Shown in pieces: positions 1-37,259 of a stretch of 37,259 bases of DNA (positions are counted from its first letter, which is position 1; every line of letters starts with the position of its first letter). Made by a program: the position numbers and the translations under genes. The notes below the pieces were generated by a model. It had not been told where the DNA came from. It saw only the letters and a program-made list of their open reading frames with translations, and did not search any database. Source of the stretch: a virus. The stretch is from the IMG/VR virus record IMGVR_UViG_3300022602_004803, positions 1 to 37,259 of that record; one strand, 5' to 3'.

Positions 1-345
1 ATGATTAAGCAAATAGGATTATTATCATTTTTATTACTTTTCTCTAAAGGCATTTATTCGCAAGTTGATAATGCCCACAGTTTAAAAGAGGGTATATATG
101 TTACCGAAAAAGAAGCTGCTACAAATTCCCCTTCAATTACTTCTTTTTTTAATTTTGACCCTCAATTTGGGATAATAGATGGTAAGGATACTGTCAGATT
201 TTGTGATTACATAAAATTGAATGAACCGACAGTAACCAGTAAAAAAATATTTGGATTTTCTAATGGAGAAGATATTTATCTAAGGATAAAAGAGTATGAA
301 ACAGATAAGGGGGGTAAAACAAATAGTATAATAATAATAAAGTAA
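1..345 (+). CDS. small exported protein, unknown function (phage or host)
   Basis: 114-residue ORF whose ATG is the first base of the window. The N-terminus is a type I signal peptide: Lys near the start, a Leu/Phe-rich core at about residues 6-14, and a likely cut at IYS|Q (residues 19-21). Gln becomes the first mature residue, as in many exported Bacteroidota proteins. The mature part, about 94 residues, is polar with beta-like stretches and ends in a run of Ile. I recognise no family. It lies outside the repressor, where a Mu-like genome normally ends, so it may be a host gene next to the insertion or a phage moron. The stop looks natural, but whether the start is the native one cannot be judged because no upstream sequence is present. 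Confidence 0.55.
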   Translation: MIKQIGLLSFLLLFSKGIYSQVDNAHSLKEGIYVTEKEAATNSPSITSFFNFDPQFGIIDGKDTVRFCDYIKLNEPTVTSKKIFGFSNGEDIYLRIKEYETDKGGKTNSIIIIK

Positions 346-378
346 AAAAAGTGCGAAAAATGCACAACCAGTGCGGGT

Positions 379-405
379 TTCAGCCGATTTGCGGTATAGG
401 CTGAA
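379..405. other. 7-bp inverted repeat in the possible left phage end
   Basis: TTCAGCC (379-385) pairs with GGCTGAA (399-405) around a 13-base loop, in the non-coding gap 346-454. The same gap holds several GTGC/GCAC words. It could be a terminator for the flanking genes (no clear T-run), or part of the left phage end where a Mu-type transposase would bind. I see no matching inverted copy at the right side of the window, so the assignment stays open. Confidence 0.3.
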
Positions 406-454
406 TTAAAACGAATCGTAATTGTAGTTTACATTTACTTCCATTATTGTTCCA

Positions 455-1321
455 TTATAGACCCGCTTTTTTCAATTTATGATCCATTATAGTTAACCGA
501 CCTTCTACATCTATTAACCTTTCATACATTTCTGAAGGTGATTTCATTATATGGCTTATGAATGCCACTGCGTACCATAGCTCCAGCACATCTGATGGCT
601 CTAGGATGATGTTTGGATAGTTGTATTTGTGTTCTACGTTGTCGCTCTTCAATATCAGTTTATTGTCTGTTTCAATGCGGTTTAAAACCCTTTTAACCAC
701 TATCCCATCTGCCTTACTAATGACCACATGAATACGGTCGTTCCTAATATTATCAAGGGTTTCAACCCATTTAGCAATGATTATATCGCCATCATTCAGC
801 GTGGGGTGCATGGATGCCCCTTTGACCTCAAACATCCTAAACGTGCCGTTGTTATAGCCCGGCAAACGGTATGCAGGAAGGGTTTGTATGAATGCCGTAT
901 CACCATAGCCGTTTAAGTATCCTGCCGCCGCCTTTACAGGCACTAATACCATATTTTCATCCCCACGGCTATCCACAGTTACTACTTTTGGAATTAAAGA
1001 CTTTTTGTCTTCATTTTCTACCGATTTATCCGAAAACTTGCCTGATAACTTGCCTGAAACCTTGCCTTTATTGTCCGAATTTAATACGCTTACTTTAGGT
1101 ACAAACCTTGCTTTTGATAAATCTTTAGACATTAAGTCTTCAAACGGAACCCCAAAATGTCCGATTATTTTTAAAATAATGTTTGCCTTTGGTTCGTTTT
1201 CCCCTATCTCATAGTTAGCATACGTTGAACGTGTCAAACCCAATGCCGTAGCTAATTGTGTTTGATTTTCCCCCTTTAATTCTCTGAGGTAAACCAAATT
1301 ATTTTTAAAAAAGTCGGACAT
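455..1321 (-). CDS. CI/LexA-like phage repressor with S24 autoprotease domain
   Basis: 288 residues from the ATG at 1321. Residues 1-65 are an HTH_3 (XRE) DNA-binding domain (TQLATALGLTRSTYANYE). Residues 125-275 form an S24 (LexA/CI) fold with nucleophile Ser170 (KGASMHPTL), general base Lys210 (VVKRVL) and a probable self-cleavage site Ala133-Gly134. The family represses lytic genes and cleaves itself when RecA filaments form after DNA damage. A longer frame starting at 1360 is possible, but it would begin inside the operator palindrome, so I prefer 1321. The linker (about 86-96) holds three SGK-like micro-repeats. The gene is divergent from the Cro-like and transposase genes, the normal immunity layout. 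Confidence 0.88.
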   Translation of the reverse strand: MSDFFKNNLVYLRELKGENQTQLATALGLTRSTYANYEIGENEPKANIILKIIGHFGVPFEDLMSKDLSKARFVPKVSVLNSDNKGKVSGKLSGKFSDKSVENEDKKSLIPKVVTVDSRGDENMVLVPVKAAAGYLNGYGDTAFIQTLPAYRLPGYNNGTFRMFEVKGASMHPTLNDGDIIIAKWVETLDNIRNDRIHVVISKADGIVVKRVLNRIETDNKLILKSDNVEHKYNYPNIILEPSDVLELWYAVAFISHIMKSPSEMYERLIDVEGRLTIMDHKLKKAGL

Positions 1322-1335
1322 TTTGAAAAATTTAT

Positions 1336-1367
1336 TTTGTATTGTCCGAATATCGGACATATATTTG
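1336..1367 (+). promoter_or_regulatory. early promoter, Bacteroidota type
   Basis: TTTG at 1336-1339 and TATATTTG at 1360-1367, spaced by 20 bases, fit the Bacteroidota -33 (TTTG) and -7 (TAnnTTTG) boxes. It points rightward, 38 bases before the Cro-like ATG at 1405, and would drive the early operon. The repressor operator fills the spacer, which implies repression by direct occlusion of RNA polymerase. Confidence 0.7.
1343..1359. promoter_or_regulatory. repressor/Cro operator palindrome
   Basis: TGTCCG-N5-CGGACA is a perfect 6+6 inverted repeat centred between the two promoter boxes. Extra half-sites CGGACA occur on both sides, at 1315-1320 and 1389-1394, a common pattern where a repressor and a Cro-like protein compete. 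Binding by either protein is inferred from position. Confidence 0.7.
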
Positions 1368-1404
1368 TACCGTTAAAGAGAACAAAAACGGACAATTCAA
1401 AAGT

Positions 1405-1608
1405 ATGAGAAAAAAAGTAGAAAGAGACACTATTAGGGCTGCAAGAATTAAGAAGGTGGCAGAATCATTAGGGAAAACACCCCGCTATATTAGGATGGTT
1501 CTTAATGGCGATAGGGAAAACAATCAGGTGCTACCGTTGATGATGGAGATACAGGAACGGGAGAATAAGCTATTGGAGGAAGTTAAAAAGCTAATACCAT
1601 TCGACTAA
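1405..1608 (+). CDS. Cro/Ner-like small HTH regulator
   Basis: 67 residues from the ATG at 1405. The N-terminus is Lys/Arg-rich. A helix-turn-helix-like stretch covers about residues 10-34 (IKKVAESLGKTPRYIRMVLNG). The C-terminal half is an acidic/basic amphipathic helix that could dimerise. It is the first rightward gene after the operator-promoter, divergent from the repressor: the place of Cro in lambda and Ner in Mu. The frame can be extended upstream to a TTG at 1342, but that would make the promoter coding, so the ATG is chosen. Function is inferred from the HTH-like pattern and position. Confidence 0.65.
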   Translation: MRKKVERDTIRAARIKKVAESLGKTPRYIRMVLNGDRENNQVLPLMMEIQERENKLLEEVKKLIPFD

Positions 1609-1624
1609 AAACAACAGAGAATAA

Positions 1625-1649
1625 CGCCTATTTTGGATAAAAATAGGCG
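1625..1649. other. perfect 10-bp hairpin in the transposase leader
   Basis: CGCCTATTTT (1625-1634) and AAAATAGGCG (1640-1649) form a perfect 10-bp stem with a 5-base loop, between the Cro-like stop and the transposase ATG. No T-run follows directly; a CTTTTT lies 22 bases further on. It could be an attenuator or RNA-stability element for transposase expression, or a DNA site for a regulator or the transposase (Mu carries its enhancer in this region). Confidence 0.5.
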
Positions 1650-1703
1650 AGAATCATAGGGGGGTTCGACCTTTTTACACTTGAAAACTTACAAAGTAGA
1701 AAA

Positions 1704-3803
1704 ATGAAGATAATAAACGATAAGCTGGTAATTGAAATGTCCGACATCAGAGTTGAAGGTGTCAATCTTAATATTCAAAGGATATATGAAGGTATTGCCA
1801 AAGAGTTCAAAACCCTTCCAGTTGTATTGGATGAAAAAGGAAACAAGTGTTTAGATTGGAAAGACCTTGGTGATACTTATAAGAAACCTATCACCGACTA
1901 CTACGGAGACCCTTACGACTACTATGCAAAGCAGCCTATACTTGCGATGCTGCCCGAAGTGCCACAGGATGCAAAGGATTTCTATTACGGGTACAGGTAT
2001 GGTGACGACAAGACCCTTCCGGTTGAACATATACAACAATGCCTACGCTACATCCAATGGCTTAGGCTCGTGGATGGCTTCATAAGTGACCCAAAGGTTA
2101 AAAGGGAAATCAAAAAGACACTTAACCTGCACATAGACAAGATTTCCGAGCATATCCGTGACCTGATGGTACTAGACCAGGAGAAGGGAAGAATTGGCGG
2201 CAAACATGCAACAAGCTGGCAGAAAATAACAATCAATACCCGCATATTGGATGGCAAGGCAACCACCAGCAACGGCAGGAAAGGTTACGAAGCCTTTATA
2301 TCGGCTGCTTATGGAAACAACAACGCTCTAAAAGTAACCGATGATACGGTCAAGCTACTGAATAACCTCTTCGTAAAACAATCCTACAAGCCAACCCCCA
2401 CACAAGTTGCACAACAATACCAAGCATTCAAGGCTGGCAAGATGGATATGGTGATGGACAGCACCGGGGAGGTGTTGAACCCTGAGGATTTCCCTGCCTT
2501 GTCTGACGAAGCTGTAAAACATTGGTTATCCAAGTGGGAAAATAAGGCACCAGCAGTTTCAGCACGTACAGGTAACAGGCAGTTGATGATAAACGAGTTG
2601 ATACCTAGCCATTCAAAGGTTCAACCATTGATGGCAGGTAGCAAAATAAGTATAGATGACAGGCAACCGCCTTTTGAATACGGCAAGAGCCAAAGGGTTT
2701 GGTTCTATATGGGAATCGACTTGGCGAGCGGTGCATGGACAGTTTGGGTATATGGCAAAACAAAAGAGGAACTGATACTTAACTTCTACAGACAGATGGT
2801 TCGCAACTATGCAGAGTGGGACTTGTGCCTACCACATGAGCTTGAGTGCGAGATGAGCCTTAATAGCCAATACCTCGACACACTGCTTTCGGAAGGTGCA
2901 ATGTTTAGCAAGGTTGTCTGCGAAGCCAACAATGCGAGGGCAAAGAGGATTGAAAGGTATTTCAGGGACTTGCGGTATGGCAACGAGAAGCTTGAGGACG
3001 GCTGGATACCACGTCCCTTCGCCAAAAGTGAAAGCAATAGGTCTGCACCAAAGAATGCTGACGATACAAAACAAAAGTTTGTCCCTTACGATACCATTAT
3101 TGAAAAGAGCATCGGTCACATAGCCGAGTGGAACAATAGCGAACACCCAAAGCACCCCGGCAAGAGCCGTTGGGAAGTATTCATGACGATGCAGAACCCA
3201 AACCTTCAACCCATCAACTGGCGTGGTATCCTTCCTTACATAGGTTTCAGCACCCGCACTTCTGTAAAAGCCGGGCAACTGAAGCTACAAGGCTGTGACT
3301 GGCTCTTGGGAAGCGGTAGCAGGGTAAGCACAGGTGGGGAATTGATAAACTACCTAAGAATGGTAAACGACCGTGAGGTGATATGCCATTGGCTTGATGC
3401 AAACGATGGCTCTGTATTGAAAGCCCACGTATGCACCACGGACGGACGCTATATCTGCGAAGCCATCAAGAAACCAGCCTACAACACCGCATCAATAGAA
3501 CAAACCGATGCCGACAGGGAAGCAAGGGTAATACTTAGCAAATATGTGGCAACGGTAACAGGCTTTATCAACACCGAGAAGAGGCAATATGAGGGCGTGA
3601 CCACAATAGACAACAGTGAGAAGTTTGTCCCTAAGATAAAATTCGTAGTACCGGGTACTAAAGTAGTCGCAACCGTGACTACAACGGAGCATGAGCCTGA
3701 AAATTTGGGCAATGCCTTTGACGAACCCGAATACATCATTCCAGCAACCAACAATAACAATGTCCCTAGCTGGAGGAGACAATTTTTAAAAGGTAACAAT
3801 TAA
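1704..3803 (+). CDS. MuA-like DDE transposase
   Basis: 699 residues, close to the 663 of Mu A. It cuts phage ends and joins them to target DNA for integration and replicative transposition. The catalytic core starts with Asp339 in YMGIDLASG. The acidic PHELECEMSLN (Glu381/Glu383) lies where the second catalytic Asp of Mu A is expected, so that residue is uncertain. The final Glu is Glu417 in NARAKRIERYFR. A C-terminal Mu-type domain follows (about 490-560, SRWEVF...GCDWLLG). The N-terminal 300 residues should hold the end- and enhancer-binding domains but are not individually recognisable. It precedes the MuB-like gene by three bases, as expected for the A-B pair. Confidence 0.9.
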   Translation: MKIINDKLVIEMSDIRVEGVNLNIQRIYEGIAKEFKTLPVVLDEKGNKCLDWKDLGDTYKKPITDYYGDPYDYYAKQPILAMLPEVPQDAKDFYYGYRYGDDKTLPVEHIQQCLRYIQWLRLVDGFISDPKVKREIKKTLNLHIDKISEHIRDLMVLDQEKGRIGGKHATSWQKITINTRILDGKATTSNGRKGYEAFISAAYGNNNALKVTDDTVKLLNNLFVKQSYKPTPTQVAQQYQAFKAGKMDMVMDSTGEVLNPEDFPALSDEAVKHWLSKWENKAPAVSARTGNRQLMINELIPSHSKVQPLMAGSKISIDDRQPPFEYGKSQRVWFYMGIDLASGAWTVWVYGKTKEELILNFYRQMVRNYAEWDLCLPHELECEMSLNSQYLDTLLSEGAMFSKVVCEANNARAKRIERYFRDLRYGNEKLEDGWIPRPFAKSESNRSAPKNADDTKQKFVPYDTIIEKSIGHIAEWNNSEHPKHPGKSRWEVFMTMQNPNLQPINWRGILPYIGFSTRTSVKAGQLKLQGCDWLLGSGSRVSTGGELINYLRMVNDREVICHWLDANDGSVLKAHVCTTDGRYICEAIKKPAYNTASIEQTDADREARVILSKYVATVTGFINTEKRQYEGVTTIDNSEKFVPKIKFVVPGTKVVATVTTTEHEPENLGNAFDEPEYIIPATNNNNVPSWRRQFLKGNN

Positions 3804-3806
3804 ATT

Positions 3807-4703
3807 ATGCAACTGAGTAAGGAATTCAAACAAGCTGTTTTGTCAGCACTCGAAGCCGACCGTAGGAACTATGGTGGCAACGACACCGCCTTTGCAAAAA
3901 AGTGGGGTATCAACAACGCAGTATATAGCCGACTCAAAAACGGTGAGACCGAAGGGTTGTTGAAGGAAGGACAATGGTTGAGCATCGGCAGGGAACTACA
4001 GGTAAGCCTCACCTCCAAGAAGTGGAACGTGGCAAGAACCAAAGTTTACGCCGACATCGAGGACAACCTTCAGTTCTGCAAGCAGTTCAGCAAGAGCATG
4101 TTGCTGGTTGACGATACGGCAATAGGCAAAACATTCTGTAGCCGCCATATCATCCGGGGGATGCGCAATACCTTCTACATTGATTGCAGTGAAAGCAAGA
4201 CCAAGCAACTGTTCATCCGCACACTTGCCAAGACCATCGGCGTGGACAATACAGGAAAATACAGCGAGGTAAAAGCCAACTTGAAATACTATTTAAAGCA
4301 GCTTGAAAAGCCATTGATAGTGCTTGACGAGGCTGGCGACTTGGATTACCCTGCCTTCTTGGAACTAAAGGAACTGTGGAATGCTACCGAAGGAGTCTGC
4401 GGTTATTACCTGATGGGTGCAGACGGCTTGGAAGCCAAGATATACAGTGGCATTGCCTGTAAGAAGGTTGGCTACCGTGAGATATTCAGCAGGTTCAATA
4501 ATCAGTTCATTCATATAGTGCCGAGGGTACTGGGCGAAAGGGTAGAGTTCTACAAGGGATTGATTGCCGATGTATTGACCGTAAACGCCTCAAATAAGGC
4601 GATTGTTCCGAGTTTGGTAAAGCAGTGCATGAGTAATGACGATAGGGGCAATATTGGCGGCTTACGCAGGGCAGAAACACTATTGTTAATCAGTGAAAAT
4701 TAA
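3807..4703 (+). CDS. MuB-like AAA+ ATPase, transposition target selector
   Basis: 298 residues (Mu B is 312). Residues 1-70 form a DNA-binding N-domain (NDTAFAKKWGINNAVYSRLK). The ATPase core has Walker A VDDTAIGKT at 101-109, with Asp instead of the usual first Gly, and Walker B IVLDEAGD at 171-178. In Mu, B binds target DNA as an ATP-dependent filament, delivers it to MuA and provides target immunity. It follows the transposase directly and was probably translated with it. The altered first P-loop position recalls relatives in Bacteroidota, from memory, and is probably a family trait rather than damage. Confidence 0.88.
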   Translation: MQLSKEFKQAVLSALEADRRNYGGNDTAFAKKWGINNAVYSRLKNGETEGLLKEGQWLSIGRELQVSLTSKKWNVARTKVYADIEDNLQFCKQFSKSMLLVDDTAIGKTFCSRHIIRGMRNTFYIDCSESKTKQLFIRTLAKTIGVDNTGKYSEVKANLKYYLKQLEKPLIVLDEAGDLDYPAFLELKELWNATEGVCGYYLMGADGLEAKIYSGIACKKVGYREIFSRFNNQFIHIVPRVLGERVEFYKGLIADVLTVNASNKAIVPSLVKQCMSNDDRGNIGGLRRAETLLLISEN

Positions 4704-4708
4704 GTGAT

Positions 4709-4966
4709 ATGGATGATTATGCTCAAATGGAAAGTAGCCAAAGGCAGTGGAATGATAATCATTTGTTCCAGCAGGAGTTGGAGGTTGTGCATGAAAAGCA
4801 GTTATACAATCTCTTCGCAATGCTTAGGCCAAAAGTTACCAGGGATGGCAATAAATACTGCGTTTTGTATGACAACAATTTACAGGACGGTATCGCAGGA
4901 TTTGGCGATACAATTCATCTCGCAATATTGGATTTCAATCAACAATTTCATACCCCGATAAAATAA
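4709..4966 (+). CDS. conserved small phage protein, unknown
   Basis: 85 residues from the ATG at 4709, five bases after the MuB-like stop. Acidic and Gln-rich N-terminus, then a compact C-terminal half (YCVLYDNNLQDGIAGFGDTI). A competing frame of equal length (4704-4961, GTG start) gives a Trp/Met/Cys-rich protein of unlikely composition and is dismissed. Similar small proteins sit after MuB in other Bacteroidota transposable phages as far as I recall; no function is known to me. Confidence 0.65.
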   Translation: MDDYAQMESSQRQWNDNHLFQQELEVVHEKQLYNLFAMLRPKVTRDGNKYCVLYDNNLQDGIAGFGDTIHLAILDFNQQFHTPIK

Positions 4967-4971
4967 GCATC

Positions 4972-5391
4972 ATGAAAAGAATTTCCCACATCGAAGCCCA
5001 GAAGGCGAAAGCCCAACACCTGAAAGAGCAAGTATGCCAATTGCTCGGATGCACTGAGGAGCAGTACTGCCAGTATCAGTTAAAAGAGGGTAGGATGTTT
5101 CTACAGAGCTACATCAGTAAGTCTCCCTCGGAAGTCGATGAAATATTGGCTACAAGAGCCTACTGGGCTTGGTGGCGCAACCATTGGATGCAACGTGACG
5201 AGTGTTTCATTGCGATGCAACCAGAGATGCTGCCCGGATTGAGCCGTAAGAACCTCTACAACACACTCAACGACTACCGTGGCTTGCTGAACGAGATACA
5301 CCCAAGCAAGCAGGTGTTGGAGATGAGCTACACAGACATGATGGACAAAGTATTCCGTGAAATAAAAGAAAACGAAGATGCAAGCAAATAA
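4972..5391 (+). CDS. hypothetical early protein
   Basis: 139 residues, mostly alpha-helical by composition, with Gln-rich and Trp-rich segments (AYWAWWRNHWMQRDE at about 62-76). No signal peptide, membrane segment or motif that I recognise. The start is the ATG at 4972, five bases after the previous stop, and the 3' end overlaps the next gene by 14 bases, so it belongs to the early operon. It may be a DNA-replication helper by position only. Confidence 0.65.
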   Translation: MKRISHIEAQKAKAQHLKEQVCQLLGCTEEQYCQYQLKEGRMFLQSYISKSPSEVDEILATRAYWAWWRNHWMQRDECFIAMQPEMLPGLSRKNLYNTLNDYRGLLNEIHPSKQVLEMSYTDMMDKVFREIKENEDASK

Positions 5392-5800
5392 CATTGTCAA
5401 CCCAACTGTCCAAAGTATCATCAGCGGGGCGGAGGAGCGTATTTACGACATGACAGGAATGTCGGTTAAGTTGGTTATTGAACCCAAATACGCCGAAGCC
5501 GAATTCCTTCCAAGGCTGGCAAAGGCACTCACTGATATTTGGGATATACCTATGGATACCCTTAAAATGAAAGTGAGGTTTAGGGAGGTGGTAACTTACA
5601 AACAGATATTCTGCATGATTGCTAGGCAGAAACACAACCTATGCACTTTTCAAAGTATCACTACCTACCTCAATTATAGTGACCATACCACTGCGATGTG
5701 TTCATTACAGGTTGGTAATGATATGCTCAAAACAAAAGATGCCTATTTCATGGCTTTTTATGAACCCGTTAAACACTTATTCGATGGCATTGATAGTTAA
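5378..5800 (+). CDS. DnaA domain IV-like DNA-binding protein
   Basis: 140 residues. The C-terminal half (about 70-135) resembles the helix-turn-helix domain IV of DnaA, which reads DnaA boxes: a helix VVTYKQIFCMIARQ, then SITTYLNYSDHTTAMCSL, matching the (R/S)DHTTV signature of DnaA recognition helices. There is no AAA+ module and no P-loop, so it cannot act as an initiator ATPase by itself. It overlaps the neighbours at both ends, so it is co-translated within the early operon. Possible roles are recruiting the host replication machinery, binding DnaA boxes as a competitor, or gene regulation. Family similarity is from motif reading only. Confidence 0.6.
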   Translation: MQANNIVNPTVQSIISGAEERIYDMTGMSVKLVIEPKYAEAEFLPRLAKALTDIWDIPMDTLKMKVRFREVVTYKQIFCMIARQKHNLCTFQSITTYLNYSDHTTAMCSLQVGNDMLKTKDAYFMAFYEPVKHLFDGIDS

Positions 5801-6107
5801 GCAATTCAAATTCAAGATAAATAGGGATGTGGCGGACACCATCCGTAAGGTCATAGATGAAACGTTGGAAAAAGGCAACGTTCAGGACGACAACGACAGG
5901 CTGCTTTTTGCGGCACTTGCCGAGGTGAGCCACCTTCTGTATATGAAGCTCGGCAAGGGGATAATGGAATTAAAACTGACCCTTACACCCACCCAAGCGA
6001 TAGCCCTTCGATTGTTCTACTTCGACTACATCAACGACTTCACAAGCTATGCTGGCAATAAGCTGTTCAGTCTTTCCAACAAGATTGCCAAGGAGATGGG
6101 CATATAA
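5784..6107 (+). CDS. hypothetical early protein
   Basis: 107 residues from the ATG at 5784, which overlaps the end of the previous gene by 17 bases. An upstream extension to 5619 would lie wholly over the DnaA-like gene and is rejected. The protein looks helical with a basic start and a Phe/Tyr/Leu-rich C-terminal part (ALRLFYFDYINDF). No motif recognised. Translational coupling with the neighbours suggests a shared early function. Confidence 0.6.
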   Translation: MALIVKQFKFKINRDVADTIRKVIDETLEKGNVQDDNDRLLFAALAEVSHLLYMKLGKGIMELKLTLTPTQAIALRLFYFDYINDFTSYAGNKLFSLSNKIAKEMGI

Positions 6108-6135
6108 TTCAGTCAACAATTAAAATAGAGATAAA

Positions 6136-6756
6136 ATGGTAAAAAGTACAATCAAGTCCCAAATAAAAGAAAAGGTATGGGTGGACGAAACAAATCAGGG
6201 GATACCAGTAAACAGGATACTCCCATTGGAAAAGATGAAGGAGCGCACGGCTTTTCAGTGCGCAAAAGAAGCGTTGGACATACATAACAGGTTGTCGAGC
6301 TTCAAGGAAAAGATAGCTGCCGAGTGCAATGCCATCTACACTGAGGCAATGAAGGATGCCAAGATTGGCAAGGGGAACTTCACCTTCTTCAACTTCGATG
6401 GCAGCATTAAGATTGAGACCCAAGTGAACGAGTTGATAACCTTCGACTCCATCCAAATAGAAAAGGCAAAGCAGAAGCTGATGGAGTTGGTCGGGGAGAG
6501 CATCAGTGCCGACAAGGAGTTCATCAAGGAGTTGGTGATGAGTGCCTTCCAAACCAGCAAGGGGCAATTGGACACGAAGCGTGTATTGGGCTTGAAAAAA
6601 CACGCCAAGCGTATCAAGGACGAGCGTTATCACGAGGCAATGGCTTTGATTGACGAATCCGTCAGGAAGCCTAGCAGCAAGACTTATTTCAGGGTGTGGC
6701 TTCGGAATGCACAAGGTCAGTATGAGTCCATTGATTTAAATTTCTCAAGCATATAA
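6136..6756 (+). CDS. DUF3164 family protein
   Basis: 206 residues with the character of the DUF3164 family common in Mu-like phages: a start with VWVDETNQGIPV, a central helical region (SSFKEKIAAECNAIY), a GNFTFFNFDGSIKIE strand segment, and a Lys-rich C-terminus ending in a KTYFRVW strand. The family usually lies between the transposition genes and the Mor/C region, as here. Its biochemical role is not known to me; a DNA or nucleoid association is only a guess. Confidence 0.75.
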   Translation: MVKSTIKSQIKEKVWVDETNQGIPVNRILPLEKMKERTAFQCAKEALDIHNRLSSFKEKIAAECNAIYTEAMKDAKIGKGNFTFFNFDGSIKIETQVNELITFDSIQIEKAKQKLMELVGESISADKEFIKELVMSAFQTSKGQLDTKRVLGLKKHAKRIKDERYHEAMALIDESVRKPSSKTYFRVWLRNAQGQYESIDLNFSSI

Positions 6757-6901
6757 ACAACTATGGGGTTTTCCATCCCTTGAAGCACAGCCCTTGGCTT
6801 GGGTCAGACATAGTCAATCTGCTTTTGGTTCTCATAGTTGATTCGTTTCATGCCATAAGATTGACAAGGGAGTGGCTACTACTGGAGTGTGGCAAGATTT
6901 A

Positions 6902-6925
6902 GGGGACGGAGTCAGTGCCGTCCCC
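6902..6925 (+). terminator. GC-rich hairpin in a 198-bp gap
   Basis: GGGGACGG (6902-6909) pairs perfectly with CCGTCCCC (6918-6925) around an 8-base loop, followed by CATTTTAAAAC. It is terminator-like but the T-run is interrupted. The gap 6757-6954 has no convincing ORF. The hairpin sits 29 bases before the HD-protein ATG, so partial termination or 5' mRNA protection are both possible. Confidence 0.5.
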
Positions 6926-6954
6926 CATTTTAAAACAACTTTAAATTCTCATTT

Positions 6955-7560
6955 ATGACAAATACTTTCCACCCGGTTGAACAATGCAATGATGGAGTTA
7001 TAAATACCTCTTCAGGGATTGTGGTAGACCTAAAGAACCCTACCACCGATATGATAGACATAAAGGACATTGCCACCAGCCTTAGTAAGATATGCCGCTT
7101 TGGCGGTCATACAAACAGGTTCTACAGCGTTGCGCAGCACAGCGTATTGGTAAGCCACCTTATGAAGGAAGGCGAAGGCACTTATGAACTGGAGGCATTG
7201 ATGCACGATGCCAGCGAAGCCTACCTCGGCGATATGGTGAAACCCCTGAAAGTGATACTCGGCAACAATTACAAATGGCTGGAAGGCAAGTTTGAAAACG
7301 TTATTGCCAAAAAGTTTGACCTGCGCCAAAGCCTTGACGTTGAGAAGCTTGTACACAAATACGATGTGCAAGCCCTGCACCTTGAGCATGAGGCATTCCA
7401 AAAAGGAAACCACGTGCCTTTGATACTTGCCTTTGATAGGCTGGGGATTTACACTGGTCACATCAACTGGGACTGCCATGAGGCAAAGCGTTATTTCCTT
7501 GTGTGCTTTGCGGAATGCTTGGGCATAAGGGAGCATAAGAATGCGGCAATGGTATCATAG
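6955..7560 (+). CDS. HD-domain phosphohydrolase (YfbR-like nucleotidase)
   Basis: 201 residues. The HD metal site is complete: His62 (VAQHSVLVS), His84-Asp85 (LMHDASEAYLGD) and Asp137 (VHKYDVQ), with Glu88 and Asp93 in the usual second-shell positions. The size and motif spacing fit YfbR-type 5'-deoxynucleotidases, which release nucleosides from dNMPs, and phage relatives that trim nucleotide pools. It could adjust nucleotide pools during replication. Some related phage enzymes remove dATP in 2-aminoadenine phages, but no PurZ-like gene is present, so that role is unlikely here. Preceded by an A/T-rich leader typical of Bacteroidota. Confidence 0.8.
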   Translation: MTNTFHPVEQCNDGVINTSSGIVVDLKNPTTDMIDIKDIATSLSKICRFGGHTNRFYSVAQHSVLVSHLMKEGEGTYELEALMHDASEAYLGDMVKPLKVILGNNYKWLEGKFENVIAKKFDLRQSLDVEKLVHKYDVQALHLEHEAFQKGNHVPLILAFDRLGIYTGHINWDCHEAKRYFLVCFAECLGIREHKNAAMVS

Positions 7561-7587
7561 TGGGTTCACGAAAAAACAACGGCAGGG

Positions 7588-8370
7588 ATGGGCAAGCGTA
7601 TCAGCGTAAAGAATATCGTACAGAAGAAATATTGCTTGGTGGATGGGTTGAGCAAGGAGATAAAAGAAGCTTTGGGGGAGATAGAGGACACTTTCACGGC
7701 GATCATATATGGGGAGAGCGGACACGGCAAGACGAATATGACGGTGCAGCTTTTGAAAGAACTGAATACGCTTGGCAATATGCTCTATGTTTCCTACGAG
7801 GAGGGTCACGGCAAGAGCATACAGGATTTGATTATGAGGCACAAATTGGCTGACGAACTGCCGAACCTACAGTTCAGTGATGGCGAGACGATACAGGAGC
7901 TTGTTGCCTACCTTAAAAGGAAGCAAAGTCCAAATGTCGTGGTGATTGACAGTTGGCAATACAGCGAGTTTACGTTTGAGGATTACAAAGAATTAAAGAG
8001 GCTGTTTGTTTTTGGGAAAACCAAGGGTAGGAGAAAGATATTCATATTTATTAGCCATGTAAATGGTTCGAGACCTGACGGCAAAAGTGCGATAGAGGTA
8101 AAACGTGACTGCAACATAAAGATACATGTAAGCCATTTTGTGGGGTTCATAGTAAGTAGGTTTTCGGGTAGCATCAAGAACTATTGCATCTATGAAGCCG
8201 GGGCAAAGAACCACTACGGCAAGGACTTGCCAAAGGTGATAAACAAGGTGAAGGTAGTCAAGGAAAAGCCCTCTAAGCCAAAGCCTGTGACAAACAAGGC
8301 GCAGATACTGCCACCGGAGACCGAGGCAGAAAAAAAGGAGGCAATGTTGAAAAAATTAAAAGAAGGATAA
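7588..8370 (+). CDS. RecA/Sak4-like P-loop ATPase
   Basis: 260 residues. Walker A is GESGHGKT at 42-49 and Walker B is VVVIDSW with Asp121. A second GHGKS (73-77) follows the first strand-helix unit. The single RecA core without other domains resembles Sak4-type phage single-strand annealing/recombination ATPases, or the wider phage 'AAA/nucleotide-binding' group. The C-terminus (about 215-260) is a Lys/Pro-rich tail that may bind DNA or a partner. The ATG at 7588 is 27 bases after the HD gene. A recombination or replication-repair role is likely; the exact subfamily is uncertain. Confidence 0.7.
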   Translation: MGKRISVKNIVQKKYCLVDGLSKEIKEALGEIEDTFTAIIYGESGHGKTNMTVQLLKELNTLGNMLYVSYEEGHGKSIQDLIMRHKLADELPNLQFSDGETIQELVAYLKRKQSPNVVVIDSWQYSEFTFEDYKELKRLFVFGKTKGRRKIFIFISHVNGSRPDGKSAIEVKRDCNIKIHVSHFVGFIVSRFSGSIKNYCIYEAGAKNHYGKDLPKVINKVKVVKEKPSKPKPVTNKAQILPPETEAEKKEAMLKKLKEG

Positions 8371-8372
8371 TT

Positions 8373-8594
8373 ATGAAAGAGTTCCCAAAATGGTTCATCG
8401 ACATGATGCAGGACTTCTTGGACATGAGGGATGCCCAAAAGGAGTACTTCAGGCAACCCAGCGAATATAAGCTGAAAGTGAGCAAAGCCAAGGAGTCGAA
8501 GGCTGACAACCATATCAACGACTTTGTAAAACAAGGCTTCATAGCACACAAGGAAAAGCCAAAAGACACGCAAGCGACTCTATTTGTTAGTTAA
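8373..8594 (+). CDS. small hypothetical protein
   Basis: 73 residues starting two bases after the ATPase stop, so probably translationally coupled. N-terminal amphipathic helix rich in Met, Phe and Asp, then a Lys-rich middle, ending in ATLFVS. No known family. It may be an accessory of the upstream ATPase by position alone. Confidence 0.55.
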   Translation: MKEFPKWFIDMMQDFLDMRDAQKEYFRQPSEYKLKVSKAKESKADNHINDFVKQGFIAHKEKPKDTQATLFVS

Positions 8595-8633
8595 GATAAT
8601 GCCTTGGGCGGCTTTGTAAAACCCACTTTAGTT

Positions 8634-9344
8634 ATGAAAAAAATAATATGGGCGGGTATCCTCGCTATCGCACTGAGTCTGGCAATAACAATTGGAGTAA
8701 TGGCTCAGACAATCACTTTGCACCACAAGAACTACGATTGCCAGTTCGACACCATCTTTTGCCAAGGTGTGCTGAACGACTACTGGCAGACACAGGCACA
8801 TTACAACATCATCAAGAGCAGTGCGAAGGTCAACCGCAAGGCTGCTGGCAAGTTCAAGCAAGACCCATTAGTGCCAGCGAGGTTTCAACTCGTAACCCAA
8901 AACGACTATGACGACTACAACAAAGCCCACCCGAAGCATAAGTTGAACATCGGGCATGAAGTCCCGGCGCAACCAATGTCATTCGATTTAGAGGCACTGA
9001 CAGAGACTTTCTATTTTGGCAGCAACACGGGCTTGCAGGACGGTTACTTCAACCAACACCAGTGGGCTTTTGTGGAGGGAAAGGTATTTGACCTTAGCGA
9101 GAAAGAGGACAGCATACACGTCTACACGGGAGTGTTGGTGGACAGCAACTCGGTAAGGATAGGCAATGGATGGATGCCTGACTGGTATTTCAAGGTTGCG
9201 GTCACAAAGGAAGGGAAAAAGGCTTGGCTGGGTCTGAACAATGAGACCAACATCGATACCAACCCAGACGACATTGTTATTGACGTGGAAGCCCTAAAAG
9301 CTAAGATACGTGCCTATTACCCACACCTTTATTTGCCTTTTTAA
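8634..9344 (+). CDS. exported DNA/RNA non-specific endonuclease (NUC-like)
   Basis: 236 residues from the ATG at 8634; a 10-residue upstream extension would hide the signal peptide and is rejected. The signal peptide has a hydrophobic core at 5-22 and a cut at VMA|Q (24/25). The catalytic region is like the Serratia-type beta-beta-alpha-metal nucleases: GHEVPAQPM at 107-115 corresponds to the DRGHL-PA motif with His108, followed by a metal-ligand-like Asn (Asn131 or Asn140) and a Trp/Glu pair (Trp144, Glu148). The usual Asp-Arg before Gly-His is replaced by Leu-Asn-Ile, so activity is likely but altered specificity is possible. It is unusual as an exported enzyme within the early, intracellular gene block. 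Confidence 0.7.
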   Translation: MKKIIWAGILAIALSLAITIGVMAQTITLHHKNYDCQFDTIFCQGVLNDYWQTQAHYNIIKSSAKVNRKAAGKFKQDPLVPARFQLVTQNDYDDYNKAHPKHKLNIGHEVPAQPMSFDLEALTETFYFGSNTGLQDGYFNQHQWAFVEGKVFDLSEKEDSIHVYTGVLVDSNSVRIGNGWMPDWYFKVAVTKEGKKAWLGLNNETNIDTNPDDIVIDVEALKAKIRAYYPHLYLPF

Positions 9345-9348
9345 TGAT

Positions 9349-9651
9349 ATGGAAGTTCAACTAGGGGATAGAGTTAGGTACAATGGTTATATCGATACAC
9401 CGACTGCCGACACAGTACCAGCAATCCAAACAGCTACCGTGATAGGGTATGATGAAACTATGATCTACACAAGTATTCATTATTATCACCATGAGGATAC
9501 TCGCAGACAGAATGCTATTTGGGATGAAAACATAAACATCTCTTACGGTGCGAGAAGGAGCGGGTTTCATAGAAGTAGATTGATTGAAATAATAAAACCG
9601 CTTAAGGAAATAGTGATTCCCAAGGGCTTAAGTCAAGCGGAACTTTTTTAA
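9349..9651 (+). CDS. hypothetical protein, possible SH3-like barrel
   Basis: 100 residues from the ATG at 9349. The N-terminus (VQLGDRVRYNGY) followed by short beta strands suggests a small SH3/KOW-like barrel, a guess from the pattern only. No catalytic motif. It starts four bases after the endonuclease stop, and its product could be related to that enzyme, though nothing identifies it as an immunity protein. An upstream extension overlapping the endonuclease is rejected. Confidence 0.5.
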   Translation: MEVQLGDRVRYNGYIDTPTADTVPAIQTATVIGYDETMIYTSIHYYHHEDTRRQNAIWDENINISYGARRSGFHRSRLIEIIKPLKEIVIPKGLSQAELF

Positions 9652-9694
9652 ATCATTTAGTAAGTATCAATTTTAACAAATAACACTAAATACA

Positions 9695-10192
9695 ATGAAC
9701 AAATCAGAAGAGATTATCGAAGTAAAGAAAGCGAATGCCATTAAAGCATTCAATGCGGCTGACGATTCCAACAAGGAAATGTTGGCAAACCTATTGGGGA
9801 AGGAACACTTCCTAAACATTGAGGACAGGATACAAACCTTTGAGGATGCCTTGGAAATAGATGGGGAGAAAGACAAGGATGTGCTATGGCTCATCAACTA
9901 TTCAGGCAGTCACCCTGACATGGTTTCAGCAGCTAACTTTATGAAAGCTGTCATCCTTACAAGGGTTTACAATGAGGGATGGGTGGCAGACTATAAGGAT
10001 AGTAACCAACCTAAATACGAAATAATATACAAGCACAAACCGGGCTTCGGGCTGGCGTACCACGACTACGATGGCTGGTCTACGCATACGGGTGTCGGCT
10101 CTCGCCTTTGCTTCAAGACACCTGAATTAGGCAAACATGTCACGACTAAACACCCTGAAATATTCAGGGATTTCTTAACAATAAAAAAGTAA
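9695..10192 (+). CDS. DGR target protein 1 (variable protein)
   Basis: 165 residues, no signal peptide or membrane segment. The N-terminal 85 residues are helical and acidic. Then VYNEGWVADYKDSNQPKYE leads into the variable block. The variable repeat encodes residues 116-140 (PGFGLAYHDYDGWSTHTGVG). Relative to the template, diversified codons are His123, Gly127, Ser129, His131, Gly133, Gly135 and Arg137. The framework Tyr122, Asp124, Tyr125, Asp126, Trp128, Thr130 and Thr132 is unchanged. A constant C-terminal tail (ELGKHVTTKHPEIFRDFL) follows. I recall short proteins with this ending (GSRLCFKS-EL) as DGR targets in Bacteroidota phages; the ligand is unknown. It is the first gene of the DGR cassette, preceded by a 43-base A/T-rich leader. 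Confidence 0.85.
   Translation: MNKSEEIIEVKKANAIKAFNAADDSNKEMLANLLGKEHFLNIEDRIQTFEDALEIDGEKDKDVLWLINYSGSHPDMVSAANFMKAVILTRVYNEGWVADYKDSNQPKYEIIYKHKPGFGLAYHDYDGWSTHTGVGSRLCFKTPELGKHVTTKHPEIFRDFLTIKK
10041..10113 (+). repeat. variable repeat VR1 of the DGR
   Basis: 73 bases aligned without gaps to template 10652-10724. There are 13 mismatches, and all 13 fall on template adenines (template positions 10653, 10672, 10684, 10685, 10690, 10691, 10696, 10702, 10703, 10708, 10715, 10719, 10724). Every non-adenine template base is conserved. This adenine-only pattern is the signature of mutagenic retrohoming. Confidence 0.95.
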
Positions 10193-10195
10193 AAA

Positions 10196-10609
10196 ATGAG
10201 TAAAGCTGATGAACGCTTCATAGCGTTGTGTGAAAAACATGCGGTAGACCCCAATGCCATTGTGGATGTGTCCAAAGTGCCTGAAAAGCGCAAGAGGTAC
10301 AGTCTTGCCTGTGACAAGCTCGCAATTATAGCGGAATGCTACAACAAAGAGGACGAAGACGGCAATATCGTGGAAATGGAATTGTTTCCGGATTATACCA
10401 ATCGAAGACAATGGAAGTATGAACTTTTATTTCAGCTAGTAAAGGATGAAAGTTCGGTGTCGGGCTTCGGGCTGGCGTACGACGACTACGATACCTGGCT
10501 TACGTGTACGTGTGTCGGCTCTCGCCTTTGCTGGAGGAGCGTAGCGACTGGGAAACGGGCTTTTGCAGACTTCACCGAGTACTTCGAGGACGTCTATCTG
10601 CCCGCATAA
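10196..10609 (+). CDS. DGR target protein 2 (variable protein)
   Basis: 137 residues, starting three bases after target 1. No signal peptide. It has the same plan as target 1 with little sequence identity outside the repeat: a helical N-domain with IIAECYNKED, a PDYTNRRQWKYE linker, the variable block at residues 89-113, and a different tail (KRAFADFTEYFEDVYL). Diversified codons are Asp96, Thr100, Leu102, Cys104, Cys106, Gly108, Arg110 and Trp113. The framework Tyr95, Asp97, Tyr98, Asp99, Trp101, Thr103 and Thr105 is unchanged. Trp113 comes from a TAG in the template that became TGG. Two Cys in the variable block are notable for a cytoplasmic protein. The two targets look like diverged paralogues fed by one template. 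Confidence 0.85.
   Translation: MSKADERFIALCEKHAVDPNAIVDVSKVPEKRKRYSLACDKLAIIAECYNKEDEDGNIVEMELFPDYTNRRQWKYELLFQLVKDESSVSGFGLAYDDYDTWLTCTCVGSRLCWRSVATGKRAFADFTEYFEDVYLPA
10452..10534 (+). repeat. variable repeat VR2 of the DGR
   Basis: 83 bases aligned to template 10643-10725 without gaps. There are 13 mismatches, all at template adenines: seven A-to-G, four A-to-T and two A-to-C. The first ten bases (GTTCGGTGTC) match the template perfectly, so VR2 shares ten more 5' bases with the template than VR1. Identity ends at 10535, where the first non-adenine mismatch occurs. Confidence 0.95.
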
Positions 10610-10642
10610 ATTAAAAGGGTGGTACACTGTCGTGCTGAGGTT

Positions 10643-10725
10643 GTTCGGTGTCAGGCTTCGGGCTGGCGTACAACGACTACGATAACTGGAATACGAATAC
10701 GAATGTCAGCTCTCACCTATGCTAG
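10643..10725 (+). repeat. DGR template repeat (TR), part of a non-coding RNA
   Basis: Adenine-rich copy of the variable repeats in the 220-base gap between target 2 and the reverse transcriptase. It contains 21 adenines, 14 of which differ in at least one variable repeat. Read in the VR frame it gives SGFGLAYNDYDNWNTNTNV: five AAY (Asn) codons, the classic DGR design because randomising two adenines reaches many residues but no stop. It ends in frame with TAG. It has no ORF of its own and is probably transcribed with target 2 and the RT as the RNA that the RT copies. I see no long GC-only tract or strong hairpin right after the repeats. Confidence 0.93.
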
Positions 10726-10829
10726 GGCAAATTATATGACATTGTAGACCTTGGCTCTTGCCAAAAAACAAATTCAATTGGAGGGGCTTTGGTAGCGAAA
10801 GCGAAGAAGACCCTTGACAAGCAAAGCAA

Positions 10830-11786
10830 ATGAAAAGGAAAAGCGATTTATTCAGTCAGGTGGCAAGTTTGGAAAACCTCAAGCTTGCAGATGTCAAAGC
10901 CCAAAAAGGGAAGGCAAACCAATATGGCGTAAGGCTTCACAACGCAAACCGGGAAGCCAATATTCAGGCACTCCACGAAATGTTGACAAAGAAAACCTAC
11001 AGGACTTCGCAGTACAGCACCTTTAAGGTCTATGAGCCAAAGGAGCGGGAAGTATTCAGGTTGCCCTATTTCCCCGACAGGATATTGCACCACGCCGTTA
11101 TGAACGTTTTAGAGCCTGTTTTCATGGCTTGCTTCACGAGTGATACATATTCCTGCATAAAGGGGAAAGGCATCCACGCTGCCGCCTTAGCGGTGAAAAC
11201 AGCCCTTCGTGACGAAGCCAACACAACCTACTGTTTGAAATTGGACATAAAGAAGTTCTACCCGAATGTAGACCACGATATTTTGAAGCAATTGTTGAGA
11301 AGGAAGATAAAAGACAATGACTTGTTGTGGCTATTGGACGAGATAATCGATAGTGCGGAAGGTCTGCCAATAGGCAACTATCTCAGCCAGTATTTTGCCA
11401 ACTTCTACCTCACATATTTCGACCATTGGATAAAGGAAGACAAAGCAGTGAGGTATTATTTTCGCTACGCTGACGATATCGTGGTGTTAAGTGGCGACAA
11501 GGCTTATTTGCACAGATTGTTTGCTGAGATCACTATTTACCTGAAGGAAAATTTGAAGTTGACGGTAAAGGGCAACTGGCAGGTTTTCCCTGTTGAGGCC
11601 AGGAGCATAGACTTCGTTGGTTACAGGTTCTACCACACCCATATTTTATTGAGGAAAACAATCAAACAAAGCTTTGCTAGGATGCTGAAGAAAAGAAAGA
11701 ACAGGGCATCCATTGCCGCCTACAAGGGTTGGCTCAAGCACTGCAATTCAATTAACCTAATGAAAAAATTATTACCCAATGAATGA
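10830..11786 (+). CDS. DGR reverse transcriptase
   Basis: 318 residues, a typical size for DGR enzymes. Key motifs: FRLPYFPDRILHHAV (77-91), catalytic LDIKKFYPNVDH with Asp139, GNYLSQ at 182-187, YADD at 213-216 with Asp215 and Asp216, and a thumb start KLTVKGNWQVFP. Ser-Gln in the fourth motif, where group II intron and retroviral enzymes have Ser-Pro or other residues, is a mark of DGR enzymes and fits error-prone copying of template adenines. There is no maturase, endonuclease or RNase H domain. It lies directly downstream of the template and overlaps the next gene by eight bases. Confidence 0.93.
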   Translation: MKRKSDLFSQVASLENLKLADVKAQKGKANQYGVRLHNANREANIQALHEMLTKKTYRTSQYSTFKVYEPKEREVFRLPYFPDRILHHAVMNVLEPVFMACFTSDTYSCIKGKGIHAAALAVKTALRDEANTTYCLKLDIKKFYPNVDHDILKQLLRRKIKDNDLLWLLDEIIDSAEGLPIGNYLSQYFANFYLTYFDHWIKEDKAVRYYFRYADDIVVLSGDKAYLHRLFAEITIYLKENLKLTVKGNWQVFPVEARSIDFVGYRFYHTHILLRKTIKQSFARMLKKRKNRASIAAYKGWLKHCNSINLMKKLLPNE

Positions 11787-12081
11787 ATTTAAGAGTTTCA
11801 ATATCAAGGCAGAGACCAAGAGTTTCGAGGGAGAAAAGATTAGAGTAGACAAGATACTGAATAGAAAAATAACTGTGCTTGCATTCAAGATAGAAGAAAG
11901 CAAGTTCAAGGATAAAGGCAACGGCAAGTGCCTTTATATCCAAATTGAGTATGACCAGGAGAAAAGGATATTGTTTACAGGCTCAACCTACCTGATGGAC
12001 ATGATACAAAAAGTCCCAAGCGATAAATTCCCATTTACCACCACTATACAAAAACTGAACGAGCATTTGGAGTTCACATAA
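11779..12081 (+). CDS. small conserved protein coupled to the DGR RT
   Basis: 100 residues, overlapping the RT stop by eight bases, so coupled translation is likely. Beta-rich pattern: FKSFNIKAETKSFEGEKI, then ITVLAFKIEESKF, then CLYIQIEYDQEKRILFTGS, with a basic N-terminal half. The pattern suggests a small OB-like or single-strand-binding fold, by inference. I recall similar proteins in gut Bacteroidota phages near replication genes. It is not recognisably Avd (the helical, barrel-forming partner of many DGR enzymes), but it is the best candidate here for an RT accessory. It may equally be an unrelated replication protein. Confidence 0.6.
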   Translation: MNEFKSFNIKAETKSFEGEKIRVDKILNRKITVLAFKIEESKFKDKGNGKCLYIQIEYDQEKRILFTGSTYLMDMIQKVPSDKFPFTTTIQKLNEHLEFT

Positions 12082-12092
12082 AAAAGCAAACA

Positions 12093-12521
12093 ATGAAAAG
12101 ATTTATAGTCACATCACCCTCTTGGACAGGCGAAGCCGAGATAGTCTACAATGAAGCTGGCAAACTTGTAAGGATAAGTTTTGAGAACTGTGTCATCCGG
12201 GAGCATGACAGGGTTGTGTATAATTTCAAGGTGATAACACCCGTCCTGATGGAAAAGCTAAAAGATGCTTTTGCACCAACTTCGGCAACGGTGGTAGAGG
12301 CTGACTTTGAAGTGTCTTTCGATATGTTTTGGAAGGCTTACAATTTGAAGCACAACAGGTTGAGAGCGGTGAAGCTTTGGGACAAAATGGGAAAGACAGA
12401 CCAAGTGAAAGCTTACTACGGGATACCTGTTTATGACAAGCACCTGAAGAAAGAAACATGGAAGAGCAAGGCAGACCCAGAAACTTATCTAAGAAATAAA
12501 ATGTATGAGAATGAATACTAG
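12093..12521 (+). CDS. replication-protein C-terminal-like hypothetical
   Basis: 142 residues. The N-terminal half is a small beta domain. The C-terminal half (FDMFWKAYNLKHNRLRAVKLWDK ... ADPETYLRNKMYEN, split here) has the FW-x-Y-x3-R-x2-A-x3-W and PETYLR pattern often seen at the end of phage replication initiators and helicase-loader-like proteins. No ATPase motif. It starts 11 bases after the previous stop and overlaps the next gene, so it is in the same operon. Role inferred as replication-associated. Confidence 0.55.
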   Translation: MKRFIVTSPSWTGEAEIVYNEAGKLVRISFENCVIREHDRVVYNFKVITPVLMEKLKDAFAPTSATVVEADFEVSFDMFWKAYNLKHNRLRAVKLWDKMGKTDQVKAYYGIPVYDKHLKKETWKSKADPETYLRNKMYENEY

Positions 12522-12972
12522 CATAACTACACAACAGATAATTGCCTTACAAAGTATTATCAACTCTAACCCTAATTTAAAGGAGGGAAAAGAGTATCTA
12601 ATACAGGATGCCAGTGACGGTAGAACTACAAGTGTAAAGGAACTTAGCTTTGAGGAGGCAAAGGCTTTAATCACAGCATTGAATATGATAACATCCCCAA
12701 GAACTGTCAACGTTGATGACCCGTGCCATAGGATGAGAGGAAAGATACTTAGCCATGCCCATGAGCTTGGTTGGCACAAGAAGGATGGCAAGGGAATGAT
12801 TGTCCGTGACCGTGCCACACAAAAACCTAAGATAGATTTTGACCGGGTGAATGATTGGTGTATAAAATTCGGTTACCTTCACAAAAAATTAGACAGGTAC
12901 ACCTACGAGGAACTGCCTACACTCGTTAGCCAGTTTCAAAAGGTGTATAAGAATTATTTAAACAGCTTTTAA
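12505..12972 (+). CDS. GemA (gp16)-like regulatory protein
   Basis: 155 residues. The arrangement resembles Mu gp16/GemA (DUF1018): a region ending SVKELSFEEAKALITAL, then RGKILSHAHELGWHKK, and a helical C-terminus with WCIKFGYLHKKLDRYTYEELPTL (split). GemA affects host gene expression and DNA supercoiling in Mu. Position late in the early region, before the candidate late regulator, also fits. The start may be the Met at 12505 or 12511; both overlap the preceding gene. Assignment by motif pattern, moderate certainty. Confidence 0.55.
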   Translation: MRMNTSITTQQIIALQSIINSNPNLKEGKEYLIQDASDGRTTSVKELSFEEAKALITALNMITSPRTVNVDDPCHRMRGKILSHAHELGWHKKDGKGMIVRDRATQKPKIDFDRVNDWCIKFGYLHKKLDRYTYEELPTLVSQFQKVYKNYLNSF

Positions 12973-12973
12973 A

Positions 12974-13567
12974 ATGAGTTTTATGAAAAAAGTATTAGTT
13001 TGGGTACTCATAATATTGCCTTTTTTATCAAAAGCACAAATTAGTAATACGCCTTGGGTTTCACTTGGAATGGATTCAGTTTCATACAATAACACTTATG
13101 GAAATGCTAAGGAGTATAATATTCAGACAATACATCACCTGAAAAGCTCTCATCATTTTTTGGCTTTTTTTATAGGTGCGAAATATGGGTGGAGTTATGA
13201 TTTGCCTAATTATCTCCAACATAATCATTGGAATGTTTCTATGAAACAAGGTAAAGACTTTACGAAATATGTTTGTACCTCTTATAACAACGAAAAAGGG
13301 CATGATAGTAAAATAACAATGACATTCCATTTAAATGACAATGACCGGATTACCTCTGCTTATATCACTGGTACTCCTGATGAGATGATAGACCTTTTTA
13401 TTAAGTATTGGGAAGATTTAGATATATCATTTAGCAAGCTCAAAAAAAATGGTTCGGTATATATTGACCAAGCCTCTGACAGAATTTCTTTTTCATGGCT
13501 TAATCTCAATCCTGTTATTACAATAACTGATTCTCATAAGATTAATTTCCTTTTTGACAAACCATAG
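12974..13567 (+). CDS. exported cargo protein, unknown function
   Basis: 197 residues. Signal peptide with core VLVWVLIILPFL and cut SKA|Q (about 21/22). The mature protein has many aromatic and His residues (TIHHLKSSHHFLAFFIG) and predicted beta strands, with no family that I recognise. The gene is visibly more A/T-rich than its neighbours and lies at the very end of the early operon, just before a terminator. These are the usual signs of a moron (lysogenic-conversion gene). An envelope function such as superinfection exclusion is possible but not shown. The start may be 12974 or the Met at 12983. Confidence 0.6.
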   Translation: MSFMKKVLVWVLIILPFLSKAQISNTPWVSLGMDSVSYNNTYGNAKEYNIQTIHHLKSSHHFLAFFIGAKYGWSYDLPNYLQHNHWNVSMKQGKDFTKYVCTSYNNEKGHDSKITMTFHLNDNDRITSAYITGTPDEMIDLFIKYWEDLDISFSKLKKNGSVYIDQASDRISFSWLNLNPVITITDSHKINFLFDKP

Positions 13568-13590
13568 AAGTGCCATTATTTTAAAATAAA

Positions 13591-13619
13591 GGCTTTGCAA
13601 TTTTGCAGGGGCTTTTTTT
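13591..13619 (+). terminator. Rho-independent terminator of the early operon
   Basis: GGCTTTGC and GCAGGGGC pair with one bulge and G-T pairs around AATTTT, followed by TTTTTTT. It lies 24 bases after the cargo gene and ends the rightward early transcript. The A/T-rich flank on the other side (TTTATTTTAAAATAA on the opposite strand) may let it act on leftward late transcripts too. Confidence 0.65.
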
Positions 13620-13673
13620 ATGTGTAATACTTTTTTAACCTAAAAGCCTTAGTATTTGTAATATTGTGGTATT

Positions 13674-14003
13674 ATGAAGAATAGAGGCAGCCGCTCAATC
13701 TTTACATCATTGTTTGAGGACGATAAAGTATCGGCAGAGGTTGCAGCCCCCGAAAGGAAAGGAAGGAGTCCAATACTACTGAAGAAACAGAACGAAAAAT
13801 TGGTTCACCGTTATTATTATTACATAAAGATTAGCCGCAAACAATACCAAGACACCTTGACAATACTAGAAGAAGAGTTCTCACTTAGTCAGCGTACAAT
13901 AATAAACATCATTAGTCAGGAGCATACGGCACTTCGTACCTTGAACTCAAGTAAACCTGACACTACATTCTTCAAAAGAAAGTACCCTTATTATGTTTGG
14001 TAG
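13674..14003 (+). CDS. candidate late-gene regulator (Mor/C position)
   Basis: 109 residues, strongly basic. Arg/Lys-rich start, an aromatic helix (HRYYYYIKISRKQYQDTL), then an HTH-like segment LEEEFSLSQRTIINIISQ (about 64-81), consistent with DNA binding. It stands alone between the early terminator and the late genes, where Mu has its middle/late activators Mor and C. A TAATATTG box at 13659-13666 could be its -7 element, but no good -33 box is seen. It ends at 14003, one base before the stop of the convergent tail gene. Family identity is unproven. Confidence 0.5.
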   Translation: MKNRGSRSIFTSLFEDDKVSAEVAAPERKGRSPILLKKQNEKLVHRYYYYIKISRKQYQDTLTILEEEFSLSQRTIINIISQEHTALRTLNSSKPDTTFFKRKYPYYVW

Positions 14004-14510
14004 CTAACTTAACAAAGTAAATGTTGGCGTAGATATGCTTGTTTGATTAACAGCTACCGTATCCTCAAAGCTTGTTTTGTAAATAATTATTCTGACACGT
14101 ATATTGTCTTCCCGGAGTTCCTTTTTTGATTTTCTACGTTTCAACCTGCCAAAACCAGTAACGCTCCAACCCTGCAAGGCATTATGTATTAATTGTTCCA
14201 TGTCATAATATGCCATTGCTTTCAATTTAACATCATTTGGAGCAACACTGCTAGAGGATGACCAAGCTACTACTGCCAGTCGAATTATTATGTAACCTTC
14301 GCCTTTTTGTTTAATTGCAGATATATCGTCAAAATCAAATTCATCAACATCGATAAGCGCACATGGGAAAGGAACTGCTGGACGTACTTCGTAATGCTCT
14401 AATTGTCCAAAATCTTGGTCAACATATAACCCATTTATTGTAGATATTAACCTATTCTGAACTTTTAAGAACAGATTGCCAAAAGGGCTTGTTGTCTGTA
14501 TTTCACTCAT
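14004..14510 (-). CDS. tail terminator-like protein (Mu gp37 position)
   Basis: 168 residues, last gene of the leftward head block. It begins with a helix containing FGNLFLKVQNRLIS and continues with beta strands (YEVRPAVPFPCALIDVDEF; GYIIIRLAVVAW), as in tail terminator/head-tail joining proteins of Mu (gp37) and related phages. The position after the gpG-like protein supports this. Starts two bases from the preceding stop. The subfamily could also be a head-closure protein. Confidence 0.65.
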   Translation of the reverse strand: MSEIQTTSPFGNLFLKVQNRLISTINGLYVDQDFGQLEHYEVRPAVPFPCALIDVDEFDFDDISAIKQKGEGYIIIRLAVVAWSSSSSVAPNDVKLKAMAYYDMEQLIHNALQGWSVTGFGRLKRRKSKKELREDNIRVRIIIYKTSFEDTVAVNQTSISTPTFTLLS

Positions 14511-14512
14511 GA

Positions 14513-15079
14513 TTATTGTTTTAATGCGTTTCCAATCCTTGTTTCATACCAATTGTCGACCTTCTTGGTCAGTTCCACGGACTCACCCATGTACTGCCTT
14601 TGTGGTATCTTTATTGTCCGTTCCTTGAAAGAAAACCCATCGCCAGCCGTCTTACCCTTCCTAAACCTACCCTTTATCCCTTTGGCTTGTCCTTTATTTT
14701 TACCGCTCTTGTAGAAAGTGTTTTCTTCATTGCGATTGCGCAGAAAGTTTTCAGTTCTTGGAGGTTGAATGATAGTGCCACCTTCATTATGTATTTGGGC
14801 ATAAACTACGTCCGTACCTACTACAATCTCCTTAGTATCAGCACTTATAACCCGGATACTTCGTTTTAGTGTTCCTGACTTTACAAGTACAGCCCTGCCT
14901 TTATCCTTAGACCTATCTTTCTTTCTTTTATCCCACGGCTTGCCATCGAAACTTTGATTTACGAAATTGTTCTTAAAATGGGTTACCGCCATACTGCCCA
15001 CTTCACGAGGTGCATCGTAAAGGACACCTCTTAATGCAATAAGCTTTTCATTCAAATCTTTACTTATGTCGTTATCCAT
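14513..15079 (-). CDS. gpG-like virion morphogenesis protein
   Basis: 188 residues matching the phage virion morphogenesis family (Mu gpG, P2 gpS type): an N-terminal helix with MAVTHFKNNFVNQSFDGKPW, then LVKSGTLKRSIRV, VVYAQIHNEGG, and a late PQRQYMGES. The central RNRNEEN and Lys/Gly-rich stretch (GKNKGQAKGIKGRFRKGKTA) looks like a flexible insertion. These proteins act in head completion or tail attachment. It lies between gpF-like and tail terminator genes as in Mu. Confidence 0.82.
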   Translation of the reverse strand: MDNDISKDLNEKLIALRGVLYDAPREVGSMAVTHFKNNFVNQSFDGKPWDKRKKDRSKDKGRAVLVKSGTLKRSIRVISADTKEIVVGTDVVYAQIHNEGGTIIQPPRTENFLRNRNEENTFYKSGKNKGQAKGIKGRFRKGKTAGDGFSFKERTIKIPQRQYMGESVELTKKVDNWYETRIGNALKQ

Positions 15080-15136
15080 AATAGTTTGTATATTTGTGTC
15101 TTCCGGGGTGCGAATAAATTACGGCCTGGGAAGCCC

Positions 15137-15169
15137 AAGAGGCAGCATATCAATGTTGCCTCTTTTTAT
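15137..15169 (+). terminator. strong rightward terminator, antisense to head genes
   Basis: AAGAGGCAGCAT (15137-15148) and ATGTTGCCTCTT (15153-15164) form a 12-bp stem with one G-T pair and a 4-base ATCA loop, followed on the + strand by TTTATTT. It is oriented against the leftward gpG/gpF-like genes and lies in their 86-base gap. On the leftward strand no T-run follows, so it should stop only rightward (antisense) transcription. Confidence 0.75.
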
Positions 15170-16503
15170 TTGAATATATCAAGGGATGAATAATCCTTAG
15201 CAATAATTTCTTTTTTTGTTATTACAGCCAATTCGTCCCCAGACATTACAATTATTGCATTAAGCCTCTTTTCAAATTTGATGTTACCCAACCCTCTTTT
15301 TAATTCACTAAGATTCATTTTGTTCTTTATATAAAGCACAACATTACCAGCCTGATCCATCGCATCCCCGATATGTTCTTGTGTCCTACCCTTTATCTTG
15401 CCTTCAACCGTTTTTATCTCGAAAGGGACACCATTTAAAAACATATCATGTGTTTTAGTGAAATCTGTTGTTGATTTCAAGGATGGCAATTCTATTCCAT
15501 CGCCTTCCTTGACAAGACGTGCGATTACTTTGTTTTCATCATCATTGTAGTTATCGGCTTTATTGTGCCTTACTAGGAATCCACCACTTTTATCATCAAA
15601 GCCTTCCATTGTATAGTTCTTGTCACCCCTATATTGGTCATAGATAGATTTCTGATTGTCTATATAATCGGCTTTGGCAAGTTCATCTACCCTATTTTGT
15701 ATCTTTTCCCTCATTGCTGCCGACTGAGGGTAATATGGGTGTCTTTTGCTAATTACATTGCCATCCTTGCCAACATTCCCTTCAAATATTTGGTCGTGTG
15801 TGAATGAGGGAGGATTTTCAGTTACATCATCCTTTGTCTCTTCCATATCACACCTGCAACCAAAGTCTTTTATTGGTATGATCTGATCACAATAGGCACT
15901 CCCTTTCGCTACTACAACTCCGTTGAGTTTTGCATGTTCTGGGCGAACTCTTGCATCGTCAACAGTACGGTAACGAAGGTTTGGATAGATGTCTATGTTA
16001 TCCATCCAACCAACCCACTGCCTTGCCATTGTCCCCTGAGCAATTGCGGTTTCCCTTTCGATGCCCAGCCAACGTTGATACTTTTCTTCTGTAACACTCA
16101 CAGATTGGTAGAACTTGGAAGCTTTGTCCTTGAAATCCTTTGCATCGGCTATTTTCCCAGAGCTATCATACAAATAGCTATTCAACTCCCGAAGGTGAGC
16201 ATAAGTCTTAGCACCTGAGAATCCATATAGGTTATTCTTCATTTTGGTAAGCAAGGCATAATCTGGTGTATTGTAATCTATCTTCGAAAAATCTAATTTA
16301 AAACCCTTTCCTGCACCTTTAATCATCGTATCCCTATAATATCTAAAAAGGTCAACGTTTAGGTCTTGTGGTTTGAGTTTCTTTTTATCAAAACCATCCA
16401 ACACTTGCTGTATTGATTTGTTCCAAGCACTATAATTCGAGTCTTCAGGAAGAGGTGAAGCAAGGTTGTGGCTATGCGTACCACAGCAAGCCCTAGCGTA
16501 CAT
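15166..16503 (-). CDS. gpF-like head protein fused to nuclease-like C-terminal domain
   Basis: 445 residues. The N-terminal two-thirds contain the Mu gpF-like minor head domain: LRYRTVDDARVRPEHAKLNGVVV and a late CRCDMEE. From about residue 290 a different domain begins (SIYDQYRGDKNYTMEGFDD), containing THDMFLNGVPFEIKT with Asp353, Glu362 and Lys364: a D-x8-E-x-K arrangement typical of the PD-(D/E)XK-like CdiA C-terminal tRNase group. QEHIGDAMDQAGNVVLYIK follows. gpF proteins carrying toxin-like nucleases are known in phages. The enzyme may be packaged and injected with DNA to act on host nucleic acid or a rival. No immunity gene is evident next to it. Confidence 0.75.
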   Translation of the reverse strand: MYARACCGTHSHNLASPLPEDSNYSAWNKSIQQVLDGFDKKKLKPQDLNVDLFRYYRDTMIKGAGKGFKLDFSKIDYNTPDYALLTKMKNNLYGFSGAKTYAHLRELNSYLYDSSGKIADAKDFKDKASKFYQSVSVTEEKYQRWLGIERETAIAQGTMARQWVGWMDNIDIYPNLRYRTVDDARVRPEHAKLNGVVVAKGSAYCDQIIPIKDFGCRCDMEETKDDVTENPPSFTHDQIFEGNVGKDGNVISKRHPYYPQSAAMREKIQNRVDELAKADYIDNQKSIYDQYRGDKNYTMEGFDDKSGGFLVRHNKADNYNDDENKVIARLVKEGDGIELPSLKSTTDFTKTHDMFLNGVPFEIKTVEGKIKGRTQEHIGDAMDQAGNVVLYIKNKMNLSELKRGLGNIKFEKRLNAIIVMSGDELAVITKKEIIAKDYSSLDIFK

Positions 16504-16531
16504 AGCCGTAAGCTTTTGAGTGATAGTTTGT

Positions 16532-16554
16532 AGCCCCGTTGTCTTTACGGGGCT
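16532..16554. other. 8-bp GC-rich hairpin at the portal-gpF junction
   Basis: AGCCCCGT (16532-16539) and ACGGGGCT (16547-16554) pair perfectly around TGTCTTT. It overlaps the end of the portal gene. No T-run follows on either strand, so it is more likely an mRNA processing, stability or translation element than a terminator. Confidence 0.5.
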
Positions 16555-17918
16555 GGCTCGAAAAAACCAGCCATCATCCCCTTGAACTCGTCATTTTGCA
16601 TCAACTGGATAATGTCCGCCATCAGTTTCTTTTGGGCAGCAGGATTGGGCTTCTTTGTTGGTGGTTTCTTGCTTTCAGGGTCGTCAGGATTGTCACCGTT
16701 GCCATTGTTGAGATTGTTTTGCAGAGCCAATGCCGCAGCATTCATTTTCTCCTTTTGTTCATCATAATCATCGGGTTTGGGTACACCTGTCACTTGATAG
16801 ATATAATCGTCACCGACAGGGACTTTCAATTTGTTTTTCATAATGTCGATGACATTGATTTGGTCTTGGGTCGTCAGCTTCTCCTCTTCCGGTTTATGCT
16901 GGAATTGACCACCATCCACGGGAAAACCTAATGTCTTGAGTATCGGCTTTACCTTCTCGTTGAAGATACATAATTCATCTTCCCTGTCATTCAGGTTTAT
17001 ATCGTCCTCGGTCTGCTCGTGGGTATCATCATTGCCACCAAGCTTCCCAGAAGTCTTGGTGGTTGTCTCGGTTTGCCCAAGGATAAGTATCGCAAGTTCC
17101 TCGTTGCAAGCCCGTCTGAGGTCATCGAACAATTGCCCATTTGCCTGATTGTTCTTGTTTTCGTGGATTGTCAATTCTGCATCACGTGGCAGAACGGCGA
17201 ACCCCGCACCCCCGGCAGCTTGCAGTGCCTGCACCAACTGTTGCCTGACCACATCATTATATCCATCGTACCTAGCTTCACGGAACGGCATACCGAAAAC
17301 CTCTGCGAACTGAGCCCAGTCGCCAAAGCCGCCACGCTTGTATATCACATAAGGGGCTGCCTTCAATATCAAACCAAGGTCATCGTATTTGCCTACCTCG
17401 AACACATATTTTGAATAGGGTGGTTTCCTATAGTCGTATCCATCGTACCCATATTGCTCCAATACAATCCTGCCTTCCCTCGGCAGGATATGTTTACGTG
17501 GGACAGAGTAGGCCAAGAAGCCATTGGCATCAAGTCCCAGTTCCACTACGGTTATGCCCCATTCCTTTGCCAATTGCACTTCTTTCCTAAGTTGGCGGAA
17601 AACATCCGTCTTCAGCAATTCAGTCATGGCTTCCACCTCGTTGCCATCCTTGCCTACAAATTGCAGCTTGTTCTTGGTTACACCGATGATACGCTTTTCC
17701 ACAAGGTCACTCAAAACGCCGTCAAGCATCACTTCATCATAAAGGTCATACAATGGCACACGCCTGCCATTGATGGCTTCGGCATATTTGAGGTATTGCC
17801 TCCATTTTTCAATGTCTTGGCTTTGCCTGACGATAGGCCTCACGACTATGTTCTGAATCTTGATGCCCTGTTCCGGTATCAAGTCCTTGTCTACAATTTG
17901 TTCTTGATTATTATTCAT
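16545..17918 (-). CDS. portal protein (Mu gp29 / DUF935 type)
   Basis: 457 residues from the ATG at 17918; a longer frame reaching 17963 would overlap the gp36-like gene and is rejected. It has features of Mu-type portals: QDIEKWRQYLKYAEAINGRRVPLYDLYDEVM, WGITVVELGL, FGDWAQFAEVFGMPFREARY and LILGQTETTTKTSGKLGG (all split here). The portal forms the ring through which DNA enters and leaves the capsid. The C-terminal 60 residues (about 390-440) are Pro/Asn/Lys-rich. Placed between gp36-like and gpF-like genes. Confidence 0.88.
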   Translation of the reverse strand: MNNNQEQIVDKDLIPEQGIKIQNIVVRPIVRQSQDIEKWRQYLKYAEAINGRRVPLYDLYDEVMLDGVLSDLVEKRIIGVTKNKLQFVGKDGNEVEAMTELLKTDVFRQLRKEVQLAKEWGITVVELGLDANGFLAYSVPRKHILPREGRIVLEQYGYDGYDYRKPPYSKYVFEVGKYDDLGLILKAAPYVIYKRGGFGDWAQFAEVFGMPFREARYDGYNDVVRQQLVQALQAAGGAGFAVLPRDAELTIHENKNNQANGQLFDDLRRACNEELAILILGQTETTTKTSGKLGGNDDTHEQTEDDINLNDREDELCIFNEKVKPILKTLGFPVDGGQFQHKPEEEKLTTQDQINVIDIMKNKLKVPVGDDYIYQVTGVPKPDDYDEQKEKMNAAALALQNNLNNGNGDNPDDPESKKPPTKKPNPAAQKKLMADIIQLMQNDEFKGMMAGFFEPAP

Positions 17919-17923
17919 ACAAC

Positions 17924-18346
17924 TTAATTGAAATAATTGTGACGCTTGGGATTGCTGCCCCATTTTATAAAATTCTCTGCTTGTGCAGGGGCTTCAACTG
18001 TGACGTAAGGAAGATTTGGTACGGTCTTCCCATTCTGCACCTTCTCAAAGAACTTGATGGCAAACTTGTACCGTTCCATGCGAAGCTCCATTTCTACATT
18101 GGCATTGGCAAGCTGTATGTAATGCCAGATGGCAATGTCCTTCACATAGAGCAGCACTATTGCATTCCTGTCGTCCCCGGTTGCATTGAATATAGCCGCC
18201 ACGTCAAAAGCCGACAGGTAACTACTTGCCTCGGATATAGCTGCCGTGATAGCCGTGTTGACAAAATCGTCATCCATGCGGCTTATCTCGTCTATTATTT
18301 CGGGGTATATGTTGGAACCGAGTTCCGCCTTTGTCAGATATGCCAT
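17924..18346 (-). CDS. gp36-like head-tail connector (DUF1320)
   Basis: 140 residues. AYLTKAELGSNIYPEIIDEIS, then AITAAISEASSYLSAFD and VLLYVKDIAIWHYIQLAN, as in the DUF1320/gp36 family of Mu-like phages, which has the all-helical adaptor fold. Here it lies between terminase and portal, a different place from Mu, where gp36 follows the major capsid gene. It starts two bases after the large terminase. Confidence 0.75.
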   Translation of the reverse strand: MAYLTKAELGSNIYPEIIDEISRMDDDFVNTAITAAISEASSYLSAFDVAAIFNATGDDRNAIVLLYVKDIAIWHYIQLANANVEMELRMERYKFAIKFFEKVQNGKTVPNLPYVTVEAPAQAENFIKWGSNPKRHNYFN

Positions 18347-18348
18347 AT

Positions 18349-19914
18349 TTACATCCTTTTATGGTTCACGGGGTGCTTGCCCCAATGTTGTTTAGTTACC
18401 GAATCCCTTACCTTTTCCTTGATTATTTCCACAGCCCCTTCTGTTGCATCGGGAGCATCCATAGTCCTTGAATTGGGGCTGGCGGACTTGAACTGTGTCT
18501 CCAGCCTAAGCATGTGCGGGTCGTCCTTTTCATCGATGTTCAAAATCAGGTGACCGTTGGTGTTCAATGGCTCAAGGTTGCCTTCTATCCTAAACCATTT
18601 TTCGGGCTTTACCCTTTTGTCGGCAGTGATGTTCAAAACACTGTTTTTCTCCTTTCCGACTTCAATGATAAGTGGTTTCAATACTTGCTCATAAAAGGGG
18701 TCTTGCAGCGTGTTGTTTTCAATGAGTGTGAACAATTGTGTCTTGGAAGACACATAGTCCCGCATTGAATATAGCCAGTCAATGAAAGTCCTGTTCCTGG
18801 TAATGTCCACGAAGCACTTGTAAACATAATAATTCAAGTCCTTGTACCCAACCAATACGACAGCCTTGCAACTATTTTGCGCCTTCGCCTTCAAAGTAGG
18901 TTTGTCTTTGTTGCTTGTTGACGGGTCTCCATAAGCAACCACAAAAGGCAAAGATTTAAGTGGTGGGCATTTCCCCCACTTCATTTCCTTGAATGTCTTT
19001 CCTTGTGACATTGGGTTGTTGAAATATTCCTTTTGGCTGCTCTCATAAGAGAGGATTGAAATCATGTAATCAATATCCTCTTCGCTGTTCTTTTCCAGCC
19101 ACGAAGACAACCCGTTCTCGTCACGGATATTCACAGTCTCCACATCGTCTGCAAATTGGGCTGCCCTGACTGCTATGCTGTCCTCGGCTATGATATTGTT
19201 GTCAAAGAAGATATAATAAATGCCACTGATGTCAACAGTGGGTATCACAGCCTGTTCTATCCAAAGCCACCGCTGGTGCAGCCTGTCGGTGTTCCTACAG
19301 ACCTCGTCATCATCGATGTCATCGAAGATTACCACATTTATGCGAAGCTCCTCGTTCTTTGCGCCCCGTGGGTTTTGGTCTGCACCCACACCCCGGAACG
19401 TGCAACCCTTCCTTGTGGTGAACTCGCCATGAGTCCACTTGCCCGGCTTCTCTTGGATACCATAGTCATTTATGATACGGTTGTTGGCTTCTAGGTTTAT
19501 CATATAGCTGTCCAGAAGCCTCACAGCATTGTCGTTGCTCTTGCTTATCAACAAGGCGTTTACCCTCAGCTTCTTTACGAACATGATATAAAACACCTCC
19601 ATCATCCTGCGGGTACTCTTAGCCAATCCCCTAGCCCATGCCCGGCGTTGGTAAAAGCGTTTCTCTGCCCTCATTATCCTACGGGTACTCTTCTTTTGGA
19701 AGTCGGCAGCAGGTGCAAAACAGTATTTTGGGAAATAGTACCTGAACCACTCTTCCGGGTCTGTCTCCAGTTTTTTTATCCGCTTCTTTTTATCTGCCTC
19801 TGTTTCACTCAAGTCCACGGTGGTGCTGTTGGAAATCCCAGAGCGGAACTCCTCCCATTCCATCATCGCCTGTTTGTCGCTTTTGTTGGCGACAATCATT
19901 TTAACGTTGCTCAT
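18349..19914 (-). CDS. large terminase subunit
   Basis: 521 residues from the ATG at 19914, which overlaps the small terminase stop (ATGA). The ATPase has a degenerate Walker A, ARGLAKST at 94-101, as in many terminases, and Walker B VVIFDDIDD at 194-202. The nuclease half contains VVAYGDPS and the late MDAPDATEG with metal-binding Asp residues. It cuts and pumps DNA into the prohead; in Mu-like phages packaging starts at the left end and includes host DNA. FRGVGADQNPRGAKNEELRI (split) contains the coupling-type RG motif. Confidence 0.9.
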   Translation of the reverse strand: MSNVKMIVANKSDKQAMMEWEEFRSGISNSTTVDLSETEADKKKRIKKLETDPEEWFRYYFPKYCFAPAADFQKKSTRRIMRAEKRFYQRRAWARGLAKSTRRMMEVFYIMFVKKLRVNALLISKSNDNAVRLLDSYMINLEANNRIINDYGIQEKPGKWTHGEFTTRKGCTFRGVGADQNPRGAKNEELRINVVIFDDIDDDEVCRNTDRLHQRWLWIEQAVIPTVDISGIYYIFFDNNIIAEDSIAVRAAQFADDVETVNIRDENGLSSWLEKNSEEDIDYMISILSYESSQKEYFNNPMSQGKTFKEMKWGKCPPLKSLPFVVAYGDPSTSNKDKPTLKAKAQNSCKAVVLVGYKDLNYYVYKCFVDITRNRTFIDWLYSMRDYVSSKTQLFTLIENNTLQDPFYEQVLKPLIIEVGKEKNSVLNITADKRVKPEKWFRIEGNLEPLNTNGHLILNIDEKDDPHMLRLETQFKSASPNSRTMDAPDATEGAVEIIKEKVRDSVTKQHWGKHPVNHKRM

Positions 19915-20366
19915 CTTTTGAGGCTTTGCTGTAAAAAAGAGTTCCACAGGTCAGCCGTCTCCATTACCTGTTCCATCGTCCCGACCTGTTGTATGTATTT
20001 CATAAAGCGTATGCCACTTTCCACCAAGTCAGCTATTGCCAACTCGGTTTCCAAATTGCGGATGGAGGCTGTGTATTTAATTAGTATGTCCGCCTGTTTG
20101 GTGTCGCCATACTTTTCCCCGGTGTTCTTTTGGGCTATGGCTTGGTTGAGGTTGCCTATTTGCTCATATAGGTTGTTCAATACTTCTTCCTTGCCAATCA
20201 ACAGGCGGTTGCGTAGGTTCTTCCATCCGAAGTCGTTCACCCATTTGCCTATTGTCTTTTCCGTGACACCTACTTTTTTGGCAATAATCTTTTGCTCAAG
20301 CTTCTCCCTTGTATATAGAACCTTGGCTAAATATTGTTTGTCCGACATTGAAACTGCTGTTGCCAT
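19911..20366 (-). CDS. small terminase subunit
   Basis: 151 residues. An N-terminal HTH (IIAKKVGVTEKTIGKWVNDFGWKNLRNR, split) followed by a long helical region (LYEQIGNLNQAIAQKN; ASIRNLETELAIADL) and a terminal segment with WNSFLQQSLKR. This is the usual plan of Mu-like small terminases, which recognise the packaging site and activate the large subunit. The start may also be the Met at 20348, six residues in. It is the first leftward gene from the divergent promoter region. Confidence 0.82.
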   Translation of the reverse strand: MATAVSMSDKQYLAKVLYTREKLEQKIIAKKVGVTEKTIGKWVNDFGWKNLRNRLLIGKEEVLNNLYEQIGNLNQAIAQKNTGEKYGDTKQADILIKYTASIRNLETELAIADLVESGIRFMKYIQQVGTMEQVMETADLWNSFLQQSLKR

Positions 20367-20477
20367 TCCCCTTTGTTTCCAACAAAGTTGCCACTGATAG
20401 CCATAAGGTCAATTGTCCGAAAACTATGGCGGGGGAGGTTTGGTATTACTATGTGTCAAGTTATGCTTTTTGGTAAA

Positions 20478-20501
20478 ACCCTCGTTTTGCGGGGCTTTTT
20501 T
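20478..20501 (+). terminator. rightward terminator in the divergent late region
   Basis: CCCTCG and CGGGG pair (one bulged T) around TTTTG, followed by TTTTTT. It lies between the divergent small terminase and protease genes and stops rightward transcription before the protease promoter. It could insulate the protease/capsid unit from antisense transcripts crossing the leftward head block. The rest of the gap 20367-20575 probably holds both late promoters, but no clear TAnnTTTG box with a -33 partner is seen. Confidence 0.6.
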
Positions 20502-20575
20502 AATGCCCCACTTTTACATCCTCAAAGCGGTCAAACGCAAACAAGGGATATATGTAAACTGATTTATTAGACCCG

Positions 20576-21646
20576 ATGGCAAAGCAAAGCATACCGTTCA
20601 CATTCATTGACGAAAGCGTAGTACAATACGGCTTTAGGGTTTTGATGAGTGGTTACCAGCCGGGCTTGTTTGAAAGCAACCCTGTGATGCTGCTGATGCA
20701 CAATCGGGCAATGGGTGGGATTTTTAGTGATGCCCTTACGAATGATGTGCTTTTGCCAATAGGTAAATGGTATGACGTAAAGGTGGATGGTAACAAATTG
20801 GTTGGATACCCAGAGTTTGACGATGATGACGAGATGGCGGTGAAGGTGCAGAACAAAGTGGTTAAAGGTTATTTGAATGGATGCTCAATTGCCTTAGTGC
20901 CTCTTGCCGTGAGTGACGAGCCGGAATTGAAGCTTCCGGGACAAACTGGACCAACTGTCACAAAATGGGAGATGCAGGAAAACAGTATTGTGGATATACC
21001 CAACTGTAGGAATTCGTTGGCGATAAGGAATGCAGCCGGGAAGAAAATCCACCTGAGTGCCAACAACAATGATGCTGGTGAGGTCATCGAATTATTGAAC
21101 AGCTTATTACCAAACAAAAATAAGATTATGGACAAAAAAATATTATGCGCCCAATTGGGGCTTCCTGAAACAGCCTCCGATGCTGACGTCACAGCAAAGC
21201 TTGCTGCCTTGAATGACAGTGCGAGTAAAGTGGCTACACTTACTGCTGAAAAAGAGCAACTGCTTACGGCGAAAACTAATGCCGAAAATGAAGTAATCCA
21301 GTTGAAGGCTGTTCAGGAAACCGCAAAGCTTGAGAAGCTAGTGGACGATGCCATTGCAGTAAATAAGTTGGCAGCAGGAGACCGTGACAAGTACCTTAAG
21401 CTTGCCAAGGCAGACTACGACACGACAAAGGAACTGATAGACAGTATGAAACCCTATGAAAGCATTGCGCAAGCATTGGCAGGGGGGAACTTGGACGCAA
21501 ACAATTTGGAATTGCAGGAGCTTCTAAAATTGAGTGGTCGTGACCTGTATATGCAAGGGAAGTTTGACACGTTGAAAAACCTTAGTATGCCTCAATTTAA
21601 AATAAAATACAAGGAGTATTACGGTCAGGAATACAAAGGGGCTTAA
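20576..21646 (+). CDS. prohead protease with C-terminal scaffold (Mu gpI-like)
   Basis: 356 residues. Residues 1-170 have the herpes/HK97-type prohead protease pattern: NPVMLLMHNRAMG with catalytic His42, IGKWYDVKVDGNKLVGYPEF, GYLNGCSIALVP with Ser104, and WEMQENSIVDIPNCRNSL (split). Residues 195-290 are a coiled-coil scaffold rich in Ala, Glu and Lys. The protease cleaves scaffold and capsid termini during head maturation. It is the first rightward late gene, directly upstream of the major capsid gene, as in Mu. Confidence 0.88.
   Translation: MAKQSIPFTFIDESVVQYGFRVLMSGYQPGLFESNPVMLLMHNRAMGGIFSDALTNDVLLPIGKWYDVKVDGNKLVGYPEFDDDDEMAVKVQNKVVKGYLNGCSIALVPLAVSDEPELKLPGQTGPTVTKWEMQENSIVDIPNCRNSLAIRNAAGKKIHLSANNNDAGEVIELLNSLLPNKNKIMDKKILCAQLGLPETASDADVTAKLAALNDSASKVATLTAEKEQLLTAKTNAENEVIQLKAVQETAKLEKLVDDAIAVNKLAAGDRDKYLKLAKADYDTTKELIDSMKPYESIAQALAGGNLDANNLELQELLKLSGRDLYMQGKFDTLKNLSMPQFKIKYKEYYGQEYKGA
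21128..21646 (+). CDS. nested in-frame scaffold protein (Mu gpZ-like)
   Basis: An in-frame ATG at codon 185 of the protease gene (MDKKILCAQLGLPETASD) would start a 172-residue protein identical to the scaffold half. It is preceded by AAAAATAAGATT, the same A-rich kind of leader as real starts in this window. Mu produces its scaffold gpZ from an internal start in gene I in just this way. The sequence shows the candidate start; use of the start is inferred. Confidence 0.6.
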   Translation: MDKKILCAQLGLPETASDADVTAKLAALNDSASKVATLTAEKEQLLTAKTNAENEVIQLKAVQETAKLEKLVDDAIAVNKLAAGDRDKYLKLAKADYDTTKELIDSMKPYESIAQALAGGNLDANNLELQELLKLSGRDLYMQGKFDTLKNLSMPQFKIKYKEYYGQEYKGA

Positions 21647-21660
21647 TCACTTTTAATACC

Positions 21661-21690
21661 ATTTTAAACAATTTTAAACAATTTTAAACA
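21661..21690 (+). repeat. three tandem ATTTTAAACA units before the capsid gene
   Basis: Exact triple repeat of a 10-base unit, ending six bases before the major capsid ATG. Similar TTTAAAA words precede the tail chaperone gene (26411-26430) and the HD gene. It probably forms an unstructured A/T-rich leader that favours translation in Bacteroidota; a regulator-binding role is possible. Confidence 0.8.
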
Positions 21691-21696
21691 AATACA

Positions 21697-22776
21697 ATGA
21701 AATCAATCGTTCACTTTATCACGGCTTTCTTAATGCTCGCATTCTTCGCAGCATTCATTACCCTTGCAACCGGGTTTCCAATTTTACCAGTAGCAATTGC
21801 CTTGTTGTTTTTCTCTGCGTTGCCAAGACCCAAGAATACTTTCAATGGCACAGTGATGGAAGTCTGGGCTAAGTATATCATGGAGCGTTTTTGGAAAGAC
21901 AATGCCTTCTTGAGGAACGCCTATGACGACAGCGAATATGTGACAGCAGGTAGGATTGTGCATATCCCCCAACCGGGTAGTAAGCCAAATGTGGTAAAAA
22001 ATAGGTCTTCTTTTCCCGGGACGGCTGTAAGGCGGACGGATACCGATACCCTTTATTCATTGGATGAGTACAGTACAGACCCTACACATATCCCTAATAT
22101 TGACTCTATCCAGTTGTCCTATAACAAGCAGGACAGTGTATTGGGAGACCAAATGTATGTATTGGATGAGACCATTGCTGACGATATGATTTTGAAATGG
22201 GCTGCAAATTCAACTATCTATAAAACAAAAGGAGTTACTATCAATGCCGACGGTAGCACTACAATAAAACAAGTTGGTCCGGTGACTGGACAGACAGGTA
22301 ATCGTTTGGCATTTGTCAGTAGTGACTTGAAAAGTTTAATGACAAAGTTCAATGTCAACAATGTGCCTAAGAATGACAGGTTCGTGTTGATTGACGATAA
22401 TATGTACGATGCCTTTTACGATAGCCTTGGTGAAACGAATGCCAAAGATTTCAGTATGTATGCAGATGCAGCAAATGGTGTAGTTGGCAAGTTGCACAGT
22501 TTCAATATCATGACCCGTAGCTCCGTACTTGCCTGTGACAATACGGATGCTGTCAAAGCTCTGGGTTCTTCACTTGCATCAACAGACAACCTAGCAAGTT
22601 TGGCATGGCAAAAAAATACTGTTGCCTTCGCAATCGGTGACAAGAAATTGTTCCAAGACACTAACAACCCACTCTACTATGGTGACATTTATTCTGCTTT
22701 GTTGATGGCAGGTGGAAGGGTGAGAAGGGCAGATGGATTGGGTATCTATGTAATTGAGCAAGGCGTCCCTTCTTAG
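21697..22776 (+). CDS. major capsid protein with hydrophobic N-terminal extension
   Basis: 359 residues. From about residue 50 the sequence reads as a capsid of Mu gpT/HK97 type: VMEVWAKYIMERFWKDNAFL, GRIVHIPQPG, MILKWAAN, DRFVLIDDNMYDAFY, and a late AFAIGDKKLF with a terminal YSALLMAGGRVRR. The first 45 residues are instead very hydrophobic (AFLMLAFFAAFITLATGF; ILPVAIALLFFSAL), enough for two membrane segments. Upstream protease/scaffold genes and size support the assignment. The extension may be a delta-domain removed on maturation, or may tether assembly to a membrane. An alternative start after the extension (for example the Met of VMEVWAK, about residue 54) would remove family sequence and looks less likely. 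Confidence 0.82.
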   Translation: MKSIVHFITAFLMLAFFAAFITLATGFPILPVAIALLFFSALPRPKNTFNGTVMEVWAKYIMERFWKDNAFLRNAYDDSEYVTAGRIVHIPQPGSKPNVVKNRSSFPGTAVRRTDTDTLYSLDEYSTDPTHIPNIDSIQLSYNKQDSVLGDQMYVLDETIADDMILKWAANSTIYKTKGVTINADGSTTIKQVGPVTGQTGNRLAFVSSDLKSLMTKFNVNNVPKNDRFVLIDDNMYDAFYDSLGETNAKDFSMYADAANGVVGKLHSFNIMTRSSVLACDNTDAVKALGSSLASTDNLASLAWQKNTVAFAIGDKKLFQDTNNPLYYGDIYSALLMAGGRVRRADGLGIYVIEQGVPS

Positions 22777-22825
22777 TGGTTGCCAATCTGAATGGCTTTG
22801 TTTAAGGAACTGTAACAATTAAATC

Positions 22826-23008
22826 ATGATCAGTGTAAAAAGCGTGTGTGGTTGGTTTTCAACGGCGGTTTTATCATGGCTTACGCATACAACAAGGAAC
22901 GATGTATTGTTTTGGTTGACAGTGGCAGTGGGCGTTTCCACATTCATTTACAACCTGATTAAAATTTACCAATCGTTAAAAAAAAACAGTAATGAAAAAG
23001 TTGATTAA
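22826..23008 (+). CDS. small membrane protein, holin candidate
   Basis: 60 residues with a probable membrane helix at about 28-47 (LFWLTVAVGVSTFIYNLIKI) and a charged C-terminus (SLKKNSNEKVD), a common class II/III holin look. It overlaps the next membrane protein by 17 bases and lies just upstream of other lysis-type genes. Holin function is by size, topology and place. Confidence 0.5.
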   Translation: MISVKSVCGWFSTAVLSWLTHTTRNDVLFWLTVAVGVSTFIYNLIKIYQSLKKNSNEKVD

Positions 23009-23798
23009 CCTGATGCTGGTTGCGGCAATTGCAATAGTGGCAACTCCATTGTTGATGTATGCGCAAGACACTACCCATTATGTTGGGAACGCTGAAGCAA
23101 GTGGTGTAATCAGTGTCTTGTATTCTTACCTTCAATCAAAATATCCAATCATTGCCACCATCACTACGGTTCTATTTTTGGTGTCGGAAATATTGGCAGG
23201 GATACCAAGCATAAAAGCAAATTCTGTTTTTCAATTGGTATATGGGATATTAAAGACAGTTGCCGGAAAGGCAACGCTTACGGTGTTGCTTATTGTATTT
23301 TCTGTCTCAATGATTGTTTCATGTAACCGTCACGATATACCGGCGGCACAAAACAAGGAAATCGATACCACATTCCGAAAGGAGAAGCTTGTATATCGTG
23401 ACACGACCATCATCGTTCCCGGAGTGTCAATCCTGATACACGATACGCTACCTTGCAAGGAGGCAACTTACCACTTCGAAAAGGACAGTGGGAATATAAA
23501 AGCCACAGTCGACATCAATAAAGGGGTACTTACCGTTAGTTGCAAGGAAGATTCCTTGAAGAAAATCCTTTTGAACCTTGCCAGTGATTATATAGAATTA
23601 TACAAGGAGAAAAATAAAACTGTAACGGTCACAGTCCCTGGGCGCACTGTCACGGATTGGTATATTCCCAAATGGATTTGGTATTTGATAGGCTTCAATG
23701 TCGTTTTTTTCGGTTGGAAGATTGCAAGTGCTTACCTTTTTCCCGGCAACTCATTTCTTGGCATCATTAAACATTGGTTCACAAAATGGAAATCTTAA
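22992..23798 (+). CDS. exported multi-pass membrane protein, possible holin/spanin fusion
   Basis: 268 residues. Signal-like start (cut MYA|Q at about 24/25), a membrane helix at about 53-72, a second at 92-112 ending in a lipobox-like IVSC (Cys at about 113), then a long polar region with KLVYRDTTIIVPG that looks like a Bacteroidota spanin-type periplasmic stretch, and a C-terminal helix (IWYLIGFNVVFFGWKIA). This combines holin-like and spanin-like segments in one chain. It is placed between a small holin candidate and a DUF5675 gene. Family unknown to me; lysis function inferred. Confidence 0.5.
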   Translation: MKKLINLMLVAAIAIVATPLLMYAQDTTHYVGNAEASGVISVLYSYLQSKYPIIATITTVLFLVSEILAGIPSIKANSVFQLVYGILKTVAGKATLTVLLIVFSVSMIVSCNRHDIPAAQNKEIDTTFRKEKLVYRDTTIIVPGVSILIHDTLPCKEATYHFEKDSGNIKATVDINKGVLTVSCKEDSLKKILLNLASDYIELYKEKNKTVTVTVPGRTVTDWYIPKWIWYLIGFNVVFFGWKIASAYLFPGNSFLGIIKHWFTKWKS

Positions 23799-24184
23799 TC
23801 AAGCGCACATATTACCCAGATGGGACAAATGGAGAGCTTTCAGTGGATGGACAACCACGTTGCTACAGTATTGAATTGCCTTGGAAGGACAACCAACATG
23901 GCATCAGTTGTATCCCAGAGGGAAGGTACAAATTGACTGAACACCAGTCAGACCACTTGGGAAGGACACTTTTGATAAATAATGTGCCTAACCGTGATGC
24001 TTGTTTGATACATGGCGCAAACAATGCCATGCTGGAACTGAAGGGGTGTATTGCCCCGGTCACAGCGTTGACTGGTCACGGGTTGGGGGCTAAGAGCCAG
24101 TTGCAGTTAGTGCCATTGTTGGATGAGGCTTACGGTGCAATAGGAAAAGGCGAAGAAGTTTGGTTGACAATAGAGAAAGCATAA
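23786..24184 (+). CDS. DUF5675 family protein, probable lysis enzyme
   Basis: 132 residues from the ATG at 23786 (overlaps the upstream gene by 13 bases). The DUF5675 pattern is clear: RTYYPDGTNGELSVDG, SIELPWKDNQHGISCIPEGRY (split), RDACLIHGANN, LKGCIAPVTAL. The conserved His and Cys (HGAN, GCI) recall L,D-transpeptidase-like or other cell-wall enzymes. The family commonly lies in phage lysis modules, and its chemistry is not proven. No signal peptide, so release would need the upstream membrane proteins. Confidence 0.75.
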   Translation: MEILIKRTYYPDGTNGELSVDGQPRCYSIELPWKDNQHGISCIPEGRYKLTEHQSDHLGRTLLINNVPNRDACLIHGANNAMLELKGCIAPVTALTGHGLGAKSQLQLVPLLDEAYGAIGKGEEVWLTIEKA

Positions 24185-24188
24185 ACAT

Positions 24189-24260
24189 GGTGAGGTAGGG
24201 CAGCGGTAGCCCGATAGGCTCATAACCTATAGGTCGGTGGTTCGAACCCACCCCTCGCAA
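24189..24260 (+). tRNA. tRNA with CAU anticodon (Met or lysidine-Ile)
   Basis: Complete cloverleaf. Acceptor GGTGAGG/CCTCGCA, D arm GGGC-loop-GCCC, anticodon stem ATAGG/CCTAT with loop CTCATAA (anticodon CAT), variable AGGTC, T arm GGTGG-TTCGAAC-CCACC, discriminator A, no encoded CCA. Pair 1-72 is G with A, so the acceptor end is unpaired, and 3-70 is T-G. An unpaired 1-72 is an initiator-type feature, but the anticodon stem lacks the three G-C pairs of initiators. It may be an elongator Met, Ile2 (needing TilS) or an unusual initiator-like tRNA. It lies between a lysis gene and a tail-region gene, on the sense strand. Confidence 0.88.
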
Positions 24261-24275
24261 CAAAAATTTTTAATT

Positions 24276-24680
24276 ATGACTAAGCAAGATGCAATTGGAG
24301 TGGCTGCAAAGTTCTTCCCAAATTACCCTGATGTGTCAACTTTCCATGTGACAGAAGACAGTCAAGTATTCCAAGTCAAAAACGATGCGGACAACCATGC
24401 CAATTTTTTACTGAAGAAAAACAATGGAAAGGGTGAACCAGTTGTCAACACTGTGACAAGGGAAGAAGCTGCCGATGCCATAAAGGTTGTTTCAAACCCT
24501 GTCTTGGTTTCGTTACAGGCTGCCATTGATAGTGCCAAAATCGATGTGGACACAAAGAGGAAGGCATTTGACATTGCTACCGAAGACAAAAAGAAGGAGG
24601 CTCTTGAATCGTTGGAAGCTTCCGAAGAGGCTTTGACAGACGCTGAAAATGCTTATTCTGAAGCCTTGAAGAAAGCGTAG
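24276..24680 (+). CDS. small tail-region protein with C-terminal coiled coil
   Basis: 134 residues from the ATG at 24276; an upstream start would run through the tRNA and is rejected. The N-terminal part resembles DNA- or peptidoglycan-binding small domains only vaguely (MTKQDAIGVAAKFFPNYPD). The C-terminal half (about 75-134) is a charged Ala/Glu/Lys coiled coil. No signal peptide. Its place before the sheath gene fits a virion or assembly protein; function unknown. Confidence 0.55.
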   Translation: MTKQDAIGVAAKFFPNYPDVSTFHVTEDSQVFQVKNDADNHANFLLKKNNGKGEPVVNTVTREEAADAIKVVSNPVLVSLQAAIDSAKIDVDTKRKAFDIATEDKKKEALESLEASEEALTDAENAYSEALKKA

Positions 24681-24718
24681 TAATCAAAAAATTAGTTCAA
24701 GTTTCTAAAATTTAGAAT

Positions 24719-25951
24719 ATGTCTCGTCCCAGTGTACAGGTAGCCTTGATGAGTGGTGGGTTGGGTATCCTTCCCCCATCAACTTTTGGCACATCCTTGT
24801 TGATGATTGCAAGCCCAGTAGCACCTACAGCGGGTTATGGAGTTTCTTTCATCATTGAAAGTAAGGCAGATGTGGTTGCGGCTTTTTCACAAGTTGGAAA
24901 TGAAGCCGTGGTGACTGCCTTGGTCAAGGGTTTCTTTGCAGAGGCTCCAGAAGGCAACACGCTATATGTCGTGGCAATGGCTGCGACAACCACCCTTACT
25001 ACAATGGCTGCGGCAGCAAACGCTGAGATAGCCCTGACACCGGCAAAGGGTGCAATCAGGATGGTGGCTTTTGTGAAATACCCCGGAAGTGGCTATTCCC
25101 CAACTGTGACTAATGGATTTGACGAAGATGTGCATACTTGTGTCACTGCTGCACAGACACTTGCTGCTGCTTGGCTGGTAAAAAAGAAACCTTTCAGGGG
25201 ATTGATAGCAGGGTTCGGTTGCGATGGGGTGGCAGCCAATGCGTTGGATTATTCTACCACGAGCAACAGGAACTGCTTTATCGTTGCGCCTTCGGTAAAT
25301 GGCGACAGTGGGTTGGCTACGATGTTGATATTGGGAAGGGCTGTAGCCCTCAACCCCAACCAAAACATTGGTCGTATCCTCAGTGGTTCATTGAATATTG
25401 ACCCTACATACAGTGTCACAATTGGAACGACCCCAGTTGCAACGATTGGAGCAACTGCATTGGATGCGTACAATGCGAAAAGGTATCTGACATTAGAGCC
25501 TAACAAAGTGGCAAGTGGCTATGTGGTCACAGATGACATTGCTTTGACAGAACCTACGGATGACTACAATAACCTTGCTTATGGTAGGGTAATTGACAAC
25601 ATGGTTCGCATAGCCGACAGTGTCTATTACCAACATCTAAAGGACGATGTGGACATTGACGAGAACGGTCGTATCGATTCAGTCATAGAGAAGGCATTGG
25701 AGAATGAAGTAATCGATGCTATTAACCAACAGATGGGTACGCAGTTGTCCAAGAAAAGTGATGGTACGGCTTCCGTGAATTGCTTGGTAAACCCTGACAC
25801 AGTCGCTTATGCCGCCCTTTATTCAAAGAACAATATCAGCTCCCCCAACCTCAACCTAGCAAGTGGTGGTCAGGTGTATATCTTCATCACTGGCAGACCG
25901 AAGGGATGCCTAAGAAATATCAATATCTATTTGGGCTACAGCCTCAATTAA
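24719..25951 (+). CDS. contractile tail sheath protein (DUF2586-like)
   Basis: 410 residues. Small, Ala/Gly/Thr-rich start (SRPSVQVALMSGGLGI), a long beta/alpha domain with VVAAFSQVGNEAVVTALVKGF (split) and EGNTLYVVAM, and a C-terminal region with GRIDSVIEKALENEVID and RPKGCLRNINIYLGYSLN, typical of Bacteroidota phage sheath proteins. The sheath contracts to drive the tube through the envelope, so the virion is a myovirus. It is followed by the tube gene, the usual order. Confidence 0.82.
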   Translation: MSRPSVQVALMSGGLGILPPSTFGTSLLMIASPVAPTAGYGVSFIIESKADVVAAFSQVGNEAVVTALVKGFFAEAPEGNTLYVVAMAATTTLTTMAAAANAEIALTPAKGAIRMVAFVKYPGSGYSPTVTNGFDEDVHTCVTAAQTLAAAWLVKKKPFRGLIAGFGCDGVAANALDYSTTSNRNCFIVAPSVNGDSGLATMLILGRAVALNPNQNIGRILSGSLNIDPTYSVTIGTTPVATIGATALDAYNAKRYLTLEPNKVASGYVVTDDIALTEPTDDYNNLAYGRVIDNMVRIADSVYYQHLKDDVDIDENGRIDSVIEKALENEVIDAINQQMGTQLSKKSDGTASVNCLVNPDTVAYAALYSKNNISSPNLNLASGGQVYIFITGRPKGCLRNINIYLGYSLN

Positions 25952-25972
25952 TAACAATTTAAACTGTTCATT

Positions 25973-26401
25973 ATGCCTTTTGATAGTTCTGAATACGAAT
26001 ATGCAGACATTAAAGTATCCGTTTTGGGTGCTAGTCTTACTGGTTTGCGTGGCATCAAATACAAGAAAAAGCAGGAAAAGTCCGTGGTCTATGGGCAGGG
26101 AAACCAACCCAAGAGCGTTCAGCGTGGCAACAAAAGCTACGAAGGCACATTGAGTGTGCTGAAGAGCGACTACGATTTGTTGGATGCTGCCGCAGTGGCT
26201 GCCGGGTATGAGGACATCACGGATGTGCCATCTAGGTATATCACCAGCACGGTGGTATATCAAAAGCCCGGTGAAACTGCATTGACAGTGGACACGCTTA
26301 TTCAAATGGAGTTCACAGAGGCGGAAGATGGCATGAAGCAAGGCGAACAGTTCAAGGAAGTGGAGCTTCCTTTCATCTTCCTCCGCAAGAAAAAGGTATA
26401 G
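25973..26401 (+). CDS. tail tube protein
   Basis: 142 residues, beta-rich. EYADIKVSVLGASLTGLRGIKYKKKQE (split), then GRGN-like GNQPKSVQRGNKSYEGTLSV and a C-terminal strand GEQFKEVELPFIFLRKKK, fit inner tube proteins of contractile tails (XkdM/gpFII group). Immediately after the sheath and before the chaperone, the canonical place. Confidence 0.8.
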   Translation: MPFDSSEYEYADIKVSVLGASLTGLRGIKYKKKQEKSVVYGQGNQPKSVQRGNKSYEGTLSVLKSDYDLLDAAAVAAGYEDITDVPSRYITSTVVYQKPGETALTVDTLIQMEFTEAEDGMKQGEQFKEVELPFIFLRKKKV

Positions 26402-26436
26402 TCAAACCTCATTTAAAAATCGTTTAAAAAATAATT

Positions 26437-26763
26437 ATGAAGAAATTGATTGGGCAGGCTACTGCTGAACAAATTGCAGCTTGGAAGGAAGAAGTCAAAA
26501 AGAAATATGGCGGAACTGCCGAGGTATATGAATATGAGGTGGAGGGCAGCGTGGCTTACCTCCGTTCTGTTGACAGGGACACTTACAGTGCCGCTGCCGC
26601 AAAAGTGAGTACAAGCCCTGCCAAGTTCAACGAACTTGTGATAAACAATATATGGCTCGGTGGCGATGAAGCCATCAGGAAACAGGATCAGTTTTATTTC
26701 GGCTTGATAGACTTCGTGGAGGACTTGATGGGTAAAAAAAAGGGCAGCTTAAAGACATTGTAA
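26437..26763 (+). CDS. tail assembly chaperone, short form
   Basis: 108 residues. Small helical/beta protein with VYEYEVEGSVAYLRSVDRD, FNELVINNIWLGGDEAI and YFGLIDFVEDLM. It is the size and position (tube-chaperone-tape measure) of phage tail assembly chaperones such as the short gpG form, which help coat the tape measure before tube polymerisation. A slippery A AAA AAG lies at codons 100-102, near the end (26736-26742). Zero-frame reading stops at 26761-26763. Confidence 0.8.
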   Translation: MKKLIGQATAEQIAAWKEEVKKKYGGTAEVYEYEVEGSVAYLRSVDRDTYSAAAAKVSTSPAKFNELVINNIWLGGDEAIRKQDQFYFGLIDFVEDLMGKKKGSLKTL

Positions 26764-26948
26764 GCAACGCAAATGGCGAATACAGAAACAACTGGGTGGC
26801 TTACAGGAATGCACAGCTCCGTTACCACCTTGGGTTCACTACACGTGAACTGAGTGAAATGAGTGACGAGGAATGGGCTGAACAATATGCCATCTTGGAA
26901 AATATCAGGACAGAAGAAGCTAAAATGAAACAGCCCTTTGCGATTTAG
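26437..26948 (+). CDS. tail assembly chaperone, -1 frameshift fusion form
   Basis: If ribosomes slip -1 at A AAA AAG (26736-26742), reading continues from 26742 with GQLKDIVSNANGEYRNNW and on to TRELSEMSDEEWAEQYAI, ending at the TAG 26946-26948: a 170-residue product with 68 extra residues. The extension has no convincing start of its own but a good protein-like composition (Arg, Glu, Trp, Tyr). GGAGG at 26718-26722, 13 bases upstream of the slip, matches the stimulatory Shine-Dalgarno element of dnaX-type sites. The same two-form arrangement is widespread in tailed phages. Confidence 0.78.
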
Positions 26949-26968
26949 AGTAAAGGGCTGTTTTAATT
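26931..26968 (+). terminator. terminator/attenuator before the tape measure gene
   Basis: CAGCCCTTT (26931-26939) and AAAGGGCTG (26952-26960) form a perfect 9-bp stem with a 12-base loop, followed by TTTTAATT. The stop of the frameshifted product lies inside the loop. It sits in the middle of the tail operon, nine bases before the tape measure ATG, so it may reduce transcript past the abundant sheath, tube and chaperone. Confidence 0.7.
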
Positions 26969-26977
26969 TATACAACA

Positions 26978-28960
26978 ATGGGGAACGCACTGCAATACAT
27001 ACTGAAGTTACAGGACATGCTTAGTCCAGGCATGAGGGCAGCAGCGAGCGTGACAAATACCGTCAGCGGTGAAATTGCAAGCAAGTTCCAACAGATTGGT
27101 AGTAGTGGAAAGGTTATGGCTGCAAGCGTAAATGAACTCAAGGAAAGGTTGGAAGAGGTGAATAAAGTCCGTTTTGGCACTAAGATGGAGGGCGAATTCA
27201 ATCTTGCAACGAAGGCAGCACAAAAGTTGGAAAGTCAGATTAGGGACTTGGAAGGGCATAGCAAAGAAGGTGGTTTAGGAGGAGTGCTTGGTGGTTTAGC
27301 TTTTGGTGCAGGGGCGTTTGAAATTGGCAAAAACGCATTGGGATTGAGTGCAGAACGGGAGAGCAACCAAGTTAATCTTGGGGTAATGACAGGCAGTGCT
27401 AATGTTGGAAACAAGTTGCTGGGCGATATAACCGCAATGGCGGACGTAACGCCATTTGAAAGCAGGGACTTATTGCAGAGCGGTCAGATGCTCTTGCAGT
27501 TTGGTATGACAGCCGATAGGGTAATGCCGAGTTTGCAACAGCTTGGTGACATCAGTGGTGGCAATGCTGAAAAATTACAACAACTCACCCTTGCTTTTGG
27601 AAAGGTTACTGCTGAGGGCAAAATGAGTGGACGTGAGTTGGAGGAAATGATTTATGCAGGGTTCAACCCGCTGACAGTGATTGCAGAAAAGACGGGTATT
27701 TCGATGGCTAACCTACACAAAGCCATGGAGCATGGGGCTATCACTACGCAAATGGTACAAGAAGCTATGAATGCTGCAACTGGTGCTGGTGGTCGTTTCC
27801 ACGACTTGATGCTAAAGAATAGTGAAACGCTTGGAGGCAAGTGGAGTACGTTCATGGATTTGGCACACCACAGGCTTAGGAGCTTTGGGGATTTGTTAAG
27901 CCCTGTTGCAAAAGGGTTGATGTCTTTTGACTCTGGCTTGCTGGGTAGTGTTCCCGGAATGATTGCAGTTGGGACTGCTTTGGTTGGGTTCACGATAATA
28001 ATGGGGTCTGCCACATTTTCCACGAATATGTTTACAAGTGCCATGAAGTTGATGACAATGGCTATTGAAGAGAACCCTTTGGGTGTTTGGCTGGTAGCAA
28101 TAGGGGCAGCAGTTGCTTTAGTCATTGGGTTGTATAAAATGTTTACGGAAAAACAGGAGACGGTTGTAGAGGGTTTTGTAAAACTTGCCAACAAGGAGAA
28201 TATAGCCACCGAAATACACGGCAAAGCAGCTAGTGCGGTTTCTGACAATATATCCAAAGCGAAATTATTATTGGGTGTAATCAACGATGAAAACCTTGCA
28301 CAGGGTATCCGTATCCAAAAGCTAAAGGAACTTCAATCTTTGGATAAAGAACATTTCGGTTCATTGACACTCGCAACCTCAGCAACTGATGCTGCTTCAA
28401 AAAGCTTGGCAGCCTATACCGATGAGATGTGGAAACACGCCACGGCAATGGCAGCGGTTGACAAGTTCAAGGACATAGAAAGCAAGAGGCTGGATGCCCA
28501 AATGAAGATACATGACAATCTTTCAACTGCAATATTTACAGGAACCAGGAGGGCAGGTAATGGGATGGCTCAATACCGTTATGCTGACCAAGACGGCATA
28601 CGTAAAAGGGAAGAGCAAAGGCAAATTGCCTTAGTCAATACTGCATTTGACAAAAGTAGCTCCTATTTGATGGGACTGATTAAAGGAGACAAAGGGGCAG
28701 TTTCTTCTTTGAGTGGAAATGGTATGGGTAGTCCTTTTGATGGACTTAATGATTTCAAGGATAGTACTGGCAAGGACAAGGCAGACAAGATTAACAATGG
28801 TGGTCAGCGAAGCATCGTTATAAATGTGGGCAAGCAGATTGAAAAACTGGAGATGCACATAGTAGGTGGCAGCAAGGAAGTGGCGGAAGAACTGCATAAT
28901 GCGGTTGCCGATGCGATGAGAAGGGTTCTATATAGTGTAAACGGTGCGGTAACAAATTAA
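26978..28960 (+). CDS. tail tape measure protein
   Basis: 660 residues. Residues 1-90 are helical; 130-300 form the TMP core (ITAMADVTPFESRDLLQSGQ; EGKMSGRELEEMIYAGFNPL, split), as in the TP901/TM90-type tape measure. Two membrane helices follow at about 327-345 and 368-388 (VWLVAIGAAVALVIGLY). The C-terminus ends in an amphipathic helix. Length sets tail length; 660 residues suggests about 0.1 micrometre by the usual 0.15 nm per residue rule. It is the gene after the chaperones, as expected. Confidence 0.88.
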   Translation: MGNALQYILKLQDMLSPGMRAAASVTNTVSGEIASKFQQIGSSGKVMAASVNELKERLEEVNKVRFGTKMEGEFNLATKAAQKLESQIRDLEGHSKEGGLGGVLGGLAFGAGAFEIGKNALGLSAERESNQVNLGVMTGSANVGNKLLGDITAMADVTPFESRDLLQSGQMLLQFGMTADRVMPSLQQLGDISGGNAEKLQQLTLAFGKVTAEGKMSGRELEEMIYAGFNPLTVIAEKTGISMANLHKAMEHGAITTQMVQEAMNAATGAGGRFHDLMLKNSETLGGKWSTFMDLAHHRLRSFGDLLSPVAKGLMSFDSGLLGSVPGMIAVGTALVGFTIIMGSATFSTNMFTSAMKLMTMAIEENPLGVWLVAIGAAVALVIGLYKMFTEKQETVVEGFVKLANKENIATEIHGKAASAVSDNISKAKLLLGVINDENLAQGIRIQKLKELQSLDKEHFGSLTLATSATDAASKSLAAYTDEMWKHATAMAAVDKFKDIESKRLDAQMKIHDNLSTAIFTGTRRAGNGMAQYRYADQDGIRKREEQRQIALVNTAFDKSSSYLMGLIKGDKGAVSSLSGNGMGSPFDGLNDFKDSTGKDKADKINNGGQRSIVINVGKQIEKLEMHIVGGSKEVAEELHNAVADAMRRVLYSVNGAVTN

Positions 28961-28964
28961 CGAT

Positions 28965-29585
28965 ATGGCAACTTTTGATTTGGCACAATTATTCTCGAAC
29001 ACATTCGGCTACAGTATGCCGGACAAGTTTGTAATTGATAAATCCAAGGATGCCTTTGATGAGGTAAACAACGTTCCCCCTAACTTTTTTGAAGTGCCTC
29101 AGGCAGTTGTAAACAGGGCAACAGGCATTGGGGATTATAGTAATTTGGGTCAGCCTTATTATGCCACTGATTTTTTGGGTAGGGAGTTCTTTCTTCCAGT
29201 CACTTTAAATGGCAAGTTGATACCATTTGCGGTTCTTTCCATCAATGAGAAAAAAACAATCGTTGAAACGGCAATGCCGGAAAGGGGGGGCAGCGTGAAG
29301 GAACTGATTAGTATAGATGATTATGTTATTAACTTGAAAGGCATATTGGTCGAGGAGGACAATATATACCCTGAGCAACAAATAATAGACATCCACAACC
29401 TTTTCCTTTTGGGTGAGAGCATACCAATAAGGAGTGTCCTCACGGATATATTCCTCAACGGAGCTTATAATCATTCCGTTGTGATAAAAGAAATCAAATG
29501 GCCAGCGAACCCCGGTGTTCAGAATGCGAAGCCTTTTGAGATTGACATGGTGGCTGATATGATTTTCACACTTGAAATAGCTTAA
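28965..29585 (+). CDS. baseplate/tail-tip protein (DUF6046-like)
   Basis: 206 residues, beta-rich, with GREFFLPVTLNGKLIPF and YPEQQIIDIHNLFLLGES. This is the character of a Bacteroidota-specific baseplate/tail family that I associate with DUF6046, from memory. It stands between the tape measure and the hub gene, where DNA-circularisation- or LysM-type tail initiators lie in other phages. Starts five bases after the tape measure stop. Confidence 0.65.
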   Translation: MATFDLAQLFSNTFGYSMPDKFVIDKSKDAFDEVNNVPPNFFEVPQAVVNRATGIGDYSNLGQPYYATDFLGREFFLPVTLNGKLIPFAVLSINEKKTIVETAMPERGGSVKELISIDDYVINLKGILVEEDNIYPEQQIIDIHNLFLLGESIPIRSVLTDIFLNGAYNHSVVIKEIKWPANPGVQNAKPFEIDMVADMIFTLEIA

Positions 29586-30614
29586 ATGTTTGCAGTTAGG
29601 AGCGATATTACAATTGGACAGTTTGTTGGCGTTAAACCTCACTCGGTGAAGGTTAACAAGAGCATACACCAATATTGCGACAGGGCTTTGATTACTATTC
29701 CGATTACTGCAAGGATTGTAAGAGCTGGTGTTGTCATAACACAAAGTGCCGAGACAGCCAAGACTATTACTGAAGGAATGAAAGTGTCTATAAAATTGGG
29801 TTATAACAATACCTACAATGACGAATTCGAGGGCTTCGTGGCAAGGGTGAACTTCACTACCCCATGCGAGATTGAATGCGAGGGTTACAGCTACCAACTC
29901 AGGAAACAGACTTACCTGAAGACATTTAAGAACACCACTCTATTGGCGGTGTTGCAGTTCCTGGTCATAGGTACGGATATAGTTGTGGATACACAGAATA
30001 TACCCAATTTTATTATTGATAAACTGGTTCTCTCCAATCATACTGGAACGGAATGCTTGGAATTGCTTAAGAAGCTTAGTGACCATACCATCAGTATCTA
30101 TTTTACTAAGAACGTAATTTTTGCAGGGCTAGTTGGATTGCCTGTGAAGGCAATGACTAAATACCAATTGGGTTGGAACGTGATAAAGGACGGGCAACTG
30201 AAACAGAGGTTGGCAGCCAATCAAGATGTGACAGTGCATTTTATCAATGAGCAAAAGGACGGCACTAAGAAGTTGGTTACCAGTGCCAACAAGTCAAAGC
30301 TGGTCTCCAATGTGATTACAACCACTGGCTCTGCCGGGGAAACGGGTGAAGTAAAGGTTGTAAAGACCCGTTGGACTTCCGATTCCTCCTCCCTTCAGAT
30401 GCAAGCAGACGCAAAGCTTCAGCAATTGAGTTATGACGGCTATGAAGGAAAGATTACAGCATTCCTGTTGCCCTATTGCGAACCGGGTTACAAGAGTGCA
30501 ATAGATGATCAGAAATATGTGGAGAGGAGTGGCAACTATTTCACCGAAGCAACAGAGGTTACTTATAACAAGGGCGGTGCTAGGCGCATCGTTGATATTG
30601 GTATAAAGCTATGA
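29586..30614 (+). CDS. baseplate hub protein (gpD/gp27-like)
   Basis: 342 residues. Beta-rich start with ALITIPITARI and KVSIKLGYNNTYNDEFEGFV, FATT-type hub pattern, then CEIECEGYSYQLRKQTY and a C-terminal domain ending RRIVDIGIKL. This fits the P2 gpD / T4 gp27 / Mu gp44-type hub that joins tube to spike. It starts directly at the preceding stop and overlaps the spike gene by four bases. Confidence 0.75.
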   Translation: MFAVRSDITIGQFVGVKPHSVKVNKSIHQYCDRALITIPITARIVRAGVVITQSAETAKTITEGMKVSIKLGYNNTYNDEFEGFVARVNFTTPCEIECEGYSYQLRKQTYLKTFKNTTLLAVLQFLVIGTDIVVDTQNIPNFIIDKLVLSNHTGTECLELLKKLSDHTISIYFTKNVIFAGLVGLPVKAMTKYQLGWNVIKDGQLKQRLAANQDVTVHFINEQKDGTKKLVTSANKSKLVSNVITTTGSAGETGEVKVVKTRWTSDSSSLQMQADAKLQQLSYDGYEGKITAFLLPYCEPGYKSAIDDQKYVERSGNYFTEATEVTYNKGGARRIVDIGIKL

Positions 30615-31171
30615 GTGAGGTACATGAAGATATTAAAAGGGAGCTTAAGAAATTCTCTTCTCAATTTGGTCCAGTGACAATTGTTTCTGCAACAGTCACT
30701 GCCATAAATGAAGACGATACGATTGCTGTTAAACTAGCTACGGGAGAGGAGCATGACGATGTGAGGTTAAGAAGCGTTGTGAAAGCGGGCAACAAAATAG
30801 TAATTACCCCTTCTTTAAACACAACGGTGCTGCTTGGTAAGATTGAGGATAGTGATGAGTATGTGGTACTGGAGGTAGAGGATATTTCAAAAGTCACGAT
30901 AGTCATTGGAGATTTTTCATTCACTATCACTTCCAATGGTGTAGTGTTCAATAATGGGCAATTGGGTGGGTTGTTGAAATTGGCGGAAAGTGTGGCTCGG
31001 TGGAACAATATTGAAAACGATTTAAACAACCTTAAAACGGCTTTTAATAGTTGGACACCCGTTCCTTCAGATGGAGGTGCTGCATTGAAAACAACCACAG
31101 GAACATGGGCTTCACAGGAACTGGCAATAACAAAAAATTCGGATGTTGAAAATGTAAATGTGAAACAATGA
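30611..31171 (+). CDS. baseplate spike protein (gpV/gp45-like)
   Basis: 186 residues. The N-terminal half is an OB-fold-like barrel (VTAINEDDTIAVKLATG; VVKAGNKIVITPSLNTTVLLG, split). The middle is a beta stretch (FSFTITSNGVVFNNGQLGG) typical of the spike helix. The C-terminus is polar. Spikes pierce the outer membrane at contraction. Position after the hub supports it. Confidence 0.75.
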   Translation: MSEVHEDIKRELKKFSSQFGPVTIVSATVTAINEDDTIAVKLATGEEHDDVRLRSVVKAGNKIVITPSLNTTVLLGKIEDSDEYVVLEVEDISKVTIVIGDFSFTITSNGVVFNNGQLGGLLKLAESVARWNNIENDLNNLKTAFNSWTPVPSDGGAALKTTTGTWASQELAITKNSDVENVNVKQ

Positions 31172-31455
31172 CAGACATACTACTTGACAACAATTTTGAT
31201 TTACAGATAGCGGGTGGAGACTTGGTCATTGGTGAAAGTACCATACAAAACCAAGGCTGCATCATCAAGGCGGTTTGGGGTGATTATAAACAAACCCCCG
31301 ATGTGGGTGCAGGAGTCGGGATGTGGCTCAAGGAGGATGGCGATGTGGGAGACATGCTTGGGGAAATCAAACAGGAATTTGAAAAGGATGGTATGACGGT
31401 GTTAAGCGTAGGAATTGACAATACAGGAAAATTGACGACAGATGCCCATTATTGA
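31168..31455 (+). CDS. gp46/gp25-like baseplate wedge protein
   Basis: 95 residues with FDLQIAGGDLVIGES followed by a helix QNQGCIIKAVWGDYKQTPDVGAGV (split), the pattern of the Mu gp46 / T4 gp25-like family. GDVGDMLGEIKQEFEKDG follows. It overlaps the spike stop and the next gene by a few bases, suggesting coupled translation of baseplate genes. Confidence 0.72.
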   Translation: MTDILLDNNFDLQIAGGDLVIGESTIQNQGCIIKAVWGDYKQTPDVGAGVGMWLKEDGDVGDMLGEIKQEFEKDGMTVLSVGIDNTGKLTTDAHY

Positions 31456-31723
31456 GAACAGACAAACGGTTTTGGATATAGCCCTGCAATACCTAGGTGA
31501 CCCCGAAAGGATTGTTGAGGTTGCAATGCTCAATAACATGGACGTGGATGATGTGGAAGCTGGAACCGGTATATCATTGCCTACTGTAGACTTAAATAAA
31601 AGTCGTGTTATCAATGGTTTGAGCTCCAGAAGAATAGTCCCAGCTTCAGCAATAGAAACAAACGATTACGAGGACGAATGGACACTTTATTATACAACCG
31701 GGCTACCAAGCTCACACGGATAA
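31442..31723 (+). CDS. LysM-like baseplate protein
   Basis: 93 residues. RQTVLDIALQYLGDPERIVEVAMLNNMDVDD and GTGISLPTVD (split) follow the LysM scheme: helix, loop, helix and a proline-bearing strand. LysM-like proteins of contractile tails often bridge tube and baseplate rather than bind peptidoglycan. Overlaps gp46-like by 14 bases. Confidence 0.7.
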   Translation: MPIIENRQTVLDIALQYLGDPERIVEVAMLNNMDVDDVEAGTGISLPTVDLNKSRVINGLSSRRIVPASAIETNDYEDEWTLYYTTGLPSSHG

Positions 31724-31726
31724 AAA

Positions 31727-32596
31727 ATGGCAAGGACAACACAACAAATATTTGACAGCATGGTGGCACAAGGTGTGGCTCTCGCTACGACGCAGGACAA
31801 CACCGACATGATTGACATGTTCAACAATACCAGCAACGTAGCTGTATGGCGGCTGCTCTTCTACGTGGTGGCATTTTCAATCATGGTTTTTGAACAGTTG
31901 ATGGATGCCTTTATGGTCACTGTCAACACCACGATTACCAACACTTTGCCACACACCTTGCCTTGGTATCAGTCGGTTGCAAAGACCTTTCAATATGGTT
32001 TCACGCCTATTGATGGCACGGCAACCTTCGACAATAGCAGTGCCAGTGCTGACGATATAGCCAATAGCCTTATAATCAAATATTCGGCAGTCACCGAGAC
32101 AACGATAGATGGTAGTAGGGTCTTGCTTTTGAAGGTAGCAACTCTCTCAGGCGGGGTGCTGGCACCTCTGAGCGACACGCAATTTAATGCTTTTACTGCT
32201 TGGTTCAATACAATCAAAGATGCAGGGGTCAACATCGTTTATTACAATAGGGCTGCTGCGATTCTTGTTTCCAACCTTACTGTCTATTACAACCCGATTT
32301 TGTTGGATGCCACCGGGCAACGCAATGACATGCCGGGCGTGTATCCTTTGAAGGATGCAGCCAATGCCTATTTGCAAAATTTGGGCTTCAATGGCAAGTT
32401 CATCAATTCAAACTATATGGATGCACTACAAGCTGCCTATGGTGTGAGCGATGGGCAGGTCGATTTGGGTAGTATTTCCGTTAAAGACCCAACAACTGGC
32501 GATTTGACAAGCATAGGAAACGCATTTATTCCAGATTCGGGCTATTGCGTTTTCGATACTGATAACCCTTCTATAACCTACATGGCAGATGTTTAA
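31727..32596 (+). CDS. gpJ-like baseplate wedge protein
   Basis: 289 residues in the place of Mu gp47 / P2 gpJ. Helical start including SNVAVWRLLFYVVAFSIMVFEQLMDAFM (split), as in Bacteroidota baseplate-J proteins, then a beta domain and a C-terminal part with GVYPLKDAANAYLQNLGFNG, SNYMDALQAAYGV and the final YMADV strand. The hydrophobic helix near residue 40 is common in this group and is probably not a membrane segment. The stop overlaps the next start. Confidence 0.72.
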   Translation: MARTTQQIFDSMVAQGVALATTQDNTDMIDMFNNTSNVAVWRLLFYVVAFSIMVFEQLMDAFMVTVNTTITNTLPHTLPWYQSVAKTFQYGFTPIDGTATFDNSSASADDIANSLIIKYSAVTETTIDGSRVLLLKVATLSGGVLAPLSDTQFNAFTAWFNTIKDAGVNIVYYNRAAAILVSNLTVYYNPILLDATGQRNDMPGVYPLKDAANAYLQNLGFNGKFINSNYMDALQAAYGVSDGQVDLGSISVKDPTTGDLTSIGNAFIPDSGYCVFDTDNPSITYMADV

Positions 32597-33056
32597 TATC
32601 AATTATACTAAGCTTGTACAATGGCTCATCCCTACATGGCTGAGGCAACCCAACATATTGTTGATGGTACTTGCTTGCAATTGGGCATTGAGGGAGAGCT
32701 ACGCAAACTTCCTGACGTTCAGGACAGCAACATTGTATAGGCTTTCCCACAATGGGCAGGTTTGCAGCTTGCAAGCTATGTTGAACGATTTGTTTGATTT
32801 GACTGCTAGGAGGATAAGGATTGTTGATTTTGCCAGTTATGGCAGCATCTTCTTTTGGGTAGACACGGACAGTCCCCATGTGGTATTCATGGGGGACGAT
32901 AATGTTGTTTATTTCTATTCAGACGATGTGGGGTTGGATTTCACGGTTGAACTTCCCGGCAATATTGTCAACACTGATTACGAACAGGCTCTATTGAAAG
33001 CACAGGTTAATTTATACAAGCTTCCGGGTAAGCAATACAATATTGTACGCATTTAA
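32589..33056 (+). CDS. gpI-like baseplate protein (Mu gp48 position)
   Basis: 155 residues. Trp/Leu-rich start (KLVQWLIPTWLRQPNILLMV), then TATLYRLSHNGQVCSLQAMLNDLFD and RRIRIVDF, with a beta C-terminus (YEQALLKAQVNLYKLPG). The order gp46-like, LysM, gp47-like, this gene, fibre is what one expects for gp48/gpI, which links wedge to fibre. Overlaps the upstream gene by eight bases. Confidence 0.65.
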   Translation: MFNINYTKLVQWLIPTWLRQPNILLMVLACNWALRESYANFLTFRTATLYRLSHNGQVCSLQAMLNDLFDLTARRIRIVDFASYGSIFFWVDTDSPHVVFMGDDNVVYFYSDDVGLDFTVELPGNIVNTDYEQALLKAQVNLYKLPGKQYNIVRI

Positions 33057-33065
33057 ATTGAAATT

Positions 33066-33836
33066 ATGAAACTATTGGATTTTAGCATATTGAATGGATG
33101 GCCAGGGAGTGCCAGTACCTTTAAATTCATGCAGGAACAGATGCTCCAGTTGCAGATGCTTAGTTTGCTTGGAGGCACTAATTATATTTTAAGTGGTTGC
33201 GCCAATGTCGGCGGAACTGTCGGGGATGGGTTTGTGGTAATCAATGGAGAGGTGTTGCCATTTGAGGGAGGTGCAGTGCAAGACAATGTGATTGTTGTTG
33301 ACACGCCTACTGACCGATCTTTCTTTGGTGGCACACTCAACACTTATTACCACGATAGGGTTGCAACATTTGGCACGGGGGCGACTGAATATGCTTGGAG
33401 TTCTTTTGAAATAAACGACCCTGCGAGTGGGCTTCTTAAAAGGATGCGCCTTGTAGAAACGTTGATAGCTGGGTTGCGTAGTGATTTGAATGCACTTTCC
33501 ACTTCCTTTAATGATTATGTCCCTACATGGGCTTCAATAACTGGCAAGCCATCCGCATTAATAGTTTACACGGCTTCTGTCCATTTAGGTGACATTGGTG
33601 TAGCACCTAATGCTGAAACTTCCTCCGATTCTTTATTTACGATAACCATACCTGACAATGGCAGTAGCTATATGGTGGTCGGTAGCTTGGTTGGTCTTCA
33701 GTCCGACCCTAATTATGACAATGATGTAATGTGGATAGTTTCGGCAAAAACTAATACCTCCTTCAAATTAGCCATAAGGGAGGTTGCGAATGTTGTAAAA
33801 AATTTGAATTTTGATTTTGCAATCATAAAATTATAA
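33066..33836 (+). CDS. tail fibre/baseplate attachment protein
   Basis: 256 residues. An N-terminal helix (SASTFKFMQEQMLQLQML) is followed by a Gly-rich small beta domain (YILSGCANVGGTVGDGFVVING, split), familiar from the N-terminal attachment domain of Bacteroidota tail fibres, a helix at about 138-155, and a beta C-domain. It may be a fibre adaptor carrying the following proteins. No DGR variable repeat is found in it. Confidence 0.6.
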   Translation: MKLLDFSILNGWPGSASTFKFMQEQMLQLQMLSLLGGTNYILSGCANVGGTVGDGFVVINGEVLPFEGGAVQDNVIVVDTPTDRSFFGGTLNTYYHDRVATFGTGATEYAWSSFEINDPASGLLKRMRLVETLIAGLRSDLNALSTSFNDYVPTWASITGKPSALIVYTASVHLGDIGVAPNAETSSDSLFTITIPDNGSSYMVVGSLVGLQSDPNYDNDVMWIVSAKTNTSFKLAIREVANVVKNLNFDFAIIKL

Positions 33837-33837
33837 T

Positions 33838-34275
33838 ATGGCAACACTTACTCAAATAAACTCTTGGTGGCAAACTAACATCGTGCCTACGATTGCTCAA
33901 AGGTTAGCCACGTTTGCAAGCTTCAGACTGAAGACAGACCCAGTAGCAATTACCGATGTCACAGGGCTGTCGGATGCACTAAGTTCCAAAGCCAACACTA
34001 GTGACATTGTCGGCAAGGTTGTGCTTGCTCCTGGCACAAGTTCATACAACGTTGCTGCTGGTACGGTGATAACAAGGATATGGTTTTGGGGCGGTGTAAC
34101 CGACCAGAGCATAGGGGTTGGATATTCGAACAGTGCCAATGATTTGTTTGATGCAGGTGACTGCCCTATTGGTGGCGACTTGCCATTTGATGGCAACAAA
34201 GGGTTTAAAAACGCCACCACTATATATTTCAATGGAGTGGCGAGTGACACAATCGTAATCATCTATAAACAATAA
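33838..34275 (+). CDS. tail fibre-associated protein
   Basis: 145 residues. NSWWQTNIVPTIAQRLATFA and TDVTGLSDALSSKANTSDI resemble short fibre linker/collar segments (the DVTGLSDAL-S-KA word is common in fibres). The C-terminal half is a small Gly/Asp-rich beta domain. It is between two fibre-type genes with a one-base gap upstream. Likely a short fibre or fibre cap. Confidence 0.55.
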   Translation: MATLTQINSWWQTNIVPTIAQRLATFASFRLKTDPVAITDVTGLSDALSSKANTSDIVGKVVLAPGTSSYNVAAGTVITRIWFWGGVTDQSIGVGYSNSANDLFDAGDCPIGGDLPFDGNKGFKNATTIYFNGVASDTIVIIYKQ

Positions 34276-34277
34276 AT

Positions 34278-35747
34278 ATGAGGTACATTTTAATGATGCT
34301 ATTGCTTTTTTCCGTTGGGGCAAACGCACAAAATTTACAAGCGGACTCATTGACAGTAAAGCATAGGATTAAGCTCAATGGTTATCGGTTGACAGGTGTG
34401 AGTGACGACACAACGACTGCCAATCAGGACAGTAGCAAGGTAATGACTGAGAGGGCTGTAAAGAGTATGGTGCTCAGTAGGTCTGCTAGCCGTGATGTTC
34501 AAATCGCAGCCAAAATCAATTATACTGATTCCTCAGGTATGTTGGCGGCTTATCAAGCAGCTATAAATTTGCGTTTAAAATATGCTGATACGGCTTCAAT
34601 GTTGGCGGCTTATAAGGCAGCTTTATTGGCAAAATTAAAATATACGGATACCGCATCCATGTTGTCCGCTTATCAGACAGCCTTGTTGGCACGGCTAAAA
34701 TATACTGATACTACAGGAATGCTTTCAGCGTATCAAGCAGCTATTAATTTGCGTTTGAAATATACTGACTCCGCAGCTATGTTGGCTGCTTATCAGTCTG
34801 CATTGAATGCCCGGCAAGCCACGTTGGTATCTGCAACTAATATCAAGACAATAAATGGCAGCAGTATATTGGGAAGTGGTAATTTAACGATTAGTCCCGG
34901 TATCTCTGGAACGGTTGCGCAAGGTCAGATAGCTTATGGTGCAGGTAGTAATAATTTGAGTGGCAATTCAAAGTTTTATATTGATACTGCCAATAATGGC
35001 ATTTTACATATTGGGGCTTCCGGTGGTAGTGAAGTTACCACGACTACACCAAGTAAGATAGACTTGGGTAATACTGCTACAACTGTTATGGGTTATTATC
35101 CAAAATTAATATTGGAAAATGCTACAAGTGCATTTTCAGGCATTGGAAGTAGTAATGGGCAAATTTATTACACATCACAAAACGCTCATACTTGGTACAC
35201 GGGCGGCTCTTCGCCAAGTTCGGTTATGACATTGGACAACAGCGGCACTTTATCAATTACCAATAACCTAAATACTGGGGCGGGTGATTTGACAAATAGC
35301 GGTGGCATTACGTATATGAATACACTGAACAGCCACTTTCTAGTCACCTCAACGGGAAGTAATACATTGATGGAATGTCTTACTTCTGGAAAAACGTTGT
35401 TTTACACTTCTACGGATGACGGGGTTAACAGGGTGCAGATTAATGGTACTGCAAAAGCCACGGCTTTTAATGCAAATTCAACACAGACAACACTGTCTGG
35501 CGGTTCTTCGGGTAGTGCAATATTTAGTCAGCCATTGCAAGGGGTATCTTTAAAAAAAGTGATTGTCTATTGCAATGCCTTAAATGGAGCTACAAGTACC
35601 TACACATTTCCAACTGCCTTTACCAATACACCTGCGATAGTTGCAACCAATGGGCTGGCAAGTTCGGTGGTCACAACGCTGACCTCCAGCACAATGGTAG
35701 TTACAGGCTCTACCTCCACTGGCATAGTAATCCTTGAAGGGTATTAA
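34278..35747 (+). CDS. repeat-bearing tail fibre-like protein with signal peptide
   Basis: 489 residues. A clear signal peptide (MMLLLFSVGANA|Q, cut at about 17/18) is followed by a 60-residue lead, five 20-residue repeats (82-181), the fibre word NIKTINGSSILGSGNLTI, and a Ser/Thr/Gly-rich beta C-terminus. Fibre-like architecture argues for a virion host-recognition protein, but export by the Sec route would take it out of the cytoplasm, away from phage assembly. Options: a fibre whose leader is really an anchoring segment, or an exported protein that modifies the surface of the lysogen. No DGR variable repeat is present. Confidence 0.68.
   Translation: MRYILMMLLLFSVGANAQNLQADSLTVKHRIKLNGYRLTGVSDDTTTANQDSSKVMTERAVKSMVLSRSASRDVQIAAKINYTDSSGMLAAYQAAINLRLKYADTASMLAAYKAALLAKLKYTDTASMLSAYQTALLARLKYTDTTGMLSAYQAAINLRLKYTDSAAMLAAYQSALNARQATLVSATNIKTINGSSILGSGNLTISPGISGTVAQGQIAYGAGSNNLSGNSKFYIDTANNGILHIGASGGSEVTTTTPSKIDLGNTATTVMGYYPKLILENATSAFSGIGSSNGQIYYTSQNAHTWYTGGSSPSSVMTLDNSGTLSITNNLNTGAGDLTNSGGITYMNTLNSHFLVTSTGSNTLMECLTSGKTLFYTSTDDGVNRVQINGTAKATAFNANSTQTTLSGGSSGSAIFSQPLQGVSLKKVIVYCNALNGATSTYTFPTAFTNTPAIVATNGLASSVVTTLTSSTMVVTGSTSTGIVILEGY
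34521..34820 (+). repeat. five tandem 60-bp repeats in the fibre-like gene
   Basis: Five units of 60 bases (starts at 34521, 34581, 34641, 34701, 34761) encode a 20-residue repeat of the form YTD(S/T)xxMLxAYQxALxxRLK. Units 1 and 4 are nearly identical in their second halves, suggesting recent duplication or gene conversion. Adjacent units differ mostly at third codon positions, so the protein repeat is under selection. Likely a fibre-shaft or coiled-coil segment. Confidence 0.92.
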
Positions 35748-35767
35748 TAATTAAAAAAGAAAAAAGA

Positions 35768-36184
35768 ATGAAAAAGATTATCATCATTACCGCCTTTGTA
35801 TTAGGGGTATCAGTAAGTAAGGCGCAGTTAGTGCCAACGGTCGACACTGTGGATTTTCATCCAATTATCGACACCAGTGTGAAAGGTTTTGCAGCTTGCA
35901 AGATTAACACAATCAATTTGGCTTTGAGTCCAGACAGCGTGACAAGGTTAGCATTGAAGGTTACTTCCGACAATTTGCAGAACTATTCGGACATCGAAGT
36001 TTTATTCCTCAATAATTCTTTGCAACCATTAGGAACTACATCTTTCACATTACAAGATGATGCGTTACCTGTACACTTGACTAAGAATTATACAGACGTG
36101 CAGAATAACGGGGTTGAGTATTTGTTCCAAGTAGTCGCTACCTATCTAGCTGGAGCAAAGCATATCAGTATCACTTTTAAATAG
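35768..36184 (+). CDS. exported protein, unknown function
   Basis: 138 residues. Signal peptide (core IIIITAFVLGVSV, cut SKA|Q at about 19/20). The mature part is beta-rich with FAACKINTINLALSPDSVTRLALKV (split) and VEYLFQVVATYLAGAKHISITFK. No recognised family. It follows the fibre-like gene that also has a signal peptide, so the two may work together at the host surface. It may be a moron or a fibre-associated protein. Confidence 0.55.
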   Translation: MKKIIIITAFVLGVSVSKAQLVPTVDTVDFHPIIDTSVKGFAACKINTINLALSPDSVTRLALKVTSDNLQNYSDIEVLFLNNSLQPLGTTSFTLQDDALPVHLTKNYTDVQNNGVEYLFQVVATYLAGAKHISITFK

Positions 36185-36218
36185 TTTTCATCACACAGGG
36201 AAGTAAGCAAACCTGTTT

Positions 36219-37028
36219 ATGAAAGATTTTAATTTGAGGACACCCATCAGTTATTATGGTGGCAAGCAAAAGTTGGTGAGAACCATAGTGGGATTTATCC
36301 CGGAACACAAAATGTATGTAGAGCCGTTCCTAGGTGGGGCGGCTGTATATTTTGGCAAAGAACCAAGTGAAATAGAGGTAATCAATGACACCAACAAAGA
36401 GGTGATTAACTTCTACAAAGTATTAAAGAACCGTTACCATGATCTCAGCGCATTGGTACGTGTCACGCTTCACAGTAGGGACGACCACGACAGCGCATGG
36501 ATTATCTACAACAAGCCACAGTTGTTTGATGAAGTCAGGAGGGCTTGGGCAGTTTGGGTGTTGAGTACCCAAAGCTTCTGTTCCGGTCTCGAAAAGAATT
36601 GGGGCTATGACAAGGCCGACAATACGACCACAAAGAAGATTACCAATAAGCGTGAACAGTTTGTTGAGGATTTGGCTTTGAGGCTTCAAAATACACAGGT
36701 CGAATGTGCAGACGCTCTATACATCATTGGTAGCAGGGACACGGTTGATAGTTTCTTTTATTGTGACCCACCGTACTATAATAGTGATTGCGGACACTAT
36801 AATGGCTATAAGGAAAGTGACTTTGACGAACTACTGAAGAAGCTTTCAACTATCAAGGGTAAGTTTCTATTGAGCAGTTACCCAAGTGATATACTTACTA
36901 AATATGCCAAGGAACACAACTGGCATCAATGGAGCGTGGAGAGCAATGTAAGTGTGAATGCAAAAGGGAGGGGTGGTTACCAAAAGCGTAAGACTGAGAT
37001 GCTGACGGCTAATTATGAATTGAAATAG
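36219..37028 (+). CDS. Dam-like N6-adenine DNA methyltransferase
   Basis: 269 residues, D12 class. AdoMet-binding motif I VEPFLGGAAVYF (34-45) and catalytic DPPY at 183-186 (FYCDPPYYNSD), with the N-terminal SYYGGKQKLV typical of the class. No partner restriction enzyme is present, so it is probably an orphan that protects phage DNA from host restriction or alters regulation. The C-terminal motif region (GRGGYQKRKTEML) is also like Dam relatives. Target sequence cannot be told from here. Near the right end of the prophage, where Mu has its own DNA modification gene (mom, unrelated). Confidence 0.85.
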   Translation: MKDFNLRTPISYYGGKQKLVRTIVGFIPEHKMYVEPFLGGAAVYFGKEPSEIEVINDTNKEVINFYKVLKNRYHDLSALVRVTLHSRDDHDSAWIIYNKPQLFDEVRRAWAVWVLSTQSFCSGLEKNWGYDKADNTTTKKITNKREQFVEDLALRLQNTQVECADALYIIGSRDTVDSFFYCDPPYYNSDCGHYNGYKESDFDELLKKLSTIKGKFLLSSYPSDILTKYAKEHNWHQWSVESNVSVNAKGRGGYQKRKTEMLTANYELK

Positions 37029-37036
37029 TATCTTTG
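37029..37036 (+). promoter_or_regulatory. possible -7 box before the last ORF
   Basis: TATCTTTG matches TAnnTTTG, 17 bases before the ATG at 37053. No TTTG lies at the expected distance upstream, so only half of the promoter is seen. Confidence 0.35.
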
Positions 37037-37052
37037 TATCTAAATATGAAAT

Positions 37053-37259
37053 ATGGATGCCTTACAAATTGATATAACAAGATATAGAAAGGAAGAGTTT
37101 CCTTCTCCACAATTATTAAAACAACTCAAAGAGCAGATATATGAGCCAACAAGGCAATATGCCCATACCATCCCACTTCCTGTTAATATATGTTCTAAAG
37201 AAAAGGCAAATGTCGGTTATGTTGAAATAATGGATAATCTTTTACAAGGATGGAAATAG
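37053..37259 (+). CDS. hypothetical protein at the window edge
   Basis: 68 residues, complete, its stop being the last three bases of the window. Charged start (DITRYRKEEFPSPQLLKQLK), no signal peptide or motif that I recognise. It has its own possible -7 box. It could be the last phage gene or the first host gene past the right phage end. Confidence 0.5.
   Translation: MDALQIDITRYRKEEFPSPQLLKQLKEQIYEPTRQYAHTIPLPVNICSKEKANVGYVEIMDNLLQGWK

Follow-up and report, generated by a model that had tools for sequence, protein, structure and literature searches.

The 37,259-nt linear virus contig IMGVR_UViG_3300022602_004803, examined as a whole record and hereafter called the window, very probably carries a diversity-generating retroelement (DGR) of a Mu-like phage with a Bacteroidota-type host, in which a reverse transcriptase (RT) would drive the rewriting, at adenines, of two variable repeats (VR1 and VR2) from a single template repeat (TR; Table 1). 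The locus contains TR/VR pairs whose differences are confined to adenines, a DGR-type RT beside the TR, and VRs located within open target genes. New here are the two tandem small targets, an RT-linked helper with a predicted OB-like fold in the place of bAvd, and a spacer RNA that resembles RT-17.

Table 1. Features of the DGR and of the transposition module in the window
Feature	Position	Strand	Details
Mu-type transposase A	1704..3803	+	phrog_310, 2.2e-29
MuB-like transposition ATPase	3807..4703	+	phrog_296, 5.2e-30; AAA_22
Target gene A, 165 aa	9695..10192	+	phrog_11581; N-terminal helical domain, internal VR1, C-terminal helix
VR1 (in target A)	10041..10113	+	73 nt; 13 differences from TR, all at TR adenines
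IMH-like 3' end of VR1	10094..10113	+	GTCGGCTCTCGCCTTTGCT; fixed differences from TR common to both VRs
Target gene B, 137 aa	10196..10609	+	phrog_11581, E=0.006; begins 3 nt after A
VR2 (in target B)	10452..10534	+	83 nt; 13 differences from TR, all at TR adenines
IMH-like 3' end of VR2	10514..10533	+	same fixed differences from TR as VR1
TR	10643..10725	+	in-frame TAG at 10724-10726
IMH*-like 3' end of TR	10705..10724	+	GTCAGCTCTCACCTATGCT
Structured spacer RNA, RT-17-like	10747..10833	+	hairpins at ~10751-10764 and 10782-10814
DGR RT, 318 aa	10830..11786	+	RVT_1, 1.6e-17; phrog_1423, 2.5e-121
Accessory protein, 100 aa	11779..12081	+	phrog_19665; overlaps RT stop by 8 nt

Template and variable repeats

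A base-by-base comparison of the repeats in register (offsets of 611 for VR1 and 191 for VR2) agrees with the original prediction of ungapped matches between the TR and both VRs, with 13 differences in each and 26 of 26 on TR adenines; the non-A positions of the TR are perfectly matched in both VRs. The chance that 13 mismatches all fall on the 21 adenines is 2e-9 for the 73-nt repeat and 4e-10 for the 83-nt repeat. No further repeats were found in the record outside the cassette, and the proposed assignment of one template to two targets is supported. When close copies of the TR skeleton were sought, a single relative was recovered, L180, with 77% DNA identity.

The 3' ends of the repeats differ in a constant manner, with GTCAGCTCTCACCTATGCT in the TR opposite GTCGGCTCTCGCCTTTGCT in both VRs of the window. 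Five of the differing TR adenines (10653, 10703, 10708, 10715 and 10719) are replaced by the same base in both VRs, and the 3' differences among these (10708, 10715 and 10719) are identical between the VRs in most relatives as well. In a set of 89 two-VR loci, the replacement of a TR adenine is nearly always identical between the VRs if the adenine lies within approximately 14 nt of the 3' end or beyond approximately 58 nt, and the bases between vary. By analogy with BPP-1, which is the basis of the IMH*/IMH reading (PMC3240598, PMC12875486), the shared 3' differences seem to reflect a fixed difference between IMH and IMH* and not mutagenesis. The differences at the edges fit this family-wide fixed pattern, and hence fewer than 26 differences have been separately rewritten; the earlier view that both VRs were rewritten separately holds for the core codons and fails for the shared 3' differences of the IMH type.

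Activity of the element

The DGR is active in its family, to judge from the sequences of relatives of the window phage. In one pair of related loci (L004/L084), 21 of the 40 VR adenines differ, compared to 0 of the 116 non-A positions in the VRs and 0 of the 2908 positions outside. Two other pairs that are identical outside the VRs differ within them exclusively at TR adenines, in 11 of 40 (L039/L041) and 13 of 55 cases (L070/L071), and the TR is unchanged in all these pairs. In L031 and L032, which are 3.5% different outside the VRs, both VRs have changed, at 10 and 8 positions, all of them TR adenines. Thus, the adenine-restricted variation that the original prediction proposed to look for in related loci is present in the family; such adenine-specific change in natural populations is seen in relatives only.

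That the repeats are ordinary duplicates, with differences arising by chance or selection, would be compatible with the domain common to both targets, but neither VR has any non-A difference, and a control scan of 161 RT loci yielded 255 pairs when A was the template letter allowed to differ and, in the same loci, zero pairs for C, G or T. We regard this explanation as already refuted and give it virtually no credence. Decay of the element with loss of homing would fit the fact that the evidence of variation comes from relatives and none of it from the window phage itself; nevertheless, every frame is open, the RT motif is intact, the match at non-A positions is perfect and the relatives are active, all of which makes decay very unlikely.

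Target genes

Judging by profile matches, targets A and B belong to the uncharacterised phage family phrog_11581. Searches of Pfam and NCBIfam with the targets identified no known domain, neither target matched tail families, and the PDB sequence search returned nothing credible. For target A, a fold search found no solved relative, and the matches in BFVD are uncharacterised phage proteins only. The model of this protein has a helical N-terminal part, and the C-lectin fold was matched neither by sequence nor by fold, the VR part of the model being of low confidence. A search of viral contigs with target B of the window yielded no loci.

Among the 138 relatives with a pairable TR that the architecture counts cover, 91 loci have two VR matches, 17 have three and two have four (110 of 138 with at least two), a few of these being split matches inside one VR. 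The usual order is A-B-TR-RT, with the VR-VR-TR-RT arrangement kept in most of the 138 loci, a median A-B gap of 8 nt and a TR-RT gap of about 107 nt. In Sphingobacterium griseoflavum, a single ORF of 286 aa (L136:6928-7788) encompasses both targets and both VRs, a natural fusion that, together with the adjacency of the genes, suggests that A and B probably act together. The variable proteins probably bind something that itself varies. Extra small targets that match the same TR are located kilobases away in several loci (L126:3020 and 15083, L072:370, L116:4452). Sister RTs from Bacteroidales are associated with targets of 430-480 aa in which the VR is C-terminal, and in the RT tree these large-target loci branch among the small-target loci, with modest support. 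Relatives of the targets are also present in L207 and L212, with the RT absent within approximately 4 kb downstream.

Spacer RNA between the template and the reverse transcriptase

The window spacer matches the RT-17 RNA (Rfam RF03020) over its full length and shares with it the structure and the location directly before the RT, whereas its score (36.8 bits, E = 9.7e-5) misses the gathering threshold of 40.4, which three more distant relatives pass. In an alignment of 78 relatives, covariation supports 12 pairs, 11 of which show changes on both sides, and 96% of the alignment cells are paired, compared to 32-44% in slid versions. The window spacer is likely a divergent branch of RT-17, and the match suggests that RT-17 itself may serve as the spacer in the template RNA of DGRs.

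Reverse transcriptase and accessory protein

The downstream gene was expected to encode a DGR-class RT, and its profile matches (Table 1), along with the GLPIGNYLSQ and YADD motifs in the sequence, confirm this assignment. Each of the 112 small-target loci that could be tested has a member of the accessory family where the RT ends. When viral loci were retrieved through the accessory protein alone, 12 of 12 had an RT just upstream, and the only four matches of this protein in 396 Flavobacteriales genomes all adjoin an RT. In an archaeal virus whose target is of the Mtd type, the accessory protein likewise comes after the RT; the two are fused in one ORF in Bacteroides phage BT-TP2 (L184:2086-3381) and in a Bacteroidales genome (L192, minus strand 1224-2576). 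In large-target loci, a homologue is found 300-1,240 nt downstream in some and is missing in others.

The model of the accessory protein shows the arrangement E-E-E-H-E-E (pLDDT 90). The best VIA rows in the fold comparison are mostly OB domains, with Z <= 6.5, under the tool's safe level, and the Foldseek matches are weak (E >= 0.16). From the model, an OB-like fold is predicted, and we infer a nucleic-acid role. A PDB sequence search with this protein returned nothing credible, and a viral-contig search with its alignment yielded no loci. The accessory profile had no match in BPP-1, four crAss-like phages and BalMu-1, in a run without a positive, the same profile having matched elsewhere. 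The C-terminal extensions of crAss-like RTs, which are alike by eye, were considered as homologues and rejected as significance was not reached. The protein may already be described in earlier literature on DGR accessory proteins.

Avd is essential in the best-studied DGR. In the window and in the virus records of 14 relatives, bAvd (PF22296) is absent, as judged by a search that recovers the BPP-1 protein as the positive control (2e-37) and that a very divergent Avd may escape. The description of the DGR as complete accordingly stands for the RT, the TR and the two VRs and has to be amended with respect to bAvd, the helper position being taken by the protein of about 100 aa.

Comparison with known systems

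The element resembles the BPP-1 system (mtd-avd-TR-brt) in the RT, the location of the TR upstream of the RT, the adenine-only changes in the VRs, the constant 3' end that differs between VR and TR, and the structured TR-RT spacer, which in BPP-1 folds, recruits bRT-Avd and primes cDNA synthesis (PMC12875486). Unlike in BPP-1, bAvd is absent, an OB-like protein comes after the RT, and the targets are two small non-tail proteins with internal VRs. Hairpins 3' of the VRs show no enrichment among 253 VRs (mean best stem of 4.2, compared to 4.0 for shuffled sequences); in the window, a 7-bp stem is located further 3' of VR1, and VR2 has 3 bp only.

The hankyphage of Bacteroides, compared here by its published description, is likewise Mu-like and transposable, infects Bacteroidota and has an active DGR, the target of which had no known relatives at first description, but it has a single pair of 117-bp repeats, subsequently interpreted as tail fibre (PMC6199706, PMC12135933), and a helper annotated as Avd, in contrast to the two tandem small targets of the window. 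The nd4/nd12 tentaclin DGRs also combine one TR with two targets; these, however, are C-lec receptor-binding proteins differing in topology (PMC10743442), whereas the window encodes its targets as a pair of small related proteins in adjacent genes.

In LoVEphage (PMC8525569), a relative of the window targets is present as a remote VR, the differences being that the TR is 113 nt long and also serves a VR adjoining the RT. The remote target is separated from the RT by about 14 kb and aligns with the TR along 113 nt, its 19 differences all being at adenines; the second VR, in the RT-adjacent ORF, has 17 such differences from the TR, and WGGS...GSRL is common to this ORF and the small-target VR. 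A tail collar fibre has been placed upstream of the RT in this phage (PMC8525569). The LoVEphage loci are L185:2908-3492 and L198, in which a single TR pairs with the early-region small target and with the RT-adjacent VR; the RT (L198:2777-3972) is matched in three separate pieces in 6 of 6 LoVEphage-like records among the matches listed.

Proposed mechanism and roles of the targets

Under the proposed mechanism, transcription would cover the TR together with the structured spacer that follows it, and the RT would copy the TR to cDNA with random bases opposite adenines, probably assisted by the OB-like protein of about 100 aa made by coupled translation. By analogy with BPP-1, cDNA synthesis would be primed in the spacer, and the IMH in the VRs would mark the recipients, with the IMH* keeping the TR intact. 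Either VR1 of gene A or VR2 of gene B would then be replaced by the cDNA, the output being two small variable proteins; to our knowledge, the route of cDNA into the VR is still unclear. We tentatively suggest, at somewhat less than even confidence, a branch of DGRs in which Avd has given way to an OB-fold protein that is coupled to the RT or fused with it and works with RT-17 RNA, and in which the diversified product is an intracellular recognition protein of two chains and not a tail fibre. The element, whose helper is linked to the RT, whose spacer RNA is defined and whose targets show no enriched hairpin, is an independent system for finding general DGR parts, and its two small non-tail targets allow one to test what phages diversify besides tail fibres.

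The targets may work inside the cell, for instance by binding proteins of the host or of rival phages (superinfection exclusion, anti-defence), with the variation selected in the lysogen, a reading that falls somewhat short of an even chance. It is consistent with the position in the early region, with the target sequences, in which a signal peptide was not seen, with the two-gene unit and its natural fusion, and with the carriage of the cassette by Mu-type and integrase-type records alike; against it, no partner or activity is known for A and B, and no homology to defence or anti-defence families was detected in Pfam, PHROGs or NCBIfam. Alternatively, the targets might be virion receptor-binding proteins and the cassette a switch of host tropism, as with Mtd in BPP-1. 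Tail proteins are reported as the target of most phage DGRs (PMC8144416), and both the LoVEphage TR, with its matches to the RT-adjacent VR and the distant small-target relative, and the long targets of the Bacteroidales sister RTs point in this direction. However, the position of the cassette, with the early genes on one side and the packaging module on the other, is remote from the tail and baseplate genes, and the targets are only 137 and 165 aa long, with the VR internal and no tail-family match; a role in tropism appears rather unlikely. The LoVEphage link connects the small targets with DGR targets at large and fits tropism and intracellular roles alike.

Phage setting

The Mu-like setting claimed for the cassette is borne out by the MuA-type transposase (phrog_310) and MuB (phrog_296), both encoded in the window along with contractile-tail genes; terminase, portal, head, sheath, tape measure and baseplate genes are present. 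The term prophage goes beyond the record, which is a linear virus contig in which no host flank was identified. Among the 24 virus records with related cassettes, 12 encode the phrog_310 transposase and 10 have an integrase match (9 above the cut-off), and thus the cassette is not tied to Mu-like phages. Nearly all relatives in genomes belong to Bacteroidota and Ignavibacteria; Bacillota contribute more distant ones. In the L083 record, the transposase match (L181) contains two internal TAA stops, and an integrase is encoded in the same record. Directly 5' of the cassette, the window encodes an Endonuclease_NS-type nuclease with a probable signal peptide (8634-9344); elsewhere, it encodes a nucleotide phosphatase-like protein (phrog_318; 6955-7560) and a phage-borne DNA methyltransferase (36219-37028).
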